A stretch of DNA of 64,000 nucleotides, from positions 2,232,001 through 2,296,000 of the forward strand of contig NZ_CP114205.1 of NCBI RefSeq assembly GCF_027497495.1. Direction: 5' to 3'. Position numbers and translations under genes: made by a program. This document shows positions 1 through 64,000 of the stretch, piece after piece. The stretch's first letter is position 1. Each line of letters begins with the position of its first letter. This DNA comes from Streptomyces tubercidicus. GTDB lineage: Bacteria > Actinomycetota > Actinomycetes > Streptomycetales > Streptomycetaceae. The notes below the pieces were generated by a model. That model was not told the origin of the DNA. It did not search any database and worked only from the letters and a program-made list of their open reading frames with translations.

Positions 1-209
1 TCGCGATCGAGCTGGTCAAGTCCGGTTCCAAGGAGCCGAACCCGGAGGCCACCGGCGCCCTCGCCAAGGCCTGCCACCAGGAGGGCCTGCTGGTGCTGAC
101 GACCGGTACGTACGGCAATGTGCTGCGCTTCCTGCCGCCGCTGGTCATCGGTGAGGACCTGCTCAACGAGGGGCTGGACATCCTCGAAGGCGCCTTCGCC
201 ACGCTCTGA
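1..209 (+). CDS. gabT: 4-aminobutyrate aminotransferase, C-terminal end (partial at window edge)
   Basis: Only the last 68 or so codons are in the window, in the frame that starts at base 3; the stop is TGA at 207-209. The visible protein runs through KSGSKEPNPEATGALAKAC and ends GLDILEGAFATL, which is the C-terminal small domain of class III, PLP-dependent 4-aminobutyrate aminotransferases. The enzyme turns GABA and 2-oxoglutarate into succinic semialdehyde and glutamate, the last nitrogen-removing step of putrescine breakdown. That fits the polyamine uptake and oxidation genes that follow on the other strand. The PLP lysine lies outside the window, so another omega-aminotransferase with the same tail cannot be excluded. 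Confidence 0.85.
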   Translation, partial: AIELVKSGSKEPNPEATGALAKACHQEGLLVLTTGTYGNVLRFLPPLVIGEDLLNEGLDILEGAFATL

Positions 210-242
210 GCGACAGCGGCGGCGGCTTCGCGGGAGGAACCC

Positions 243-288
243 GGGCGCGGCCCGGGGCACGGCTGAGGTCGTGTCCCGGGCCGCGCCC
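243..288 (+). terminator. gabT terminator hairpin
   Basis: A perfect 14-bp G/C-only inverted repeat (GGGCGCGGCCCGGG at 243-256, its complement at 275-288) encloses an 18-nt loop, 34 bases after the gabT stop. There is no T-run, as is usual for actinobacterial terminators. Confidence 0.7.
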
Positions 289-462
289 CGTTCCGGGCCG
301 GTGTGCGCGCCCCCGTCCGCCCCCCAACTGTCCCTATTTCTGTACTCATTTCCGTATGGACGCGCGTAGCTGGAGACATGGCGTGAAGAAGATGTGCGGG
401 GCCGATGGCGGCCGGGTGATGCGGCTGTCGGGTGCGCTCGCCGTGCCGTACGGTTTCTGCAG

Positions 463-1491
463 ATGAGAGAAACACCCCGCTCGCAGGGGACTGCGGGCGA
501 CGCCCGGTCGGCGCTTCCCCGGCTCCGATCAGGCCGTGCCCTCGCGCACGACACCGGAACCCCCGGTTCCGGGAATCCTCACCGATCGGATGTCCGCCCG
601 CCCCATACCCCCCGGGGCGCGCGGGACACCGGTCAACGCGGCCGCCTCGGAACCACCCCCCCTGTTCCGAGGCGGCCGACCCCTTTTCCGGGCTCCCCGG
701 GCCCGTCCGGCGACGGCTCCCGGCGCCTCTCCCCGTGGTGGATCTGTGCCCTCGGCGCGCTGCTGTTCGCCGCGCTCACCTGGCAGGTGGCGGACCACGG
801 CCCGCTGCGCACCCTCGACGAACGCCTCGGCCGCGCCCTGGCCAGTGGCGAACTCCCCGCCGGGCCCGCCGAGTTCGCTGCCGATCTCGGCAATACGGCC
901 GTGGCGCTGCCGGTGTTGTGCGTGGTCATGGTGTGGGCGGGGTGGCAGGAGTGGCGCGGCAGGAGCGTGGCGGCGCCCGGCGAGGGTGCCCCGGTGCGGT
1001 GGTGGCTGCCGCCGCTCGCCGCGGGCCTCACCCTGGCCGCGGTGCCCGCGCTGGTCGTCCCGCTCAAGCTCTGGCTCGCCCGGCCGGGCCCGCCGCAGAT
1101 GGCGGGAGGTGCGCACGACGGCTTCTACCCGTCGGGCCATGGCGCCACGGCGGCGGCGGCGTACGGGGTGGCCGGGCTGCTGGTGATGCGCGGTGTGCGG
1201 AGGACGCGGAGGATGCGGGGGACGCGGGCGGGCCGCCCGGGTGGCCGGCCCGTCGCGCCGGTGGTCCGCCTGGTCACGCCAGCGGTCGTGGCCGCGGTGG
1301 CGCTGCTCAACGGAGCCGTCGGCCTCGGTCTGGTGCGTCGCGGCTATCACTGGCCGTTGGACGTCCTCGGCAGCTGGTGCCTGGCCGGGGTACTGCTCGG
1401 GCTGTGGTGTGTGGTCTGCGACCGGTGGTCGGAGGCGGGGGCGGGCGGAGCCGGGCGGGCGCCGACCCCTGACCACCGCGCGGGGCCCTGA
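463..1491 (+). CDS. PAP2-superfamily membrane phosphatase
   Basis: Integral membrane phosphatase of the PAP2 family (type 2 phosphatidic acid phosphatase/undecaprenyl-diphosphatase fold). The three signature blocks are visible: KLWLARPGPP (the K-x6-RP block), YPSGHG, and RRGYHWPLDV (R-x5-H-x3-D), and all key charged and His residues are present. At least five hydrophobic segments surround them, beginning with WWICALGALLFAALTW. Substrate may be a lipid phosphate or undecaprenyl pyrophosphate. The first 80 or so residues are low-complexity and Pro/Arg rich. I chose ATG 463 (MRETPRSQ); an in-frame upstream start at 394 and later starts are possible. It stands alone between gabT and a convergent operon. 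Confidence 0.8.
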   Translation: MRETPRSQGTAGDARSALPRLRSGRALAHDTGTPGSGNPHRSDVRPPHTPRGARDTGQRGRLGTTPPVPRRPTPFPGSPGPSGDGSRRLSPWWICALGALLFAALTWQVADHGPLRTLDERLGRALASGELPAGPAEFAADLGNTAVALPVLCVVMVWAGWQEWRGRSVAAPGEGAPVRWWLPPLAAGLTLAAVPALVVPLKLWLARPGPPQMAGGAHDGFYPSGHGATAAAAYGVAGLLVMRGVRRTRRMRGTRAGRPGGRPVAPVVRLVTPAVVAAVALLNGAVGLGLVRRGYHWPLDVLGSWCLAGVLLGLWCVVCDRWSEAGAGGAGRAPTPDHRAGP

Positions 1492-1515
1492 CCGGCGCAC
1501 GAGGCCCTGACCGGC

Positions 1516-1551
1516 GCCGTCGCCCCCGACCACCGCACGGGGGCGGACGGC
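1516..1551. terminator. bidirectional terminator between convergent genes
   Basis: Inverted repeat with arms GCCGTCGCCCCCG (1516-1528) and CGGGGGCGGACGGC (1538-1551), one bulged base and a 9-nt loop. It lies between the stop of the PAP2 gene and the stop of the convergent amine oxidase gene and can serve both strands. Confidence 0.65.
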
Positions 1552-1582
1552 TGCCGACCGCCCGCCCCCGCCGCGTCCGGTG

Positions 1583-3001
1583 TCAGCTGTCGAAGCCCAG
1601 CCCCACCTTGTCCATGGCCTTCAGCCACAGATTGCGGCGGCCGCCGCGGGTGTCGGCCTGTGTCATCGACCACTGGGTGATCCCGATGCCGGCCCAGCGC
1701 AGCGGCTCGGGCGGGAACGGCAGCGGCTTGCTGCGGACCATCTCCAGCTGCGTCCGCTCGGTGCGCTCGCCGGACAGCAGGTCCAGCATCACCTCGGCGC
1801 CGAAGCGGGTGGACCCCACGCCGAGGCCGGTGTAGCCGGCCGCGTAGGCGACCCGGCCGGCGTGTGCGGTGCCGAAGAACGCGGAGAAGCGGGAGCAGGT
1901 GTCGATCGCGCCGCCCCAGGTGTGGGTGAAGCGCAGCCCTTCCAGCTGCGGGAAGCAGCGGAAGAAGTGCCGGGCGAGCTTCTCGTACGTGGCGGGGTGG
2001 TGGTCGTACTCGGCCCGGACGCCGCCGCCGTAGCGGTAGACGATGTCGTAGCCGCCCCACAGGATGCGGTTGTCCTCGGTGATCCGGAAGTAGTGGAAGT
2101 GGTTGTTGGAGTCCGACAGGCCCTGGCGGTTCTTCCAGCCGATGGCGGCGAGCTGTTCGTCCGAGAGCGGCTCGGTCATCAGGGCGTGGTCGTAGACCGG
2201 GACGATGTACGGGCGGATCCGCTTGACCAGGGACGGGAAGGCGTTGGTGCCGAGCGCGACATGGCGGGCGAAGACCCGGCCGTAGGGCGTACGGACGGCC
2301 ATGCCGACGCCGTCGGAGGCCAGGTCGGTGGCGGGGGTGCGCTCGTAGATGCGGACCCCGAGGCCGAGGCAGGCCCGCTTCAGGCCCCAGGCGAGCCGGG
2401 CCGGGTTGATCATGGCGACGCCGTCGCGGTCCCACAGTCCGGCGCGGAAGGTCGGCGAGTCGACCTGGGCGCGCAGCTCGTCCTCGTCGAGGAAGGTGTG
2501 CCGGTCCAGGCCGATTCCGGCGGCGTCCTCGGCGAACTCCTTGAGTTCGGCGATCTGGTGCGGCTCGGTGGCGATATCGATCTCGCCGGTGCGCTCGAAG
2601 GCGCAGTCGATGTCGTAGCGGGCGACGGCCTCCTCGATGGCGTCGAGGTTGCGGATGCCGAGCTCTTCGAGGGTGGCGAGTTCACCGGGCCAGCGGGCCA
2701 GGCCGTTGCCGAGGCCATGGGTGAGGGAGGCGGCGCAGAAGCCGCCGTTGCGCCCGGAGGCCGCCCAGCCGATCTCGGCGCCCTCGACGAGGACGACATC
2801 GCGCTGCGGGTCGCGCTCCTTGGCGATCAGCGCGGTCCACAGGCCCGAGTATCCGCCGCCGACGACGAGCAGATCGCAGGTCTCGTCGCCGACGAGGGCG
2901 GGCCGGGCGGCCGGCCGGCCCGGGTCGGCCAGCCAGAACGGCGTGGGTTCGGCGTCCGCGAGCGCGTGCGCGGCGGACGGGGTCATGGCAGCTCGTGCCA
3001 T
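1583..3001 (-). CDS. FAD-dependent amine oxidase, PuuB-like
   Basis: 472-residue flavoprotein of the DAO family, closest in layout to gamma-glutamylputrescine oxidase (PuuB). It would oxidise a polyamine-derived amine to the aldehyde, giving ammonia and hydrogen peroxide. The dinucleotide-binding motif is VVGGGYSGLWTAL near residues 45-57, followed by the family motif SGRNGGF, and the C-terminal FAD loop contains GYTGLGVG. Start ATG 3001 (MARAAMTP) places the FAD motif at a normal distance. It is the last gene of a leftward operon, 5 bp after the PotC-like permease, and the aldehyde dehydrogenase at the head of the operon would take its product. The exact amine substrate (glutamylated or free) cannot be read from sequence. 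Confidence 0.85.
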   Translation of the reverse strand: MARAAMTPSAAHALADAEPTPFWLADPGRPAARPALVGDETCDLLVVGGGYSGLWTALIAKERDPQRDVVLVEGAEIGWAASGRNGGFCAASLTHGLGNGLARWPGELATLEELGIRNLDAIEEAVARYDIDCAFERTGEIDIATEPHQIAELKEFAEDAAGIGLDRHTFLDEDELRAQVDSPTFRAGLWDRDGVAMINPARLAWGLKRACLGLGVRIYERTPATDLASDGVGMAVRTPYGRVFARHVALGTNAFPSLVKRIRPYIVPVYDHALMTEPLSDEQLAAIGWKNRQGLSDSNNHFHYFRITEDNRILWGGYDIVYRYGGGVRAEYDHHPATYEKLARHFFRCFPQLEGLRFTHTWGGAIDTCSRFSAFFGTAHAGRVAYAAGYTGLGVGSTRFGAEVMLDLLSGERTERTQLEMVRSKPLPFPPEPLRWAGIGITQWSMTQADTRGGRRNLWLKAMDKVGLGFDS

Positions 3002-3006
3002 GGTTC

Positions 3007-3855
3007 TCAGCTCCTCTTGCTCCTCTTGCGGCGGGCCCCGGCCAGCTGGCCGACGATGACACACACCACGGCGACCAGGAACATCGCCGTGCCGATGACG
3101 TTGATCTGAACGGGCGTGCCACGCTGCGCCGATCCCCAGACGAACATGGGGAAGGTCACCGTGGAGCCGGCGTTGAAGTTGGTGATGATGAAGTCGTCGA
3201 AGGACAGGGCGAAGGAGAGCAGCGCGCCGGCCGCGATGCCGGGGGCGGCGATCGGCAGCGTGACCCGGAGGAAGGTCTGGAGGGGGGACGCGTAGAGGTC
3301 CTGGGCGGCCTGTTCCAGACGCGGGTCCATGCTCATCACCCGGGCCTTGACGGCGGTGACGACGAAGCTCAGACAGAACATGATGTGGGCGATGAGGATC
3401 GTCCAGAAGCCGAACTGGATGCCCATGTTGAGGAAGAGGGTCGCCAGCGAGGCGGCCATCACGACCTCGGGCATCGCCATCGGCAGGAAGAGCAGGGTGT
3501 TGACGCCGGCGCGGGCGCGGAAGCGGTAGCGGGCCAGCGCGAACGCGATCATGGTGCCGAGGACGGTCGCGCCGACGGTGGCCCACAGCGCGAGCTGCAG
3601 ACTCAGGCCCAGCGAGCCGCACAGGTCGGCGACGCCGCACGGATCGCGCCAGGCGTCCGTGGAGAAGCGCTGCCACTGGTAGTTGAAGCGGCCGTTGGGC
3701 TTGTTGAAGGAGAAGACCAGCACGACGAGGTTGGGCAGGATCAGATAGCCCAGCGTGCACAGGCCCGCTATCGCGACGAGGTTGCGGCGCAGCCAGCGCA
3801 GGCCCCGGTTCGGGGTGCGGACCGCAGTGGCTTCGGTGGTGCCGTGGACGGCCAT
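3007..3855 (-). CDS. polyamine ABC transporter permease, PotC-like
   Basis: 282-residue inner-membrane permease of a spermidine/putrescine-type ABC importer. Six hydrophobic segments are visible, and the EAA loop that docks on the ATPase reads EQAAQDLYASPLQTFLRVTLP. The segment after it (FALSFDDFIITNF) is characteristic of PotC. The start codon overlaps the stop of the PotB-like gene by one base (TGATG), so the two are translationally coupled. It pairs with the PotB-like subunit to form the membrane channel. Confidence 0.92.
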   Translation of the reverse strand: MAVHGTTEATAVRTPNRGLRWLRRNLVAIAGLCTLGYLILPNLVVLVFSFNKPNGRFNYQWQRFSTDAWRDPCGVADLCGSLGLSLQLALWATVGATVLGTMIAFALARYRFRARAGVNTLLFLPMAMPEVVMAASLATLFLNMGIQFGFWTILIAHIMFCLSFVVTAVKARVMSMDPRLEQAAQDLYASPLQTFLRVTLPIAAPGIAAGALLSFALSFDDFIITNFNAGSTVTFPMFVWGSAQRGTPVQINVIGTAMFLVAVVCVIVGQLAGARRKRSKRS

Positions 3856-4793
3856 CAGACCAGATCCTCCGTCCCCGACTTGCGGATGTAGATGGTGACC
3901 ATGGCGAGGATGGCCGCCATGAGGAGGAAGGAGAGCGCGGCGGCGGTCGGGTAGTCCAGGACCCGCAGGAACTGCGACTGGATGACGTTGCCGATCATCT
4001 TCTGGTCGGTGGAGCCCAGCAGTTCGGCGTTGATGTAGTCACCGGCGGCCGGGATGAAGGTGAGCAGGGTGCCCGCGACGACACCGGGCATCGACAGCGG
4101 GAAGGTCACCCGGCGGAAGGTGGTGACCGGGCGGGCGTAGAGGTCCCCGGCGGCCTCGTGGAGGCGCGGGTCGATGCGCTCCAGCGAGGTGTAGAGCGGC
4201 AGCACCATGAACGGCAGGAAGTTGTAGGTCAGTCCGCAGACCACGGCGAGCGGGGTGGCCAGCACCCGCTGTCCTTCGGTGAGCCCCAGCCAGCTGGTGA
4301 CGTCCAGGACGTGCAGCGCGTTCAGCAGCCCGACGACCGGTCCGCCGTCGGCCAGGATCGTCTTCCAGGCGAGCGTACGGATCAGGAAGCTGGTGAAGAA
4401 CGGCGCGATGACCAGGATCATCACGACATTGCGCCAGCGGCCGGCCTTGAAGGCGATGAGATAGGCCAGCGGGTAGCCCAGCAGCAGACAGAGCACGGTG
4501 GCGGTGGCGGCGTAGCCCACCGAGCGGACGAACTGCGGCCAGTATTCGCCGAGCGCGTCCCAGTACGTCGCGAAGTGCCAGGTGACCTTGAAGCCCTCTT
4601 CGAGGGAGCCGGTCTGGATCGAGGTCGACGCCTGGTAGACGAGCGGGGCGGCGAAGAAGACGAGCAGCCACAGGATGCCGGGCAGCAGCAGCCAGTAGGG
4701 GACGAGCCGCTTGCGGGCGGGGGTCCTGCGCACCTCCAGGGGTGCCGTCCCGGCCGGTCCGTCCGGTGGCGCGGGCGTTTCGGTGGCGGTCAT
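3855..4793 (-). CDS. polyamine ABC transporter permease, PotB-like
   Basis: 312-residue permease with a Pro-rich cytoplasmic N-terminus, then YWLLLPGILWLLVFFAAPLVY as the first membrane helix. The EAA loop is HEAAGDLYARPVTTFRRVTFP, followed by FIPAAGDYINAELLGS, which is characteristic of PotB/PotH. ATG 4793 is chosen because it overlaps the stop of the PotA-like ATPase gene by four bases (ATGA). Extending the frame upstream would only run across that gene. Confidence 0.92.
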   Translation of the reverse strand: MTATETPAPPDGPAGTAPLEVRRTPARKRLVPYWLLLPGILWLLVFFAAPLVYQASTSIQTGSLEEGFKVTWHFATYWDALGEYWPQFVRSVGYAATATVLCLLLGYPLAYLIAFKAGRWRNVVMILVIAPFFTSFLIRTLAWKTILADGGPVVGLLNALHVLDVTSWLGLTEGQRVLATPLAVVCGLTYNFLPFMVLPLYTSLERIDPRLHEAAGDLYARPVTTFRRVTFPLSMPGVVAGTLLTFIPAAGDYINAELLGSTDQKMIGNVIQSQFLRVLDYPTAAALSFLLMAAILAMVTIYIRKSGTEDLV

Positions 4794-5953
4794 GCGGCCT
4801 CCTCGTCGAGGTCCGCACCGGCCTGGATGTCCTGGGCGGCGTCCAGGCCGAAGGTGTGCGCCGGGTTCCAGTGCAGGACGATGGCGGCGCCGGGGACGAG
4901 GCGCCCGTCGCGCTCGACGTTCTGCTCGTAGACGGCCAGTTCGCCCAGGCCCGGTACCTCGACGACGTACTGGGTGGAGACGCCGATGAAGCTGGCGTCC
5001 TTGATGCGGCCGGGCAGCCGGTTGCGGCCGTCGGGCAGCGCGTCGGCGTCGTCGGCGTGCGTCAGGGAGACCTTCTCGGGGCGTACTCCGGCCAGCACCT
5101 TCTCGCCCTTGCGGGCCGGGGTGCCGCACCGGGCGGCGGGCAGCCGCAGCGTGGCGTCCGCGGCCTTGAGGAGCAGCTGTTCGCCGCCGGCCTCGGTGAC
5201 CTCGGCCGCGATGAGGTTGGAGGTGCCCAGGAAGTTGGCGACGAAGGTGGTGGCGGGGTTCTCGTAGAGGTCGGCGGGGGCGCCGAGCTGTTCGACCCGG
5301 CCGCCGTTCATCACGGCCACGGTGTCGGCCATCGTCATGGCCTCCTCCTGGTCGTGGGTGACATGCACGAAGGTGATGCCGACCTCGGTCTGGATGCGCT
5401 TGAGCTCAAGCTGCATCTGGCGGCGCAGCTTGAGGTCGAGGGCGCCGAGCGGCTCGTCGAGCAGCAGCACCTGGGGGTGGTTGATCAGCGCGCGGGCGAC
5501 CGCGACGCGCTGCTGCTGGCCGCCGGAGAGCTGCTGCGGCTTGCGGCGCGCCATCGGGCCGAGCTGGACCAGCTCCAGCATCTCCTCGACCTGCTTCTTG
5601 ACGGACTTGATGCCGCGGCGGCGCAGACCGAAGGCGACGTTCTCGTAGATGTCCAGGTGCGGGAAGAGCGCGTAGTTCTGGAAGACGGTGTTGACCTGGC
5701 GCTTGTACGGCGGCAGCACGGTGACGTCCTGGCCGGACAGCTCGACGGTGCCGGTGGTGGGCTCCTCCAGCCCGGCGATCATGCGCAGGGTGGTCGTCTT
5801 GCCGCAGCCCGAGGCGCCCAGGAGCGCGAAGAAGGAGCCCGCGGGGACGGTGAGATCGAGCGGTTGGACGGCGGTGAAGGAGCCGTAGGTCTTGCTTATC
5901 CCGTGGAGGCGGACGTCGCCGCCGCTGCTCTGGGGGGTCGCGGAGTGGGTCAT
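4790..5953 (-). CDS. polyamine ABC transporter ATP-binding protein, PotA-like
   Basis: 387-residue ATPase energising the polyamine importer. Walker A is GASGCGKT, the signature is LSGGQQQRVAVARAL, Walker B is VLLLDEPLGALD, and the switch His is in THDQEEA. After about residue 245 comes the TOBE-type regulatory domain that separates PotA/MalK-type ATPases from simple ones. Start ATG 5953 (MTHSATPQ) follows the PotD-like gene at a 59-bp gap. The gene sits between the binding protein and both permeases, so this is a complete importer. Confidence 0.93.
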   Translation of the reverse strand: MTHSATPQSSGGDVRLHGISKTYGSFTAVQPLDLTVPAGSFFALLGASGCGKTTTLRMIAGLEEPTTGTVELSGQDVTVLPPYKRQVNTVFQNYALFPHLDIYENVAFGLRRRGIKSVKKQVEEMLELVQLGPMARRKPQQLSGGQQQRVAVARALINHPQVLLLDEPLGALDLKLRRQMQLELKRIQTEVGITFVHVTHDQEEAMTMADTVAVMNGGRVEQLGAPADLYENPATTFVANFLGTSNLIAAEVTEAGGEQLLLKAADATLRLPAARCGTPARKGEKVLAGVRPEKVSLTHADDADALPDGRNRLPGRIKDASFIGVSTQYVVEVPGLGELAVYEQNVERDGRLVPGAAIVLHWNPAHTFGLDAAQDIQAGADLDEEAA

Positions 5954-6012
5954 GTCGGTCGTCCCGTGGGTCGGAGGGCGAAGCGGCTCGGGCGGGCCTG
6001 GGGGCCGGTGGA

Positions 6013-7260
6013 TCAGGCGCCGGTGAGGTCGGAGAACTTCTGCGTGAACGCCTTGTTCTCCTTGGCGGACAGGGCCCGGAAGGAGTGGGACCTCTCGGCC
6101 ATGTCCTTGTCCGGAATGATCAGCGGGTTCTCGGCCGCCTTCTTGTCGATCTTGGCGAGTTCCTCGCGTACGCCGTCCACGGGGCAGACGTAGTTGATGT
6201 ACGCCGCGATCTTCGCCGCCACCTTCGGCTCGTAGAAGTAGTCGATGAGCCGTTCGGCGTTCTGTTTGTGGCGGGCCTTGTTCGGCACCATGAGGTTGTC
6301 GGTGGAGGTCATGTAGCCGGCCTTGGGGACGGCGAAGCCGATGTCCGGGTTGTCGTTCCGGAGCTGGACGACATCGCCCGCCCAGGCCACACAGGCGGCC
6401 AGGTCGCCCTTGTCCAGGTCGGTGGTGTAGTCGTTGCCGGTGAAGCGGCGGATCTGCTTGGAGTCCACGCCCTTCTGGAGCCGGGCGAGGGCCGCGTCGA
6501 AGTCGTCCGCGGTGCAGTCCTCGGGCCGTTTGCCCATGTCCAGGAGGGTCAGTCCGACGCTGTCGCGCATCTCGGAGAGGAAGCCGACCCGGCCCTTGAG
6601 CTTGGGGTCCTCCAGCAGCTGGCTGACCGAGTCGACCGTGCGGCCCCCGGTGGCCTTCTTGTTGTACGCGATGATCGCCGGGATGCCCTGCCAGGGGTAG
6701 GAGTGCGCGCGGCCCGGGTCCCAGGCGGGGTTGCGGAACTGCGGCGTGAGGTTGGCGTAGGCGTGCGGCAGCTGGGCCGGGTCCAGCGACTCGATCCAGC
6801 CGAGGGAGATCATCCGCGCGCACATCCAGTCGGTGAGCACGATCAGATCGCGGCCGGTGTCCTGGCCCGCCGCGAGCTGCGCCTGGATCTTGCCGAAGAA
6901 CTCGTCGTTGTCGTTGATGTCCTCGGTGTATTTGACCGCGATGCCGGTGCGCTTCGTGAAGTGCTCCAGGGTGGGCCGGTGCTTGCCGTCGTCGGTGACG
7001 TCCATGTACTCGGTCCAGTTGGAGAAGCTGATCCGCTTCTCCGCCCCGGAGTGGTCCGCGGAATGCCCGGCGTCCGTACGGCCCGCGGGCGGGATGCCGC
7101 AGGCCGACAGGGCACCGAGGCCACCGACCGCGGCCGCCATGGCGCCGCTCGCGCGCAGCAGGGAGCGGCGGGTCATGGCGAGGCGGCCATCGGTCAGGCT
7201 ACGGCGCACGGCGGCGAGTTCGGCCGGTGACAGGGGTTCGGGCTGCTCGTGGTGCTCCAT
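6013..7260 (-). CDS. polyamine-binding lipoprotein, PotD-like (Tat-exported)
   Basis: 415-residue extracytoplasmic binding protein for putrescine or spermidine. The N-terminus carries a twin-arginine signal (MTRRSLLRASG) about 30 residues in, a hydrophobic stretch, and the lipobox LSAC, so it should be Tat-exported and lipid-anchored. The mature part holds the PotD/PotF fold signatures NDNDEFFGKIQAQL and FTGNDYTTDLDKGD. A paralogue lies at 33772-34953. It precedes the ATPase and permease genes of the same operon. Confidence 0.92.
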   Translation of the reverse strand: MEHHEQPEPLSPAELAAVRRSLTDGRLAMTRRSLLRASGAMAAAVGGLGALSACGIPPAGRTDAGHSADHSGAEKRISFSNWTEYMDVTDDGKHRPTLEHFTKRTGIAVKYTEDINDNDEFFGKIQAQLAAGQDTGRDLIVLTDWMCARMISLGWIESLDPAQLPHAYANLTPQFRNPAWDPGRAHSYPWQGIPAIIAYNKKATGGRTVDSVSQLLEDPKLKGRVGFLSEMRDSVGLTLLDMGKRPEDCTADDFDAALARLQKGVDSKQIRRFTGNDYTTDLDKGDLAACVAWAGDVVQLRNDNPDIGFAVPKAGYMTSTDNLMVPNKARHKQNAERLIDYFYEPKVAAKIAAYINYVCPVDGVREELAKIDKKAAENPLIIPDKDMAERSHSFRALSAKENKAFTQKFSDLTGA

Positions 7261-7396
7261 GCGCAGTGCCCTTTCAGGGGAGGAGCCCGGCGCTCGGCCG
7301 GTGGTGACGATGCCGCGCGGCGCCGGCCGCGGGGTGGGGCCCCTGGGGGCCGGTGGGTGCTCGATGGTGCTCGGTGGGGCTCGGCCGGGGGACGGT

Positions 7397-7430
7397 CCTT
7401 ACGGACAGCCCTTACGGACAGCCCTTACGG
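7397..7430. repeat. 13-bp tandem repeat across a stop codon
   Basis: The unit CCTTACGGACAGC is present twice exactly (7397-7409, 7410-7422) and then partly (7423-7430). The TAA stop of the aldehyde dehydrogenase gene falls in the partial third copy. Copy-number change here would leave the protein unchanged apart from its very end. Confidence 0.75.
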
Positions 7431-8942
7431 GCGGTCCCCGAAGATCGTGCGGTGCCAGTCCTTGCGCGCGGCCGCGGTGTTGTCGTACATGACGTGCTTG
7501 ACCTGGGTGTACTCCTCGAAGGAGTAGGCCGACATGTCCTTGCCGAAGCCGGATGCCTTGGCGCCGCCGTGCGGCATCTCGCTGATGATCGGGATGTGGT
7601 CGTTGACCCAGACACAGCCCGCGTTGATCTCGCGGCTCGCGCGACCGGTGCGGTAGACGTCCCGGCTCCAGGCGGAGGCGGCCAGCCCGTAGGGGGTGTC
7701 ATTGGCCAGCGCGATGCCCTCGTCGTCGCTGTCGAAGGGCAGCACGACCAGCACCGGGCCGAAGATCTCGGACTGCACGATCTCGCTGTCCTGCGCGGCC
7801 CCGGCGACCAGCGTCGGCCGGTAGTAGGCGCCCTTGGCCAGCTCACCGCCGGGTGCCTCGCCGCCCGTGACGACGGTGGCGTAGCCGCGCGCCCGGTCGA
7901 CGAAACCGGCCACCCGGTCGCGCTGGGTGTGCGAGATCAGCGGGCCCAGGTCGGTGGACGGGTCGAAGGGGTCGCCGAGCCGTACGGTCGCCATCAGGTC
8001 GGCCACGCCGCTGACGAAGGCGTCGTAGAGCGGGCGCTGGACGTAGGCGCGGGTGGCGGCGGTGCAGTCCTGGCCGGTGTTGATGAGCGCTCCGGCGACC
8101 GCTCCATGGACAGCGGCCTCCAGATCCGCGTCGTCGAAGACGACGAAGGGGGCCTTGCCGCCGAGTTCCAGATGCAGCCGCTTGACCGTACCGGTGGCGA
8201 TCTCGGCGACGCGCTTGCCGACCGCGGTCGAGCCGGTGAAGGAGGTCATCGCGACGGAGGGGTGACCGACGAGGCGCTCACCGGCGTCCCGGCCCGCCCC
8301 GGAGACGATGTTGAGCACCCCGTCGGGCAGACCGGCGCGCTGCGCGGCCTGGGCGAACAGCAGCGAGGTGAACGGGGTGATCTCGGCCGGCTTGAGGACG
8401 ATGGTGTTGCCCGCGGCGATGGCCGGCAGCACCTTCCAGGCGGCCATCTGCAGCGGATAGTTCCACGGTGCGATGGAGCCGACGACGCCGATCGGCTCGC
8501 GGCGGATGACCGAGGTGTGGTCGGCGCTGTATTCGCCGGCCGCCTTGCCCTCCAGGTGACGGGCGGCGCCCGCGAAGAAGGCGGCGTTGTCGATCGAGCC
8601 CGGTACGTCGAACTCCTTGCTGAGCTTGATCGGCTTTCCGCAGTTCAGCGATTCCGCGGCGGCGAGATCGTCGGCGTCCTCGGCGAGCGCCGCCGCGAAC
8701 CGGTGCAGGGTGTCGGACCGCTCACCTGGCGTGGCGCCGCCCCACTCCGGGAACGCCTGCCGGGCGGCCTCCACGGCCGCGTCGACATCCGCCGTTCCCG
8801 CGAGTGCGTAGGAGTACACCGTCCCGCCGGTCGCCGGGTCCACGACCTCCTGGGTGCGGCCGGAGCTGCCGCCGCGGAGACTTCCTGCGATGAATTGCGC
8901 GCCCTCGGCGAACCGCTCGGTGGCATCGAATCGGTGATCCAT
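7425..8942 (-). CDS. aldehyde dehydrogenase, gamma-aminobutyraldehyde type
   Basis: 505-residue NAD(P)-dependent aldehyde dehydrogenase. Catalytic Cys is in NTGQDCTAATR, the general-base Glu in LELGGKAPFVVF, and the cofactor site in FTGSTAVGKRVAEIA. As first gene of the polyamine operon it most likely oxidises 4-aminobutyraldehyde or its glutamylated form to (glutamyl-)GABA, which the GabT at the window start would then use. ATG 8942 (MDHRFDATERF) is chosen because the family normally begins about 30 residues before the DPATG motif. The frame is open for 1.1 kb further upstream, but that stretch runs antisense to the NADAR gene. Confidence 0.88.
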   Translation of the reverse strand: MDHRFDATERFAEGAQFIAGSLRGGSSGRTQEVVDPATGGTVYSYALAGTADVDAAVEAARQAFPEWGGATPGERSDTLHRFAAALAEDADDLAAAESLNCGKPIKLSKEFDVPGSIDNAAFFAGAARHLEGKAAGEYSADHTSVIRREPIGVVGSIAPWNYPLQMAAWKVLPAIAAGNTIVLKPAEITPFTSLLFAQAAQRAGLPDGVLNIVSGAGRDAGERLVGHPSVAMTSFTGSTAVGKRVAEIATGTVKRLHLELGGKAPFVVFDDADLEAAVHGAVAGALINTGQDCTAATRAYVQRPLYDAFVSGVADLMATVRLGDPFDPSTDLGPLISHTQRDRVAGFVDRARGYATVVTGGEAPGGELAKGAYYRPTLVAGAAQDSEIVQSEIFGPVLVVLPFDSDDEGIALANDTPYGLAASAWSRDVYRTGRASREINAGCVWVNDHIPIISEMPHGGAKASGFGKDMSAYSFEEYTQVKHVMYDNTAAARKDWHRTIFGDRP

Positions 8943-9040
8943 GGTGCTCTCCTCCGCCGGGCACCAGGGCCGCTCAGCGGCATTGCCTGGCGTAGCTATT
9001 TCCGGAATCGATGGCCGATCTTGACAGAGGAGAGGAGCCT

Positions 9041-9061
9041 CAACAAGGGATTCCGTTGTTG
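9041..9061. promoter_or_regulatory. inverted repeat upstream of the polyamine operon
   Basis: CAACAA (9041-9046) and TTGTTG (9056-9061) flank a 9-bp centre in the 201-bp gap between the divergent aldehyde dehydrogenase and NADAR genes. The placement suits an operator for the leftward operon. The cognate regulator is not known; the AsnC/Lrp protein at 36728 is one candidate by function only. Confidence 0.4.
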
Positions 9062-9143
9062 CCTTTTGGTTACGCGACGGATTCTGCGATTTTCCCCGCA
9101 GGGACCCCGACACGTTGTCAGTGCCCGCTGGCAGAATCCCGGC

Positions 9144-9773
9144 ATGATGCACGACAGCAGGGGGATCATGGCCGGGCGCCCCGCGGACGGGCCCCGATCG
9201 GTCGAGGAGCTGCGCGCGGAGACCGCCACCGGCAAGCGCCTCAAATACGTCCATTTCTGGGGCCACGCCCCGCGGCGCGACGGCAGCCTGGGCGTGAGCT
9301 GCTTCAGCCAGTGGTGGCCCGCCGCCTTCACGGTCGACGGCGTCCGCTACGCCACCGCGGAGCACTGGATGATGGCCGGCAAGGCCCGGCTGTTCGGGGA
9401 CGCGGAGGCGGAGCGGCAGGCGGTCATGGCCCGCCACCCCCAGCAGGCCAAGAACGCCGGACGCCGGGTCCGCGGCTTCGACGAGGAAACCTGGCAGCGG
9501 CACCGCTTCGACCTGGTCGTCGAGGGCAGCATCCACAAGTTCGGGCAGGACACCGCGCTGCGCGCGTATCTGCTCGGCACGAACTCCCGGGTGCTGGTCG
9601 AGGCCAGCCCGGTGGACCGGATATGGGGCATCGGCCTCACCGCCGACGACGAGCGGGCCGGGAACCCGGCCCGCTGGCGGGGTCTGAACCTGCTGGGCTT
9701 CGCGCTGATGGCGGCCCGCCAGCGGCTGCGGGAAGCGGACGGGGCGGCGGGGGCGGCCGGAGCGGTGACATAG
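9144..9773 (+). CDS. NADAR-family protein (YbiA-like)
   Basis: 209-residue NADAR domain protein. Family hallmarks are CFSQWWPAAFTVDGVRYATA, EHWMMAGKARLFGD, a KFGQ motif at about residue 133, and a C-terminal WRGLNLLGFALM. Characterised relatives are N-glycosidases that cleave reactive riboflavin precursors, and some NADAR proteins reverse ADP-ribosylation of DNA. Which applies here is unknown. The start could be ATG 9144, 9147 or 9168. It is a single gene between a divergent operon and adenosine deaminase, with no DarT-like toxin beside it. Confidence 0.85.
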   Translation: MMHDSRGIMAGRPADGPRSVEELRAETATGKRLKYVHFWGHAPRRDGSLGVSCFSQWWPAAFTVDGVRYATAEHWMMAGKARLFGDAEAERQAVMARHPQQAKNAGRRVRGFDEETWQRHRFDLVVEGSIHKFGQDTALRAYLLGTNSRVLVEASPVDRIWGIGLTADDERAGNPARWRGLNLLGFALMAARQRLREADGAAGAAGAVT

Positions 9774-9945
9774 GGCAGACCGGGGCGGCCGGAGCGGGGG
9801 CGTAGGACAGGCCGGCCCCACCCAGCCTGCGGGCCCACTCGGTGCCCGGCCCCGCTCCCCCGCCATACCCCCGCCGTCCCCACCCCGCATAGCATGACCG
9901 GGGCCGTTCCGCGCACCCAGCGCACCCTTTGACCAGGAGGAACCG

Positions 9946-10968
9946 TTGTCCGATCTCGATGCCTTCATCGCGGGCCTGCCCAAGGCGGAGCTGCACGTCC
10001 ACCACGTCGGATCGGCCTCACCGCGCATCGTCTCCGAACTGGCGGCGCGGCACCCCGACTCCGCCGTCCCCACCGACCCCGAAGCGCTGGCCGACTACTT
10101 CACCTTCCGCGACTTCGCGCACTTCATCCAGGTCTATCTCTCCGTCGTGGACCTGATCCGCGATGCCGAGGACGTCCGGCTGCTGACCTACGAGGTCGCC
10201 CGGGACATGGCTCGCCAGCAGATCCGCTACGCCGAGCTGACCCTCACCCCGTTCAGCTCGGTCCGACGGGGCATTCCCGACGCCGCGTTCGTCGAGGCCA
10301 TCGAGGACGCCCGCAAGGCGGCGGAGTCGGAGCTGGGCGTGGTGCTGCGCTGGTGCTTCGACATCCCCGGCGAGGCGGGTCTGGAGGCCGCGGAGGAGAC
10401 CGCCAGGATCGCTTGCGATCTGCAGCCCGAGGGCCTGGTCTCGTTCGGCCTCGGCGGCCCGGAAATCGGCGTGCCGCGCCCGCAGTTCAAGCCGTACTTC
10501 GACCGCGCCCGCGCGGCCGGCCTGCACTCCGTGCCGCACGCCGGGGAGACCACCGGCCCCGGCACGATCTGGGACGCCCTCAACGATCTGGGTGCCGAGC
10601 GCATCGGCCACGGCACCAGCGCCACCCAGGACCCCCGGCTGCTGGCCCATCTCGCCGAGCACCGCATCCCGCTGGAGGTCTGCCCCACCTCCAACATCGC
10701 CACCCGCGCGGTGCGCACCCTGGCGGAGCACCCCGTCAAGGAAATGGCCGACGCGGGCGTCCTGGTCACCATCAACAGCGACGACCCGCCCATGTTCGGC
10801 ACCGACCTCAACACCGAATACGCCGTCGCCGCCCGGCTACTGGGGCTGAATGCCCATGGGCTGGCGGGTCTCGCCAAGAATGCCGTCACCGCGTCCTTCA
10901 TGGACACCGCCGCCAAGGCCCGGCTGACGGCCGAGATCGACAGCTACACGGCGTCCTGGCGCGGCTAG
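9946..10968 (+). CDS. add: adenosine deaminase family protein
   Basis: 340-residue TIM-barrel metal-dependent deaminase converting adenosine or deoxyadenosine to the inosine form. Metal ligands and catalytic residues are readable: HVH in KAELHVHHVGS, the HAGET block with the catalytic Glu, the GHGTS His, and the SDDPPMFGTDL block near the C-terminus. The HVHHVGS block differs from the usual HxHLDG, a variant that may alter substrate choice. The start is TTG 9946, supported by a strong AGGAGG at 9935-9940. It marks the left edge of the accessory block. Confidence 0.88.
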   Translation: MSDLDAFIAGLPKAELHVHHVGSASPRIVSELAARHPDSAVPTDPEALADYFTFRDFAHFIQVYLSVVDLIRDAEDVRLLTYEVARDMARQQIRYAELTLTPFSSVRRGIPDAAFVEAIEDARKAAESELGVVLRWCFDIPGEAGLEAAEETARIACDLQPEGLVSFGLGGPEIGVPRPQFKPYFDRARAAGLHSVPHAGETTGPGTIWDALNDLGAERIGHGTSATQDPRLLAHLAEHRIPLEVCPTSNIATRAVRTLAEHPVKEMADAGVLVTINSDDPPMFGTDLNTEYAVAARLLGLNAHGLAGLAKNAVTASFMDTAAKARLTAEIDSYTASWRG

Positions 10969-10998
10969 AGAGACGGGCCGTGCCGCCCTGACACCGGC

Positions 10999-11032
10999 TG
11001 CCCCGCCGCCCCGCACCGCGGCCGGCGGGGCA
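10999..11032 (+). terminator. adenosine deaminase terminator
   Basis: Ten-base-pair stem TGCCCCGCCG (10999-11008) with its exact complement at 11023-11032 and a 14-nt loop, 30 bases after the deaminase stop. Confidence 0.7.
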
Positions 11033-11597
11033 ACCCGCGGCACCCGTACGTCGTGCCGCACACGCACTGGACGCGCGCTCGCGTCCGGGCTCACGACAGC
11101 CTTGCATCGGCGTCAACGAACGGACCGTCAAGCCGAGTTCACAAGTGCCGCGAACAGGGCGCGGACGACTCTGGCCAGGCGCGGCGAACCCGGAGCCAGC
11201 CCTTTCGGCTCAATCGACCGCTGATGAATCCCGGCTGACGCCGTTTTCCGGAAGCGTCCTCAGAATCAATCGGGGAAGGTTTCCGGCTGCCGCCTTGCAG
11301 TTGCACCGACTTATCCGGCGCGGAATACCGGCCGGCCGGAATGGATTCTCTCCGATGCAACGCGGCAGGGAACTCCTTCCCTGGTTCGGTACGCGAGAAG
11401 TACGCACACGGGCCCAATACGGCGCCAGTTGGACACGCGTGTCCGGAAGATGACGAGGCATGTCGCTTACCTGCATCGTCCCGGGGTGCCGTGTTCGGGA
11501 AGTCTTACCTCCGTGGTTGGCCAGGCCGACCCTTCTCAACGGCAGGCACGTCTCAACGGCGGGCACGTGAACCGACTCAGGGCTCCCGGAGGAATCC
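11033..11597. promoter_or_regulatory. gene-free leader of the N-N operon
   Basis: About 565 bases without a credible gene between the deaminase terminator and the flavin monooxygenase. Composition is less G+C-biased than in the flanking genes. It holds a small hairpin (CAGGGAA, 11366-11372, with TTCCCTG, 11377-11383) and a 17-bp tandem direct repeat listed separately. The operon promoter should lie here, but I see no unambiguous -10/-35 pair. Confidence 0.5.
11534..11568 (+). repeat. 17-bp tandem direct repeat, candidate operator
   Basis: The unit TCTCAACGGC(A/G)GGCACG occurs at 11534-11550 and 11551-11567 with a single mismatch and no gap, ending 30 bases before the first gene of the operon. 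Directly repeated sites at this spacing are typical of activator binding (AraC and SARP families). An AraC-type and a StrR-type regulator are encoded downstream. Confidence 0.6.
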
Positions 11598-12842
11598 ATG
11601 GCGAAGGCTGAGCGCATCGATGCTGTAGTGGTCGGCGGCGGCATCGCCGGATCGGCCCTGGCGGCAGCGCTGGCGGGGGACGGATATGAGGTTCTGCTTC
11701 TTGAGCGCCAGACCGTCTACCGCGACAAGGTCCGCGGGGAGGTGGTCAATTGCTGGGGTGTGGTCGAACTGCGGCGGCTCGGTCTGGAGCAGGCCCTGCT
11801 GGACGCCGGCGGCACCTTCGTGAACCGCTTCGTCGGCTTCGACGAGACGATCGACCCGGAAACCGCCCAAGAGAATGCGCTGCACCTGGACGAGATGCTC
11901 CCGGAAATCCCGGGAGTTCTGGATGTGGGGCACCCGGAAGCCTGCGAAGCGCTGGCCACCGCCGCCGAGAACGCCGGCGCGACCGTCGTTCGCGGCGTAG
12001 GTGAAGTGAACGTGACCGGCGGGCCGAACCCGAGCGTCCGTTACGAACTCGACGACATGGAATACGAAGTCCCGTGCCGCATTGTTGTCGGCGCCGACGG
12101 CAGGATGTCGACCGTACGCCGCCAGCTGGACATCGCACTCGCTCAGACCTCGCCGAATTCATTGGGCGGCGGCATGCTTGTCGAAGACCTGCATGACTGG
12201 CCGGTCAATGTCACCTCTATCGGCACCGAAGGCGAGCTGCTCTACTTCGTTTTCCCGCGTGACGGCGCCCGGGCACGGCTCTATATTCTGCACGGCGTCG
12301 ATCAGAAGGGGCGCTTTTCCGGTCCCACCCGGCAGGCGGACTTCCTGAAGGCATTTCAGTTCCGATGCATACCCGGCAGTGAGATGTTTGCCTCGGCCAC
12401 GCCCTCCCAGTCCTGCGCGTTCTACCCGATGAACGACGCCTCGGCGGCCACCCCCATCGCCCCGGGCGCGGTGCTGGTCGGAGACGCCGCCGGGTGGAGC
12501 GACCCGGTCGTCGGGCAGGGGCTGTCCATTGCGCTGCGGGATGCCCGCTCGGTCCGGGAGGCGCTGCGGTCCCACAGCTCCTGGACGCCGGAGGCGTTCG
12601 AGGCGTACGCCGCGGAGCGCGCGGTACGCATGCGCCGCATCCGTATCTCCGGGTCGGTGCGCACCACGATGCAGATGACGTTCACCCCCGACGGCAGGGC
12701 CCGCCGCAAGGCCTACGCCAAGGCGATACAGGCCGATCCGATTCTGGCCGGCTCGCGGATGGCGACTTTCCAGGGACCGGACCAGGTCCCCGCCGAGTCC
12801 TTCGACCCGGGCGTCATCAAGCGCCTTTTCGCCCTCCAGTAG
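11598..12842 (+). CDS. FAD-dependent monooxygenase, PHBH-like
   Basis: 414-residue flavoprotein of the p-hydroxybenzoate hydroxylase/geranylgeranyl reductase fold. The N-terminal FAD motif is VVVGGGIAGSALAAAL (residues 10-25), RGE follows near residue 47, and the second FAD motif is GAVLVGDAAGWSDPVVGQG near residue 295. No membrane segments. It is the first gene of the operon, preceded by GGAGGAATCC ahead of ATG 11598. In this context it could oxidise the hydrazine intermediate or a late scaffold, but the substrate cannot be deduced. A saturase or dehydrogenase role is equally possible for this fold. Confidence 0.75.
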   Translation: MAKAERIDAVVVGGGIAGSALAAALAGDGYEVLLLERQTVYRDKVRGEVVNCWGVVELRRLGLEQALLDAGGTFVNRFVGFDETIDPETAQENALHLDEMLPEIPGVLDVGHPEACEALATAAENAGATVVRGVGEVNVTGGPNPSVRYELDDMEYEVPCRIVVGADGRMSTVRRQLDIALAQTSPNSLGGGMLVEDLHDWPVNVTSIGTEGELLYFVFPRDGARARLYILHGVDQKGRFSGPTRQADFLKAFQFRCIPGSEMFASATPSQSCAFYPMNDASAATPIAPGAVLVGDAAGWSDPVVGQGLSIALRDARSVREALRSHSSWTPEAFEAYAAERAVRMRRIRISGSVRTTMQMTFTPDGRARRKAYAKAIQADPILAGSRMATFQGPDQVPAESFDPGVIKRLFALQ

Positions 12843-12935
12843 ACGACGGCGCCCCACGGGTGCCGCTCGATCGAGCAGACCAGGTACGCCGCCGGCGCAG
12901 GCGCGTCGGCGACGACATGTCAACGAGGAGATTCC

Positions 12936-13292
12936 ATGTACGTGAAAACCGCTGCGGACGACGAGCAGATCCGCAAGAACGGCTGCGACCTGCGTCAGCT
13001 GTACCCGTGGGAGAACGTCGTCGTACCGCCGTGGAACAGCACGCTGTGTTCCATCCGGCCGTCCGAGTCGAGCGCCCCGCACGGCCACGCCACGGACGAG
13101 ACGTTCATCTTCACCGGCGGAAAGGGGCATGTGCGGATCGGCGAGGAGGAGCGCGCGGTCATCCCCGGGGACGTCATCTACATCCCGCACGGGACCCATC
13201 ACATCGTCACCAACACCAGTGACTCCGACCCGCTGACGTTCGTCAGCATCTACTGGCTCCAGCCTTCGGAGCAGGGCGAGGAGCAGCGATGA
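12936..13292 (+). CDS. cupin, N-N bond-forming partner candidate
   Basis: 118-residue single-domain cupin. Metal-binding residues are visible in the two conserved boxes: HGHATDETF (His, His, Glu) near residues 49-57 and IPHGTHH near 85-91. Its stop overlaps the start of the MetRS-like gene (ATGA), so the two proteins are made together. In the hydrazine-forming enzymes of other actinomycetes (s56-p1, triacsin and related pathways) a cupin domain is fused to a MetRS-like domain and carries out the rearrangement that makes the N-N bond. Here the same order is kept but as two polypeptides. The family assignment is secure; the function is inferred from context. Confidence 0.8.
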   Translation: MYVKTAADDEQIRKNGCDLRQLYPWENVVVPPWNSTLCSIRPSESSAPHGHATDETFIFTGGKGHVRIGEEERAVIPGDVIYIPHGTHHIVTNTSDSDPLTFVSIYWLQPSEQGEEQR

Positions 13293-14884
13293 CCGCCCCG
13301 CACCGGAAGCAGCGCATCAACGTCACCTTCTCCCCGCCCACCCCCAACGGGGACCTGCACCTGGGCCACTTGGCCGGACCGGTGCTGGGCAGCGACGTCT
13401 GTGCTCGCTCGCAGAAGGTCCTCGGCCACGACGTGGCGTTCTCGACCAGCACGGACGACAACCAGACCTACGTGGTCACCACCGCCGAACGCATGGGCAC
13501 CGGGCCCGAGGCACTGATCCAGCACGCGTTCAAGAGCGTCACCACCACCCTGGAGCGGGCCGGAGTCCAGGTCGATCTCTTCGAGCGGCCCGACGCGGCG
13601 TACACGGAGTTCGTCGAGGGCTTCTTCACCCACCTGTGGCGGCACGGCGCCTTCGACCAGCGGGAGGTGGAGCTTCCCTACGACGCCGAGGCCGGGGAGT
13701 ACCGGGCCGAGGCCTTCGTCACGGGCCGCTGCCCCGCCTGCCTGGCTCACGCCCGTGCCGGGGTGTGCGAGGCCTGCGGCGGCTACAACCTTCCCGCCGC
13801 CCTGCTGCCGAGCGGCACCGCCGCCGCCCTGCCGCGGCGCACGGCATCGATCTGGGTCCTGGACCTGGAGCGCTACCGCGCGCAGATCACCGACTGGTAC
13901 CGGGCCTCCGACGTGCGGCTCCGCCCCGACCTGGCCCGGGTCGTCTCCGACTCCCTCGCCACGCGCCTGCCCTACATCCCCATCACCTACCCCAGTACGT
14001 GGGGGATCGCGGTGGGCTGGGACGGCCCCGACGCCCCCGCCCAGGCCATCAACGCCTGGCCCGAGATCTACGTCGGGCATCTGTACTGGCTGGCTCAGGC
14101 CCGCAAGGCGGACCTGGGCGACTGCGACGAGCTGGTGCAGTTCATCGGTATCGACAACGGGTTCTACAACGCCTTCGTCTATGTGACGCTCTCGTTGCTG
14201 GCGGCCGAGCACGGCCTGCCGGTCGCCCTGCCCAAGACGCGCACCCTCACCAACCAGTACTACCTCCTGGAGGGCCGCAAGTTCTCCACCAGCAAGGGGG
14301 ATGTCCGCTGGGCCGGGGAGTATCTGGACAGCGTCGGCCGGGACCGGGCGCGCTTCGTGCTCGCCTTGACCAGCCCCGAGCTCCAGCAGTCGGAGTTCAG
14401 CGAGGAGATCGCCCTCTCGACGATCAACCGGCGCTTCGACGAGCCGATTTCCGCCCTCACCCGGGCACTGAACACCACCTTGGCCGGCCGCAGCGCCGAT
14501 ACCCCGCCGTCCTCCTGGTGGGCGGCCGCCCTGGCGGCCTCCCGGCAGCGGTTCGAGGAGGCCTACCGGCTGGAGACCTTCAGCATCCGCAAGGCCGCCG
14601 AGGCGCTGGCGCTGCACCTGGAGGTGCTCGCGCTGCGCAGCGAGCAGATCGACCTCGATGACCCGGCCGATGTCTCCGGCGCGCTGCTGTTCCTCTGGTC
14701 GCTGCGCACCCTCGCCTGGCCGGTCACCCCGGACCTCTCCGAGCAGGTGACCCAGTCCTTCAGCGCCCCCTCCGTCGTCGAGCAGGCCCCTTTGCTGGCC
14801 GAGCTCACCGAGCCACCGGCCGGCGCCTTCCGCGGCCTGAATACCCGACGTCCTGACCACGGCGCCCTGACCACGCCGTCCTGA
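13289..14884 (+). CDS. methionyl-tRNA-synthetase-like amino-acid-activating enzyme
   Basis: 531-residue class I synthetase of MetRS type. The HIGH-equivalent is HLGH (residues 24-27) in TPNGDLHLGHLAGP. The KMSKS-equivalent is KFSTSKG near residue 330. A Cys zinc knuckle lies between (CPAC and CEACGGY, about 148-165). ATP chemistry therefore looks intact. Coupled to the upstream cupin by a 4-bp overlap and followed by panD and an N-hydroxylase, it is most likely the adenylating half of an N-N ligase that esterifies an amino acid onto N6-hydroxylysine, not a tRNA-charging enzyme. A spare, drug-resistant MetRS is the alternative, but the neighbours speak against it. Confidence 0.82.
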   Translation: MTAPHRKQRINVTFSPPTPNGDLHLGHLAGPVLGSDVCARSQKVLGHDVAFSTSTDDNQTYVVTTAERMGTGPEALIQHAFKSVTTTLERAGVQVDLFERPDAAYTEFVEGFFTHLWRHGAFDQREVELPYDAEAGEYRAEAFVTGRCPACLAHARAGVCEACGGYNLPAALLPSGTAAALPRRTASIWVLDLERYRAQITDWYRASDVRLRPDLARVVSDSLATRLPYIPITYPSTWGIAVGWDGPDAPAQAINAWPEIYVGHLYWLAQARKADLGDCDELVQFIGIDNGFYNAFVYVTLSLLAAEHGLPVALPKTRTLTNQYYLLEGRKFSTSKGDVRWAGEYLDSVGRDRARFVLALTSPELQQSEFSEEIALSTINRRFDEPISALTRALNTTLAGRSADTPPSSWWAAALAASRQRFEEAYRLETFSIRKAAEALALHLEVLALRSEQIDLDDPADVSGALLFLWSLRTLAWPVTPDLSEQVTQSFSAPSVVEQAPLLAELTEPPAGAFRGLNTRRPDHGALTTPS

Positions 14885-14963
14885 CGTCACCGCCGGTACG
14901 ACGCCCGCATCGCGTACCGGCCGGCACCCCGCACCGAAACCGACACCACGAAGGAAGATCCTC

Positions 14964-15332
14964 ATGCTCCGCACGTTCATGAACTCGAAGATCCACCGCG
15001 CCTCCATCACCGACTGCAACCTCAACTACGTCGGCTCGATCACCGTCTCCCCCGAGCTGCTGGAGGCCGCGGGGATCGGCGTCCACGAGCTGGTGCACGT
15101 GGTCAACGTCAACAACGGCGCGCGGTTCGAGACCTACACCATCCTGGGCGCCCCGCACGCCAACGAGGTGATCGTCAACGGTGCCGCCGCACGCCTGGTG
15201 GAGCCCAAAGACAAGGTCATCATCATCAGCTATGCGCAGCTGACGGAGACCGAGCTCGCCGAGCACAAGTCCCGCGTGGTCCACGTGGACGAAGAGAACC
15301 GGATCACCAGCACCGAGCTCCAGAGCCACTGA
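14964..15332 (+). CDS. panD: aspartate 1-decarboxylase proenzyme (PanD)
   Basis: 122-residue pyruvoyl enzyme making beta-alanine and CO2 from L-aspartate. The self-processing site is the canonical Gly24-Ser25 in NYVGSITV; Lys9 (NSKIHRA) and Tyr58 (FETYTILG) are present, so it should be active. ATG 14964 follows GAAGGAAG. PanD normally serves pantothenate synthesis with panC and panB, and neither is here. Its position inside the operon suggests that beta-alanine feeds the pathway, most simply as the second nitrogen donor for the N-N ligase. Confidence 0.93.
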   Translation: MLRTFMNSKIHRASITDCNLNYVGSITVSPELLEAAGIGVHELVHVVNVNNGARFETYTILGAPHANEVIVNGAAARLVEPKDKVIIISYAQLTETELAEHKSRVVHVDEENRITSTELQSH

Positions 15333-15400
15333 ACCGGCGTGGACACCCGTCAACGACCTGCATCTTCGCGTCCCTGTATGCCCGAAGAGGACCATGACCA

Positions 15401-16735
15401 GTGACGAATCAACAGATTCATCCCGTACTCGGGGTGGGGTTCGGACCCGCGAACCTCTCCCTCGCGGTAACACTTGAAGAACTCGGCCATGGCGGCACCG
15501 CACACTTCATCGAGCGGGCCGACGGCTTCCAATGGCAGGAGCAGCAGCTGTTGCCCGGCGCGGACATCCAGAACAACCCGTTCCGCGACCTGGTGATGCA
15601 GCGTAATCAGTACAGCCGCTACACCTTCGTCAACTACCTTGCCGAGCAGGGTCAGTTGACCGACTACCTGCACCTGAACGCAAAGTTCCCGCTGCGGCGG
15701 GAGTACGCCGGTTACCTCGGCTGGGCGGCCGAAGCTTTCCGCGGCTCGGTGGACTACGGACAGTCCGCCACCGGGCTGTCCCTGATCACGGGGGATGACG
15801 GCGGCGAGCTGTTCGCGGTCCACACCGCGAGCGGCCGCCGCTACCTGGCAGAGACCGTCGTCATGGGCACCGGCCGCTCCCCGCGCATCCCCTACCCCTT
15901 CCAGGGCTTCCTGGGGCCGGACGTCTTCCACTCGACGCAGTATCTGTCCGCCATCGAGGGCCTGCGCGACCGGCGGATCAGGGTTGCCGTGGTGGGCGCC
16001 AGCCAGAGTTCCATCGAGATCATCCTCGATCTGCTGCGCCGCCCCAACGTCGAGCAGGTCACCTCCCTCCACCGCGGTATCGGATTCCGGCTCAAGGACA
16101 CCAGTCCCTACAGCCGGCAGGTGTTCCTCCCGCAATTCGTCGACTACTTCCACCCGTTGCCCAGCGAGACCAAGCAACGTATGCGGGAAGAACTCCGGTC
16201 GATCAACTACGCGGCATGCGACCAGGACGTCATCGACCAGCTCGTCACTGTGCAGCGCGAGTACGAGCTGGCCGGGTCCGACCGCCTGCGGATGGTGCCG
16301 TTCTCCGAGACGGCCGAGATCACCCGGGCGCCCGGCGGCGAGCACCGGCTGCGGGTACGCGATGTCAACCACGCCACGGAACAGACCCTCGACGCCGACG
16401 TGATCATTCTGGGCACGGGGTTCCGCGACTTCGGCACCGGGCCGAACGACGAGCCCTACCACCCCCTGCTGGAGGGCATCGCCCACCGGTTCCCCCTCGA
16501 CCGGGTCGGCGTTCCGGTCGTCGCACGGGACTACTCGATCGAGCTCACCGCCCAGGAGCACACGCCCACCCCGCGGCGGGTGTACCTCAACGGGCTGTGC
16601 GAGGCGAGTCACGGCATGGGAGACGCCGGAGCGCTGGCCATGCTCTCGGCCCGTTCCTCCGACATCGCCGAATCCCTGGTGGGCAAGGGCGAACGGACGG
16701 ACGAACGGCCCCTGGTCGCCGGGGCGCTGCGGTGA
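15401..16735 (+). CDS. lysine/ornithine N-hydroxylase (SidA/IucD family)
   Basis: 444-residue flavin N-monooxygenase that hydroxylates the side-chain amine of lysine or ornithine using NADPH and O2. Motifs: FAD site GVGFGPANLSLA (residues 11-22), QWQEQQLLPGADIQ substrate/FAD loop, NADPH site VVGASQSSIEIILDLL near 195-210, and ILGTGFRDF near 340. Full length for the family. The GTG start at 15401 is chosen because translation from it gives the family N-terminus; an ATG seven bases upstream is out of frame. With the cupin/MetRS pair it would supply N6-hydroxylysine. No siderophore synthetase gene is nearby. Confidence 0.9.
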   Translation: MTNQQIHPVLGVGFGPANLSLAVTLEELGHGGTAHFIERADGFQWQEQQLLPGADIQNNPFRDLVMQRNQYSRYTFVNYLAEQGQLTDYLHLNAKFPLRREYAGYLGWAAEAFRGSVDYGQSATGLSLITGDDGGELFAVHTASGRRYLAETVVMGTGRSPRIPYPFQGFLGPDVFHSTQYLSAIEGLRDRRIRVAVVGASQSSIEIILDLLRRPNVEQVTSLHRGIGFRLKDTSPYSRQVFLPQFVDYFHPLPSETKQRMREELRSINYAACDQDVIDQLVTVQREYELAGSDRLRMVPFSETAEITRAPGGEHRLRVRDVNHATEQTLDADVIILGTGFRDFGTGPNDEPYHPLLEGIAHRFPLDRVGVPVVARDYSIELTAQEHTPTPRRVYLNGLCEASHGMGDAGALAMLSARSSDIAESLVGKGERTDERPLVAGALR

Positions 16736-17814
16736 CGCAGTCCGTCGCCCGCGCGGATGTCGCCGTCGTCGGCGGCGGCATCATCGGCCTGGCCACTGCC
16801 GAACGGCTCACCGCGCAGCGACTGTCGGTGGTCCTGGTGGACGACTCGGGCATCGCCGGAGGAGCCACCGGGTCCTCCGGCGGGCTCATCCGCGCCTTCG
16901 ACCCCGACCAGGACCACGCGTCCTGGGCGGCACAGGGCCTGGAGCTCTACCTCCGGCGTGGCTGGCGGGGCACCTGGCCGCAGGTGCACGAGCACGGCAG
17001 CCTGACCCTCCTGCGCACCGCGGACCTGACCCGGCGCAGCGCGCAGACCAGCGCGCTGCGCGCGGCCGGCCATGACCTCGCGCTGCTGTCCGCGGACGAA
17101 ATACGCACCCGCTTTCCCGGGCTCGACGTACCCGACGACCTGGCGGGGGTGTACGAACCACGGGGCGGCTGGGTCCCGGCCCGGCAAGTGGCCCATGCGC
17201 TGCTGTGCGACGCGGGCCCCGGCCTGCGGGTACTGCGTGCACGGGCCACCGCCGTACGCACCGCCGACTCCCGCGTGACCGGCCTGGCCACCGATGCCGG
17301 CTCCGTACAGGCCCGCGCCGTCCTGCTCGCCGCCGGCGCCGGCAGCAGCCCGCTGGCCGCCTCTGTAGGAGTGCCCCTGCCCCTGCGCACCCGGTCGGTG
17401 GCCTATGGCCTCTTCGACCCGGGCATCAGCGCACCGAACGCCGCACTGCCGACCATCGTCGACGTCACCACCGGGGCGTGGGTGCGCAGATGGGATACGC
17501 ACCCGACGCTGCTCGCCGGTGTGCGCTCCAGTGCCACCGACGTACCGGAGACCGTGCGCACGGGCATCTCGGCGCCGGAGGAAGAGCGTATCCGCGGGGT
17601 CCTGCGCCGGCGTCTCCCGTGCCTGGCAGACGCCCCCGCGGTGGGCGGACGCACCGCCTACGACGCGCAGGCCCTTGCCGGAGGCGGCGCGGTCACCGCC
17701 TGGCCCGAACCGCGCGGTCTGGTCACCGCCACCGGCTGGAACGGCGGCGGGTTCAAGCTCGCCCCCGCCGTCGGCGCCCACACGGCCGCCCGGCTCCAAG
17801 AGGTGCTGACATGA
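16732..17814 (+). CDS. DAO-type FAD oxidase, hydrazino-acid release candidate
   Basis: 360-residue FAD-dependent oxidoreductase of the D-amino-acid oxidase/glycine oxidase family. Dinucleotide motif VAVVGGGIIGLATAERL (residues 10-26), then GGATGSSGGLIR; the C-terminal FAD loop is TATGWNGGGFKLAPAVG. GTG 16732 overlaps the stop of the N-hydroxylase gene (GTGA). In the s56-p1 pathway an FAD oxidase of this type cleaves the N-N-linked lysine adduct and frees the hydrazino acid. The same order of genes here supports that role by analogy only. Confidence 0.83.
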   Translation: MTQSVARADVAVVGGGIIGLATAERLTAQRLSVVLVDDSGIAGGATGSSGGLIRAFDPDQDHASWAAQGLELYLRRGWRGTWPQVHEHGSLTLLRTADLTRRSAQTSALRAAGHDLALLSADEIRTRFPGLDVPDDLAGVYEPRGGWVPARQVAHALLCDAGPGLRVLRARATAVRTADSRVTGLATDAGSVQARAVLLAAGAGSSPLAASVGVPLPLRTRSVAYGLFDPGISAPNAALPTIVDVTTGAWVRRWDTHPTLLAGVRSSATDVPETVRTGISAPEEERIRGVLRRRLPCLADAPAVGGRTAYDAQALAGGGAVTAWPEPRGLVTATGWNGGGFKLAPAVGAHTAARLQEVLT

Positions 17815-19142
17815 CGACCTGGCATCTGAACCCTACCGACGAGATGCTGCACGCCGCGGAAGAGACCCTGGGTTCGTCCCGCGTGGTGCAGGTGCTGTGG
17901 AAGTTCCCGCAGCCCGTCTCCCACAGCGCGCTGGAGGCCGAGTGGCACCGGCTGAACCAGAGCCGGCTCAGCCGCCACGCCGTCCCTGGCCGCCTGCCGG
18001 TGGCGCGGCGCAGATGGGTCCGCGCCACCAACGAGGAACCCCTGCACACCGACCATCAGATGCTGACCGGAGCCACCGCACCGCGGTGGATCGACGAGCA
18101 GGTACGCGCCCCGATGTCCGTCGGCTCCACCGCCCTGTGGCGACTGGCGTCCGCTCCCTACGGGGACGGCAGTCTCGTCTCCCTCACCGTGCCGCACTTC
18201 CGCTGTGACGGCATGGGCATCTTCCATGCCCTCGCCACCCGCGGCATCGCTCCGTACGCACACCCCACCCCGGCGCACGAGGACGCCGCCGGTGACCTCG
18301 GTGAGGCCCTCGGTCAGGTGATCCGGGCCTGCACCGGCACCGCACGCTGGGGACTGAACCTGCTCGCCGGCCCGGGTAAGCGCGCCCAACTCGGCGCCGC
18401 CCTCGGCAACACCGCCGCCAGGCCCGCTGCGGCGGCCTCCGCGCCCCGCTTCTTCTCCTCGGCCCTCTTCGACGTACCGGCCGCGGACTGGGAACGGCAG
18501 GCCCGTGCCCACGGCGGCACGGCCAACAGCCTCTTCATCGAGATCGCCGCCAATCTGATCCGCCGCAACGTGCCGCGTGACCAGCAGGCCACGGTCGATG
18601 TCGGCATCCCCTTGAGCATGCGCGCACCGGAGGGCGACGGGCGCGCCAACGCCCTGGTCGTGCTGCCGCTGACCGTCCCCGGCGGCAGCCGGCCGCACCT
18701 CGACCTGCGCCACACCCGGACGGCGACCAGGGAACTGCTCCGGACCGCGGGCGAACACAGCGGCACGCTCGTCCCCGAACCGCTGTGGCATCTGCTGCCG
18801 GCCCGCTGGGCCAACCGGCTCAAGGCCCCGGGGGCTCAGCAGACCGACGTGGTCGCCTCGAATTTCGGAATGGCCCCGGAGCCGGTGGCGTGCTTCGGCG
18901 GCGGCCTCGCCGAGAGCGTCGGCCTGCGGACCATGAACGTCCCCGGGCTCGTCCCGGAAAAGGCCCGCTTGCGCGCCTCCCTGTGCCTGCTGCGGGTCGG
19001 CGAGCGCATGACCGTGACCGTCACCGGCATCCCCGATCACTTCGGAGACGCCGCCGACCTCGGCAGCCGCGTCACCGAGGAACTCGCCGCCTGGGGACTG
19101 GCCGGGCGGCAGTGGTGGACCCCGATCAGCCAACCGGCATGA
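17811..19142 (+). CDS. condensation/acyltransferase-like protein
   Basis: 443-residue protein of the chloramphenicol acetyltransferase-like fold shared by NRPS condensation domains and WS/DGAT acyltransferases. The active-site block reads PHFRCDGMG near residue 125: the catalytic second His and the Asp-Gly are kept, while the first His of HHxxxDG is Pro. A later block VVASNFGMAPEPV resembles the DFG-type latch region. ATG 17811 overlaps the oxidase stop (ATGA). It would acylate an amine or hydrazine with an acyl-CoA or carrier-bound acid, but no carrier protein or NRPS lies in the window, so acyl-CoA is the likelier donor. Confidence 0.65.
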   Translation: MTTWHLNPTDEMLHAAEETLGSSRVVQVLWKFPQPVSHSALEAEWHRLNQSRLSRHAVPGRLPVARRRWVRATNEEPLHTDHQMLTGATAPRWIDEQVRAPMSVGSTALWRLASAPYGDGSLVSLTVPHFRCDGMGIFHALATRGIAPYAHPTPAHEDAAGDLGEALGQVIRACTGTARWGLNLLAGPGKRAQLGAALGNTAARPAAAASAPRFFSSALFDVPAADWERQARAHGGTANSLFIEIAANLIRRNVPRDQQATVDVGIPLSMRAPEGDGRANALVVLPLTVPGGSRPHLDLRHTRTATRELLRTAGEHSGTLVPEPLWHLLPARWANRLKAPGAQQTDVVASNFGMAPEPVACFGGGLAESVGLRTMNVPGLVPEKARLRASLCLLRVGERMTVTVTGIPDHFGDAADLGSRVTEELAAWGLAGRQWWTPISQPA

Positions 19143-19155
19143 GGAGAACCGAACG

Positions 19156-19977
19156 ATGACCGCGCCACACCCCACCGCCGCAGTCCTGCCCGACCGGTGG
19201 TTCCGCACCCGTCCCGACTCGTCCGTGCACGACCGGCCCCGGCTGCTCGCCCGGTCCTTGATCGACGCGGCCGATCTGGACGATCGCATCGCCTTCTACG
19301 AGCGGCTGCTCGCCGTACCCGCCGATCTCCGTATGCCCATCCCCGACTTCGGCGGCCTGGAGCTGGCCGCCGTCGGAAACCTGCTGCTGATCGCCAGCGT
19401 CCGTCCGTTCACCCCGATCCAGCGGCGGACCGCTTACTCCCTCATCGTGCCGTCACTGACCGCACAGCTGGAGACCGTGCGCGCCGCAGGGGGCACCGTC
19501 CTCGAACCGCCCGAGGACATCCTGCCCGGCGCCCGGGCGCGCGTGCGCTACCCCGACGACGCCGTGGCGGAGCTGGTAGAACACCGCCCGCAGCCCGGCG
19601 AGACGCCCGCACCGTCGCGCACCGCGCCGCCCGACGGCGGCTCGCGGCCCGCACCGCGGCTTCTGGTGCGGCGTCAAGTGCCCCGGGCCGACTTCCACGA
19701 CGCCGTCGCCCTCTACGAGAAGGTCCTGGAGACCTCCGCCCGGCCCCACGCCGGCCCGAGCGGCCATGACCTGGACGTCGCGGTCATCGGGAACCTGCTC
19801 CTCGTCGGCAAGGACGCCCGCGACCCGGCTGCCGACGCGGCCACCGCCATCGCGCTGCCGGCCCCCCACCCGCGGCAGCTCGTGGAGGCGTCCGCGCCCA
19901 CCGGCTCAAGGGCCCTCATACCGCTGCCCGACGGGGGCCTGGCGGAGGTGTGGGACAGCACGGCCCTGGGTCTCTGA
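19156..19977 (+). CDS. tandem VOC (glyoxalase/bleomycin-resistance fold) protein
   Basis: 273-residue protein with two half-repeats of the VOC fold. The first spans about residues 28-145 ([19 protein letters not shown], then VGNLLLIA); the second about 165-270 ([16 protein letters not shown], then IGNLLLVG). The repeated xGNLLLxx strand shows internal duplication. Strong GAGGAG precedes ATG 19156. VOC proteins are metal-dependent lyases, isomerases and dioxygenases or drug-binding resistance proteins. As the last gene of the operon it could be either a tailoring enzyme or self-protection; the sequence does not decide. Confidence 0.75.
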
Positions 19978-19978
19978 C

Positions 19979-20206
19979 GGCGACCGGTTCACGTCCGAGA
20001 CGGCATCATTCGGCAACGACCTGTCGACGCTGCCCAACTTCCCCGCCGAGATCCGGGCCCCCGCCGGGACCCTGCCGGGTGACGCACCGAATGTGCTGCT
20101 GGGCGCGGCCCGTATCGCACTGACCTACCGCACCCCCGTCTTCCTGCTCTCCGACGGCTATCTGGCCAACGGCTCGGAGCCGTGGCGGATCCCCGACGTC
20201 GAGGAA
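19979..20206 (+). pseudogene. decayed fragment of 2-oxoglutarate:ferredoxin oxidoreductase alpha subunit
   Basis: Immediately after the VOC stop, one open frame contains three joined pieces of the alpha subunit (KorA type): [20 protein letters not shown] with [12 protein letters not shown] (19979-20080), DAPNVLL (20081-20101), and [20 protein letters not shown] with [10 protein letters not shown] (20102-20206). In the intact protein the first two lie near the N-terminus and the third several hundred residues later, so two internal deletions have removed most of the gene. There is no start codon of its own. Homology is clear from memory of the family; it is certainly not functional. Confidence 0.8.
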
Positions 20207-20290
20207 CGGCCCGATCGTGCTGGCCGGCAACGACACCTGGACGGTCGTCGGCTGACCGAACGGATTCGCCCGTTCCGCGGGTGCCTCCGG

Positions 20291-21091
20291 TCAGCGGTCG
20301 GCGACCAGCAGAGTCTGCAGGATGCGGCCGCAGTCTCCGTCCGTGTCGTCGAGCTGCCCGAGCGCCAGGCCGGATCCCTGGGGGCTGGCCGCAGTCGCGG
20401 ACCGCATGCAGAACCATTCACCGACCGGCTCTCGGTGCAACGCCAGCGTGACGTCGGTATTGATGACGAGCCCCTGCTGATGGTCGAGTTCGAAGGCCAC
20501 GGCCCAGCTGCTGTCCGCCAGGGTGAGGGCGCGCGTCAGAGGAGTGTCTTCCTCGCCGGCTACCAGCGGGATCCGCTGCCGAGCCCAGGCCGTGCCCGGG
20601 CCGCGCGTGTCAAATCCTTTTCCTGGCTCGAACCGCCACTCCATTGCCGAGATGTAGCCGTCCATGTGGGCACCCGCCATCGTGTGCGCGGGCTGCGGGT
20701 GAGGCAGCTGCGGCGGGTCGGAAACCGGCCGCAGACGGGGGGTGGCGGCAGGGCTGCCGGCCACTCTCCAGGCCCGTGCCATCAGCACAGTCCTGCCGTC
20801 CGAGGTCAGCTCGCCCTCCAACAGCTCGGTGCGTCCGCCCGAGCGGAGGGTGCGGACCTCGGCCTGAAGGTCGCCTACGGGAACCGGGCGCGGCAGCTCC
20901 AGCGTGATGCGGGCGATGCGGAACCCCTCTCGGGCCGCGTGCCGCTCGAACGCCCGTCCCATCAGCGCAGAAGGAGGGCCGCCATGCTGCGCCTTCGGGC
21001 TCCACGGCCCCGCAGTGGAGGGGCTGCTCGCGTATCGGCCACCCCCCAGGGGCCGATAGAAGGATTCATGCGGTGAAGCAATTTCCGCCAT
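20291..21091 (-). CDS. double-hotdog acyl-CoA thioesterase-like protein
   Basis: 266-residue protein resembling TesB-type/4HBT_3 thioesterases. The N-terminal half carries the family pattern [15 protein letters not shown] followed by [18 protein letters not shown]. The second hotdog includes [11 protein letters not shown] and [19 protein letters not shown]. It would hydrolyse an acyl thioester, perhaps the donor of the acyltransferase-like enzyme or a substrate unrelated to it. It is transcribed leftward, divergent from the GlxA/AraC regulator with a 141-bp shared promoter gap, and convergent to the N-N operon. Confidence 0.78.
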
Positions 21092-21232
21092 TTCGAAAGC
21101 CTACCTTTCACAAACCATGACGAAGATCACCATACTTACCGGTAGGTACGTTCTTCAAGGAATTCGCGCCAGTGTGCAACCTCGCTTGAGAGCTCATTGA
21201 CCAGCAATTGATGTAGTAGGCAAGCTGTCGGC
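21092..21232. promoter_or_regulatory. divergent promoter region with imperfect palindrome
   Basis: The 141-bp gap between the thioesterase and GlxA/AraC genes is A+T-rich for this genome. It contains ACTTACC/GGTAGGT (21134-21147), a 14-bp palindrome with one mismatch, which could be an operator for the regulator encoded to the right. Confidence 0.4.
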
Positions 21233-22246
21233 ATGGGGAATACCGTAGCTTTAGCACTCGCCGAGCATGTGTCACTCATCGAATTAGCGGCTCCGTGTGA
21301 GATTTTTGGTGTCGACAGATCTCCACTCACGAATTCTTGGTATGACTTCATCATCTGTGGTTCCGAAAATGCAAGAGTCGGCGGGTGGTTCCGGCCGGAC
21401 GGTTATCGGAGCCTGGATGAATTGGTGACGGCCCACACCGTTATCGTCCCGGGTTCACCCAATACCCCCGGGAAACAGCCCGCCGACCTGGTCGAAGCGG
21501 TACGCGCAGCACACGACGCCGGCGCCCGGATCGTCTCCGTCTGCGCCGGGGCGTTCGTACTGGCCGCCGCCGGGCTTCTGGATGGCCGGCGCGCCACCAC
21601 TCATTGGCTCTATGCCGACCTGCTGGCCGCGCGATACCCGCACGTCAACGTGGACCCGGACGTGCTTTACGTCGATGACGGCGACATTCTCACTTCTGCC
21701 GGGAAACTGGCGGGTATCGATATGTGTCTCCACTTGGTCCGACTCGACTACGGCGCAGCGGTCGCCAATGATTTGGCGCGACGACTCATCATGCCGCCGC
21801 TCCGCGACGGCGATCAGGCTCAATTCATCACCCCCCTTGCTACGCAAGGGATAGATCACGCCCTGGCGGAACTGCTGCCTTGGGTGAAAGCGCACCTGGA
21901 CGAGCCGCTGACCGTGGTTGATTTGGCGCGGCGGGTCAATATGAGTACGCGCACCCTCAGCCGGCACTTCAATGCGGTTACCGGGAAAACGCCGCTGCAG
22001 TGGTTGCTCACGCAGCGGATTCAGCAAGCACACGAGCTCCTTGAGACCTCCACCTACAGCATCGAGCAGATCGCTGCGCAGACGGGAATGGGAACGGCGG
22101 CCACGCTGCGCCGCCATTTCAGCCGGGCGGTGGGGATGCCGCCGGACGCCTACCGGCGCGCCTTCCGGGCCGGGCAGGTTCCGGTGAAGTTCAGGCCGGT
22201 GGCACAGCAGGAGAGCCGCGGGGAAGCCTTGCCGCAAGCGTCCTGA
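21233..22246 (+). CDS. GlxA/AraC-family transcriptional regulator with two TTA codons
   Basis: 337-residue regulator with an N-terminal DJ-1/PfpI-like domain (nucleophile-elbow motif VSVCAGAFVLAAAG near residue 100) and a C-terminal AraC double helix-turn-helix (LTVVDLARRVNMSTRTLSRH and IEQIAAQTGMGTAATLRRHF). This is the architecture of AdpA. Codons 7 (21251-21253) and 18 (21284-21286) are TTA, the rare leucine codon read by the bldA tRNA, so translation should be delayed until development. Downstream of the N-N operon, it is a plausible pathway activator. Confidence 0.88.
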   Translation: MGNTVALALAEHVSLIELAAPCEIFGVDRSPLTNSWYDFIICGSENARVGGWFRPDGYRSLDELVTAHTVIVPGSPNTPGKQPADLVEAVRAAHDAGARIVSVCAGAFVLAAAGLLDGRRATTHWLYADLLAARYPHVNVDPDVLYVDDGDILTSAGKLAGIDMCLHLVRLDYGAAVANDLARRLIMPPLRDGDQAQFITPLATQGIDHALAELLPWVKAHLDEPLTVVDLARRVNMSTRTLSRHFNAVTGKTPLQWLLTQRIQQAHELLETSTYSIEQIAAQTGMGTAATLRRHFSRAVGMPPDAYRRAFRAGQVPVKFRPVAQQESRGEALPQAS

Positions 22247-22275
22247 GCGAGGTCGCACACTCTCCAGTTGTGTGG

Positions 22276-22315
22276 GCCGCTGACGGCCGGCCGGGGGGTA
22301 CCAGCCATCAGCGGC
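22276..22315. terminator. bidirectional terminator
   Basis: Arms GCCGCTGA (22276-22283) and TCAGCGGC (22308-22315) between the convergent GlxA/AraC and hypothetical genes. The right arm includes the stop codon of the leftward gene. Confidence 0.55.
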
Positions 22316-22799
22316 GGTCGTGGGGCTCCAGGCCGCGCAGCCGGAGCCGGCCAGTGGTCACGGGCGGCAGGGTGCCCAAGAGGCGCCGGTGCCGCCCGGA
22401 TTCCGAAGCGCATGCGGCGAGCCAGACCGGCCATGCGGCCTCGCAGGTGCGACGGGCCCACTCGCGTCCGAGGGAGCCAGGGCGAACCACCGCGTCATCG
22501 GCCAGGCAGTAGCTATCGAGAATCTCGGCGAGCGCCGGGGCCGGCTCAAGGAAGCTCACCAGGCTGCCCCAGGACAGTCCGTAGGCGGTGTGCTCTGTCC
22601 GGCCCCTGGCAGCCAGCGACTGGAGGGCCGAGCGCAGCACGGTACCGGCCCGCCGGGTCTGGTAAGGCTCGATGTCCCGCAGGAATGCGTCGAACTGAGG
22701 GTCGCCGATGCCGTCACCCAGGAGGGCGTAGTGGGCGTCGAGCTGGTCGAGAGCGTCGGCCACCTCATTGCTGATGAGCCACTTCTCATCCCACGGCAT
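22308..22799 (-). CDS. hypothetical protein, 163 residues
   Basis: Not recognised. Soluble, helical-looking protein beginning MPWDEKWLISNEVADALDQL, with the core segment TVLRSALQSLAARGRTEHTAYG and WGSLVSFLEPAPALAEILDSY. ATG 22799 is preferred over ATG 22841 because AGGAAGG stands eight bases upstream. It has no signal peptide or membrane segment. It is transcribed leftward after the MFS transporter gene with a terminator-like hairpin between, so it may be a separate unit. The codon bias supports a real gene. Confidence 0.65.
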   Translation of the reverse strand: MPWDEKWLISNEVADALDQLDAHYALLGDGIGDPQFDAFLRDIEPYQTRRAGTVLRSALQSLAARGRTEHTAYGLSWGSLVSFLEPAPALAEILDSYCLADDAVVRPGSLGREWARRTCEAAWPVWLAACASESGRHRRLLGTLPPVTTGRLRLRGLEPHDRR

Positions 22800-22941
22800 G
22801 GACGGGAACCTTCCTGGTCGTCGAGGCACGCGAGCATGCACATCGGAGTACGCCGACGCTGGTGCTGCGTGGTGTGCGCGGTGCGCCCCGGGTGCGGAGG
22901 CCCAGGAGCAAAGGGGTAGCTGCGGGGTGTCTTCCGAGCCC

Positions 22942-22971
22942 CCCGCCGTGGCCGGTTCCGGCCGCGGCGGG
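22942..22971 (-). terminator. MFS gene terminator
   Basis: A 14-bp near-perfect G/C stem (22942-22955 with 22958-22971, one G-T pair) directly follows the stop of the leftward MFS gene. Confidence 0.6.
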
Positions 22972-22977
22972 TCCGGG

Positions 22978-24258
22978 TCAGTGCGCGTGCGCCTGGCGGG
23001 TGCCGCGGTACGCGATGACTACGAGCGTGATCACGGCCAGCACGGCGGCGCCGACGAGGATGATGGGCGGCGAAAGGAACCCGGTGCACAGGGTGATCAC
23101 GTAGGGGGCGAGGAAACCCAGGTATGCCAGGGTCCAGAAGTACGAGGTCAACCGAGCCAGCCGGTGCGCCGGCGCAAGAGCGGCGACCTCGGTGAGGCCG
23201 TAAGCGACGCACAGGCCGTAGCCCGCACCGAGCACCATCGACGCGATCAGAGCGACCACGGGCTGGGCCTGCGCCGCGGCGAGCGCGGCGATCAGCATGC
23301 CGAGGGCGACGGCGGCCAGTCCGATGGCACCGGTGGCGATGCGGTGCCGGGCAGCCAGCGAACGTGCGAAGGGCGCCACAATGATGCCGGCGCCGGGGGT
23401 GACAGCGGTGATCACACCGGCGTAAACGGTCTGCCAGCCCTCCAGGTCGGCGTCGACCAGGCCGGGCAGCGTAGCGAAGGCCACTGCCGGAGCGACGAAT
23501 ACCCACGGGGCCACGGGGGCGACCAGCCGGCGGAACTCGGCCGCCGAGGCGCGCTGCTCCCGCCGTGCACCGGGCGCGGGAGCCGCCGAGGCCTTGCCGG
23601 GGTGAGCCGGAGAGGATTCAGGGGCGCGGGCGGCGCTGAGCGCCGCGATGGCGGAGAGAATCAGGTGCGGGATGTAGGCGGTGACCATGGGGTGCGGCGC
23701 CCACTGGGCGATGAGGGAGGCGGCCAGGCCGCCGGTCGCGAAGCCGGCGGACAGAAACAGACCGGAACGACGGGCCGCCACCCCCGGGTTGGGGGCGGTG
23801 CCGTGCGGGGGCGAGGACAGCTCCTTGATCCACGCGCTGCCCGCCGACAGCAGGGCCCCCGCGCCGATCCCGGTCAGGAAACGCCCGGGCCACAAGAAGG
23901 CGGAGGCTGCGGGGCCGATCATCAGCAGACAGGTGGCCAGGGCCGAACTGCCCAACGCGAGAAAGACGATGGGCCGACGGCCCCGCCGGTCGGCGAGCGG
24001 CCCGCCCAGCAACAGCCCGGGGATGAGTCCCAGCACATAGATGCCGAACAGAGCGGTCGTGGTGGCCGTGGTCAGGCCCAGCTCGCTGCGGTAGGAACCC
24101 AACAGGGCGGAGAACTGGTTGGCGCTCCAGCCGGAGGCGGCCATCACCCAGCCCGCGCTCAGCCAGTACCGGGGTGCGGGCACGGGTGTGCCCGAGCCCA
24201 TCGGTGGGGTGGGAGGGAACGCTGCGGGTGTAGTGGTCGGGGCGGCGTGCTTGCTCAT
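22978..24258 (-). CDS. MFS transporter, exporter candidate
   Basis: 426-residue major facilitator with about 12 hydrophobic segments. The inter-helix motif A is GGPLADRRGRRP, and motif C-like GIGAGALLSAGSAW follows. A central cytoplasmic loop (EQRASAAEFRRL region) separates the two halves. The Pro/Thr-rich N-terminus precedes the first helix. It diverges from a LysR regulator with a palindrome between them, a classic regulated-exporter pair. Export of the cluster product is likely but the substrate is not visible. Confidence 0.85.
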   Translation of the reverse strand: MSKHAAPTTTPAAFPPTPPMGSGTPVPAPRYWLSAGWVMAASGWSANQFSALLGSYRSELGLTTATTTALFGIYVLGLIPGLLLGGPLADRRGRRPIVFLALGSSALATCLLMIGPAASAFLWPGRFLTGIGAGALLSAGSAWIKELSSPPHGTAPNPGVAARRSGLFLSAGFATGGLAASLIAQWAPHPMVTAYIPHLILSAIAALSAARAPESSPAHPGKASAAPAPGARREQRASAAEFRRLVAPVAPWVFVAPAVAFATLPGLVDADLEGWQTVYAGVITAVTPGAGIIVAPFARSLAARHRIATGAIGLAAVALGMLIAALAAAQAQPVVALIASMVLGAGYGLCVAYGLTEVAALAPAHRLARLTSYFWTLAYLGFLAPYVITLCTGFLSPPIILVGAAVLAVITLVVIAYRGTRQAHAH

Positions 24259-24301
24259 GCCGACCGTTGTAACGGCCGGGCGGTGCCCGGCGCTGCCCCC
24301 G

Positions 24302-24316
24302 TTCAGGAATCCTGAA
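24302..24316. promoter_or_regulatory. LysR-type operator palindrome
   Basis: TTCAGGA-A-TCCTGAA is a perfect interrupted palindrome and fits the T-N11-A pattern of LysR-family sites. It lies in the gap between the divergent MFS and lysR-type genes, 44 bases before the regulator start. Confidence 0.7.
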
Positions 24317-24359
24317 TGCCCTCGTGACCAGGCGCAGAGCCGGCCGTATCGTGGCCCGT

Positions 24360-25295
24360 ATGGATCTGCGGAAGCTGTCCTCCTTTCTGGCGGTGATCGA
24401 GGAGGAACACTACGGGCGGGCGGCCGCCCGGCTCTTCCTGTCGCCGGCCGCCGTCACCCTGCATGTACAGCAGCTGGAGCGGGAGTTCGGTACCCGGCTG
24501 CTGGACCGCGGCAACGGCCCTGTCGCGCCGACCGTCGCCGGACGCAGACTGGCCTCCCATGCCCGCACCCTGCTCGCTGCGGCAAATGCGGCCGTCGAGG
24601 ACGTGACCGAGGCCGCCCTCGCTCCGCCGGCCGCAGCCCGCGCCTTGCGGGTGGGCATCATGGGTCACGGCTCGGCCGAGGTCACCCCGGCCGCCGTCAA
24701 CGCCTTCCGCCGGGCTCGCCCCGAAGTGCCGCTGGAACTCGTCCAGTTGAACTTCACCGAACACATCAGTGCGCTGCGCGAAGACCGCGTGGACGTGGCC
24801 TTCGTCCGGCCCGCCTTCGAAGCCGAGGGCCTGGAGGTGGACATCCTCACCGCGGAACAGCGGATCGTGGCGGTCCCGACACGTTCTCACCTCGCGGACG
24901 CCGCCGAAACCGGTGTCCACCTGGCCGACGTCATCGACCTGCCCTACCTTCAGCTGCCCCAGCACACGCCTCGCAACTTCACCGACTACCTGTACTTCGA
25001 ATCCGGCGAGCACCGTGCACCCGATTACGCCCTCACGCCTCAGGACATCCTCACGAGCGTCGCGGCGGGCCGTGGTGCCGGCTCCGGCCTGAAATCCTTC
25101 GCGCGCTACTACCCCTGGCCCGGCACACGCTATGTACCGGTGCTGGACGCGCCTCGTGCGCACAGCGTCCTTGCCACCCGCACCACCGACAACAATCCCG
25201 AAGTACGCATCTTCCGTGCCCTGACGGTGGCCCTGGCACGCGAGATGAGCACCGCTGAACAGGGGCAGGGGCGCCCGCACGGCAGGCGCCCCTGA
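24360..25295 (+). CDS. LysR-family transcriptional regulator
   Basis: 311-residue LysR-type regulator. The N-terminal winged HTH is MDLRKLSSFLAVIEEEHYGR with AAVTLHVQQLEREFGTRL; the effector-binding domain follows from about residue 90. ATG 24360 is chosen since the family starts with this MDLRxLxxF sequence; an upstream GTG at 24324 would overlap the operator region. It probably controls the divergent MFS exporter gene through the palindrome at 24302-24316, responding to a small ligand. Confidence 0.9.
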   Translation: MDLRKLSSFLAVIEEEHYGRAAARLFLSPAAVTLHVQQLEREFGTRLLDRGNGPVAPTVAGRRLASHARTLLAAANAAVEDVTEAALAPPAAARALRVGIMGHGSAEVTPAAVNAFRRARPEVPLELVQLNFTEHISALREDRVDVAFVRPAFEAEGLEVDILTAEQRIVAVPTRSHLADAAETGVHLADVIDLPYLQLPQHTPRNFTDYLYFESGEHRAPDYALTPQDILTSVAAGRGAGSGLKSFARYYPWPGTRYVPVLDAPRAHSVLATRTTDNNPEVRIFRALTVALAREMSTAEQGQGRPHGRRP

Positions 25296-25300
25296 TTCCA

Positions 25301-25774
25301 CTACGCCGAGGGCGCCATGTCGTAGGTGACCCACTTCGTCTGCTGCGCCACGCGGTCGTACTTGCTGCGCGCGCGGTAGTTGTCATCCATCGTGATCCAA
25401 CGCAAGACGCTCCAGCCGCGCTCAGCCGTGATCTCCCGCAACCGCGTGAACAGCGCATCCACAGCACCGCTGCCCCGCAGCTCGGGAGTGACGAACAAGT
25501 CGTCGAGGAAGCCCCCCGTCGTCGCGGTCAGCGGGCGGGCGAACGGACGGTAGTGAGCAAGACCCACCGGAGCACCGGCCTCGTCACGCACCAGGATGCA
25601 ATGGACCTCGTGCTCCGGGTTCATGATCCACGACCAGACGCGCTCGGCACGCGACTCCGGCATCTCCTTTCCGTAGAAGTCGGCATAGCCTTGATACAGC
25701 TTGCGCCAGTGCGCATAGTCGCCCTCGGTCGCCGGGCTGACGCTCCACGCCTGCTGGTTTCCGGTCTGCTGCAT
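25301..25774 (-). CDS. GNAT-family N-acetyltransferase
   Basis: 157-residue Gcn5-related acetyltransferase. The fold is visible from LYQGYADFYGKE through VGLAHYRPFARP and FLDDLFVTPELRGSGAVDAL, the acetyl-CoA-binding P-loop region with R-G-S-G, and ends with the tyrosine-containing KYDRVAQQTKWVTYD. ATG 25774 has AAAGGAAG seven to eight bases upstream. It converges with the LysR gene, leaving only 5 bp between stops. Next to a putative hydrazine pathway it may acetylate an N-N amine for tailoring or protection (inference). Confidence 0.85.
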   Translation of the reverse strand: MQQTGNQQAWSVSPATEGDYAHWRKLYQGYADFYGKEMPESRAERVWSWIMNPEHEVHCILVRDEAGAPVGLAHYRPFARPLTATTGGFLDDLFVTPELRGSGAVDALFTRLREITAERGWSVLRWITMDDNYRARSKYDRVAQQTKWVTYDMAPSA

Positions 25775-25930
25775 TGTCTTCCTTTCATTCGGCAGGGTTT
25801 CCTTCGGCACACAAGACCGCGATCAGCGGTGTCCGGAGCCCTGAATCCGGGCCGGGGCTCGTGAACAGCTTCTTGTGCAGGTCATCAAAGGCGCTGTGCG
25901 CGGGTCCGTTCGCGGGCAAGAGGGGCGAAG

Positions 25931-26956
25931 TCAGCCGACTTCTTCCAAGACTTTCTCGCTGCCGGCCGCCTTTTCCTCCTCACATTCCTCCAGTTGTTTG
26001 GCGAACTGATACCAGTCACGCGAACACGAGTAGGCGAGTTCCGCGACGGCACATCTCCAGCGTCTGGGAATCCACTTGACGAGCCGCTGCCTCTGCCGTT
26101 CGTCGACGTGTACGGCGAACAGGCGCAACAGGAGCCTGCCCTCCGTGGACATGCGCAACTGAGGATCCCGCATGAGGGTTTGCATCGCCCTCTTCCGGTC
26201 CAGGCCCTGAACGGCGGCGCCGGTGCCACCGCCCGTCGCGGTGCGGAAATTCGGTGCGGCATTCAGCTCGGCCTCGCGCTGGCGGGGAGGAACCGGATCT
26301 TCCTTACGCTGAAGGCGCTGACGCACATCACGCACGGTGCCGGGCGAGACGCCGGCCGCCATGGCGACCTCCCGCAGTGAGGCGTTGGGGTTCTCCATGA
26401 GGAGGGTGCTCGCCAGCCTGCGCCCCTCCGCGCTGTTGATCGGGCGCGCCTTGCCGTCCCGCCCGATCCGACTGTGCAACTGGGGAAGGTGCTCAGTTGC
26501 TGACCGCCGCCGAATCGCAGCGACGGTCTTGGCTGCCAGCCCGGTCGCCGCGGCAACCGCCCCATCGGACCACTCCGGATGCGACTTGACGATCCGTTCC
26601 GCCGCCGCGGTGCGGTCGGAGAGGGGCAGCGGCAAGCCATGGTGCACATTGCACTCAACAGCGAGCACAAAGGCGTCCTTCTCGTTTCCGTCAAAGAACC
26701 TGACGTCGATTTCATCCCGGCCCCGCAGGATCGCAGCGCGCAATCGATGCATTCCGTCAATGATTCTCATGGACGAACGATGCACGATGATCGGGGGAAG
26801 TGAAGCCCCAGACCGGGCAAGTGTATGAGCGTGCTCCGTATTTTCCCCAGCGAGGCGGGCCGAGTCTGCCATAGCCAGCGAATCGACGGATACGCTTTCA
26901 ACATTCGGATCCAATAAACCGCTCTTGCATGAAGTGCTCATGGATGTTGCTTCCAC
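25931..26956 (-). CDS. StrR-family pathway-specific activator with a TTA codon
   Basis: About 341 residues, highly similar in layout to StrR, the activator of streptomycin genes. It has the ParB/Spo0J-type N-domain (SLPPIIVHRSSMRIIDGMHR, RFFDGNEKDAFVLAVE) and a central HTH (SLREVAMAAGVSPGTVRDVR), then EDPVPPRQR. Leu codon TTA lies at 26915-26917 near the start, so expression should depend on bldA tRNA. GTG 26956 follows GGAAGGG at a good distance; GTG 26983 and ATG 26941 are alternatives. StrR-type proteins switch on antibiotic clusters, and the N-N operon is the obvious candidate target. Confidence 0.87.
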   Translation of the reverse strand: MEATSMSTSCKSGLLDPNVESVSVDSLAMADSARLAGENTEHAHTLARSGASLPPIIVHRSSMRIIDGMHRLRAAILRGRDEIDVRFFDGNEKDAFVLAVECNVHHGLPLPLSDRTAAAERIVKSHPEWSDGAVAAATGLAAKTVAAIRRRSATEHLPQLHSRIGRDGKARPINSAEGRRLASTLLMENPNASLREVAMAAGVSPGTVRDVRQRLQRKEDPVPPRQREAELNAAPNFRTATGGGTGAAVQGLDRKRAMQTLMRDPQLRMSTEGRLLLRLFAVHVDERQRQRLVKWIPRRWRCAVAELAYSCSRDWYQFAKQLEECEEEKAAGSEKVLEEVG

Positions 26957-26983
26957 AGTGACGCACCCTTCCCGCCGGAGCAC

Positions 26984-27461
26984 TCGACGTGAACGGGGAG
27001 TTCGTTGCCCCGTCGGAAACCCCGAAAAACGCAGTTGATGTCTCCCGTTCCGCTCGCGAAGGGCTGCGGCTCAGGCAGCCGGCGAGCGCCGTTACATCGG
27101 ATGGCCACCACAGTGGCTGTGAGATCGTCGTTCGCACTGCCCCTCGCTCAGTACGGCTTCGCTGTCTCTTGGCCGGCCTTGATCGAGTACGGGATCGACC
27201 AATGGGGTTCCGGTTCGGTACATACGAGTTGTCGTGCTCCGCCACCCGCTTTGGCTAGCGTTACTTCGCTACGCGACGCTGACCCTGAAGACCGTGCGTG
27301 TAGTGGGACCCGCTTCGAACACCCGCTGTGGCCATGCCAGTTGTCACCGACGCTAACGCCACCTCGACACGATCGTCAACTGGCGTTACCCTCTTCGCTC
27401 TCGGACTCGCCTGGTCCGCACACGCCCGTTGACAGCCGACACAGAAAGGCCGAGGTATCAA
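26984..27461. promoter_or_regulatory. regulatory gap between StrR-type and XRE genes
   Basis: About 480 bases without a credible gene, lower in G+C than the surroundings. It must hold the leftward promoter of the StrR-type gene and the rightward promoter of the XRE gene. The right part contains nested inverted repeats (listed separately). Nothing else recognisable was seen. Confidence 0.5.
27254..27390. promoter_or_regulatory. repeated GCGTTAC-type elements, candidate XRE operator
   Basis: Three related elements precede the XRE gene: GCTAGCGTTAC (27254-27264), GCTAACGCCA (27352-27361, reverse orientation) and TGGCGTTACC (27381-27390). The last two form an inverted repeat (9 of 10), overlapped by a second one, GCCAGTTG (27336-27343) with CAACTGGC (27377-27384). 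They stand 72 bases or more before the start, suitable for autoregulation. Confidence 0.5.
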
Positions 27462-27929
27462 GTGGGAGAGGTTCCGCCCAGCCGGCTCGCCGACCGCTTG
27501 AACCGCCTCTTTGAGACGATTCACCCGCGTGGACGCGGTCCGTACAGCAACGAAGAGGTCGCCAAGGCCATCCGCGCTCAAGGCGGCGACATCTCCAAGC
27601 AGTACGTCGCCTACCTGCGCAAGGGACAACGAGACAACCCGCGTATGCATCACTTGGAGGCACTCGCGCGGTTTTTCGGGGTGAAGGCCGCCTACTTCTT
27701 CGATGACGAGGCCGCCACCGAGGTCGACGCGAAACTCAGCCAGCTCACCGCCCTGCGTGATGCGGGCGTCCATGCCGATGACCTGCTGGCACTCAAGGAC
27801 GCAGGGGTCACCGAGGTGGCGGCACGAGCGGCCGGACTATCGCCGAAGGGGCTGAATTTCGCCTCGCTGCTGCTGGACCAGCTCCGCGAGATGGAAGGGC
27901 TCCCGCCCAAGCCCCCCGGCCATCAATGA
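27462..27929 (+). CDS. XRE-family helix-turn-helix regulator
   Basis: 155-residue single HTH protein. RLADRLNRLFETIHP opens the domain, SNEEVAKAIRAQGGDISKQY holds the HTH, and LRKGQRDNPRMHHLEALARFF continues into GVKAAYFF, the same pattern as both halves of the larger XRE protein at 31131. The C-terminal part is acidic, with LSPKGLNFASLLLDQLREME. GTG 27462 has GAGG upstream; a longer TTG start at 27429 is possible. It lies 46 bp before an oxidoreductase gene, which it may control. Confidence 0.83.
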   Translation: MGEVPPSRLADRLNRLFETIHPRGRGPYSNEEVAKAIRAQGGDISKQYVAYLRKGQRDNPRMHHLEALARFFGVKAAYFFDDEAATEVDAKLSQLTALRDAGVHADDLLALKDAGVTEVAARAAGLSPKGLNFASLLLDQLREMEGLPPKPPGHQ

Positions 27930-27975
27930 CGCGTGTACCGCCGCTTTCGGGGCGTACGGACGCAGAAGGAGACAT

Positions 27976-28935
27976 GTGCGCGCAGTTGTGGTCAGGGGCT
28001 TCGGGGGACCTGAGGTCTTGCAGATCGCGGAGCTGCCCGCTCCAGAGGCCAGGCCTGGACATGTGCTGATCGATGTCGACCGGGCCGGGGTGAACTTTGC
28101 CGACATTCTCATGCGGGAGGGCACCTACATCACCGAGATCACGCTGCCCTGCGTATTGGGCAGTGAAGTGGTGGGCAAGCGGCGAAGCGACGGCCGGCGT
28201 GTCCTTGCCTTCACCATGCGGGGCGGCGGCTATGCGGAGTGCGCTGTCGCGCCGCGCGGGACGACCTTCACCGTCCCTGATGCCATCGACGACGGCGCTG
28301 CCCTGGCTCTGGCGGTACAGGGCAACACCGCCTGGCATCTGCTGCACACCTGCGCGCGGATCAGGCGCAAGGAGTCGGTGGTGATCTTCGCCGCGGCCGG
28401 CGGCGTGGGCACCTTGGCTGTGCAGCTCGCCCGGCAGGCCGGCGCCGGCCGCATCATCGCCGCCGCCTCCACACCCGCCAAGCGCAGGCTCGCCCTGGAA
28501 CTGGGCGCTGACGTGACCGTTGACTCCGCCAGTGCGGACCACCTGGCCGAGCGGCTGATCGACGCCAACGGGGGTCACAGAGTTGACATCGTGCTGGAGA
28601 TGACCGGCAGCCCGTCGCTCACGGCGTCGCTGGAGGCACTGGCACCCTTCGGCCGGCTACTGGTCTTCGGCTATGCAAGCGGCCGGGCAGCCACCCTTGA
28701 CACCCGGGACGTGCTCGCGGGCAGCAAGAGCGTGATGGGGTTTGCCCTGCCGCAGATCTACCCCCGGCGCGGCATGCTCGCTCACTCGATGAACGAGCTG
28801 TGGAACGCGGCGCTCTCCGGCGCGCTGACCCCACACGTCGGCGGTCAGTACCCGTTGAGCGAGATTCAGCGCGCACACATGGATCTGCAGGCCCGCCGGA
28901 CCACTGGCAAGCTCCTCCTGGATCCTGCGCGATAG
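27976..28935 (+). CDS. zinc-type alcohol dehydrogenase/quinone oxidoreductase family protein
   Basis: 319-residue MDR-superfamily enzyme of the NADPH:quinone oxidoreductase group. N-terminal GroES-like domain (VVRGFGGPEVLQIAELP, then AGVNFADILMREG) and Rossmann motif AAAGGVGTLAVQLARQAGA near residue 155. The structural zinc Cys cluster is absent, as in quinone reductases. GTG 27976 is preceded by GAAGGAG; an ATG two bases upstream is out of frame. It probably forms a two-gene unit with the XRE gene. Substrate unknown; a link to redox stress is only a guess. Confidence 0.85.
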   Translation: MRAVVVRGFGGPEVLQIAELPAPEARPGHVLIDVDRAGVNFADILMREGTYITEITLPCVLGSEVVGKRRSDGRRVLAFTMRGGGYAECAVAPRGTTFTVPDAIDDGAALALAVQGNTAWHLLHTCARIRRKESVVIFAAAGGVGTLAVQLARQAGAGRIIAAASTPAKRRLALELGADVTVDSASADHLAERLIDANGGHRVDIVLEMTGSPSLTASLEALAPFGRLLVFGYASGRAATLDTRDVLAGSKSVMGFALPQIYPRRGMLAHSMNELWNAALSGALTPHVGGQYPLSEIQRAHMDLQARRTTGKLLLDPAR

Positions 28936-28970
28936 CCCTGACGGACTGCCGCGATGCGCGCCGCACCGCG

Positions 28971-30206
28971 TCACTCACGCTGCCGCACCGCAACGGCCCC
29001 TTGGGGCCCGTGCCTCTCGTACGGAGATGAGTGGGCAAAGGCGTGCGCGACACGTTCCAGCCAGGCCAGTTCAGTGACCAGGTCGGTGGTGGAAGGGCTA
29101 CTGCTCCCCTCGGTCCCCGGTTGTGCGCTCGGCGCTCCGTGCGCCTTCTCCCGCACTCCCAGCCTGATCGCGACGGCCTCCAGAGTCACCTGGAGGTCCT
29201 CCTTGTCGAGACCTGCCGCCCGTGCCTCCCGCGCCATGGCCGCCAGCTCGGCCGCATCCACGTAGGGCCGCAAGGCGCGCTGTCCGTCCCTGATCTCGAT
29301 GATCAAACGGTAGAGGCGCATCTGAAGGTCGGGGACGAACCAGGGCGGGCGAGACGAGCGCCTCGGAAACAGCGCGATACCAGGAGTGGCCTGATAGAGC
29401 GCGAACCACAGGGGGTAGAGCCGACGCACGGACTGGTACTGCCGGCCCCGGGCCAGCAGGCGCTGCCCCCATCCCGGGAAGGTGCCACCGATGACCAGGA
29501 CCAGGGAGCCGCCGATGGCGCAGACCGGCGCGCCGAGGACGGCTGCGGTGTCGAGGCGGCTCGTGCCGAACCAGCGGCCGGCCACGCCCAGCAGCTTGCC
29601 GAGGGGGTAGCCGGCCACGACGATGGACCCCAGCGCGGTCAGTCGCAGAGACCGGCGCAGCCACGGGCGGCTGAGGGCGTGGGACGGCGGCCATGTCAGC
29701 CGGGCGATGTTGGCCAGATTGATGATGTAGGTGGCCAAGTAGACCGCTATGTAGGCGTCAGCGTGGCGGACCCGGGCGAAGTGCACCTCGAAGTCGACGG
29801 GGTGTTCCCCTCGCAAGGGGCAGCCCAGGAACAGCACGATCATGGCCATGAGGGCCGTACAGAAAATGGCCCATACCCAGGGCGCCCTGCGGCGGGCCTC
29901 GGCAGGATCGTGGAACCAGCCCAGCAGCATCAGCTGGGTGCTCAGTGCACTGAGCACGATGCATCCGTTGCTCAGTAACGCACTCAGGTTGGCGATGCCC
30001 GTGAGGTGGTCGATTCGGACGTACAGCCATGGGGTGAGCCAGACCCACGCCAGTGCGGTGCACAGCCGGGCCGCGCACAGCGCCTTGAGCGCGGCATTAC
30101 CGGGGTCCTGTCGAAGGTCTCGGAGCTTGTAGCCGAGGGCCAGGAAACTGGCCGCCGCGCAGACCGGATGCGCGAAGTTGAAGGCGGCAATGACCCCGGG
30201 GATCAC
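28971..30206 (-). CDS. MAB_1171c-family membrane protein, copy 1
   Basis: 411-residue membrane protein with about seven hydrophobic segments in its first 250 residues (from NFAHPVCAAASFLALGYKL to LGAPVCAIGGSLVLVIGG) and a cytoplasmic tail carrying the family block LQMRLYRLIIEIRDGQRALR. Called a putative transporter in databases; no transport motif is evident. GTG 30206 overlaps the stop of the ImmA-type gene by four bases (GTGA), fixing the start. Paralogue at 32521-33675. The tight coupling to a metalloprotease gene suggests a membrane sensor or effector in one switch (inference). Confidence 0.8.
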   Translation of the reverse strand: MIPGVIAAFNFAHPVCAAASFLALGYKLRDLRQDPGNAALKALCAARLCTALAWVWLTPWLYVRIDHLTGIANLSALLSNGCIVLSALSTQLMLLGWFHDPAEARRRAPWVWAIFCTALMAMIVLFLGCPLRGEHPVDFEVHFARVRHADAYIAVYLATYIINLANIARLTWPPSHALSRPWLRRSLRLTALGSIVVAGYPLGKLLGVAGRWFGTSRLDTAAVLGAPVCAIGGSLVLVIGGTFPGWGQRLLARGRQYQSVRRLYPLWFALYQATPGIALFPRRSSRPPWFVPDLQMRLYRLIIEIRDGQRALRPYVDAAELAAMAREARAAGLDKEDLQVTLEAVAIRLGVREKAHGAPSAQPGTEGSSSPSTTDLVTELAWLERVAHAFAHSSPYERHGPQGAVAVRQRE

Positions 30207-30754
30207 GCAGGACCTTCCCGGCGGTGATGCAAGGAACGCTCCAGCCGGCCCACGAGTTCCATCATGTCCGGGGGAACCGTTGGTGGCCGGGGCGACCACT
30301 GGCTGACCCGGCGCAGAACTTGCGTGGCAAAGTACTCGGCTGCCCATTCCTCGGCGTCGGCGTACTGGCTGCGGCCGAACATGTGCTGGATCAGCAGAGG
30401 ATCGAGGTCGTCAGGCAGTGTGTGACGCGCTTGCGGGACCGGCAACCGGGTGGAGATTGCCTCGTGATCCCATAACAGGTGCCCTAACTCGTGGGCGATG
30501 ACATGCGATTGGTGCATCGCCGTCGTGTCCGCCTCGTAGAAGATGTAGTCGGCCTCAAGTGTGGAGACGAGCAGTCCGACCGGGCTCTCGGCCGGCAGGG
30601 CCATCGGCGCCAGTCGGATCGGGCGCCCGCGGCTCGTCCCCAGCCGTTGGCACAACACGCCGATATCGAAGGGATCCGGAAGATCGATGCTCCGTATGAG
30701 CGCCTCGCATTGACGACGCAGCCTCCTACGCCTGATCAGGCCCACCCCCTCCAT
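30203..30754 (-). CDS. ImmA/IrrE-type metallopeptidase, copy 1
   Basis: 183-residue HExxH protein: VIAHELGHLLWDHE near residues 84-97, with a downstream Glu-rich segment ADAEEWAAEYFATQVL as the third zinc ligand region. Members cleave XRE-family repressors (ImmA of ICEBs1, IrrE of Deinococcus). ATG 30754. Clear paralogue of the protein at 31940 (shared RLRR, PFxxxxLCxRL, RGRP, YIF and HExGH blocks). First gene of a leftward pair with the membrane protein. Confidence 0.82.
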   Translation of the reverse strand: MEGVGLIRRRRLRRQCEALIRSIDLPDPFDIGVLCQRLGTSRGRPIRLAPMALPAESPVGLLVSTLEADYIFYEADTTAMHQSHVIAHELGHLLWDHEAISTRLPVPQARHTLPDDLDPLLIQHMFGRSQYADAEEWAAEYFATQVLRRVSQWSPRPPTVPPDMMELVGRLERSLHHRREGPA

Positions 30755-31130
30755 GGTCCGTCACCGCGCGACCGCGCCAGTGAACGACGTACATACCTGG
30801 GTGCCCGTCTTCATCTGGACGCCCGGACTCGACTTCGCATGGGCTTCCTGTGCGGAAGCGCGCGTGCCCCCGCGCCTGCCCACCCGCAGACACCTACGGA
30901 GGCGGTGCCGTGGTGGCCCTCACCACCCCGCGCGGCGCCGGCTGACATCACGGGGAACACCCCCCTCCCCTCTCGCACTTGAGTCAATGACTGTAGTACC
31001 TCCGCGCGGAGGTACTAGATCACTTCGGCCACGGCTTACCAGGACCGCCCGTGGACGAACTTGGTCAGTGAATCGGGCCGGCCACTACAGTGGTTGTCCC
31101 CTGCATCGACCGTGAGAGGAATGTGATGCG
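30755..31130. promoter_or_regulatory. divergent promoter region of the two protease modules
   Basis: 376 bases separate the leftward ImmA-type gene from the rightward XRE gene. The region holds a perfect 24-bp palindrome (30994-31017) and a wider inverted pair ACTGTAGT (30990-30997) with ACTACAGT (31083-31090). No credible gene lies here. Confidence 0.55.
30994..31017. promoter_or_regulatory. perfect 24-bp palindrome, candidate shared operator
   Basis: Half-site TAGTACCTCCGC is followed without a gap by its exact reverse complement. It stands 113 bp before the XRE start and 240 bp before the divergent protease start. A gapless even palindrome of this length suits binding by a dimeric HTH repressor. 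Confidence 0.7.
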
Positions 31131-31922
31131 ATGGAGGCCGAGGGCCGCGAGCCGGTCAGCCTGGCCGAGAAGCTGGATCGCCTGTTCAGCGTGCGCAGTC
31201 GTGAGCGGGGCAGGTCGCTCTCCGTCAACGAGGTCGCCACAGCGCTCAACATCAAGGCCGGGAAGGCGGTGATCTCGGGCAACTACATCTGGCACTTACG
31301 CAAAGGGAAGCGGGACAATCCCACCAAGCGTCATTTAGAGGCGCTGGCCGAGTACTTCGACGTTCCAGCTGCCTACTTTCATGATCGCCAGGAAGCTCCC
31401 TCCAGTACAGACGCCACCGCCCAGCAGGCTCAGCAGCGGGAGACCGCCGGCGAGAAGGACGGTCCCGCCGAGCACCGGCTGGCGCTGGCGGAGAAACTCG
31501 ATCACCTGCTCAGGCTGCGCACCCGGCCGAGCGAGGGCGGCACGCCACCCCACGAAGAGTTGGCCGGCAAGATCACCGCACAGTCCGGAGAGCCGTTCTC
31601 CGGCGCGTACCTCTCCCAGCTGCACTCCGGGGAGTGCGCCAACCCGACGCTGCGTCATCTCTCCGCTCTGGCAGCGTACTTCGAGGTGCCCGTGGCGTAT
31701 TTCACTGACGACGAGGTGGCCCGGAGAGTGATGGACGACGACCTCTTGGCCAGCCAGGACCTGGACAGATCCATGGCCGAGGCAGGGGTGAGCGCCGTGT
31801 ATCTGCGGGGCGATCTCGCGGCCTTGTCCCCGGAAGGGAAACGGATGGCCGCGGACATGATCCGGCAGATCCGTGAACTGGAGCGGGGCGCGCAGCAGCC
31901 ACCGTCACCGCCGCAGACCTGA
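31131..31922 (+). CDS. tandem-HTH XRE-family regulator
   Basis: 263-residue protein with two XRE-like domains in one chain: residues about 9-85 (SLAEKLDRLFSVRSRE ... RKGKRDNPTKRHLEALAEYF ... AAYFHD) and 115-198 (ALAEKLDHLLRLRTRP ... NPTLRHLSALAAYF ... VAYFTD), joined by a Gln/Ala/Glu-rich linker. Internal duplication is obvious. Two TTA codons (31296-31298, 31335-31337) suggest bldA dependence. GAGAGGA lies 10 bases before ATG 31131. It heads a three-gene rightward unit with protease and membrane protein and probably binds the palindrome upstream. Confidence 0.83.
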   Translation: MEAEGREPVSLAEKLDRLFSVRSRERGRSLSVNEVATALNIKAGKAVISGNYIWHLRKGKRDNPTKRHLEALAEYFDVPAAYFHDRQEAPSSTDATAQQAQQRETAGEKDGPAEHRLALAEKLDHLLRLRTRPSEGGTPPHEELAGKITAQSGEPFSGAYLSQLHSGECANPTLRHLSALAAYFEVPVAYFTDDEVARRVMDDDLLASQDLDRSMAEAGVSAVYLRGDLAALSPEGKRMAADMIRQIRELERGAQQPPSPPQT

Positions 31923-31939
31923 GCCGAGGTGGTGATGCG

Positions 31940-32536
31940 ATGCAACGCAGCTACCGGATCACATGTCCTACCGTCCCGACGAGCCCAGGAGAACCGCAGC
32001 CGATGCGCTGGAGGCGTCTGCGCCGCCGATGCCGGCGAGTGATCGACAGCCTGTCCCTGCCCGAGCCCTTTTCCGTCCAGGAGCTGTGTGCCCGCCTCGC
32101 AGAGGAGCGGGGCCGTCCGCTGCATCTCCTCCCACTGCCGACGCCGACAGTTCCCGGCACGCCGTCGGGCATGTGGCTGACCGCCGAGCACGGCGACTAC
32201 ATCTTCTTCGACGAGCAGACCAGCCCCCTGCACCAAGAACACATCATCGTGCACGAGATCGGGCACGTGGTGTGCGACCACCGATCAGCGGGCGATGACC
32301 AGCGGATGTATCGGCACATCGACCTCGCGGATCCGCACTCCATCCGGCAGGCCCTGCCCCGCCTGCGGTACTCCGATGAGCAGGAACGGGAAGCCGAGAT
32401 GATCGCCAGCCTCATCCTGGAAGCCATCGGCCGGGTCCCCGCCCCGACGCCGATGTCCGGGTTCCTGGGCGGGCTGGAGTCCGCCATGGGATTACGGGGA
32501 CCCCGACCTGCGGGAACGTCATGCCCACGTGGATAG
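31940..32536 (+). CDS. ImmA/IrrE-type metallopeptidase, copy 2
   Basis: 198-residue HExxH protein: IIVHEIGHVVCDHR near residues 108-121, with DEQEREAEMIASLILEA as the third-ligand helix. Paralogue of the protein at 30203. ATG 31940 lies 17 bp after the XRE stop; ATG 32003 (MRWRRLRRRC) would match the N-terminus of the paralogue better and is a real alternative. Its expected substrate is the tandem-HTH protein encoded just upstream, by analogy with ImmA and ImmR. Confidence 0.82.
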   Translation: MQRSYRITCPTVPTSPGEPQPMRWRRLRRRCRRVIDSLSLPEPFSVQELCARLAEERGRPLHLLPLPTPTVPGTPSGMWLTAEHGDYIFFDEQTSPLHQEHIIVHEIGHVVCDHRSAGDDQRMYRHIDLADPHSIRQALPRLRYSDEQEREAEMIASLILEAIGRVPAPTPMSGFLGGLESAMGLRGPRPAGTSCPRG

Positions 32537-33675
32537 AGACGGTTGGTGTCACCACCCTGTGGGTGGTGGCGATCGTCCGGGTCCCCCAGGGCATCCGCAG
32601 CCGAGAGCAGCGGCCCCTGTGGTTCGCGCTCGTCACGATCGCGCTCGCGATGTCGATGCACCTGGACCCGGTCACCGCTGTGTTGGCGCACCTGGTTCCC
32701 AGCGCGCACTGGGTCGACTTGACCACGCACCTGTTCAGCATCGTCGACGCCGCCGCCGTGCTGTGGTTCATCCTTCAGGCGGCGGGACGGCCCCGCCCCG
32801 CCACCGTGGTGTTCGGCACGGCCTTCGCGGTCATGACCGCACTGGTGCTCCTGGATATGGGTGCACCCCCGCACGCCCGGAACCAGATCGCTCCCTCAAC
32901 AGCGACACCGAGTGTCCCGGACTCCTACTGGTGGATCTTCTTCGCCTTCCATCTGGCCGCGGACACCACCTGCGGCCTGGTGTGCTGGAGCCAGGGCCGA
33001 CGCGGCGCACCCCGGCTGCTGCGCTACGGGCTGCGTCTGTTCGGCACCGGCCTCCTCCTGGCCTCGCTGCTGTGGATCCTCAAGCTCGCCTATCTGCATA
33101 CTCGTTCGGCGGCCTGCGCCTCGTTGTTCTCGCCCGTTACCGGCGTCGAGGCGTTGTTCCTGGCGACCGGAGCCGCACTCCCCGTCCTGAGCCGGATCAG
33201 GACACATCGGCAGCACCAGAAGGCATTCCGAGACCTCGCGCCGTTGTGGCGGGACCTCACCGCCGCCGCCCCAGACGTGATCTTCGGGCCGGGCAACCGG
33301 CTGCTCTCCGCGGCTACCCCCCTCCAACTGCGCTTGTACCGGCGTGTCATTGAGATTCGGGACGCGATGATCGCGCTGCGGAGCTACGTCACCCCCGCCG
33401 CCCTCGACCTGGCCCACCAGCACCCCGCTTCCGGGCACTCAGCCGAGGCCCATCTCACCGCCTGCTGGCTCACCGCCGCCCTGCATGCCCGACAAGGAGG
33501 CCGCACACCGCAACCCCAGGCAGCCAACCTGGCCGGCCCCGGCGCCCAGGACCTCACGGAGGAGATCCACCATCTTCTCCGGGTCGCAGCCGCCTACCGG
33601 TCACCCTCCGTCCAGGTCTACAAGACATCGCTCCTCGAAACGGCCTGGCGCGAGAACAACCAGCACAGAGAATGA
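32521..33675 (+). CDS. MAB_1171c-family membrane protein, copy 2
   Basis: 384-residue membrane protein with about seven hydrophobic segments in the first 230 residues (from VGVTTLWVVAIVRVP to VEALFLATGAALPVLS) and a cytoplasmic tail with LQLRLYRRVIEIRDAMIALR. It matches copy 1 throughout. The ATG overlaps the protease gene by 16 bp, so the two are co-translated. The protease plus membrane-protein pairing is therefore duplicated in mirror image around 31 kb. Confidence 0.8.
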   Translation: MPTWIETVGVTTLWVVAIVRVPQGIRSREQRPLWFALVTIALAMSMHLDPVTAVLAHLVPSAHWVDLTTHLFSIVDAAAVLWFILQAAGRPRPATVVFGTAFAVMTALVLLDMGAPPHARNQIAPSTATPSVPDSYWWIFFAFHLAADTTCGLVCWSQGRRGAPRLLRYGLRLFGTGLLLASLLWILKLAYLHTRSAACASLFSPVTGVEALFLATGAALPVLSRIRTHRQHQKAFRDLAPLWRDLTAAAPDVIFGPGNRLLSAATPLQLRLYRRVIEIRDAMIALRSYVTPAALDLAHQHPASGHSAEAHLTACWLTAALHARQGGRTPQPQAANLAGPGAQDLTEEIHHLLRVAAAYRSPSVQVYKTSLLETAWRENNQHRE

Positions 33676-33771
33676 CGAGAGGAGGCTCACCGCGCGAATC
33701 CGGCCTGCCCCCATGGGTGTGGTGAGCTCTCGCGGCCGGCGCCCGCCTGGCTCATCCCTCCAGCACCACAC

Positions 33772-34953
33772 TCACAACCCCACGATCCCGTTCCACTCCT
33801 TGGCGAACTCGGTCCGCTCCTTCGACGTGATATCGCGCGCGATGACCAGCCGCTTGCGCATCGCGTCATCGGGGAAGATCAGCGGGTCCTCGGCGAGGGC
33901 GGCGCGCTCCTTGTCCTTGGAGGAGGCGAGAACGTCCCGCGCGGCCGGTACGGGGCAGACGTAGTTGACCCAGGCGGCCAGGTCCGCGGCCACCTCCGGG
34001 CGGTAGTAGTAGTCGATCAGCCGCTCGGCGTTGCGCTTGTGCTCGGCGAGGTCGGGGATGAGCAGGCTCTCCGCCCAGAGCTCCGCGCCCTCCTCGGGCA
34101 CCACGAACTCGATGTCCGGGTTGTCGGCCTGGAGCTGGATCACATCGCCCGAGTAAGCCTGCGCGGCGAGCACATCGCCGGAGTCCAGGTCCTTGATGTA
34201 GTCGTTGCCGGTGAACCGCCTGATGTGGCCCTTGCTCACCAGGCGGCGGATCCGGTCGGTCATCCGGTGGAAGTCATCGGCCGTCCAGCGGGTGATGTCC
34301 ACCCCGTTGCCCTGCATGAGCATGGCGAATGATTCATCGAGCCCGGAGAGCAGGGTGACCCGGCCGCGCAGATCGTCCTGCCACAGGTCGGCGGTGTGCT
34401 TGATCTCCCGGCCGAGCTTCTTCCGGTTGTAGGCGATGCCGGTGATGCCGGACTGCCAGGGCACCGAGTGCTTGCGGCCGGGGTCGAAGTGCGGGTTGCG
34501 CAGCAGCGGATCGAGGTGCCGGGCGACCTGCGGCTGGGCGGCGCGGTCCATTTCCTGCACCCAGCCCAGCCGGACGAACCGGGCGCACATCCAGTCGCTC
34601 ATGACGATCAGATCGCGGCCGGTGCTCTGGTGGTTCATCAGCGCCGGGCTGACCTTGCCGAAGAACTCGTCGTTGTCGTTGATCTCCTCGGTGTACGTGA
34701 CGGAGATGCCGGTGTGCCGCTCGAAGGCGTCCAGGGTGGGACGGCGCTGCTTGTTGCGGTCGTCGACGTCGATGTAGAGCGGCCAGTTGGCGAAGGTGAG
34801 CGTGCGGTCCCGTGCCGACCGGTCCGGGCTGCCGCGGTCCGCCGCCTCGACGTAGGCCGGCGGCACCCCGCATCCGGTCATGGCGGCCAGCGCCCCCGTC
34901 ACACCCAGTCCGCCCATGCCCCGGAGCAGCGCCCGCCGCGAAAGATCAGCCAT
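33772..34953 (-). CDS. polyamine-binding lipoprotein, second PotD-like protein
   Basis: 393-residue binding protein with a Tat signal (LSRRALLRGMGGLGVTGAL) and lipobox MTGC. It shares NDNDEFFGKVSPAL and FTGNDYIKDLDSGD with the PotD-like protein at 6013, so the two are paralogues. No permease or ATPase gene accompanies this one; it may deliver ligand to the importer of the first operon. ATG 34953 (MADLSRRALL) gives the proper Tat n-region. It follows the aldehyde dehydrogenase gene in the same orientation. Confidence 0.9.
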   Translation of the reverse strand: MADLSRRALLRGMGGLGVTGALAAMTGCGVPPAYVEAADRGSPDRSARDRTLTFANWPLYIDVDDRNKQRRPTLDAFERHTGISVTYTEEINDNDEFFGKVSPALMNHQSTGRDLIVMSDWMCARFVRLGWVQEMDRAAQPQVARHLDPLLRNPHFDPGRKHSVPWQSGITGIAYNRKKLGREIKHTADLWQDDLRGRVTLLSGLDESFAMLMQGNGVDITRWTADDFHRMTDRIRRLVSKGHIRRFTGNDYIKDLDSGDVLAAQAYSGDVIQLQADNPDIEFVVPEEGAELWAESLLIPDLAEHKRNAERLIDYYYRPEVAADLAAWVNYVCPVPAARDVLASSKDKERAALAEDPLIFPDDAMRKRLVIARDITSKERTEFAKEWNGIVGL

Positions 34954-35102
34954 GGCGAGCACTCTCACGTGCCGCGGGCGGAGGCGGCAAGAGACAGAGC
35001 GTCCATTGCCGGGCCTCCGCCCGCGACGGTGTGTCGAGCGTTCCGTGCTGCCCGACGGTGCAGATCCCCGGATCGGCCGGTGGGCCGGCCCGGTCGGCCG
35101 GC

Positions 35103-36557
35103 TCAGCCGTCCAGCGAGGTCATCACATGCTTGATCCGGGTGTAGTCGTCGAAGCCGTAGGCCGAAAGGTCCTTGCCGTAACCGGACTTCTTGAATCCGC
35201 CGTGCGGCATCTCGGCGACCAGCGGGATGTGGGTGTTGATCCACACACAGCCGAAGTCGAGGCTGCGGGACATCCGCATGGCGCGGGCGTGGTCCTTGGT
35301 CCACACCGAGGACGCCAGCGCGTACTCGACGCCGTTGGCCCACTCCACGGCCTGCTTCTCGTCGCTGAAGGACTGGACGGTGATGACCGGGCCGAAGACC
35401 TCGTGCTGGACGATCTCGTCGTCCTGCTTGAGGCCGGAGACGACGGTCGGAGCGAAGAAGTAGCCCTTGTCGCCGACCTGTTCGCCGCCCGCCTCGATCT
35501 TGGCGTGTGCGGGCAGCCGCTCGATGAAGCCCTTGACCTGCTTGAGCTGGTTGGCGTTGTTGAGCGGGCCGTAGAGCACGTCCTCGTCGTCGACCGCGCC
35601 GGTCTTGGTCTCCGAGGCGGCCTTGGCCAGCGCGGCGACGAACTCGTCGTGGATGGACTCGTGTACGAGGACGCGGGTGGCGGCCGTGCAGTCCTGGCCG
35701 GCGTTGAAGTAGCCGGCGACCGAGATGTCCTCGACGGCCTTGGGGATGTCGGTGTCCTCGAAGACGACGACCGGGGCCTTGCCGCCCAGCTCCAGGTGGA
35801 CCCGCTTGAGGTCCTTGGACGCGGACTCGGCGACCTGCATACCGGCACGCACCGAGCCGGTGATCGAGGCCATCGCCGGGATCTTGTGCTCGACCATCAG
35901 CCGGCCGGTCTCGCGGTCACCGCAGATGACGTTGAACACGCCGCGGGAGTGGCCCAGTTCGTCCAGCACGCTGCCGATGATGTCGGCGATCAGCACCGTG
36001 GAGGCGGGAGTGGTGTCGGACGGCTTGATGACGACGGTGTTGCCCGCGGCCAGCGCCGGGGCGAACTTCCACACGGCCATCATCATCGGGTAGTTCCACG
36101 GCGCGACCTGGGCGCAGACGCCGACCGGCTCACGGCGGATGATCGAGGTGAAGCCCTCCATGTACTCGCCGGCCGAGCGGCCCTCCAGCATCCGGGCCGC
36201 GCCCGCGAAGAAGCGAATCTGGTCCACCATCGGCGGGATTTCCTCGGACCGTACGAGCGCGACCGGCTTGCCGCAGTTCTCCGACTCGGCGGCGATCAGC
36301 TCCTCCGCCCGCTCCTCGAAGCGGTCGGCGATCTTCAGCAGGACCTTCTGGCGCTCGGCCGGGATCAGGTCACGCCAGACGGGGAAGGCGGCCTCGGCGG
36401 CAGCCATCGCGGCGTCCACATCGGCGGCGCCCGAGAGCGGGGCGGTGGCGTACGCCTCACCCGTGGCGGGGTTGACCACCTCCGTGGTCCGCCCGTCGGC
36501 GGCGTCCCGGAACTCCCCGTCGATGTAGTTGCGCAGACGACGCAGTGCGGTGGTCAC
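35103..36557 (-). CDS. aldehyde dehydrogenase, second gamma-aminobutyraldehyde type
   Basis: 484-residue enzyme with the catalytic Cys in NAGQDCTAATR, Glu in LELGGKAPVVVF and cofactor motif ITGSVRAGMQVAESA. Related to the enzyme at 7425 but clearly diverged. Starts with GTG 36557. Set opposite an AsnC/Lrp regulator and a class III aminotransferase, it would oxidise the aminoaldehyde made by the aminotransferase from putrescine or cadaverine. Confidence 0.88.
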   Translation of the reverse strand: MTTALRRLRNYIDGEFRDAADGRTTEVVNPATGEAYATAPLSGAADVDAAMAAAEAAFPVWRDLIPAERQKVLLKIADRFEERAEELIAAESENCGKPVALVRSEEIPPMVDQIRFFAGAARMLEGRSAGEYMEGFTSIIRREPVGVCAQVAPWNYPMMMAVWKFAPALAAGNTVVIKPSDTTPASTVLIADIIGSVLDELGHSRGVFNVICGDRETGRLMVEHKIPAMASITGSVRAGMQVAESASKDLKRVHLELGGKAPVVVFEDTDIPKAVEDISVAGYFNAGQDCTAATRVLVHESIHDEFVAALAKAASETKTGAVDDEDVLYGPLNNANQLKQVKGFIERLPAHAKIEAGGEQVGDKGYFFAPTVVSGLKQDDEIVQHEVFGPVITVQSFSDEKQAVEWANGVEYALASSVWTKDHARAMRMSRSLDFGCVWINTHIPLVAEMPHGGFKKSGYGKDLSAYGFDDYTRIKHVMTSLDG

Positions 36558-36727
36558 TGTGCGCCCCCTTCAGTCAGAAGTCTGGTGGTTTGGACATCCA
36601 CCCTAGCCATGCAACCCACGTTTTCAACACACCCGCCACTCAGAGACAACGGAATCAGTGAAATTTCGATCGCGACACGACTAATTTCATCGCTTTAGGG
36701 TTGCGATACAGACGATGCTCGTGCACA
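36558..36727. promoter_or_regulatory. divergent promoter region, probable Lrp target
   Basis: 170-bp gap between divergent aldehyde dehydrogenase and AsnC/Lrp genes. The stretch at about 36655-36720 is strikingly A+T-rich for the genome (GAAATTTCGAT, CTAATTTCAT), as Lrp-family sites often are. No perfect palindrome stands out. Confidence 0.45.
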
Positions 36728-37219
36728 GTGAACGCCGTGGCTCCCCGTAACAGTCATGACCGAACCGTCACCCCGTCGATCGACTCCGTCTCCCTGGCGA
36801 TCATCGAGCAGCTCCAGGAGGACGGGCGCCGTCCGTACGCCGCGATCGGCAAGGCCGTGGGCCTGTCCGAGGCGGCGGTACGCCAGCGCGTACAGAAACT
36901 GCTCGACCAAGGCGTGATGCAGATCGTCGCGGTCACCGACCCCCTCACGGTCGGCTTCCGTCGGCAGGCAATGGTCGGCATCAACGTCGAAGGTGACCTC
37001 GACCCCGTGGCCGATGCCCTGACGACCATGGAAGAGGTCGAGTACGTCGTCATGACGGCAGGCTCCTTCGATCTCCTCATCGAGATCGTCTGCGAGGACG
37101 ACGACCACCTTCTGGAAATGATCAACAAGCGGATCCGCACGCTTCCCGGCGTCCGATCCACCGAGAGCTTCGTGTACCTCAAGCTCCGGAAGCAGACCTA
37201 CACCTGGGGAACGAGATAG
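36728..37219 (+). CDS. AsnC/Lrp-family transcriptional regulator
   Basis: 163-residue feast/famine regulator: N-terminal HTH (YAAIGKAVGLSEAAVRQRVQ) and C-terminal RAM effector domain (AMVGINVEGDLDPVADAL, VVMTAGSFDLLIEIVC). The start is GTG 36728 or GTG 36737; neither has a good Shine-Dalgarno, so a leaderless or weakly translated message is possible. Two bases separate its stop from the aminotransferase ATG, so they are one operon. It probably senses an amino acid or amine and controls the divergent aldehyde dehydrogenase and PotD-like genes. Confidence 0.88.
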   Translation: MNAVAPRNSHDRTVTPSIDSVSLAIIEQLQEDGRRPYAAIGKAVGLSEAAVRQRVQKLLDQGVMQIVAVTDPLTVGFRRQAMVGINVEGDLDPVADALTTMEEVEYVVMTAGSFDLLIEIVCEDDDHLLEMINKRIRTLPGVRSTESFVYLKLRKQTYTWGTR

Positions 37220-37221
37220 CA

Positions 37222-38583
37222 ATGAGCGGCGACCTCTCCAAGACGGCATACGACCACCTGTGGATGCACTTCACCCGCATGTCGTCGTACGAGAATGCCC
37301 CCGTGCCCACGATCGTGCGCGGTGAGGGCACCAACATCTACGACGACAAGGGCAAGCGCTACATCGACGGGCTCGCCGGCCTCTTCGTGGTCAACGCCGG
37401 CCACGGCCGGGTGGAGCTCGCCGAGACCGCCTACAAGCAGGCGCAGGAGCTGGCCTTCTTCCCCGTGTGGTCCTACGCCCACCCCAAGGCGGTGGAGCTC
37501 GCCGAGCGGCTGGCGAACGAGGCCCCCGGTGACCTCAACAAGGTCTTCTTCACCACCGGTGGCGGCGAGGCCGTCGAGACCGCCTGGAAGCTGGCCAAGC
37601 AGTACTTCAAGCTCACCGGCAAGCCGATGAAGCACAAGGTGATATCCCGCGCGGTGGCCTACCACGGCACCCCGCAGGGCGCCCTGTCCATCACCGGCCT
37701 GCCCGGTCTGAAGGCCCCGTTCGAGCCGCTGGTCCCGGGTGCTCACAAGGTCCCGAACACCAACATCTACCGCGCGCCGATCCACGGTGACGACCCCGAG
37801 GCCTTCGGCCGCTGGGCCGCCGACCAGATCGAGCAGCAGATCCTCTTCGAGGGCCCGGAGACCGTCGCCGCGGTCTTCCTGGAGCCGGTGCAGAACGCCG
37901 GCGGCTGCTTCCCGCCGCCCCCCGGCTACTTCCAGCGGGTCCGCGAGATCTGCGACCAGTACGACGTGCTGCTCGTCTCCGACGAGGTCATCTGCGCCTT
38001 CGGCCGTCTCGGCACGACGTTCGCCTGCGACAAGTTCGGCTACGTCCCGGACATGATCACCTGCGCCAAGGGCATGACCTCGGGCTACTCCCCGATCGGC
38101 GCCTGCATCATCTCCGACCGCCTGGCCGAGCCGTTCTACAAGGGCGACAACACCTTCCTGCACGGCTACACCTTCGGCGGCCACCCGGTCTCCGCGGCGG
38201 TCGGCGTCGCCAACCTCGACATCTTCGCGCGCGAGGGTCTCAACCAGCACGTCCTCGACAACGAAGGTGCCTTCAAGAGCACCCTGGAGAAGCTGCACGA
38301 CCTGCCGATCGTCGGCGACGTCCGCGGCAACGGCTTCTTCTACGGCATCGAGCTCGTCAAGGACAAGACCACCAAGGAGTCGTTCAACGAGGAGGAGACC
38401 GAGCGCGTCCTGTACGGCTTCCTCTCCAAGGCGCTGTACGACAACGGTCTCTACTGCCGTGCCGACGACCGTGGCGACCCGGTCATCCAGCTCGCCCCGC
38501 CGCTGATCGCCGACCAGTCCGTCTTCGACGAGATCGAGCAGATTCTGCGCACGGTCCTCACCGAGGCATGGACCAAGCTCTGA
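37222..38583 (+). CDS. class III aminotransferase, probable putrescine/diamine-pyruvate type
   Basis: 453-residue PLP enzyme of fold type I. PLP contacts are readable: TTGGGEAVETAWK (phosphate loop), VSDEVICAFGRLG (the Asp), and CAKGMTSGYSPIGA with the Schiff-base lysine. The sequence resembles omega-amino acid:pyruvate and putrescine aminotransferases. With the divergent aldehyde dehydrogenase it would convert a diamine to the amino acid without the oxidase route used by the first polyamine operon. Confidence 0.85.
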   Translation: MSGDLSKTAYDHLWMHFTRMSSYENAPVPTIVRGEGTNIYDDKGKRYIDGLAGLFVVNAGHGRVELAETAYKQAQELAFFPVWSYAHPKAVELAERLANEAPGDLNKVFFTTGGGEAVETAWKLAKQYFKLTGKPMKHKVISRAVAYHGTPQGALSITGLPGLKAPFEPLVPGAHKVPNTNIYRAPIHGDDPEAFGRWAADQIEQQILFEGPETVAAVFLEPVQNAGGCFPPPPGYFQRVREICDQYDVLLVSDEVICAFGRLGTTFACDKFGYVPDMITCAKGMTSGYSPIGACIISDRLAEPFYKGDNTFLHGYTFGGHPVSAAVGVANLDIFAREGLNQHVLDNEGAFKSTLEKLHDLPIVGDVRGNGFFYGIELVKDKTTKESFNEEETERVLYGFLSKALYDNGLYCRADDRGDPVIQLAPPLIADQSVFDEIEQILRTVLTEAWTKL

Positions 38584-38630
38584 CCCTCGCGGCACCTTCC
38601 GTTCCCCTCGCACACAAGTGAATATCCAGC

Positions 38631-38674
38631 GGCTCAGATTCACTCACTTCAAGCCATACGAGTGAATCTGGGCC
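38631..38674 (+). terminator. aminotransferase operon terminator
   Basis: Fifteen-base stem GGCTCAGATTCACTC (38631-38645) pairs with GAGTGAATCTGGGCC (38660-38674), one wobble pair, 14-nt loop. A third AGTGAAT copy lies at 38617. Confidence 0.75.
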
Positions 38675-38797
38675 GTTGTGCTGCCAAGCGGCGAATACCG
38701 GGGGTCACCACTCCTTACCGTGCTTGTGACCGATACCCTCCATGGTCGTTCACCCGGTCGGGGGAACGATCCGACGCCTACAACAAGAGGTGCGCAG

Positions 38798-39519
<722 letters not shown>

Positions 39520-39538
<19 letters not shown>

Positions 39539-40683
39539 CCCGCGGCTCGCGCCCCCTCGTCCTGCTGCGCCGCCTCTCCGTCACCGCCGCCGCGGCCGGC
39601 ACCGGCTTCCTCCTCCTCTCCACCGTCGGCCATGCCGCCGGCCACCCGTCCGCGGCCGACGAGTCGTTGGTGCGGCTGTTGTGGTGCGCGGCCCCGCTCG
39701 CCGCCACCGCCCAGTTCGCGGTGTCCACGGCCCGTACGGACCCCGCCGCCCGCCTCCAGCGCGGTATGACCGCCGCCGGCCTCGGCCCGCTCCGTCTCAC
39801 CCTGCTCGCCACCGTCTCCACCGCCCTGACCTGCTTCCTCGGCGTTCTGCTCGCGCTGCTCGCCTTCCTCCGGCTCCGCGGCGACCTCGGCGGCCCGACC
39901 TCCCTCGGCGTCAACTCCGACCTGCTCGGCGCCGGCCACCCGGTGCCGCTCGTCGGCGCCCTCCTGCTGCTGACGATCGTGCCGCTGACCGCCGCGGCCG
40001 CGACCGCCGTCTCCCTGCGCCCCCGTGACGAGGCCGGCTCTCCGGAGGCGGGCAGCCGCCCCAGGACCGCCCCGCCCTCCGGTCTCCCGTGGGGTATCGC
40101 CCTGGCCGCGGCCGGCCTGGCGATCGAGGCGTACACCAGCCGCGGCGCCCACACCCCCGGCGGACTGCTGCCACTCCCCGGCAGGCTGGTCGGCAGCCCC
40201 CCTGGCGTACTGGCCGGCTGGGCGCTGTCGACCTTCGGCCTCGTGCTGGCCGGCCCCGGTCTGGTGCATCTGTGCGGCAGGCTGCTCTGTGCAGGCCGCC
40301 CCGGTGCCCTGCGGCTGCTGTCCGGGCGCGTACTCCAGGAGGAGTCGCACCGCCTCGGCCGCCCGCTCGGGGTGCTGTGTGCGGTCGCCTCCGCCGCGTA
40401 TGCCGCCGTGAAGGTGTACGAAGCCTCTGCCTCCAGCCCGTTCGGACCGCTCACCGGCATCGGCGCGGCGGTCGTGCTCGCCTGTGTCACCGCCAGCGCG
40501 CTCACCGCCGCGGTGGAGTCCCGCTCGGCCCGCGCCCACACCACGGCAGCCCTCCGCCGTCTGGGAGCGTCCGCCTCCGTTCTCCATCGCGCCGCGGCCC
40601 TGCGCTTCCTGGCTCTGGCCCTCGTCCTGGCCCCCCTGACCTGGACCGTCGCGGAGATGGCCACGCTTCCGCTGGTGCATTGA
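39520..40683 (+). CDS. ABC transporter membrane subunit, FtsX/MacB-like
   Basis: 387-residue membrane protein starting at GTG 39520 inside the end of the ATPase gene. About eight hydrophobic segments; no large extracytoplasmic domain. The C-terminal third repeats the pattern of the first (segment pairs around AAGLGPLRLTLLATVSTAL and ALRFLALALVLAPLTW), as in permeases of ABC-type efflux systems. Substrate unknown. Confidence 0.7.
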
Positions 40684-40812
40684 GGGATGTGAGGCGCGGG
40701 GCCCGCGGGGTGTAAGGCGCGTGGGGGCGTGGCCGGTTCGCCCCCCGCCGCCGGCGACGGCGTCCCTGGCCGCGCCACCCGTGCGCTCCGGTGCGCGGTG
40801 GGGCGGCCCCCC

Positions 40813-41241
40813 TCATCGTGCGAGCGCGGTGGCCTCCACCTCTATGCGCCAGTCCGGCTGGGCCAGCGATGACACCTCCACCAGCGTGTCCGCGGGGTAG
40901 GGCTCGGACAGGAACTCCTCGCGCAGTGTGTGGAGCGGGCCGAGTCCGGCAGCCATGTCCGTGACGAAGATGCCCACCTTCACCACGTCGGTGAGCGAGG
41001 CACCCGCTGCGGCGAGCACCCGCTCGACGTTCGCGAACGCCAGGCGCCCCTGCGTCAGGAAGTCGTCGGAGACCGTCCGCCCCCGCTCGTCGATTCCCGC
41101 TTGGCCCGAGACATGGATCAGTCCGCCCGCCCTGATGGCCTGCGAGATCTTGTATGGCTCGTACCAGTCGGGGGTCGTGGCGATCCGCTCGATCTCCGGT
41201 CGGCCCTGTGCCCCGGCGGCGACGTCCACCGGCATCGTCAT
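40813..41241 (-). CDS. RidA/YjgF-family protein
   Basis: 142-residue Rid protein, a trimeric deaminase-like fold. It carries ISQAIRAGGLIHVSGQAGID, the conserved ANVERVLAAAGASLTDVVKV and the C-terminal RIEVEATALAR. The Arg equivalent that binds the carboxylate of 2-aminoacrylate in true RidA cannot be placed with certainty (IEVEATA follows R). ATG 41241 has AAGGAG ten bases upstream. Divergent from a MarR gene that probably regulates it. Confidence 0.85.
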   Translation of the reverse strand: MTMPVDVAAGAQGRPEIERIATTPDWYEPYKISQAIRAGGLIHVSGQAGIDERGRTVSDDFLTQGRLAFANVERVLAAAGASLTDVVKVGIFVTDMAAGLGPLHTLREEFLSEPYPADTLVEVSSLAQPDWRIEVEATALAR

Positions 41242-41372
41242 CACACTCACACTCCTTCTCAGATCCATGCACGCACATCATTTGCATGCACATACATAAG
41301 TTTCTGCTGCATGTACCCTGCTGTCAAGACCCCAGCGACACACGGCACACCGGCGGACGAAGGCAGAGGGCG
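41242..41372. promoter_or_regulatory. divergent promoter region, MarR operator candidate
   Basis: 131-bp gap between the RidA and MarR genes. It contains TTGCATGCACATAC with the palindrome TGCATGCA at 41283-41290 and further TGCATG and CATGCA copies nearby, consistent with autorepression by the MarR protein. Confidence 0.5.
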
Positions 41373-41780
41373 ATGGACGCGGAGCACTGGGACCGGCTCG
41401 GAACGCTGCACACCCGCGTCGAGCAGGAGCTGGCGAAGGCTCTGCAGCAGCATCACAGCATCGGACTGTCGGAGTACCGTGCGCTGGCCCGGCTCGCCGA
41501 GGCGGACGACGGCGAGCTGCGGATGCAGGAACTCGCCGACCTCATCGGCCTCAACCAGAGTTCCGTGAGCCGGCTGGCCGCCCGCCTGGAGTCGTCCGGC
41601 CTGACCCGGCGCGATCTGTGCCCCGATGACCGGCGCGGGGTGTACAGCGTGATCACGGACGAGGGCCGGGACGTGCAGAAGCAGGCGCGCCCGACCTATG
41701 ACGGTGCGCTGCGCGCCGCACTCGACGCGGCGGCGGCCGACGGGCACCTCGGACCCCTGGTGGCCACACTGCGGTCCTAA
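41373..41780 (+). CDS. MarR-family transcriptional regulator
   Basis: 135-residue winged-HTH regulator: LSEYRALARLAEADDGEL, then LRMQELADLIGLNQSSVSRL (HTH) and RDLCPDDRRGVYSVITDEG (the beta-wing with the family's DxRR). ATG 41373. One base separates its stop from the LOG-protein ATG, so they form an operon; RidA is divergent. Confidence 0.9.
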   Translation: MDAEHWDRLGTLHTRVEQELAKALQQHHSIGLSEYRALARLAEADDGELRMQELADLIGLNQSSVSRLAARLESSGLTRRDLCPDDRRGVYSVITDEGRDVQKQARPTYDGALRAALDAAAADGHLGPLVATLRS

Positions 41781-41781
41781 C

Positions 41782-42939
41782 ATGACGGACGTGCAGTCGA
41801 ATTCACAGCCCTCAGCGTCCCGCCCCACCCACGCCCACGACGACCGTGAGATCGAGTCCCTGGAGGAGTTCGACCGGGTCGTCGCCTCGGGCGGCCTCGC
41901 CGGATATCGCGTCCAGTCGGTCGATCTGACGGACCGTACGTTCGCGCTGCTCAGTGCGGACACCGCGGAGTCCGTGTTCCTCGGCTGCGCCATGGAGCCG
42001 GACGCCGCCGCCAAGATACGCGCCGGTGGCGCCCTGGTCTTCCCTCCCGTACCGGGTCTGCCGTTCGATCCGTACCGGGGCGGCCTGTACGGCCCGGACG
42101 AGCTCTTCGAGGGACTGGCCGACGGCGGCTTCGACGCCACCCCGGACGCCCGTACCTACCGCTGGTACCAGGAGACCAAGTCGGACGGCGACATCTTCGC
42201 CTCCATGCTGCGCAGCATCCACGACGACGCGGTCTCCGACGCCCTGGACGAACATCTCGCCGGTGCCCAGGTGGTGGGCATCATGGGCGGCCACGCCCTG
42301 GAGCGCGGCTCCGCGGCCTACGCGGGCGCGGCCCGGCTCGGCCGCCGGCTCTCCCGCGACGGGCTGACCGTCGCGACCGGTGGCGGCCCCGGCGCCATGG
42401 AGGCGGCGAACCTCGGAGCGTACGCCGCGCCCTTCGAGGACGAGATGCTCGACTCGGCGCTGGAACTCCTCGCCAAGACACCGCACTTCACCCCGTCCGT
42501 CACGGACTGGGCCCACGCCGCCTTCGAGATACGCCGCAGCCGGCCGGGCGGCGGCGTCTCGGCCGGCATCCCGACCTGGTTCTACGGCCATGAGCCGCCG
42601 AACGCCTTCGCCTCCCACATAGCGAAGTACTTCGTCAACGCGGTACGGGAGGACGGCCTGCTGGCGCGCTCGAACGCCGGCGTCGTGTTCCTGCCGGGCG
42701 CGGCCGGGACCCTCCAGGAGATCTTCGACAACGCGACGCCGAACTACTACGAGTCACGGGGCGAGCCGACCCCGATGGTGCTGGTGAACCGCGCGCACTG
42801 GACCGAAAAGCTGCCCGCCTGGCCGCTGCTCCAGGCTCTCGCCGCGGACCGGCCCATGGCGTCCCGGATCGCCCTGGTCGACTCGGTGGACGAAGCCCCG
42901 GACGCGCTGGCCCGGCTCCGTGACCAGGCGCCTTCCTGA
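41782..42939 (+). CDS. LOG-family Rossmann-fold protein
   Basis: 385-residue protein with a C-terminal LOG (lysine decarboxylase-like) domain: VVGIMGGHALERGS, VATGGGPGAMEAANLGAY and LPGAAGTLQEIFDN (the PGGxGTxxE block). The N-terminal 140 residues are an extension absent from small cytokinin-type LOG phosphoribohydrolases. It probably hydrolyses a nucleotide-5'-monophosphate N-glycosidic bond, but this long subgroup is uncharacterised. ATG 41782. Confidence 0.82.
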   Translation: MTDVQSNSQPSASRPTHAHDDREIESLEEFDRVVASGGLAGYRVQSVDLTDRTFALLSADTAESVFLGCAMEPDAAAKIRAGGALVFPPVPGLPFDPYRGGLYGPDELFEGLADGGFDATPDARTYRWYQETKSDGDIFASMLRSIHDDAVSDALDEHLAGAQVVGIMGGHALERGSAAYAGAARLGRRLSRDGLTVATGGGPGAMEAANLGAYAAPFEDEMLDSALELLAKTPHFTPSVTDWAHAAFEIRRSRPGGGVSAGIPTWFYGHEPPNAFASHIAKYFVNAVREDGLLARSNAGVVFLPGAAGTLQEIFDNATPNYYESRGEPTPMVLVNRAHWTEKLPAWPLLQALAADRPMASRIALVDSVDEAPDALARLRDQAPS

Positions 42940-43102
42940 GCATCCGCCGACCGCCGCCTTCCCGGCGCCGCAGGCCCTGCGCCCCTCCCGTCGGCGGTGC
43001 GCCCGGTGTGTTTGCCGCCGGAGGCAACTCCCGTCCCGGAATGCACGTCTGCCAGGAAGGTAAGGAACACGTAAGGCGCACAGCGGGCGAACGGAGCTCT
43101 TG

Positions 43103-44035
43103 GTGATCATCGGTCTTCTGACGGCCGTGGCGGCATCGGCCTGCTACGGCACGGGATCGGTCCTGCAGGCGGTGGGCTCCCGCAAATCCGCCCGCCGGGA
43201 AGCGGCCGAATCCGCCACCACCGGTGTCACCCAGCATGGCGGGCCCAGCCTGTCCTCGACCGCGAAGGCGGCCGTGACCTGGGAGTTCATGGTGGGGACG
43301 GTGCTGGACTTCATCGGGTTCGGGCTGGGCGCGCTGGCGGCCCGGCTGCTGCCGCTGTTCCTGTCGCAGACCGTGATCAGCGCCAATCTCGTGATCACGG
43401 CCGTACTGAGCATCAAGCTGCTCGGCATCCGGCTCAGCCGGGCCGAGTGGTCCTCCATCGGCGTGGTGTGCGGGGCGCTGGTGCTGCTGGCCACGGCGGC
43501 GGGGCCGGAGGGCAGCGGCCACACCCCGATCGCCACCCACTGGTGGCTGCTGGTCGCCTCCCTCGTGCTCATCGGCGGGGGCACGCTGATCGTGCGTCTG
43601 CTCGGCGGGCGGGCCGCGATCCTGGCGGGTCTGCTCTCCGGTCTGGGGTTCGGTGCGCTCGGTGTCGGCGTACGGGTGCTGAACGGCGTGGACCCGTTCC
43701 ATCTGCCGTCGCTGCTCGCCGACCCCGCCCTGTACGCGATCCTCGTCGCCGGGATCGGGGGCATGTATCTGCACACCGTCGCCCTGCAGATCGGCTCGGT
43801 GAACGGCGCCACGGCGGCGCTCGTAGTGGGCGAGACGGTGGTGCCCGGCATCCTCGGGGTGCTGTGGCTGGGTGACGCCTCCCGTCCGGGCTTCGCCTGG
43901 GTCGCCGTTCTCGGCTTCGTGGTGGCGGTGGCCGGAGCCGTCGCGGTCGCCTGGTACGGCGAGCCGGAGCCGGACGCGCCCCGGGCCGGGTCACCCGAGG
44001 GCGACGAGCTGCCCCAGGAGGTCGCGGCCCGCTGA
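43103..44035 (+). CDS. DMT-superfamily membrane transporter (EamA/NIPA-like)
   Basis: 310-residue membrane protein with nine to ten hydrophobic segments and an internal repeat. The first helix is IIGLLTAVAASACYGTGSVLQA and the C-terminal helix VAVLGFVVAVAGAVAVAWY. GTG 43103 has GGAG six bases upstream. Substrate unknown. Preceding gap 42940-43102 holds no gene. Confidence 0.8.
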   Translation: MIIGLLTAVAASACYGTGSVLQAVGSRKSARREAAESATTGVTQHGGPSLSSTAKAAVTWEFMVGTVLDFIGFGLGALAARLLPLFLSQTVISANLVITAVLSIKLLGIRLSRAEWSSIGVVCGALVLLATAAGPEGSGHTPIATHWWLLVASLVLIGGGTLIVRLLGGRAAILAGLLSGLGFGALGVGVRVLNGVDPFHLPSLLADPALYAILVAGIGGMYLHTVALQIGSVNGATAALVVGETVVPGILGVLWLGDASRPGFAWVAVLGFVVAVAGAVAVAWYGEPEPDAPRAGSPEGDELPQEVAAR

Positions 44036-44068
44036 CGGCTCCTCCGGGCGCGGAGCACCGACGGACGC

Positions 44069-44103
44069 GGGGCGCCTGGTAGGGGTCATACGCCCGGCGC
44101 CCC
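44069..44103. terminator. bidirectional terminator
   Basis: GGGGCGCC (44069-44076) with GGCGCCCC (44096-44103) between the convergent DMT and ThiQ genes. Confidence 0.55.
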
Positions 44104-44128
44104 ACCTGGCCAGCGTCCCCCGGCGTGG

Positions 44129-45202
44129 TCAGTCCGCCGACGCGGACCCGTCCAGCACCACCACGTCCCGCGCATCGAAGCCGATCCCCACCCGCGCGCC
44201 CACGTCGGGCGCGTCCCGCAGGGCGCAGGCCGCCTCCACCTGCGGTCCGGCGGCCGGCTGGAGCAGCAGCGCGACATGGGTGCCGCGGAAGGTACGGGCC
44301 GCGACCGTAGTCGGCAGGCCCTCCGCGGCGCCGGTCAGCCGCACTCCGGCCGGGCGTACGAGCAGCCGGCACGGCCCGTCCGGGGTGGCCGCCGGGACGG
44401 GCACCTTCCCCCAGGGGGTGGCGGCCGCCTCGCCCCGCACCGTCGCCTCGACCACGTTGTCGAAGCCGAGGAAGCGGGCGACGAATGCGGTGGCGGGCCG
44501 CTGCCAGACCTCCAGCGGGGTGCCGGTCTGCGCGATCCGGCCGTCCTGCATCACCACGACCCGGTCGGCCAGCGCGAAGGCCTCGCCCTGGTCGTGGGTG
44601 ACGGCCAGCACCGTGGTGCCCAACTCATGGAAGAGCCGCCGGAGTTCGACGACCAGCCGTTCGCGCAGCCCCCGGTCGAGCTGACCGAGGGGCTCGTCCA
44701 GCATCAGCAGCCGGGGGCGGGGCGCCAGGGCGCGGGCCAGGGCGACCCGCTGCTGTTCGCCGCCGGACAGGGACGCCACGGCGCGCCGCTGAGCGCCCGG
44801 CAGTCCGACGAGATCCAGCAGTTCGGCGACCGTACGCTCCTGGTCAGCGCGCGGGGAGCGCCGCATCCGCAGCCCGAAGGCGACGTTTCCCGCGACATCG
44901 CGCTGCGGGAAGAGCTGGTGGTCCTGGAACATCAGGCCGACCCCGCGCCGGTGTGTGGGCACACCCGACTGATCCCGCCCCTCCAGCAACACCTGTCCCG
45001 CGTCGGCCTGTTGGAGCCCGGCGACCACCCGCAGCAGCGTGGACTTGCCGCTGCCGCTCGGCCCCAGGACGCACACGATTTCCCGGTCGGCGACCGTCAG
45101 ATCGACCGCGTCCAGCGCGGGGCGCCCGCCCGTGCCGAAGCGGACGGTGACCCCGCCCAGCCGCAGCAGCTCCTGCGCCGTGCTCCCGTCCCGTGCCGTC
45201 AT
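44129..45202 (-). CDS. thiQ: thiamine ABC transporter ATP-binding protein
   Basis: 357-residue ATPase: Walker A GPSGSGKST, signature LSGGEQQRVALARAL, Walker B LLMLDEPLGQLD, switch His in THDQGEA. The C-terminal 110 residues form a TOBE-like domain, longer than in E. coli ThiQ. The ATG follows the ThiP stop with no intervening base. The TPP riboswitch heading the operon supports thiamine or a precursor as substrate. Confidence 0.85.
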   Translation of the reverse strand: MTARDGSTAQELLRLGGVTVRFGTGGRPALDAVDLTVADREIVCVLGPSGSGKSTLLRVVAGLQQADAGQVLLEGRDQSGVPTHRRGVGLMFQDHQLFPQRDVAGNVAFGLRMRRSPRADQERTVAELLDLVGLPGAQRRAVASLSGGEQQRVALARALAPRPRLLMLDEPLGQLDRGLRERLVVELRRLFHELGTTVLAVTHDQGEAFALADRVVVMQDGRIAQTGTPLEVWQRPATAFVARFLGFDNVVEATVRGEAAATPWGKVPVPAATPDGPCRLLVRPAGVRLTGAAEGLPTTVAARTFRGTHVALLLQPAAGPQVEAACALRDAPDVGARVGIGFDARDVVVLDGSASAD

Positions 45203-46909
45203 CTAGAACTCCCCGGATCGGTCGATGGGGCGGAGGCGCTCCAGTACCAGCAGGGCGGCCGCGCACACCACCATCAGGATGGTCGACAGGGCCATCGCCT
45301 GCCCGTAGTTGAGCTCGCCCGCACGCCCCAGCAGCCGGGCCACGGCGACCGGCAGCGTCGGCTGGTCCGGGCGTGCGAGGAAGACCGTCGCGCCGAACTC
45401 ACCGAGCGAGACGGCGAAGGCGAAGCCCGCGGCGATCAGCAGCGCCCGTCGCACCATCGGCAGATCGACCTCGCGCCACACCTGCCAGGGCGAGGCGCCG
45501 AGCACGGCGGCCGCCTCCCGCAGCCGGCCGTCGACCGCCCGCAGCACCGGCAGCATCGTCCGGACCACGAACGGCACCCCCACCAGGGCCTGGGCGAGCG
45601 GGACCAGCCACCACGAGGCACGCAGATCGAGCGGCGGCGCGTCGAGGGTGATCAGAAAGCCGAAACCGACGGTCACCGCGGAGACTCCCAGCGGCAGCAT
45701 CAGCAGCGCGTCGAAGCCGCGGACGAACGGGCTGACCAGGGGCGTCCGTCCGGACCGGCCGCGGCGCGGGGCGGGCAGGGCCAGGGCGGCGGCCGCCAGT
45801 CCGCCCACCACCAGCGCGATCGCGGTGGCCGCTGCCCCGTAGGCCAGGGAGTTCCCCAGGGCGTCAAGAGGGGCGACAGCGAAGGTGCTGTCGGCGTTCG
45901 CGGCGGAGCCCAGCGCGGCGTAGAAGACCGTTCCGTAGCCGTCCGGCCCGGCGAACGACCGCTCCACCAGTACCCCGAGCGGCGTGAGGAGCAGGACGGC
46001 GATCAGGGCGCACGTCCCCCACAGCAGCGCCCACTGGCCGGGACCGCGCGGCCGTCGGGCGGTCTGTGACGCGTCCACGAGCCGGAGTGCGGATTCCCGG
46101 CGGCGCACGGTCCAGGCGTGCAGCGCCAGTACGCCCAGCACCGCCGCGAACTGGATCAGGGTGAGCACGGCCGCCGTCGGCAGATCCAGGTAGTCCGCGG
46201 TCTGCCGGTAGATCTCCACCTCCAGCGTCGAGAAGGTGGGGCCGCCCAGAATCTGCACCACCCCGAAGGAGGTGAAGGTGAACAGAAAGACCATCAGGGC
46301 GGCGGCCGCGACGGCCGGCCCCAGCGCGGGCAGCGTCACCCGCCGCCAGGCCGCGAACCGCCCGGCTCCCAGCACCCGCGCCGCCTCTTCCTGACGCGGA
46401 TCGAGCTGCCCCCAGAGCCCGCCGACGGTCCGTACGACCACGGCGTAGTTGAAGAACACATGCGCCAGCAGAATCGCCCACACCGAGGTGTCCAGGCGCA
46501 CGCCCCACAGGTCGTCCAGCAGTCCGCCCCGCCCCACCAGCGCCAGGAAGGCCGAGCCGACCACTACGGTCGGCAGCACGAACGGCACCGCCACAACGGC
46601 CCGCAGCAGCTGTTTGCCGGGGAAGTCGAAGCGCGCGAAGACATAGGCGCCGGGCAGCGCGATCAGCAGGGTCAGCCCGGTCGAGGCCGCGGCCTGCCAG
46701 ACGGTGAACCACAGCACCCGCACGACATCCGGGTCGCTCAGCACGGCACCGAACCGGCTGAGCTGCCACTGCCCGCCGTCCTTGAGCCCCCGTCCGACGA
46801 TCGCCACAACGGGATAGGCGAAGAACAGCGCGAAGAAGGCGAGCGGCACCGCCATCAGGCCGAGCCGCACCGCCGTCCCCCGCGCGGGCCTGCCGCGCCG
46901 GGCGCCCAT
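45203..46909 (-). CDS. thiP: thiamine ABC transporter permease, fused ThiP type
   Basis: About 568-residue permease made of two six-helix halves in one chain, each with an EAA loop (EEAARVLGAGRFAAWRRVTLP and REAAAVLGASPWQVWREVDLP). That duplicated layout is typical of ThiP and of iron FbpB. ATG 46909 lies 32 bp after the ThiB stop; GTG starts at 46966 or 46978 would overlap thiB and have no better ribosome site. The binding protein upstream and the ATPase downstream complete the importer. Confidence 0.85.
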   Translation of the reverse strand: MGARRGRPARGTAVRLGLMAVPLAFFALFFAYPVVAIVGRGLKDGGQWQLSRFGAVLSDPDVVRVLWFTVWQAAASTGLTLLIALPGAYVFARFDFPGKQLLRAVVAVPFVLPTVVVGSAFLALVGRGGLLDDLWGVRLDTSVWAILLAHVFFNYAVVVRTVGGLWGQLDPRQEEAARVLGAGRFAAWRRVTLPALGPAVAAAALMVFLFTFTSFGVVQILGGPTFSTLEVEIYRQTADYLDLPTAAVLTLIQFAAVLGVLALHAWTVRRRESALRLVDASQTARRPRGPGQWALLWGTCALIAVLLLTPLGVLVERSFAGPDGYGTVFYAALGSAANADSTFAVAPLDALGNSLAYGAAATAIALVVGGLAAAALALPAPRRGRSGRTPLVSPFVRGFDALLMLPLGVSAVTVGFGFLITLDAPPLDLRASWWLVPLAQALVGVPFVVRTMLPVLRAVDGRLREAAAVLGASPWQVWREVDLPMVRRALLIAAGFAFAVSLGEFGATVFLARPDQPTLPVAVARLLGRAGELNYGQAMALSTILMVVCAAALLVLERLRPIDRSGEF

Positions 46910-46941
46910 GGTGTCCGTGGCATCCGTGCCGTCCGGAGCCG

Positions 46942-48015
46942 TTACTTCAGAACGAGCGAGGACCACTGCTTGATCCACTGTTCGCGGTTCTTGGTGATCG
47001 TCCCGGGCGCCAGGGTCGCCGGCTGGCCGATCGTGGTGCCGTACTTGGTGAACAGCTCCGGCACCTTGGCGTCCTCACGGGCCGGGTTGACGAACATCTT
47101 CAGCGGCACGTCCTCCTGGAACTCCTTGCTCAGCAGGAAGTCCAGCAGCGCCTTGCCGCCCTTCTCGTTCTTCGCGCCCTTGAGCAGCCCGCCGAATTCG
47201 ATCTGCCGGAAGCAGGTGCCGGCCGCGACACCGGTCGGTGCCTCCTTGGGCGCGGGCTTCTTGCCGAGCACCTCGGCGGGCGGGCTGGAGGCGTAGGAGA
47301 CCACCAGCGGCTTGTCGCCCTTGGCCTTGCCCGCCGCGGAGCCGGAGAACCGGTCGTTGTAGGCCTGGTCCCAGCCGTCGACGACCTCGACACCGTTGGC
47401 CTTGAGCTTCTTCCAGTAGTCCTGCCAGCCCTTCTCGCCGTACTTCGCGAGAGTGCCGAGCTGGAAGGCGAGCCCCGGGGAGGAGGTGGCGGAGTTCTCC
47501 GTGACGAGCAGGCCCTTGTACCGCGGCTTGATCAGATCGTCGAAGGTCTTCGGCGGCGCGATCTTGTGCCGGTCGAAGTAACCGCGGTCGTAGTTGACGC
47601 AGATGTCGCCGTAGTCGAGCGGGGTGACCCGGTGCTCACCCTTGTCGAGCTGCAGCGCCGCCGGGACCTTCTCCAGCCCCTTGGCCCGGTAGGGGGTGAA
47701 CAGCCCCTCGTCCAGACCGCGCGAGAGCAGGGTGTTGTCGATACCGAAGAACACATCGCCCTGGGGGTTGCCCTTGGTCAGGACCGCCTGGTTGACGGCC
47801 TTGCCTGCGTCCCCGCCCTTGAGCATCTTGACCTTGTAGCCGCTCTCCTTCTCGAAGGCGGCCAGGACGGACTTTGATACCTGGAACGAGTCATGGCTGA
47901 CGAGCGTGACCGTCTTGGCGTCGCTCCCGCCGCCCGGCGTACCGCAGGCGGCGAGGGCGGAAATCCCGACCGCGGCGGCCACCACCGTCGCGGTGATCCT
48001 GCTGGTGGTGCTCAC
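46942..48015 (-). CDS. thiB: thiamine-binding lipoprotein
   Basis: 357-residue extracytoplasmic binding protein with a Sec lipoprotein signal (TATVVAAAVGISALAACG, lipobox LAAC). The mature part has the ThiB pattern TVTLVSHDSFQVSKSVLAAF and VFFGIDNTLLSRGLDEGLF, DYGDICVNYDRGYF. GTG 48015 stands behind a strong AGGAGGAAATCA. First gene after the TPP riboswitch, so repressed when thiamine pyrophosphate is plentiful. Confidence 0.92.
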   Translation of the reverse strand: MSTTSRITATVVAAAVGISALAACGTPGGGSDAKTVTLVSHDSFQVSKSVLAAFEKESGYKVKMLKGGDAGKAVNQAVLTKGNPQGDVFFGIDNTLLSRGLDEGLFTPYRAKGLEKVPAALQLDKGEHRVTPLDYGDICVNYDRGYFDRHKIAPPKTFDDLIKPRYKGLLVTENSATSSPGLAFQLGTLAKYGEKGWQDYWKKLKANGVEVVDGWDQAYNDRFSGSAAGKAKGDKPLVVSYASSPPAEVLGKKPAPKEAPTGVAAGTCFRQIEFGGLLKGAKNEKGGKALLDFLLSKEFQEDVPLKMFVNPAREDAKVPELFTKYGTTIGQPATLAPGTITKNREQWIKQWSSLVLK

Positions 48016-48049
48016 TGATTTCCTCCTGGCTGGCCAGGAAGAGACGCGG

Positions 48050-48110
48050 CCCTGCCCGATGTCCACACCTCGCGACGTCCGGGGACGTACGGAGGGGACT
48101 TCGGGCAGGG
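48050..48110 (-). terminator. riboswitch expression-platform hairpin
   Basis: Arms CCCTGCCCGA (48050-48059) and TCGGGCAGGG (48101-48110) form a 10-bp stem between the TPP aptamer and thiB. It is placed to act as a conditional terminator or anti-terminator partner. Confidence 0.65.
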
Positions 48111-48130
48111 CGCAACAGCATGAGTGACGA

Positions 48131-48236
48131 CCGAACTTCCTACCCGGAATGACCCGGGCGAGGTTCAAGGGTCTGCGGGCACCGTAGGACTACGACGCTT
48201 CCGCACTCTCAGCGCTGTGGCGCTCCCCTGTCGGAA
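48131..48236 (-). ncRNA. TPP (thi-box) riboswitch
   Basis: Read on the minus strand, the leader contains the conserved thi-box elements in order: GCGCTGAGAG, then ACCCTTGAACCT, then GGGTCATTCCGGGTAGGAAG, with the P1 arms near CCGAC and GTTCGG. These match the thiamine-pyrophosphate aptamer core. It controls thiBPQ. Confidence 0.93.
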
Positions 48237-48273
48237 TGTGCATTTGTTCGACCACACCGTACCAGCGGGGCGG

Positions 48274-49380
48274 TCAGCGCTCCGAGGCCGCGAGCTGCCC
48301 GCAGGCGCCGTCGATCTCCTGGCCGCGGGTGTCGCGGACGGTCACCGGCACGCCGTGCGCCTCGATGGCCTGGACGAACGCCCGCTCGTCCTCGGGGCGC
48401 GACGCGGTCCACTTGGAGCCGGGCGTCGGGTTCAGCGGAATCAGGTTCACATGGACCCGCTTGCCCTTCAGCAGCCGGCCCAGCAGATCGCCGCGCCACG
48501 CCTGGTCGTTGATGTCCCGGATCAGCGCGTACTCGATGGAGATCCGGCGGCCGGACTTCTCCGCGTACTCCCACGCCGCGTCCAGCACCTCCCGCACCTT
48601 CCAGCGCGTGTTGACGGGCACCAGGGTGTCGCGCAGCTCGTCGTCCGGGGCGTGCAGCGACACCGCGAGCCGGCACTTGAAGCCCTCGTCGGCGAACCGC
48701 AGCATCGCCGGGACCAACCCGACGGTGGACACGGTGATCCCTCGCTGGGACAGGCCCAGCCCATCGGGCTCGGGGTCCGTCAGCCGCCGGATCGCCCCGA
48801 CCACCCGCTTGTAGTTGGCGAGCGGCTCCCCCATCCCCATGAAGACGATGTTGGACAGCCGCGCCGGCCCGCCGGGCACCTCACCGTCGCGCAGCGCACG
48901 CATCCCGTCGACGATCTGGTGCACGATCTCGGCGGTCGAGAGGTTACGGTCCAGCCCCGCCTGGCCGGTGGCGCAGAACGGGCAGTTCATCCCGCAGCCG
49001 GCCTGCGAGGAGATGCACATGGTGACCCGGTCCGGGTAGCGCATCAGCACGGACTCGACGAGCGTCCCGTCGTGCAGCTTCCACAGCGTCTTGCGCGTGG
49101 TGTCCTCATCACACGAGATGTGCCGCATGACGGTCATCAGCTCCGGCAGCAGCTCGCTCGCCAGCTTCTCGCGCGCCGCCGCCGGGATGTCGGTCCACTG
49201 CGCCGGGTCGTGCGCATAGCGGGCGAAGTAGTGCTGCGACAACTGCTTGGCGCGAAACGGCTTCTCACCGATCGCGGCCACCGCTTCGCGACGCTCGACG
49301 GGGCTGAGATCGGCAAGGTGCCGCGGAGGCTTCTTGGCCCCGCGCGGCGCTACGAAAGTGAGTTCTCCGGGTGCAGGCAT
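48274..49380 (-). CDS. rlmN: 23S rRNA (adenine(2503)-C2)/tRNA (adenine(37)-C2)-methyltransferase
   Basis: 368-residue radical SAM enzyme methylating C2 of A2503 in 23S rRNA and A37 in some tRNAs. The CxxxCxxC cluster is [32 protein letters not shown] is family-typical. The SAM-binding [12 protein letters not shown] and the C-terminal mechanism Cys ([11 protein letters not shown]) are present. ATG 49380 with GGAG upstream. Normal length. Confidence 0.95.
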
Positions 49381-49553
49381 GGTGGCTCCAGTGTGGCAGA
49401 TCCTCCGGGGCGCCCCGGGGCCGCGACGGTGAGAGGACGGTCACCGCCACGGCCCGCCACCGAAGGGACGCAGCCGGCGTGTCCGCAGCCCGGTGCCTTC
49501 GTTGGCCACCGCGCCATGGTGGCTGGTGTGGGGTACGTCAGGAGCGTGGAGCA

Positions 49554-50351
49554 GTGGCCGTGACCCGTTGGATCGTGATCAACCTCCCTCCCTGGTTGCT
49601 GCTGGCAGGGCTCGTCGTCGTGATCGCGGGCGGGACCGCGATCGTCCAGGCAGTCGTCCGGCACCGCATCCCTCGCGTCAAGCAGGGCGAGCAGAACGAG
49701 ATCGCGCAGTTCCTCTTCCCCGTGATCGCGGTCGTCTACGGGTTCCTCATCGGCTTCATCGTCCTCGCGCTCTGGGGTCAGGTGAACACGGCAGACCAGA
49801 CGACACGGACCGAGGGCGCCATGGCGGCGCAGCTGGCCAGGGGCCACGAGGTGTTCGGCACGGCCGAGAGCGCGCGGATCAGGCAGAGCCTGTTGGCGTA
49901 CGGACACGCGGCGGTGGCCGAGTGGCCCAGCGCCGCGGTCGGCGAGAGCACGCCCGAGGCCGAGAACGCGCTGAGCCGCCTGCACCACACGTACGAGAGC
50001 ATCCGGCCCCGCGACGACACCCAGCGATCCTTCCTCACCAGCTCGGTCGCGTCCCTGAAGGAATTGAGCATCGCCCGCACGGAACGGCTGCTTGAGGCAC
50101 GCACCAACATCGGCCCACCCCTGTCCCTGTGGATGGCGATCCTTCTGACCAGTGGGCTGGTCCTCGGGTTCTCCGCCACCTTCGGCTCCGAGCAGGCCCT
50201 GATCCACTACGGGATGGTCGCGGCGGTGAGCGTCCTCGTTGCCACCAACCTGTTCCTCGTCACGGAACTGTCGTATGCCTTCCTCGGCGAGTTCGCGACG
50301 TCGCCGGAGCCACTGCGCGCGGTGGTCGAGGCCCTGTCGCCGCCTCGGTAG
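49554..50351 (+). CDS. DUF4239 (bestrophin-like) membrane protein
   Basis: 265-residue protein with two hydrophobic segments at each end (PPWLLLAGLVVVIAGGTAI, FPVIAVVYGFLIGFIVLAL; SLWMAILLTSGLVLGFSATF, MVAAVSVLVATNLFLV) enclosing a helical soluble middle. The pattern AVVYGFLIGFIV is typical of DUF4239, which is distantly like bestrophin channels. Starts at GTG 49554 or 49560. Function unknown. Confidence 0.75.
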   Translation: MAVTRWIVINLPPWLLLAGLVVVIAGGTAIVQAVVRHRIPRVKQGEQNEIAQFLFPVIAVVYGFLIGFIVLALWGQVNTADQTTRTEGAMAAQLARGHEVFGTAESARIRQSLLAYGHAAVAEWPSAAVGESTPEAENALSRLHHTYESIRPRDDTQRSFLTSSVASLKELSIARTERLLEARTNIGPPLSLWMAILLTSGLVLGFSATFGSEQALIHYGMVAAVSVLVATNLFLVTELSYAFLGEFATSPEPLRAVVEALSPPR

Positions 50352-50371
50352 ACGGGAGGCGGCGCACGGAA

Positions 50372-50405
50372 GAGGGCAGGGAGAGGAATCCCTCTTCCTG
50401 CCCTC
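50372..50405. terminator. bidirectional terminator
   Basis: GAGGGCAGG (50372-50380) with CCTGCCCTC (50397-50405) and further partial pairing inside the loop, between the convergent DUF4239 and cdsA genes. Confidence 0.65.
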
Positions 50406-50424
50406 ACCTGCGAAAACCCTGTGC

Positions 50425-51591
50425 TCAGCCGGATCCCACAAAGATCACGAAAAGCAGCCAGACCACCGGCGCGGTCGGCAGCAGGGAGTCGAGCCGGTCC
50501 ATGATCCCGCCGTGGCCGGGGAGCAGGGTGCCCATGTCCTTGATGCCGAGATCCCGCTTGATCATGGATTCGCCGAGGTCGCCGAGGGTGGCGCTGGCCG
50601 CGACGGCGAGGCCGAGCAGCAGGCCCTGCCACCAGGCGCCGTCCGTGATCAGGAACTCCATGCACAGCGCACCCGCCGCCATCGCGAACAGCACCGCGCC
50701 GACCAGGCCCTCGCGGGTCTTGCCGGGGCTGATGCGCGGGGCGAGCTTGTGCTTGCCGAAGCGCCAGCCGACCGCGTACGCACCGGTGTCGCTGACGACC
50801 GTCAGCAGCAGGAACGTCAGCACCCGCTGCGGCCCGTCGGCCTCGGCGGCGAGCATCAGCGCCACGAACGTCGCCAGGAACGGCACATAGAACGCCGCGA
50901 AGACACCGGCGGTGACGTCCCGCAGATAGTTCTCGGGCGCCTCGGTCATCCGCCAGACGAGCACGGCGAGGGCGGTGAGCGCCATCGCCACCCAGGCGCC
51001 CTCGGCGCCGCGGACATATCCGGCGACCACCATGGCGGTGCCGCCGACCGCGAGCGGCACCAGCGGCACCTTGATGTCCTTGCGCTCCGCCAGCCGCGAG
51101 GTCAGCTCCCACAGGCCCACGACAACGGCGATCGCTATCACGCCGATGAAGACGGGCTTGTAGACGAAGAGCGACGCAACGATGATCGCGCCGAGGCCGA
51201 TGCCGACCCCTATGGCGGCGGGCAGGTTGCGGCCCGCGCTCTTCTTCTTCGGCTTCTCTGAGTCCGGCGAGCTGTCGGACCCGGAAAGAGAGGTGGGCAT
51301 GGGCTCCTGCGGCTTTTCGTCGCGGAACAGGGGGCCGCTCCGTCGAGCAGCCCCCCGGTCGTCCAGGTGATCCCGGTTATCCCGGATGTCCCGATGTTCC
51401 CGGTTGTCATCCTGGTATCCGCCTTGCCCGGGGACAAAGGGCATGGGCCGAGTCTGCGCCGCATCGCCCCAGTCGTACACCGGACCCGCCGGAGCGGGGG
51501 GCGCCGCCCCGCGCAGCGAGGGGGCCGGTCCGTGGTCGGGCGGTCCCCATTGACCGGCGCCGGGCGGGGCCCCCCAGGAAGACTCGTTCAT
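50425..51591 (-). CDS. cdsA: phosphatidate cytidylyltransferase
   Basis: 388-residue membrane enzyme making CDP-diacylglycerol from phosphatidate and CTP. The C-terminal signature KRDLGIKDMGTLLPGHGGIMDRLDS is complete (K-D-x-G/H-G-G-x-D-R-D). About eight membrane helices follow a 140-residue hydrophilic Pro/Gly/Asp-rich N-terminus, common in streptomycetes. The ATG overlaps the frr stop by one base. Confidence 0.95.
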   Translation of the reverse strand: MNESSWGAPPGAGQWGPPDHGPAPSLRGAAPPAPAGPVYDWGDAAQTRPMPFVPGQGGYQDDNREHRDIRDNRDHLDDRGAARRSGPLFRDEKPQEPMPTSLSGSDSSPDSEKPKKKSAGRNLPAAIGVGIGLGAIIVASLFVYKPVFIGVIAIAVVVGLWELTSRLAERKDIKVPLVPLAVGGTAMVVAGYVRGAEGAWVAMALTALAVLVWRMTEAPENYLRDVTAGVFAAFYVPFLATFVALMLAAEADGPQRVLTFLLLTVVSDTGAYAVGWRFGKHKLAPRISPGKTREGLVGAVLFAMAAGALCMEFLITDGAWWQGLLLGLAVAASATLGDLGESMIKRDLGIKDMGTLLPGHGGIMDRLDSLLPTAPVVWLLFVIFVGSG

Positions 51592-52148
51592 CAGACCTCG
51601 AGGAGCTCGGATTCCTTGTGCTTGAGCAGCTCGTCCACCTGCGCGACGTACTTCGCGGTGGTGTCGTCGAGCTCCTTCTCGGCGCGGCGTACCTCGTCCT
51701 CGCCGGTCTCCTTGTCCTTGACCAGCTTGTCGAGGGTCTCCTTGGCCTTGCGCCGGACGCTGCGGATCGAGATCTTCGCGTCCTCGCCCTTGTTCTTGGC
51801 GACCTTGATGAACTCCTTGCGGCGCTCCTCGGTCAGCTCCGGGAACGTCACTCGGATGATGTTGCCGTCGTTGCTCGGGTTGACGCCGAGGTCGGAGTCG
51901 CGGATCGCCTGCTCGATGTTGCGCAGCGCGCTCTTGTCGAACGGGGTCACCACGGCCATCCGCGGCTCGGGAACCGAGAACGACGCCAGCTGGTTGATCG
52001 GCGTCATGGCGCCGTAGTAGTCCGCCACGATCTTGTTGAACATCGCCGGGTGCGCACGCCCGGTGCGAATCGCGGCGAAGTCCTCCTTGGCGACCACGAC
52101 GGCCTTCTCCATCTTCTCCTCGGCCTCGAGGAGGATCTCTTCGATCAC
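51591..52148 (-). CDS. frr: ribosome recycling factor
   Basis: 185-residue RRF of standard length. Signatures are [33 protein letters not shown] and [17 protein letters not shown]. It releases ribosomes after termination with EF-G. Starts at GTG 52148 with AGGAG upstream. Part of the leftward series pyrH-frr-cdsA. Confidence 0.97.
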
Positions 52149-52323
52149 CACTTGCTCCTGGTCTTTTCGGTAAGAAGCAGAGCCTCGCCCCTGCCGCGCG
52201 TCTTCTCCTGCACGGTGTCCGACCGGCAGGCCGTTGTCCATCCCCGTACCGAGGGCGTGCCCCGGTCGGGAGTTGCCGCCCGTAGGGACCGATGCCCCTG
52301 CGGAATCACGGCAGTTGAGGCCG

Positions 52324-53094
52324 TCAGGCCCGGGTGTCCTGATCGCTGACGAGCGTGCCGATCTTCTCACCCTTCACCGCACGCGCGATGTTTCCCTCGG
52401 CGAGCAGCTCGAACACGAGGATCGGGAGCTTGTTGTCCCGGCACAGCGTGATCGCGGTGGCATCGGCGACCTTCAGGTCGCGGGTGATCACCTCGCCGTA
52501 TTCGAGGGCGTCGAACTTCACCGCGTCCGGGTTCTTCTTGGGGTCGGAGTCGTAGACCCCGTCCACCCCGTTCTTACCCATCAGCATGGCCTCGGCATCG
52601 ATCTCCAGGGCGCGCTGGGCGGCGGTGGTGTCCGTGGAGAAGTACGGCATGCCCATACCGGCGCCGAAGATGACGACCCGGCCCTTCTCCAGGTGGCGCA
52701 CCGCGCGCAGCGGAATGTACGGCTCCGCGACCTGGCCCATGGTGATGGCCGTCTGGACGCGGGAGTCGATGCCCTCCTTCTCCAGGAAGTCCTGGAGGGC
52801 CAGACAGTTCATGACCGTACCGAGCATGCCCATGTAGTCGGAGCGGGCCCGGTCCATGCCGCGCTGCTGGAGTTCGGCGCCACGGAAGAAGTTGCCGCCG
52901 CCGATCACGATGGCGATCTCGTAGCCGTCGCGCACCACGGCGGCGATCTCGCGGGCCATCGCGTGCACGACGTCGGGGTCGACGCCCAGTCCGCCGCCGC
53001 CGGCGAATGCTTCGCCCGACAGCTTCAGCAGGAAGCGTCGCCTGCCGCCGTGGCCGGAATGGTCTGCGTGCGCGCCGTCGGCACCGTGATTCAT
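52324..53094 (-). CDS. pyrH: UMP kinase
   Basis: 256-residue UMP kinase of the amino acid kinase fold converting UMP to UDP. It has [21 protein letters not shown], the [14 protein letters not shown] block and [15 protein letters not shown] His/Gly/Ala-rich N-terminal tail of about 18 residues precedes the core. ATG 53094 has GAGGAG upstream. Separated from tsf by a strong hairpin. Confidence 0.96.
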
Positions 53095-53121
53095 TGAGCT
53101 CTCCTCGTGCACATACGAAGA

Positions 53122-53168
53122 AGGCCATTGCCGTGGGTCTGGTTCAGATCCCTCTGCGGCAATGGCCT
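53122..53168 (-). terminator. hairpin between tsf and pyrH
   Basis: Perfect 12-bp stem AGGCCATTGCCG (53122-53133) with CGGCAATGGCCT (53157-53168) and a 23-nt loop, in the 162-bp gap. It likely terminates or attenuates rpsB-tsf transcription ahead of pyrH. Confidence 0.75.
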
Positions 53169-53256
53169 CCTCGTCACATCTGCGGCCGGCCGTTGAGCGG
53201 CCGACTGCGTACGACCCTAGCGGGGTCGTAGGTCATTCGCTGCCTTCGCGACAGGC

Positions 53257-54093
53257 TCAGATGCCGACCTTGATGCGCGAGAAGCGCTTCAGGGTGACAC
53301 CGGCCTCCTGGAGGACCTTCTCGACGGACTTCTTGTTGTCGAGCGCGTACGGCTGACCGAGCAGCGTCGCGTCCTTGAAGAAGCCGTTGAGGCGACCCTC
53401 GACGATCTTCGGGAGAGCAGCCTCGGGCTTGCCCTCCGCGCGGGTGGTCTCCTCGGCGACACGCCGCTCGGCCTCGACGACATCGGCCGGCACGTCGTCC
53501 TTGGCGAGGTACTTCGGGGCGAACGCGGCGATGTGCTGCGCGATGCCCTTGGCGACCTCGGCGTTCTCCTTGTCGAGCTCGACGAGGACACCGATCTGCG
53601 GGGGCAGGTCGGGCATGGTGCGGTGCATGTACACCGACACGTAGCCGTCGGAGAACTGCGCGAAGCGGTCCAGGACGATCTTCTCGCCCAGGGTGGCGTT
53701 GGCCTCGTCGACGTACGCCTGGACGGTCTTGCCGGCCTGGATCTCGGAGGCGAGCAGGGCCTCGATGTCGGCCGGGGAGGTCTTCGCGACGTGCGCGGCG
53801 ATCTCGTTGGCGACGGCCTGGAACTTGTCGCCCTTGGCGACGAAGTCCGTCTCGCACTTCAGCTCGACGATGACACCGGAGGTGTTGTCGTCGGCGATCA
53901 GGGAGACCACCGCGCCGTTCTCGGCGGAACGGCCCTCGCGCTTGGCGACGCCCTTCTGGCCCTTGATGCGCAGCGCCTCGACGGCCTTGTCGACGCTGCC
54001 CTCGGCCTCGTCCAGGGCCTTCTTGCAGTCCATCATGCCGGCGCCGGTGAGCTCGCGGAGCTTCTTGACGTCAGCGGCGGTGTAGTTCGCCAT
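53257..54093 (-). CDS. tsf: elongation factor Ts
   Basis: 278-residue EF-Ts, the nucleotide exchange factor for EF-Tu. N-terminal UBA-like part MANYTAADVKKLRELTGAGM and the EF-Tu-contacting TDFVAKGDKF region (CETDFV) are visible. Follows rpsB in the same direction. The full length matches the family. Confidence 0.97.
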   Translation of the reverse strand: MANYTAADVKKLRELTGAGMMDCKKALDEAEGSVDKAVEALRIKGQKGVAKREGRSAENGAVVSLIADDNTSGVIVELKCETDFVAKGDKFQAVANEIAAHVAKTSPADIEALLASEIQAGKTVQAYVDEANATLGEKIVLDRFAQFSDGYVSVYMHRTMPDLPPQIGVLVELDKENAEVAKGIAQHIAAFAPKYLAKDDVPADVVEAERRVAEETTRAEGKPEAALPKIVEGRLNGFFKDATLLGQPYALDNKKSVEKVLQEAGVTLKRFSRIKVGI

Positions 54094-54142
54094 GGTCTGT
54101 GAATCTCTTCTCGAAATCTCGAAGTCGAAAGATCTACGGGTG

Positions 54143-54182
54143 GACGGCGGGGGCGGCGCCGGTGGCGCCCTCCCCCGCCGTC
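54143..54182 (-). terminator. hairpin between rpsB and tsf
   Basis: Eleven-base stem GACGGCGGGGG (54143-54153) with CCCCCGCCGTC (54172-54182). It may attenuate transcription between the two genes, adjusting S2 and EF-Ts levels. Confidence 0.65.
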
Positions 54183-54201
54183 ATCAGCCGGATGCTGCGG
54201 G

Positions 54202-55101
54202 TCAGGCCTGCTCGGCGTCCGCGGCCGGCTTCTCGGCCTCGGCGGCGGGGGCCTCGGCGGCCGGGGCGGCCTCCTCAGCGGGCTTCTCCTCGGCCTTGGG
54301 GGCCTCGTCGTCAGCCTTCTTCTCGCCCTCGAGCAGGTCGCGCTCCCACTCGGCCAGCGGCTCGGCGGCAGCGGCCTTCTCGCCGGGCTTCTGGTCGCCG
54401 GTGGCGGCGCCGGAGCGGGCGATGAGGCCCTCGGCGACGGCGTCGGCGATCACGCGGGTGAGCAGGGTGACGGAGCGGATCGCGTCGTCGTTGCCCGGGA
54501 TCTTGTAGTCGACCTCGTCCGGGTCGCAGTTGGTGTCGAGGATCGCGACGACCGGGATGTTGAGCTTGCGCGCCTCACCGACGGCAATGTGCTCCTTCTT
54601 GGTGTCCACGATCCAGACGGCGCTGGGCACCTTCTGCATCTCGCGGATACCGCCGAGGGTCTTCTCCAGCTTGGCCTTCTCGCGGGAGAGGACCAGGAGC
54701 TCCTTCTTGGTGAGGCCGGAGGCGGCCACATCCTCGAAGTCGATCTGCTCGAGCTCCTTCAGGCGCTGCAGGCGCTTGTAGACGGTCGAGAAGTTGGTCA
54801 GCATGCCGCCGAGCCAGCGCTGGTTCACGTAGGGCATGCCCACGCGGGTCGCCTGCTCGGCAATGGCCTCCTGGGCCTGCTTCTTCGTGCCGACGAACAT
54901 GACCGAGCCGCCGTGGGCGACGGTCTCCTTGACGAACTCGTAGGCGCGGTCGATGTACGACAGCGACTGGAGCAGGTCGATGATGTAGATGCCGTTGCGC
55001 TCGGTGAAGATGAAGCGCTTCATCTTCGGGTTCCAGCGGCGGGTCTGGTGCCCGAAGTGGACGCCGCTCTCCAGCAGCTCCCGCATCGTGACGACGGCCA
55101 T
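54202..55101 (-). CDS. rpsB: 30S ribosomal protein S2
   Basis: 299-residue S2. Signatures are [34 protein letters not shown] and [13 protein letters not shown]. The last 65 residues are an Ala/Glu/Lys-rich acidic tail typical of actinomycetes. ATG 55101. First gene of the leftward rpsB-tsf unit. Confidence 0.97.
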
Positions 55102-55442
55102 GGCCGTACTCCTTGTTGTTCTCGGTTCCACTGCGGCCGGTCGGCCGCGGTGCCTGACGCCCCGACGCGCCTGCCGGGGATGACACCTTGCGGAGCCGTC
55201 CGAGGACCGAGGGGCGCGGCCGTCGTGCTGCCCGAAGGGGACTGGTGCACTGACGGCGGGGCGTGCGAAGTCGACCCGGTGACCCGGATCGCCACCAGAA
55301 GTGTACGGGACGCCCGATGCACCGGGCGACACGCTCCTTTTCAACCCTCGGGCGAGTGACACCGTTGTCCACAACCGGCCCGTCATCCACAGCTTTCGAC
55401 CAAGATCCACAAGCCCCGGGCGAACTGCGTCACCGTCACCCC
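55102..55442. promoter_or_regulatory. divergent promoter region of rpsB with DnaA-box-like sites
   Basis: 341 bases between rpsB and the divergent M23-type gene. It must hold the rpsB promoter. Near the right end lie three same-strand nonamers: TTGTCCACA (55365-55373), TCATCCACA (55383-55391) and AGATCCACA (55403-55411). The first is the exact Streptomyces DnaA-box consensus and the second fits it with allowed changes. Confidence 0.5.
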
Positions 55443-56801
55443 ATGCGACGAAACACACGACGAATCTCCTCCCTCCCGCCCAGGTACTTCCCCACCTTCA
55501 CCGGCCTCGGCGAACGCCTTCCACGCCCCGGGGGCGGCGCACACCCACAGCCCGCCGAACCGGGCAGGCGCCCGCGCCGCGTCCCGAGGCACCACCCCTC
55601 TCCTGGGCCCCGGCCATCGCCCCGGCCCTCAACCCCGCCCCGGCCCCGGCTCCGGCCCTCGCCGCGGCCCCGCTCCCGCTTCCGGTCACCCGCACCCCTG
55701 CCACCGACACCGCGCCGTAAGCCGAACGGCTACGGACCGAGCTGCTTCTTCCCCGCCCACCCGACCCGCGCCCTACTGGCCCCGACCGCAGCCGCAGTCC
55801 TCACCCTGTTCACCCCGACCCTCGCGAGCGCCGCGGCTTTGCCTGCGGGTGGGGTGATGGGGACAGGAGTGGAGCAGGGGGTGGAGCGTGGTGAGAGTCG
55901 TGGGCTGGGGGTTGAGGTGAGTCCGTCGGCGGAGCGTGGGGTGGGACTCGGGGCGGGTCGGACAGCGGAGCGCGGGGTGGAACGACGCGTGGAACGCAGG
56001 TCAGAGCCCGTGCCGGGGCTCGCGGCGGATCGGACGGGGGAGCACGGGGCGCAACGACATGTGGAACGCGAAGCGAAGCGCGTGCCGGGGCTTGCGGCGC
56101 CACCGGCCGAAGACAGGTCCTGGCCGGTGGAGGGACCGGCGGGTGCACCGCCCACCGTGGTCAGAGGCTGGAAGCCGCCTCCCACCCCCTGGGCGGCCGG
56201 ACACCGCGGCGTGGACCTGGCCGCCTCCGCCGGTGCTGTCGTGCGAGCGGCCGCCCCCGGCCAGGTGTCGTTTACCGGGACGGTCGCCGGCCGCGGCGTC
56301 CTGACCATTGAGGTCTCCCGCTCGGGCCGTCCTCCGTTACGCACCAGCTACGAACCCGTGCGCCCCACAGTCCGGAAAGGCCAGCGCGTGACGGCAGGCC
56401 AGCCGGTCGCCGTCCTCCAACACGACGGCCCGTTCCACTGCCGGGAGCCCTGCCTCCACTGGGGCCTGCGCCGCGGCAAGACCTACCTGGACCCGTTGTC
56501 CCTGCTGCCGCAGAGCATTCTCCACGGCGCCCCCTCCCGACTCCTACCGATCTTCGGAATCCCCCTGCCAGGGGGCGATCCGGCCCCTCCCCGGCATCCG
56601 GAACGACCAGAGCCAACAGCCCACCAGAGAAGCTCGCCGCCTACCGCAACTGCCCTCATAGAGGCGGCCGCACTCGCAGCCGTGGCGACCTGGGCCCTCG
56701 GCCGAATCCCCGCAGCTCGGCACACGGGAAGCAAGGAGAGTCCGCGAAGACGGCGGGGACGGGGGTGGGCGTGGCGCATCCTCGGACGAGGTGACGACTG
56801 A
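55443..56801 (+). CDS. M23-type secreted protein (LytM-like)
   Basis: 452 residues if ATG 55443 is used. The C-terminal part (about 240-360) is a LytM/peptidase M23 fold: [36 protein letters not shown] and [18 protein letters not shown]. The H-x3-D zinc pair is present, but the HxH box reads LHWG with one His, so it may be catalytically weak or inactive. Membrane/signal-like segment [20 protein letters not shown] lies about residue 120, and the Arg/Pro-rich stretch before it may be non-coding or frameshifted. A 72-bp tandem repeat encodes part of the linker. Confidence 0.7.
55958..56100 (+). repeat. 72-bp in-frame tandem repeat
   Basis: Two diverged copies (start 55958 and 56030) encode [20 protein letters not shown] and [20 protein letters not shown] within the linker of the M23-type protein. 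The unit is 24 codons and keeps the frame. Confidence 0.75.
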
Positions 56802-57146
56802 GCGCGGTATCGCAGTAATCGCGAGGCAGCGATGATCGCGCGTGAGCGGTCATCGCGACACGGCGAAAGAAGCCAGGTCAGCGAGTTGACAGTGACGTCG
56901 CACGGGTACGCCACCCGCCCGGCACAGGCGCAGGCCAGGCGGCGAAAGCGGCACAGCACGTCGTCACCACGCCGCAGGCGCGACCGGGCTGCGGGCTGCG
57001 GGCTGCGGGCTGCGGGCTGCGGGCTGCGGGCTGCGGGCTGCGGGCTGCGGGCTGCGGGCTGCGGGCTGCGGGCTCCGGGCCAACGAGCGTGGAGGTGGTG
57101 GAGGTGGGTGGGTGGGCCGGGGGCCCGGGGGGGAAGGCCCCCGAAG
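56802..57146. other. gap between convergent M23 and TetR genes
   Basis: 345 bases without a credible gene. Contains an inverted pair GCGATGA (56829-56835) with TCATCGC (56850-56856) soon after the M23 stop, then a long heptanucleotide repeat described separately. Both neighbours end here, so repeat-length change should be tolerated. Confidence 0.6.
56986..57076 (+). repeat. heptanucleotide tandem repeat (GGGCTGC)
   Basis: Twelve perfect copies of GGGCTGC run from 56986 to 57069, followed by one variant GGGCTCC (57070-57076). A pure microsatellite of this length in a G+C-rich genome suggests replication slippage. Confidence 0.95.
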
Positions 57147-57728
57147 TCAGCCGCGAACGCCGCGAAGAGCCATCCCCACCGCCGCCTCCGTGATCTCCCC
57201 CGGATCCTCCGCCGCGCCCAGTTCGATGCGGCGGACCGCGGCGTCGACGACGCCCTGGAGGAGCATGGCCGCGAGCCGGGGCTGTTCGTGGCCGAGGGCG
57301 GCGAGCGCCTCGACGATCATGGCGATGAGCCCGCCGTGTGCCGCGCGGATCTTCTCCCGTGCCCCCGCGTCCAGCTCGCCGGCCGAAATGGCCACGACGG
57401 CACGGTGACGCCGATCGCCGACCAGCGCGAGCTGCCGGCGCACATACGCCTCGACCTTGCCCTCGGGCGTGTCGACGTGCTGCATCGCCGCTTCGACCTC
57501 GGCGGCCCAGACCGGGAAGTCGACGGCACACAGCTCCTCGACGACGGCGGCGCGCGAGCGGAAGTACTCATATACGGAGGAGCGCGCGAGGCCCGTGCGC
57601 TCGGCGAGGGCGGGGAAGGTCAGCGCTTCCGTTCCGCCTTCGGACAGCAGGGAGCGGGCGGCGTCCAACAGGGCGCCACGCTGCATCGTCCGGTGCTCGG
57701 CCACAGAGGCCGCTCGAATCCTGGGCAC
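57147..57728 (-). CDS. TetR-family transcriptional regulator
   Basis: 193-residue regulator: N-terminal HTH (LLDAARSLLSEGGTEALTFP, LAERTGLARSSVYEYFRSR) and a ligand domain from about residue 70. Starts at GTG 57728. It lies downstream of whiG, in the same direction, 85 bp after the whiG stop. The gene order TetR-whiG is shared with other streptomycetes; target unknown. Confidence 0.9.
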   Translation of the reverse strand: MPRIRAASVAEHRTMQRGALLDAARSLLSEGGTEALTFPALAERTGLARSSVYEYFRSRAAVVEELCAVDFPVWAAEVEAAMQHVDTPEGKVEAYVRRQLALVGDRRHRAVVAISAGELDAGAREKIRAAHGGLIAMIVEALAALGHEQPRLAAMLLQGVVDAAVRRIELGAAEDPGEITEAAVGMALRGVRG

Positions 57729-57813
57729 GTCACCACTCTACGGATGGCGCGCCCGCCGTGGCACTCCGCATGGCGACATAGCGCGGGAAGACCTGGCGCC
57801 CGCGAGGAGCCAA

Positions 57814-58650
57814 TCAGCGTCCGACGTCGGCGAGCTTCGCCCTGAGCTGGAGTACGGATTTGGTGTGGATCTGGCTGACCCGGCTTTCCGTGACGCCGAG
57901 GACATTGCCGATCTCGGCGAGCGTGAGGCCTTCGTAGTAGTAGAGCGTGACCACGGTCTTCTCACGTTCGGGGAGGGTGTTGATGGCACGCGCGAGCAGC
58001 CGCCGCAGCTCGCGGTCCTCGGCGATCTCGACCGGGTTCTCGGCGGCCGTGTCCTCAAGGGTGTCCATCAGGCTGAGCCGTTCGCCCCCCTCGCCGCCGA
58101 CGTGCAGCAGCTCCTCCAGCGCCACGACGTTCGCGAGTGACAGCTGGCTGAACACCCCGTGGAGTTCCTCCAGCGCGATGCCCATCTCCTCGGCGACCTC
58201 CGCCTCGGAGGGCGTACGGCGGAGTTGCGCTTCGAGGGTGGCGTAGGCGCGTTCGACGGCGCGGGCCTTCTGCCGTACGGAGCGCGGGATCCAGTCGAGC
58301 GCCCGCAGCTCGTCGATCATTGCGCCGCGGATACGGGTGATGGCGTAGGTCTCGAACTTGATGGAGCGTTCGGGCTCGAACTTCTCGATGGCGTCGATCA
58401 GTCCGAAGACCCCGGAGGAGACGAAGTCGGCCTGTTCGACGTTGGGGGGCAGGCCGACGCTGACGCGGCCTGCGACGTACTTGACCAGCGGCGAGTAGTG
58501 CAGGATCAACTGCTCCCGCAGTCGGCCGTCGCCTGACGCCTTGTAGGCGCGCCACAGCTCGTCGAGTGAGGTGGGCGGAGCGGGGCGCACGCTGCCGCGC
58601 GCGGCAGGTGGTACAGCCGCACGATCAGACCCGGAGGTGTGCTGGGGCAT
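57814..58650 (-). CDS. whiG: RNA polymerase sigma factor WhiG
   Basis: 278-residue FliA/WhiG-type sigma factor needed to start sporulation in aerial hyphae. Region 2 is [20 protein letters not shown] with [20 protein letters not shown]; region 4 is [20 protein letters not shown]. Length and the motif [11 protein letters not shown] agree with Streptomyces WhiG. ATG 58650. No anti-sigma gene is adjacent. Confidence 0.96.
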
Positions 58651-59012
58651 TCGTCGCCTTGAGCCGTTCTGCCGAGACGCGGATGGATGGATGCATGAGG
58701 GTTGAATTTGCCTGTGAGCGTAGCGTGACCGAAGCGTCGCGGTGCGCGAGGAAGTCAGGTTCGGGGGTGCGCAGATACGTTCCGCTGCCCGCACCCCGGG
58801 GTTACCTCGTACGGCGTGGCGACATCCGGACACGGTGCCGGGCGGGGGTTCCCGGAGGACCGTGCGGGCGGACGCGATGACATGACGGGCGGGGCCTCGT
58901 GCGTCCCGTGCGCCACATCGCCGTCTCCTCACGGGTCGGGCCCGCGCCACGAAGCACGGCAAACCTGGATTCTGCGGTCATTCCCCTCACCCTTTCACCC
59001 GTTCGCCCCAGG
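58651..59012. promoter_or_regulatory. leader region of whiG
   Basis: 362 bases between the dprA stop and the whiG start, both leftward. The whiG promoter should be here. I see only a short GGAT-type direct repeat near 58680 and no strong hairpin or palindrome. Confidence 0.35.
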
Positions 59013-60323
59013 TCAAGCACCGCCTCGCCGGGAACCCCGGCTCGTCTCGGCGCGTCGCGCCAACTCCCAGCGATCACCGCACCTTTGAACGAATCCGAGG
59101 GACAGCAGCTCGAAAAGTTTGGCGCGGGTGACATCGCGGGGCGTGCCGGATTCCTGGGCCAGATGGCCGGTGTCCGCGCTGCCGCGCGCGGGCAGCGCCT
59201 CCAGCACGAGGGCCGCGACAGGGTCCAGAAGGTCGCGGATGCGGGTCTGTCCTTGTCGTTCGGGGGCGAGGTCACCGATGCTGCCGACGAGTTCGATGAC
59301 CTCGTCGGCGTCGGTGACCACCGCGGCCTCGCCGCGCAGGAGTTGATGCACACCGGCGGACAGGCCGCTGGTGACCGGGCCCGGCATGCCCATCGTGAAG
59401 CGCCCGAGGGCCTGCGCCCGCCGGGCGGTCACGAGTGAGCCGCTGCGGAGTTCGGCCTCTACGACGACCGTGCCTCTGGTGAGTGCGGCGATCACGCGGT
59501 TGCGCTGGATGAAGCGGCTGCGGGTGGGATGGTCGCCGGGAGGTAACTCGGCCACCACCAGGCCCTGTTCGGCGATCCTGCCGATCAACTCAGTGTGGCC
59601 GCGCGGGTAGGGGTGGTCGACTCCGGAGGCCATGACGGCGGCGGTCGCACCGTCGGCGGCGAGCGCGCCGCGGTGGGCCGCGCCGTCCACCCCGTAGGCG
59701 GCTCCGGAGACGACGGTCCAGCCGCGGTCGGCGAGTCCGGCGCCGAGGGTGGTGGCGAGGTGGGCGCCGTATTCGGTGCAGGCACGGGCGCCGACGACGG
59801 CGACCGAGCGCAGCGCCCACAGCCGGAGGTTGGCCGTCCCGCGCACCCACAGGCCGATGGGCCGGGCGTCGCCCAGGTCGTCGAGCTGGCCGGGCCATTC
59901 GTCGTCCCCGGGGCAGAGGAACCGGCCGCCCAGCGCGGTGACGGCGTCGAGGTCCGCGATGGGGCGTGCGCGGGCGGCGCGCAGCCGCAGGCCCGCGACC
60001 TTGGCCCGGCTTGCGCCCTTGAGCGGGGGCGCATGGTCGTCGGACAGGGCCTGCCACAGGGCCTCCGGGCCCATGTCGCGCAGCCAGCGGCCGGCGGATT
60101 CATCGCCCGGTTCAAGGATGCGGGTCAAGGCCGCTCGGGCCGTACGCTGCGGGTCGGGCGCTTCACCGGGAGCGCGCCAGGGGCTGACGCTCGCGGGGCG
60201 CGGCTCGGTGGCCATGGGCACGGCTTGTTCCGGTCCGGCCGTCGGGTCGGGCGCGCGGCCCGGGTGCTTGCCGGCTGGCTCCGGCCCGTCGGTGGCGAAG
60301 CCCCATGCGTCGATCCCGTTCAT
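59013..60323 (-). CDS. dprA: DNA-processing protein DprA
   Basis: 436-residue DprA/Smf protein, a Rossmann-like DNA-binding factor that loads RecA on single-stranded DNA. Core signatures are VGARACTEYGAHLATTLGAG, VVSGAAYGVDGAAHRGAL and the VMASGVDHPYPRGH block; C-terminal winged helix (LVLEALPARGSADTGHLAQE). The first 60 residues are an unstructured Pro/Ala-rich extension. The ATG overlaps the upstream gene's stop (ATGA). Confidence 0.93.
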   Translation of the reverse strand: MNGIDAWGFATDGPEPAGKHPGRAPDPTAGPEQAVPMATEPRPASVSPWRAPGEAPDPQRTARAALTRILEPGDESAGRWLRDMGPEALWQALSDDHAPPLKGASRAKVAGLRLRAARARPIADLDAVTALGGRFLCPGDDEWPGQLDDLGDARPIGLWVRGTANLRLWALRSVAVVGARACTEYGAHLATTLGAGLADRGWTVVSGAAYGVDGAAHRGALAADGATAAVMASGVDHPYPRGHTELIGRIAEQGLVVAELPPGDHPTRSRFIQRNRVIAALTRGTVVVEAELRSGSLVTARRAQALGRFTMGMPGPVTSGLSAGVHQLLRGEAAVVTDADEVIELVGSIGDLAPERQGQTRIRDLLDPVAALVLEALPARGSADTGHLAQESGTPRDVTRAKLFELLSLGFVQRCGDRWELARRAETSRGSRRGGA

Positions 60324-61981
60324 GGTTGTGCCTGCTCGTGCGCCTGCCGGGCGGGCGCGGTCTCGTGGTGTTTCCCGCCGCCGGCCGTGGTCAGTGCGCC
60401 GCGGCGTACGCCGGTGCGGAGTTCCAGGGCCCAGTTGACGTCCTCCTTGGTGGGGCGGTCGTGGCCGGTCAGGTCAGCGGCCGTCCAGGCGACGCGGAGG
60501 ACGCGGTCGAGGCCGCGGGCGGTGAGGAGGCCGCATTCGAGGTCGCGTTCCGCTTGGGCCAGCGCACCGGGGTGGACCTGCCAGCGGGTGCGCAGCTCGT
60601 GCCCGGGTACCTCGCTGTTGGTGTGCCACGGTGTGCCGGCGAAGCGTGCTGCGGCGCGCTCACGGGCGGTCCGTACGCGTTCGGCCACAGCAGCGGTGGT
60701 TTCCGCGCCGCGGCCGAGTGCGATCAGTTCGGCGCGGGCAACCGGCTCCACGGCGATCCGCAGGTCCACCCGGTCCATCAGGGGGCCGGAGAGCCGGGCC
60801 CGGTAGCGGCGGATGGTTGACGGCCGACATTCGCAGCCGCCGGTGGTGGTGCCGTGCCGTCCGCAGGGGCAGGGGTTGGCCGCGAGGGCGAGGAGGATGC
60901 GGGCGGGCATGCGCATCATGCCCGCGGCGCGGGCGACGACGACATGACCGGACTCCAGTGGCTGGCGCAGTGCGTCCAGGACGCGTGGGCTGCACTCCGC
61001 GGCCTCGTCCACGAACAGCACACCGTGGTGGGCGAGGGATACGGCGCCGGGTCGGGGCAGTCCGGTGCCGCCGCCGACGAGGGACGCCATGGTCGCGGAG
61101 TGGTGCGGGGCGCAGTAGGGGGGCCGGTGGACGAGCGGCTGGCCCGGCGGGAGGGTGCCGGCCACCGAATGGACGGCGGTGACCTCCAGGGATTCCTTGG
61201 GTGACAGGGGTGGCAGCAGCCCGGGGAGGCGTTCCGCGAGCATGGTTTTGCCGGCGCCGGGCGGGCCTTTGAAGAAGATGTGGTGGCGTCCGGCGGCGGC
61301 TACTTCGAGGGCGCGGCGGGCGCTGTGTTGGCCGGCTACGTCCGCGAGGTCGGGGGTGTGGTCCCCGGGTGGCAGGCCCGCGCCGATGCTGGTCCCGGGC
61401 ACGACCAGCCCGGCGAGCGAGGGGTCCGGGCGGCCTTCTTCGCGGGGATCTTCCTCTTCGGGCACCGGTTCGTCGGCGAGAACGGCGATGAGCTGACGCA
61501 GGCTGCGTACGCCCAGGACGGAGATGCCGGGGACCAGCGAGGCTTCGGCCACGGTCTGTTCGGGGACGACGACCTGGCGGTATCCGGCGTCGGCGGCGGC
61601 GAGTACGGCGGGGAGCACTCCTCGTACGGGGCGGACGCGGCCGTCCAGGCCCAGTTCGCCGATCATCATCAGGTCGGTGAGTTCGCGGGGGTCCAGGCGC
61701 TCGGCGGCACCGAGGACGGCGCAGGCCACGGCCAGATCGAAGCCGCTGCCGCCTTTGGGTACGGAGGCCGGGCTGAGGCCGACGGTGAGCTTCTTCTGCG
61801 GCCACTCGGCACCGGAATTCACGACAGCGGCGCGCACCCGCTCTCTGGATTCGACGAGGCTCTTGTCGGGGAGCCCGACGAGGGTGAAGGCGGCGACACC
61901 CGGTTCCAGGTCGGCCTGTACTTCGACGACGACGCCTTCGACGCCTACCAGGGCGACGGAGCAGGTGCGGGCGAATCCCAT
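60320..61981 (-). CDS. YifB/ComM-family Mg-chelatase-like AAA+ ATPase
   Basis: 553-residue ATPase. The N-terminal Lon-substrate-like domain (GSGFDLAVACAVLGAAERL) leads into the AAA+ core with Walker A GPPGAGKTMLAERLPGLLPP and Walker B HHGVLFVDEAAE, plus a zinc finger CPCGRHGTTTGGCEC. ComM of naturally competent bacteria is a branch-migration helicase. It is translationally coupled to dprA, as in many actinomycetes. Starts at ATG 61981. Confidence 0.93.
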   Translation of the reverse strand: MGFARTCSVALVGVEGVVVEVQADLEPGVAAFTLVGLPDKSLVESRERVRAAVVNSGAEWPQKKLTVGLSPASVPKGGSGFDLAVACAVLGAAERLDPRELTDLMMIGELGLDGRVRPVRGVLPAVLAAADAGYRQVVVPEQTVAEASLVPGISVLGVRSLRQLIAVLADEPVPEEEDPREEGRPDPSLAGLVVPGTSIGAGLPPGDHTPDLADVAGQHSARRALEVAAAGRHHIFFKGPPGAGKTMLAERLPGLLPPLSPKESLEVTAVHSVAGTLPPGQPLVHRPPYCAPHHSATMASLVGGGTGLPRPGAVSLAHHGVLFVDEAAECSPRVLDALRQPLESGHVVVARAAGMMRMPARILLALAANPCPCGRHGTTTGGCECRPSTIRRYRARLSGPLMDRVDLRIAVEPVARAELIALGRGAETTAAVAERVRTARERAAARFAGTPWHTNSEVPGHELRTRWQVHPGALAQAERDLECGLLTARGLDRVLRVAWTAADLTGHDRPTKEDVNWALELRTGVRRGALTTAGGGKHHETAPARQAHEQAQP

Positions 61982-62808
61982 CAGGCCACTCCTCGTGCGT
62001 GGTGGACGACGGGAGCGCCGCGGGCCGGCAGCAGGACGCCGATGACGTCGATCCGTACGCCTCCGGGCGGCGGGCCGCCGTGCCGCTCCAGCCAGCGTTC
62101 CGCCAGCAGCCGCAGCCGGGCGGTCTTCTCGGGGCGCACGGCCGCCATGGGGTGTTCGTACCAGCCGGCGCGGCGGGTTTTGACTTCGCAGACCACCAGG
62201 GCGTCTCCGTCGGCGGCGACGATGTCGATCTCGCCGTCGCGGCAGCGCCAGTTTCGGTCCAGGATGCGCATCCCTGCTTCGATGAGCCGCCGGGCTGCCA
62301 GGTCTTCGCCGTAGCGGCCGAGGGCGCGGCGCCGGGTGTCGGCCGGTTTGGCCGCCGTGGGCCCGCTGTCTCCCGGGCTCGGGTCGGTGCCTGGTGGCTC
62401 GGTCGCGATCCGCTCTGCTGCGGGGGGCTTACGACCCGGGGGTGGTGCTCCGCCCTTGCGGGAGCCGGACGGCGATACCTTCGCGGGCTGCCCCGAACCC
62501 GTGCCGCGCATCGGTTTGCCGACCGGTCCCGAGCCGCTTCGCGCCGCGTCCGAGCCACTCGTCGAGGACGCCCCGAGCACCTCACCCCGGCCATTCGCCG
62601 AAGGCGTATTGCCCCGGCCACTCGAAGGGAGCGTCCCGCGCCCTTTCCCCTCACCGCTCTTCGAGCCCGATCCGAGCGCCGCGTCCCGCTCGCTCGTCGA
62701 GCTCGCCATCCGGGCCGCGTTCCGGTCCCTCGCGGAGCGCGTGCTCGACGGCGTCTCCGTGCTCGGTGCGTTGTTCCCGGCCTGTCGGCCGGCCTGCATG
62801 GCGTTCAT
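61981..62808 (-). CDS. YraN/UPF0102-family nuclease-like protein with long N-terminal extension
   Basis: 275 residues; the C-terminal 115 are YraN ([44 protein letters not shown], the PD-(D/E)xK-like core). The first 155 residues are Ser/Gly/Pro-rich and low in complexity, whereas usual members have about 120 residues. It may be an insertion into a short N-terminus (MNA precedes it). ATG 62808. The stop overlaps the ComM-like start by one base. Confidence 0.8.
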
Positions 62809-62957
62809 GCGGTACCACCTCCGGCACCGACTGTGACGCCCCCGATCCGATCTATTGGATCTTGGTGGACAGTGAGCCGATTGTGGAGACCTCGCCCACT
62901 CGTCCGGGGCACGGTCGGCCGACCACGGGGCCGGCCGCTCCGCAGCCCCCGGCCTGC

Positions 62958-63266
62958 TCAGCTCCCCGGAAGATCCAGATCGCTCTTGTTGAGCTCCTCG
63001 ATATTCACGTCCTTGAACGTGAGCACCCTCACCTGTTTGACGAAACGGGCCGGGCGGTACATGTCCCAGACCCAGGCGTCAGCCATCGACACCTCGAAAA
63101 AGACCTCGCCCTGGACCGAGTGCACCTGCATCTCGTAATCGTTGGTGAGGTAGAAGCGACGCTCGGTCTCGATCACGTATTTGAACAGCCCGACGACGTC
63201 GCGGTACTCCCGGTAGAGCTTCAGCTCCATCTCGGTCTCGTACTTCTCGAGGTCCTCGGCGCTCAT
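62958..63266 (-). CDS. DUF2469 protein
   Basis: 102-residue acidic protein conserved in actinobacteria at this position beside yraN. Typical opening [20 protein letters not shown] and [16 protein letters not shown]. Function unknown. ATG 63266 with GGGGA-type ribosome site. Confidence 0.93.
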
Positions 63267-63304
63267 GGCAGATCCCCTTCAGCCGTGCGTCCCCCCATTG
63301 TGCG

Positions 63305-63880
63305 TCAGGCCCGCTCGGTCTCCAGGAGTACCGGCGCATCGGGGGGCCCTTCGTCGAGCAGTGTGCGCAGCAGCTCGACGAGTCTGGTCGGATACACCGT
63401 CTCATGGGAGGCGGACAGTTCCTCCCAAGTCCACCACCTCAGTCCCGAGACGCTGCGTCGCTCCAGGTCAGTCTGCCCGCCGGTGTGGGTGGCAGTCCGG
63501 TCCGTTCTTCCCAGGTAGTACCACTCATCCTGCTCCCAGCGGCGCCCGTCGAAGGGGAAAGCGCAGCGGCGCTTCCACAGGACGGGGCCGAGGACGGCGC
63601 CGGTGATGCCGGTCTCCTCGGCGAGCTCGCGGTGGGCCGCCGCTTCGTGGCTCTCCGTGCCTTCGAGGCCACCGCCGGGGGTGAACCACCAGGTTTCGGC
63701 GGGGCGGTCCGGCTCGAAGCCGTGGAGCAGCAGGATCCGGTCGTCGGGGTCGAGCAGCACGATGCGGGAGACCTGACGCACCGCGGTCGCCTCCGGCGCG
63801 TCGGGTGCCTCCGGTCCGTCGGGGCCCGCCGCACCGCGCCCCATGGGCTCCCCGGCGCCCCGGCTCCGTCCCTCAGCCAC
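63305..63880 (-). CDS. NUDIX hydrolase
   Basis: 191-residue NUDIX protein. The Nudix box is GLEGTESHEAAAHRELAEET followed by GI, complete (G-x5-E-x7-REL-EE-G-I). N-terminal 45 residues are Pro/Ala/Gly-rich. It should cleave a nucleoside-diphosphate-linked compound; substrate not deducible. GTG 63880 overlaps the stop of the next upstream gene by eight bases. Confidence 0.88.
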   Translation of the reverse strand: MAEGRSRGAGEPMGRGAAGPDGPEAPDAPEATAVRQVSRIVLLDPDDRILLLHGFEPDRPAETWWFTPGGGLEGTESHEAAAHRELAEETGITGAVLGPVLWKRRCAFPFDGRRWEQDEWYYLGRTDRTATHTGGQTDLERRSVSGLRWWTWEELSASHETVYPTRLVELLRTLLDEGPPDAPVLLETERA

Positions 63881-64000
63881 GCTTACGCGCCGCCCGTCGG
63901 GCGAGGGGCCCGTACGCCGCACCGGCGAGGATGAGGACCGCGCCGGCCACGACCGCGAGGGTGATGGGCCGCACCGGGCCGGGCTGCGAGATGCCGCCGG
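63873..64000 (-). CDS. membrane-anchored protein, C-terminal end (partial)
   Basis: Only about 40 codons are inside the window. They encode GISQPGPVRPITLAVVAGAV, a hydrophobic segment ending LAGAAYG, and the basic tail PLARRAARKRG. This is a C-terminal membrane anchor with positive cytoplasmic end. The rest of the protein lies outside, so no family can be named. Confidence 0.55.
   Translation of the reverse strand, partial: GGISQPGPVRPITLAVVAGAVLILAGAAYGPLARRAARKRG

What the first reader, a model, noticed from the sequence alone, without database searches (positions are those of the whole stretch)
11598..19977. Putative N-N bond-forming (hydrazine) biosynthetic operon without NRPS or PKS
Eight co-directional genes, several overlapping by four bases, include an N-hydroxylase of the lysine/ornithine type, a cupin, a MetRS-like enzyme with both ATP motifs, and a DAO-type FAD oxidase. 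In the s56-p1 pathway the same four functions make N6-hydroxylysine, join it to an amino acid, rearrange to an N-N bond and release a hydrazino acid. The tailoring genes here (flavin monooxygenase, condensation-like protein, tandem VOC) and the lack of any carrier protein suggest a small molecule not explained by known hydrazine clusters I can name.
Basis: partly seen in the sequence, partly recalled or inferred. Interest (0 to 1): 0.88.

Follow-up and report, generated by a model that had tools for sequence, protein, structure and literature searches.

The report
Hydrazine-making operon with aspartate decarboxylase
A Streptomyces chromosome carries an eight-gene operon, conserved in many actinomycetes, that very probably joins two nitrogen atoms to build a hydrazine, and it always includes a gene for making beta-alanine, which no hydrazine pathway that I could find described in the literature contains.

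Summary
The operon is real at 11598-19977, and the hydrazine reading holds for its core. The cupin has the exact Zn/catalytic spacing of the proven N-N enzymes PyrN and RHS1. The MetRS-like protein is excluded from tRNA-charging MetRS (100/100), and the N-hydroxylase is outside the host's siderophore-type clades. No carrier protein lies in the window. All eight genes recur in the same order in 19 of 21 other loci (two lack the flavin monooxygenase) from six actinomycete genera. This clade has its own amino-acid pocket. Other N-hydroxylase/cupin/MetRS cassettes lack close homologues of PanD, acyltransferase, VOC and monooxygenase. The 'condensation-like' protein is a stand-alone acyltransferase of condensation-domain fold. 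The operon lies in an island absent from relatives.

Best model: PanD makes beta-alanine, which the MetRS-like/cupin pair couples to N6-hydroxylysine; the DAO flavoenzyme releases 3-hydrazinopropionate, which is then acylated. The N-N core is about 0.92 likely, the beta-alanine step only about 0.4. Glycine as partner, or PanD as self-protection, remain open. New variant of a known kind; product unknown.

The parts
11598..12842 (+). Class A FAD monooxygenase (FAD_binding_3; UbiH/PHBH/rifampin-monooxygenase-like), probable tailoring oxidase
   Evidence: Pfam PF01494 1.5e-27; PDB relatives rifampin and squalene monooxygenases; present in 19 of 21 sister operons
12936..13292 (+). Stand-alone Zn-cupin, predicted N-N bond-forming rearrangement enzyme
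   Evidence: Invariant H49, H51, E55, H89 in 18 sequences, same spacing as PyrN H50/H52/E56/H90 and RHS1 D63/H65/E69/H103 (PMC8664883); profile hits plu4264 2e-18 and RHS1/5UQP 1.7e-4
13289..14884 (+). MetRS-like ligase (HLGH...KFSTS), predicted to adenylate an amino acid and esterify it onto N6-hydroxylysine
   Evidence: Only 26% identical to the host's own MetRS; 100/100 clade apart from tRNA-charging MetRS; clade-specific pocket
14964..15332 (+). Pyruvoyl-type aspartate 1-decarboxylase (PanD), predicted to make beta-alanine; the only panD in the genome
   Evidence: TIGR00223 above cut-off; K9, Y22, G24-S25, R54, T57, Y58, N72 kept (catalytic roles from general knowledge); single copy in genome; present in 21 of 21 sister operons
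15401..16735 (+). L-lysine/L-ornithine N-hydroxylase, predicted N6-hydroxylation of lysine
   Evidence: PF13434 3e-77; best PDB hits are lysine N6-monooxygenases 5cqf and MbtG; outside the host's other N-hydroxylase clades
16732..17814 (+). DAO/sarcosine-oxidase-type flavoenzyme, predicted oxidative cleavage that frees the hydrazino acid; GTG start overlaps the N-hydroxylase stop
   Evidence: PF01266 4e-41; PDB relatives monomeric sarcosine oxidase and NikD; start codon read from sequence
17811..19142 (+). Stand-alone acyltransferase of NRPS-condensation/WS-DGAT fold, invariant HxxxDG (H129, D133, G134) and ASNFG
   Evidence: Alignment of 20; AlphaFold pLDDT 83, pTM 0.86; Foldseek best hits CDA synthetase C domain 2e-16, WS/DGAT 6chj TM 0.57
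19156..19977 (+). Tandem VOC-fold protein; no N-terminal metal-ligand His seen, so possibly a binding/protection protein rather than a metalloenzyme
   Evidence: PF18029; profile hits PA4183 8aid 5e-19 and 3r6a 3e-16; alignment
19976..20252 (+). Scar of a deleted korA-korB pair (KorA residues 28-63 and 387-428, then the last 12 residues of KorB)
   Evidence: intact korAB in this place in 7 of 21 sister operons
20291..21091 (-). Acyl-CoA thioesterase-like protein (4HBT_3), found with 6 sister operons; probable cluster member
21233..22246 (+). FtrA-like regulator (DJ-1/PfpI + AraC HTH), found with 7 sister operons; probable cluster regulator
22978..24258 (-). MFS transporter, homologues beside 3 sister operons; probable exporter

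Best explanation
A horizontally acquired operon for a small hydrazine-type metabolite. Inferred steps: (1) the N-hydroxylase turns L-lysine into N6-hydroxylysine; (2) PanD turns L-aspartate into beta-alanine; (3) the MetRS-like ligase adenylates that amino acid and passes it to the hydroxylamine oxygen, giving an unstable ester; (4) the Zn-cupin, with Glu55 as catalytic residue, rearranges the ester so that the two nitrogens join; (5) the DAO flavoenzyme oxidises the lysine C6-N bond and frees 3-hydrazinopropionate plus aminoadipate semialdehyde; (6) the stand-alone HxxxDG acyltransferase acylates the hydrazine, probably from an acyl-CoA because no carrier protein is present, and the flavin monooxygenase tailors it; VOC, the MFS transporter and the thioesterase serve protection, export or hydrolysis. 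Shown here by sequence: gene content, conserved order, catalytic residues, family membership. Inferred from proven relatives (PyrN/RHS1, Spb38-40): steps 1, 3-5. Pure inference: beta-alanine as the partner, and step 6. Probabilities: an N-N bond is made, 0.92; PanD's beta-alanine enters the product, 0.65; beta-alanine is the partner that receives the N-N bond, 0.4.
For: Cupin metal/catalytic residues and spacing identical to PyrN and RHS1 and invariant in 18 operons. MetRS-like clade excluded from tRNA-charging MetRS at 100/100. N-hydroxylase best matches lysine N6-hydroxylases. PanD in 21 of 21 sister loci, always between MetRS-like and N-hydroxylase genes, a distinct group with intact active site. 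Of 388 Streptomyces genomes 357 hold a PanD; the other operon carriers in that set have two or more copies, the host only the operon's, so the operon copy is plausibly a working decarboxylase. The operon MetRS-like proteins share a pocket (T18, D56, W257, I260, Y261, H264, Y293, N294, Y298; one exception, F for Y261) unlike 17 other cassettes and sit on a long stem of 1.34 changes per site, which fits a different amino-acid substrate. No homologue of the operon's PanD, acyltransferase, VOC or monooxygenase within about 9 kb of those 17 cassettes at 1e-6.
Against: All characterised synthetases of this family use alpha-amino acids (Gly, Ala, Ser, Glu, Tyr; PMC11705231). A beta-alanyl ester would need a six-membered rather than five-membered path to N-N bonding. 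Asp52 of E. coli MetRS (binds the alpha-amine; from memory) is kept as D56. The DAO type is also the type that frees hydrazinoacetate after glycine coupling. No product, transcript or activity was seen.
Confidence: 0.45

Rival explanations
1. Glycine route: the synthetase couples glycine, the DAO frees hydrazinoacetate as in s56-p1, triacsin and azaserine, and PanD's beta-alanine is joined later, for example as the amine or acyl partner of the HxxxDG acyltransferase.
For: DAO-type release enzymes go with hydrazinoacetate pathways (PMC11705231; PMC13274452). Bulky I260/Y261 in place of Ala/Pro of MetRS would suit a very small amino acid. Glycine is the commonest partner reported.
Against: The window DAO has no BLAST hit at 1e-6 to the DAO genes beside other cassettes. 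panD sits inside the N-N gene trio, not with the tailoring genes. No ligase or carrier for activating beta-alanine is present other than the MetRS-like protein.
Confidence: 0.27
2. PanD is self-protection: hydrazines attack the pyruvoyl cofactor, so the operon carries a spare or resistant PanD; it is not a pathway enzyme. The repeatedly recruited korAB pair may be a second spared target.
For: PanD and korAB are both copies of primary-metabolism genes. The other operon carriers keep a separate PanD as well. korAB copies in operons group with the same genome's housekeeping korA where compared. Pyruvoyl enzymes are classically sensitive to carbonyl reagents (general knowledge).
Against: PanD is embedded between two N-N genes in all 21 loci, and its catalytic residues are unchanged. 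korAB is in only 7 of 21.
Confidence: 0.17
3. No N-N bond: the N-hydroxylase serves a hydroxamate or siderophore-like product and the MetRS-like protein makes an amide with hydroxylysine.
For: PyrN without its cupin gives the N-acyl hydroxylysine amide (PMC8664883). Lysine N-hydroxylases are common in siderophore routes.
Against: A cupin with the full catalytic set is kept in every operon and overlaps or abuts the MetRS-like gene in nearly all of them. The N-hydroxylase groups away from the host's other N-hydroxylases.
Confidence: 0.05

Closest known systems
PyrN (pyrazomycin) and the split RHS1 cupin/MetRS pair of Rhodococcus jostii RHA1 (PMC8664883)
   Same: MetRS-like ligase plus Zn-cupin with the same H/D-x-H-x3-E...H residues; adjacent lysine N-hydroxylase; RHS1 is stand-alone like this cupin
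   Different: Those use glutamate and a saccharopine-dehydrogenase-like release enzyme; here a DAO flavoenzyme and PanD, no saccharopine dehydrogenase
Spb38-Spb39-Spb40 (s56-p1), and the triacsin, azaserine and N-nitroglycine hydrazinoacetate cassettes
   Same: N-hydroxylase, DAO flavoenzyme, cupin and MetRS-like functions
   Different: Those are cupin-MetRS fusion enzymes, several with NRPS/PKS/carrier tailoring; [quoted passage not shown]
Afn8/Afn9/Afn18 of albofungin
   Same: Separate MetRS-like and cupin proteins plus lysine N-hydroxylase
   Different: Part of a large aromatic polyketide cluster with an asparagine-synthase-like hydrazine transferase
Apy9-Apy11 of the actinopyridazinones
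   Same: Cupin/MetRS hydrazine synthetase with cognate N-hydroxylase and release enzyme
   Different: Uses N4-hydroxy-diaminobutyrate and alanine; no PanD mentioned in the text read
Plu4264 cupin of Photorhabdus luminescens (PDB 4mv2/4q29)
   Same: Closest solved structure to this cupin by sequence (2e-18)
   Different: Its function was not established in anything read here

Membership tests
Cupin/MetRS-like hydrazine synthetase | MetRS-like catalytic domain with both ATP motifs, apart from tRNA-charging MetRS in phylogeny | tested here: met
   HLGH and KFSTS; 100/100 separation; 26% identity to own MetRS
Cupin/MetRS-like hydrazine synthetase | Zn-cupin with H/D-x-H-x3-E and distal H, invariant catalytic Glu | tested here: met
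   H49/H51/E55/H89 invariant in 18 sequences; spacing equals PyrN and RHS1
Cupin/MetRS-like hydrazine synthetase | Cognate lysine/ornithine-type N-hydroxylase in the same operon | tested here: met
Cupin/MetRS-like hydrazine synthetase | ATP-dependent, tRNA-independent N-N bond formation | not testable with these tools
   Needs an enzyme assay
Spb/hydrazinoacetate (glycine) sub-type | DAO flavoenzyme beside the synthetase | tested here: met
   PF01266, all 21 loci
Spb/hydrazinoacetate (glycine) sub-type | Glycine as amino-acid substrate | tested here: inconclusive
   Pocket differs from other cassettes and is bulky; no reference sequence of a glycine enzyme at hand
Spb/hydrazinoacetate (glycine) sub-type | Cupin and MetRS fused in one protein | tested here: not met
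   Two genes overlapping by 4 bases
Azaserine/N-nitroglycine/dob hydrazone pathway | Carrier protein that holds the hydrazinoacetyl group | tested here: not met
   No PF00550 domain in the window
PyrN/formycin (glutamate) sub-type | Saccharopine-dehydrogenase-like release enzyme | tested here: not met
   None among the operon's families
Aspartate 1-decarboxylase (PanD) | Above family cut-off with self-processing G-S and catalytic residues | tested here: met
   TIGR00223 132.6 vs 106 bits; residues kept
NRPS condensation domain | Fold of the family and HHxxxDG motif | tested here: inconclusive
   Fold met; second His and DG invariant, first His replaced by Pro; stand-alone without carrier

The most novel reading that the evidence does not exclude
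A hydrazine synthetase that couples a beta-amino acid (beta-alanine, made in the operon by its own PanD) to N6-hydroxylysine, yielding 3-hydrazinopropionate, which could close to pyrazolidinone/pyrazole chemistry: a new substrate class for N-N bond formation and a new family of carrier-free hydrazine natural products.
Probability: 0.38. Interest if true: 0.8.

Novelty: new variant of a known kind. Interest (0 to 1): 0.62.

Why it matters
N-N bond-forming enzymes are few and wanted as biocatalysts. A conserved sub-family with its own pocket, an embedded beta-alanine supply and a compact carrier-free pathway points to an undescribed hydrazine metabolite made in several actinomycete families, and gives a directly testable claim about extending the enzyme class to beta-amino acids.

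Tried and rejected
tRNA-charging MetRS: rejected by tree and identity. Siderophore N-hydroxylase: the host's other N-hydroxylases form separate clades. A cupin-MetRS fusion seemed to appear in L037 and L046, but it was a read-through artefact of my script; stops lie between the genes. 'PanD is merely an extra housekeeping copy': it is a separate group and the only panD of this genome. Literature searches for hydrazine plus aspartate decarboxylase, beta-alanine or hydrazinopropionate found no described cluster. Papers read on genomic islands, deep-sea Streptomyces and hydrazidomycin: not this cluster. A profile search of the acyltransferase against PDB sequences gave nothing; only fold comparison placed it. 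The eight-residue specificity code of Matsuda et al. 2024 (ChemBioChem, cited in PMC11705231) was not found in the library, so substrate could not be read from it.
Full report
Observation. The eight genes lie at the stated coordinates, all on the plus strand, with three four-base overlaps. Order: flavin monooxygenase, cupin, MetRS-like, aspartate 1-decarboxylase (PanD), lysine/ornithine-type N-hydroxylase, DAO flavoenzyme, acyltransferase of condensation-domain fold, tandem VOC protein. No carrier-protein domain lies in the window.

Is it an N-N pathway? The cupin keeps H49, H51, E55 and H89 in all 18 aligned operons. PyrN has H50, H52, E56, H90 and RHS1 D63, H65, E69, H103, where the Glu is essential for N-N bonding (PMC8664883); the spacing is identical. 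Its profile finds plu4264 and RHS1 among solved structures. The MetRS-like protein is 26% identical to the genome's own MetRS and sits with other N-hydroxylase/cupin cassettes, split from 13 tRNA-charging MetRS at 100/100. The N-hydroxylase best matches lysine N6-monooxygenases, is outside the clades of the host's other N-hydroxylases, and groups, weakly (92/65), with cassette N-hydroxylases.

Conservation. A search of 394 Streptomyces genomes found 28 with a MetRS-like relative at 1e-60, eight of them (own included) in the 73-100% identical class; a scan of GTDB contigs added more. In 21 loci with a close relative (some may be the same genome met through both collections) the cupin-MetRS-PanD-N-hydroxylase-DAO-acyltransferase-VOC order is kept without exception, and the monooxygenase is present in 19. 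The records are labelled Streptomyces, Kitasatospora, Streptantibioticus, Kibdelosporangium, Actinomadura and Nocardia (one more, labelled Microtetraspora, groups inside Streptomyces and matches genome G076). Seventeen more distant cassettes (35-45% identical MetRS-like) have the N-hydroxylase and MetRS-like genes, in nearly all cases a recognisable cupin, and no detectable PanD, acyltransferase, VOC or monooxygenase of this kind within about 9 kb; neighbours of some are a DAO flavoenzyme, of others ATP-grasp ligases.

PanD. It has the processing site and catalytic residues of aspartate 1-decarboxylase but is a distinct group with many fixed differences from 30 other Streptomyces PanDs, which are 48-58% identical to it. 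357 of 388 Streptomyces genomes have a PanD, usually one; the other carriers of the operon in that set have two or more, while this genome has only the operon copy. That is consistent with a working decarboxylase, though not proof, since 31 of 388 genomes have no PanD at all.

Substrate of the ligase. Mapped on E. coli MetRS (mapping shifted by one for the removed Met, pocket residues from general knowledge), the operon clade shares T18, D56, W257, I260, Y261, H264, Y293, N294 and Y298 with a single exception, and differs from all 17 other cassettes. This argues for one shared substrate, different from theirs. With panD in the middle of the N-N genes, beta-alanine is the candidate I commit to, at about 0.4. 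All characterised members use alpha-amino acids (PMC11705231), so this would be new chemistry; glycine is the chief rival.

Tailoring. The acyltransferase has invariant HxxxDG and ASNFG motifs, a confident model (pLDDT 83, pTM 0.86) and the fold of NRPS condensation domains and WS/DGAT. With no carrier protein it most likely uses acyl-CoA. Distant relatives occur in other families of the class, in one genome as four tandem copies. The VOC protein resembles PA4183. In seven sister operons korA and korB follow VOC, with a ferredoxin gene in some. 2-Oxoglutarate:ferredoxin oxidoreductase makes succinyl-CoA (general knowledge), and azaserine-type pathways succinylate the hydrazine (PMC13274452, PMC13061610), so a succinyl-CoA supply to the acyltransferase is a possible, untested role. 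In the window korAB is reduced to a scar.

Island. In four relatives the genes that flank the operon here (adenosine deaminase on one side, an aldehyde dehydrogenase and an aminotransferase on the other) lie about 2.6-6.3 kb apart in the same order, against about 24 kb here, and no operon gene is found between them. The operon with its thioesterase, FtrA-like regulator and MFS transporter is thus part of an inserted block. In eleven sister loci the operon is preceded by an AfsA-type gamma-butyrolactone synthase, most with TetR-family regulators and a short-chain dehydrogenase, which marks it as a regulated specialised-metabolite cluster.

Novelty. The gene trio is a known kind (PMC8664883). 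What I did not find described is the PanD-bearing, carrier-free sub-family. The library holds open-licence papers only, so a description elsewhere cannot be excluded. No product is known and nothing here was tested in the laboratory.

Noticed in passing
window 19976-20252: Two fragments of korA and the last 12 codons of korB survive directly after the VOC gene: the scar of a deletion of the korAB pair that sister operons still carry.
   Followed up: yes
L039:16690-19597, L041, L044, L046, L050, L052, L054: Second, operon-linked korA-korB copies; where compared in one genome (G308, G780) the operon korA groups with that genome's housekeeping korA, which suggests repeated recruitment or gene conversion.
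   Followed up: partly
L044:5361-6599 and 10 other sister loci: A conserved protein of mostly about 410 aa with a DDE_5 (transposase-type) domain sits between the gamma-butyrolactone genes and the operon in eleven loci, an unusually constant neighbour for a transposase.
   Followed up: no
L035:2939-5481 and similar positions in ten other loci: AfsA homologue, in most with TetR regulators and a short-chain dehydrogenase beside the operon: likely gamma-butyrolactone control of the cluster; not seen beside the window's copy.
   Followed up: partly
L034, L035, L043, L048, L049, L051: A cytochrome P450 gene accompanies the operon in six loci, often beside the 4HBT_3 thioesterase; not seen in the window's copy.
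   Followed up: no
PDB 9l8v, 9vq4, 9vqj, 9vr2: Solved structures titled 'methionine-tRNA ligase' are the closest sequence relatives in the PDB of the operon's MetRS-like protein (7.5e-52) and may themselves be non-translational ligases.
   Followed up: no
G769:C74:74698-80352: Four tandem paralogues of the operon's acyltransferase family in another actinomycete genome, function unknown.
   Followed up: no
window 10968-33772: The operon is part of an island between genes that lie only about 2.6-6.3 kb apart in relatives.
   Followed up: yes

What the first reader, a model, noticed from the sequence alone, without database searches (positions are those of the whole stretch)
14964..15332. PanD inside the operon points to beta-alanine as the second amino acid
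Hydrazine synthetases with known substrates use amino acids such as glycine or glutamate. A complete aspartate decarboxylase between the MetRS-like and N-hydroxylase genes, with no panB or panC, suggests a dedicated beta-alanine supply. Joining it to N6-hydroxylysine and oxidative release would give 3-hydrazinopropionate, which could close to a pyrazolidinone or pyrazole ring.
Basis: inference. Interest (0 to 1): 0.78.

Follow-up and report, generated by a model that had tools for sequence, protein, structure and literature searches.

The report
Beta-alanine-making gene inside hydrazine cluster
A Streptomyces gene cluster that builds nitrogen-nitrogen bonds carries its own beta-alanine-making enzyme, kept in all 19 related clusters examined, so beta-alanine, not yet reported as a building block for these enzymes in the papers I could search, is probably one half of the molecule it makes.

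Summary
A complete aspartate 1-decarboxylase (PanD; TIGR00223 above cut-off, catalytic residues intact) lies between a MetRS-like gene and an N-hydroxylase gene of a split cupin/MetRS hydrazine synthetase operon, with no panB or panC there. All 18 other clusters of this type carry the same PanD clade (one gain on the tree; 0 of 68 other hydrazine-synthetase rows have it), and every one of those 18 genomes has a further panD. Three close relatives of the window strain have no panD at all. The window genome also has panB, panC and pyrimidine-degradation genes that could make beta-alanine. PanD is therefore a dedicated pathway gene. Beta-alanine is most likely a partner in the N-N bond, giving a 2-carboxyethylhydrazine unit. 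Which side it takes is open. The assumed partner N6-hydroxylysine is doubtful: the N-hydroxylase has Arg239 where Lys/Orn hydroxylases have a substrate-binding Asn, and some of its nearest relatives sit beside diaminobutyrate-making EctB genes. The pyrazolidinone or pyrazole product was not tested. Verdict: partly supported; new variant of a known kind.

The parts
14964..15332 (+). PanD, pyruvoyl-type aspartate 1-decarboxylase, the gene in question; presumed beta-alanine supply
   Evidence: TIGR00223 equivalog, Gly24-Ser25 cleavage site, catalytic residues intact; clade separate from other Streptomyces PanDs at 100/100
11598..12842 (+). FAD-dependent oxidoreductase (PF01494, geranylgeranyl-reductase/hydroxylase type); tailoring step unknown
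   Evidence: conserved in 15 of 16 named loci
12936..13292 (+). stand-alone zinc cupin of the hydrazine synthetase; His49, His51, Glu55, His89 match the PyrN metal/catalytic pattern by position
   Evidence: pattern from PMC8664883
13289..14884 (+). MetRS-like amino-acid-activating subunit of the hydrazine synthetase; start overlaps the cupin stop by 4 nt
   Evidence: AlphaFold model pLDDT 90, nearest solved structure PyrN C-terminal domain 9l8v, TM 0.81-0.83
15401..16735 (+). flavin N-hydroxylating monooxygenase (Lys/Orn family) with non-canonical Arg239 in the substrate site
16732..17814 (+). DAO-family FAD oxidoreductase, candidate for oxidative cleavage of the hydrazine conjugate (Spb39/Tri27/Apy10-like role inferred)
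   Evidence: role by analogy with PMC11705231
17811..19142 (+). stand-alone acyltransferase of the condensation-domain/WS-DGAT fold with an HxxxDG motif (HFRCDG)
   Evidence: no Pfam hit; AlphaFold model and Foldseek, E 5.9e-16
19156..19977 (+). VOC/glyoxalase-like protein, end of the conserved 8-gene core
21233..22246 (+). AraC/DJ-1 type regulator; near the core in 4 other loci

Best explanation
The operon encodes a split cupin/MetRS-type hydrazine synthetase pathway with its own aspartate decarboxylase. PanD turns L-aspartate into beta-alanine inside the pathway, and beta-alanine becomes one of the two amine partners joined by the N-N bond. That gives an intermediate bearing an NH-NH-CH2CH2-COOH unit, which the DAO-family enzyme probably cleaves and the condensation-type acyltransferase and FAD enzyme then modify. 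Shown here: presence, integrity, exclusive one-origin association and retention of PanD, and the identity of the hydrazine synthetase module by sequence and fold. Inferred: that beta-alanine enters the N-N bond rather than another part of the product. Which side it takes (adenylated by the MetRS-like protein or hydroxylated by the NMO) is unresolved; the two versions are listed as rivals and together make up this one.
For: PanD is present in 16/16 named close loci and 0/64 distant ones, always between MetRS-like and NMO. On the MetRS-like tree the label needs one change, 17 against 68 rows, support 100/100. Cluster PanDs are one clade, 73-83% identical to the window copy, while other Streptomyces PanDs are 47-58% identical to it. 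Every one of 18 other cluster-bearing genomes has a further panD, so the cluster copy is not there for CoA. PanD, MetRS-like and NMO evolve under similar constraint (pN/pS 0.28-0.48). The PanD-clade MetRS-like proteins share a nearly invariant pocket signature unlike all other clades examined, and the NMOs share their own, Arg239, which fits a changed pair of substrates. No other amino-acid-activating enzyme lies in the 8-gene core. Precedent for a substrate-supply gene beside such a synthetase: ectB next to three related loci.
Against: No product, assay or ligand-bound model. All amino acids listed for the adenylated side in this enzyme family are alpha-amino acids (Gly, Ala, Ser, Glu, Tyr; PMC11705231). 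The MetRS-like protein keeps the Asp (D56) that anchors the amine in MetRS and is shared by most relatives. PanD has a single origin, so its association is one evolutionary event, however well retained. Beta-alanine could be used in another step, such as acyl transfer.
Confidence: 0.6

Rival explanations
1. Sub-version A: the MetRS-like protein adenylates beta-alanine, which is joined to N6-hydroxylysine; DAO-type cleavage of the lysine C-N bond frees 3-hydrazinopropionate.
For: Known pathways in this family (Spb40, Tri28, PyrN) use N6-hydroxylysine, and Spb39-type cleavage releases the hydrazine of the adenylated amino acid (PMC11705231). The MetRS-like pocket of the PanD clade is distinct and nearly invariant. 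Among solved structures the NMO is nearest to a protein named lysine 6-monooxygenase (5cqf).
Against: The NMO has Arg239 in place of the substrate-binding Asn of canonical Lys/Orn hydroxylases (Asn293 role in PMC7347517). Several of the nearest NMOs sit beside EctB. No beta-amino acid is listed as an adenylated partner.
Confidence: 0.29
2. Sub-version B: the NMO hydroxylates the amine of beta-alanine (in place of diaminobutyrate in its relatives), and the MetRS-like protein supplies an ordinary alpha-amino acid that is later oxidised off, as Apy10 removes alanine as pyruvate. The freed unit is again 3-hydrazinopropionate.
For: panD precedes the NMO gene directly. Related clusters carry ectB, which makes the NMO's probable substrate diaminobutyrate. 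Arg239 replaces Asn/Asp/Glu at a substrate-contact position, which could hold the carboxylate of a short substrate lacking an alpha-amino group. Precedent for N4-hydroxy-diaminobutyrate plus alanine and Apy10 cleavage (PMC11705231).
Against: No N-hydroxylation of beta-alanine by this NMO family is known to me. The Arg239 role is read from an alignment only.
Confidence: 0.31
3. PanD supplies beta-alanine as a building block for another bond, for example an amide or ester made by the condensation-type acyltransferase.
For: The core holds a stand-alone acyltransferase of the condensation fold with an HxxxDG motif that could join beta-alanine to another unit.
Against: No carrier protein, adenylation domain or CoA ligase that would activate beta-alanine is in the conserved core. 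PanD sits inside the N-N-forming gene block, not beside the acyltransferase.
Confidence: 0.2
4. PanD is a self-resistance copy: the hydrazine product attacks the pyruvoyl group of ordinary PanD, and the cluster copy tolerates it.
For: A divergent second copy of a housekeeping enzyme inside a gene cluster is a known resistance pattern (general knowledge). The window strain has only this copy.
Against: No substitution in known catalytic residues. Position in the middle of the biosynthetic block in every cluster. It would not by itself explain the changed MetRS-like and NMO signatures.
Confidence: 0.1
5. Ordinary pantothenate supply: PanD simply serves CoA synthesis and happens to lie here.
For: It is the genome's only panD, with panB and panC present elsewhere, so it may also feed CoA in this strain.
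Against: All 18 other cluster-bearing genomes have another panD. 12 of 150 Streptomyces and 3 of 10 close relatives have none. The window genome has a dihydropyrimidinase and a beta-ureidopropionase-like gene in one region.
Confidence: 0.05

Closest known systems
PyrN / RHS1 hydrazine synthetases (pyrazomycin; Rhodococcus jostii)
   Same: MetRS-like plus zinc cupin, here as two stand-alone proteins as in RHS1; model matches the PyrN C-terminal domain 9l8v at TM 0.81-0.83
   Different: 23% identity to PyrN (glutamate) in the structural alignment, and a panD in the operon
Spb38/39/40 (s56-p1) and Tri26/27/28 (triacsin) pathways
   Same: NMO, hydrazine synthetase and DAO-family oxidoreductase set
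   Different: Those use lysine and glycine, and no dedicated amino acid supply gene is mentioned in the descriptions read; here the NMO signature differs and PanD, an acyltransferase and another FAD enzyme are added
Apy9/10/11 (actinopyridazinone)
   Same: A pathway where the hydroxylated amine (diaminobutyrate) is not lysine and the other amino acid is oxidised off
Afn8/9/18 (albofungin)
   Same: Stand-alone MetRS-like and cupin proteins with an N6-lysine hydroxylase
   Different: Proposed to give free hydrazine; no PanD mentioned in the review read
PanD (E. coli, M. tuberculosis 2c45)
   Same: Full-length homologue with all catalytic residues
   Different: Separate clade, with no panB or panC beside it; embedded in a hydrazine operon

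Membership tests
cupin/MetRS-like hydrazine synthetase | MetRS-like protein with ATP-binding HIGH- and KMSKS-type motifs | tested here: met
   HLGH 24-27 and KFSTSK 331-336; H24, G26, H27 and K331-S335 invariant in 22 sequences
cupin/MetRS-like hydrazine synthetase | fold of a proven member | tested here: met
   AlphaFold model pLDDT 90.4; best PDB match PyrN C-terminal domain with Glu-sulfamoyl-adenosine, TM 0.81-0.83
cupin/MetRS-like hydrazine synthetase | zinc cupin with His-x-His-x3-Glu and distal His | tested here: met
   His49, His51, Glu55, His89 by sequence position against the PyrN pattern; metal binding itself not tested
cupin/MetRS-like hydrazine synthetase | adjacent N-hydroxylating monooxygenase | tested here: met
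   PF13434, E 3.2e-77
cupin/MetRS-like hydrazine synthetase | N-N bond formation from an amino acid and an N-hydroxyamine | not testable with these tools
   needs enzyme assay
aspartate 1-decarboxylase (PanD) | TIGR00223 equivalog score, Gly24-Ser25 self-cleavage site, Lys9/Arg54/Tyr58 | tested here: met
   132.6 bits against 106; residues invariant in the aligned cluster copies
aspartate 1-decarboxylase (PanD) | decarboxylation of L-aspartate | not testable with these tools
   needs enzyme assay
lysine N6- / ornithine N5-hydroxylase | family membership (PF13434) | tested here: met
lysine N6- / ornithine N5-hydroxylase | substrate-binding Asn (SidA Asn293 equivalent) | tested here: not met
   Arg239 in the window and all PanD-type clusters; Asn in the other groups, Asp/Glu in the nearest relatives
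pantothenate operon | panB and/or panC beside panD | tested here: not met
   panB and panC lie at distant positions in the genome

The most novel reading that the evidence does not exclude
A coherent family of actinobacterial clusters makes 3-hydrazinopropionate, an N-amino-beta-alanine, or compounds built on it, through a hydrazine synthetase module that uses a beta-amino acid: either the first N-hydroxylation of beta-alanine by this NMO family, or the first beta-amino acid adenylated by a MetRS-like hydrazine synthetase.
Probability: 0.5. Interest if true: 0.78.

Novelty: new variant of a known kind. Interest (0 to 1): 0.62.

Why it matters
The substrates reported for hydrazine synthetases in the review read are alpha-amino acids on the adenylated side, with some diamines on the hydroxylated side (PMC11705231). 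A beta-alanine version would extend this N-N-forming chemistry to beta-amino acids and point to 3-hydrazinopropionate, a compound I recall as a strong synthetic GABA-transaminase inhibitor (own knowledge, not checked). The cluster family is sharply defined, occurs in culturable strains such as S. griseofuscus DSM 40191 and Kitasatospora griseola, and can be tested with a simple panD deletion and beta-alanine feeding. The co-localised supply genes (panD here, ectB in relatives) also give a genomic handle for predicting hydrazine synthetase substrates.

Tried and rejected
Reading substrate from the MetRS-like pocket: the signature is distinct but could not be translated into beta-alanine, because the eight-residue code (Matsuda et al. 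2024) was not found in the open library and model coordinates are not exposed. Literature searches for beta-alanine or 3-hydrazinopropionic acid with hydrazine synthetases found nothing; the library holds open papers only, so absence is weak. Pfam, NCBIfam and PDB sequence searches for the acyltransferase found nothing; only the fold search identified it. Considered and rejected: PanD as an ordinary pantothenate gene; PanD as a decayed or chance ORF (ruled out by conservation). The kor remnant downstream was not taken as part of the pathway.

Full report
Observation. The ORF at 14964-15332 (+) is a complete PanD of 122 residues. It matches PF02261 at E 6.9e-46 and the NCBIfam equivalog TIGR00223 above its cut-off. 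The Gly-Ser cleavage site and the active-site residues known from E. coli PanD (own knowledge) are present and invariant in the aligned cluster copies. It lies between a MetRS-like gene and an N-hydroxylating monooxygenase gene (NMO), in an operon whose cupin and MetRS-like genes overlap by 4 nt. panB and panC are elsewhere on the chromosome.

The hydrazine synthetase is real by sequence and fold. The MetRS-like protein keeps the HIGH- and KMSKS-type motifs and its model (pLDDT 90) is closest to the PyrN C-terminal domain solved with glutamyl-sulfamoyl-adenosine, TM 0.81-0.83. The stand-alone cupin keeps the His/His/Glu/His pattern shown to matter in PyrN (PMC8664883). Stand-alone pairs of this kind are known, as in Rhodococcus jostii RHS1 (PMC8664883) and albofungin Afn8/Afn9 (PMC11705231).

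The panD question. I tested whether it should count. A scan of bacterial and archaeal genome contigs with a profile of the MetRS-like protein gave 80 named loci. All 16 with 66-75% identity carry PanD between MetRS-like and NMO, in a syntenic core FAD enzyme, cupin, MetRS-like, PanD, NMO, DAO, acyltransferase, VOC (the FAD enzyme was not found in one of them, L077). None of the other 64 loci carries PanD. Two further genomes (G051, G269) have PanD in the same slot, giving 19 clusters with the window. On a tree of 85 MetRS-like proteins the PanD label needs one change, 17 rows against 68, with full support. The cluster PanDs form their own clade apart from 34 other Streptomyces PanDs.

All 16 named genomes have two to five panD genes, and the other two have a second one as well. 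Elsewhere, then, the cluster copy is additional to the ordinary gene. In the window strain's own group panD is patchy: of the ten genomes closest by panC DNA, three have none, and the single panD of the closest one, G064, lies in a stretch that finds no match at the corresponding place in the window genome. Of 150 Streptomyces genomes, 12 have none. The window genome also holds a dihydropyrimidinase above its family cut-off and, about 3 kb away, a protein like beta-ureidopropionase and N-carbamoylputrescine amidase, which could give beta-alanine from pyrimidines (inference). So the only-panD finding shows that the strain may also use this PanD for CoA, not that PanD is a housekeeping gene.

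The cluster looks like an insertion. In G064 the DNA on the left of the window's operon (add gene), the 4HBT gene and the MFS/LysR genes lie next to one another without the operon.

Where does beta-alanine go? The 8-gene core has one amino-acid-activating enzyme, the MetRS-like protein, and one amine-hydroxylating enzyme, the NMO; it has no NRPS, ATP-grasp or CoA ligase. The acyltransferase, without a Pfam family, has the condensation/WS-DGAT fold and an HxxxDG motif. Entry of beta-alanine into the N-N bond is therefore the simplest reading, but it is inference. Two versions exist. In B the NMO hydroxylates it. Evidence bearing on this: the PanD-clade MetRS-like proteins have a shared, distinct signature at positions corresponding to the methionine pocket of E. 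coli MetRS (S15, P16, T18, D56, W257, I260, Y261, H264, N290, N294; correspondence set by hand from motif alignment), and the NMOs have Arg239 at the position of SidA Asn293 (also placed by motif), a residue whose loss weakens ornithine binding (PMC7347517). Among the nearest MetRS-like and NMO relatives, those in Agrobacterium vitis, Puniceibacterium and Paraburkholderia lie beside ectB genes, which make diaminobutyrate. In the actinopyridazinone pathway diaminobutyrate is the hydroxylated partner and alanine is oxidised off (PMC11705231). By that analogy PanD could feed the NMO rather than the MetRS-like protein. I cannot separate A from B. Both lead to the same unit, NH-NH-CH2CH2-COOH, and both would be new as far as I could search. 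Against both stands that the adenylated partners listed so far are alpha-amino acids, and that no hydroxylated partner listed is beta-alanine.

What is not supported is the assumption of N6-hydroxylysine as partner, and what is untested is the ring closure to a pyrazolidinone or pyrazole.

Verdict. A dedicated PanD in a coherent family of 19 hydrazine clusters: a new variant of a known kind, with a clear prediction that a panD deletion and beta-alanine feeding can test.

Noticed in passing
window 19979-20215: Two short fragments of a 2-oxoacid:ferredoxin oxidoreductase alpha subunit (KorA) follow the core. In related loci (L069, L074, L076; partly L071, L079) intact korA and korB follow the VOC gene, with ferredoxin and serA where the locus is long enough. 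The fragments are 95-96% identical in DNA to a distant place in G064 (C1:4032361-4033559). Either a shared insertion site or extra cluster genes lost here.
   Followed up: partly
L089:12907-14205, L094:12696-14153, L107:14226-15548: EctB diaminobutyrate transaminase genes directly beside hydrazine synthetase/NMO genes in Agrobacterium vitis, Puniceibacterium sediminis and Paraburkholderia: probable DABA-using hydrazine clusters.
   Followed up: partly
L065:2942-5478 and matching places in many other named loci: Upstream of many sister clusters lie an AfsA-like butyrolactone synthase, a TetR-type regulator and an SDR gene, suggesting control by a gamma-butyrolactone signal; none was found by these probes near the window's operon.
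   Followed up: no
L163:3443-9496 (G064:C1): The only panD of the closest relative G064 lies near what looks like an AMP-ligase gene, with an SDR and a dioxygenase-like gene next to it (by eye): possibly another natural-product cluster with its own PanD.
   Followed up: no
L117, L118, L082, L097: Several hydrazine synthetase loci of other actinobacteria have DAO-family genes 8-9 kb downstream and other pocket signatures; their products were not looked into.
   Followed up: no
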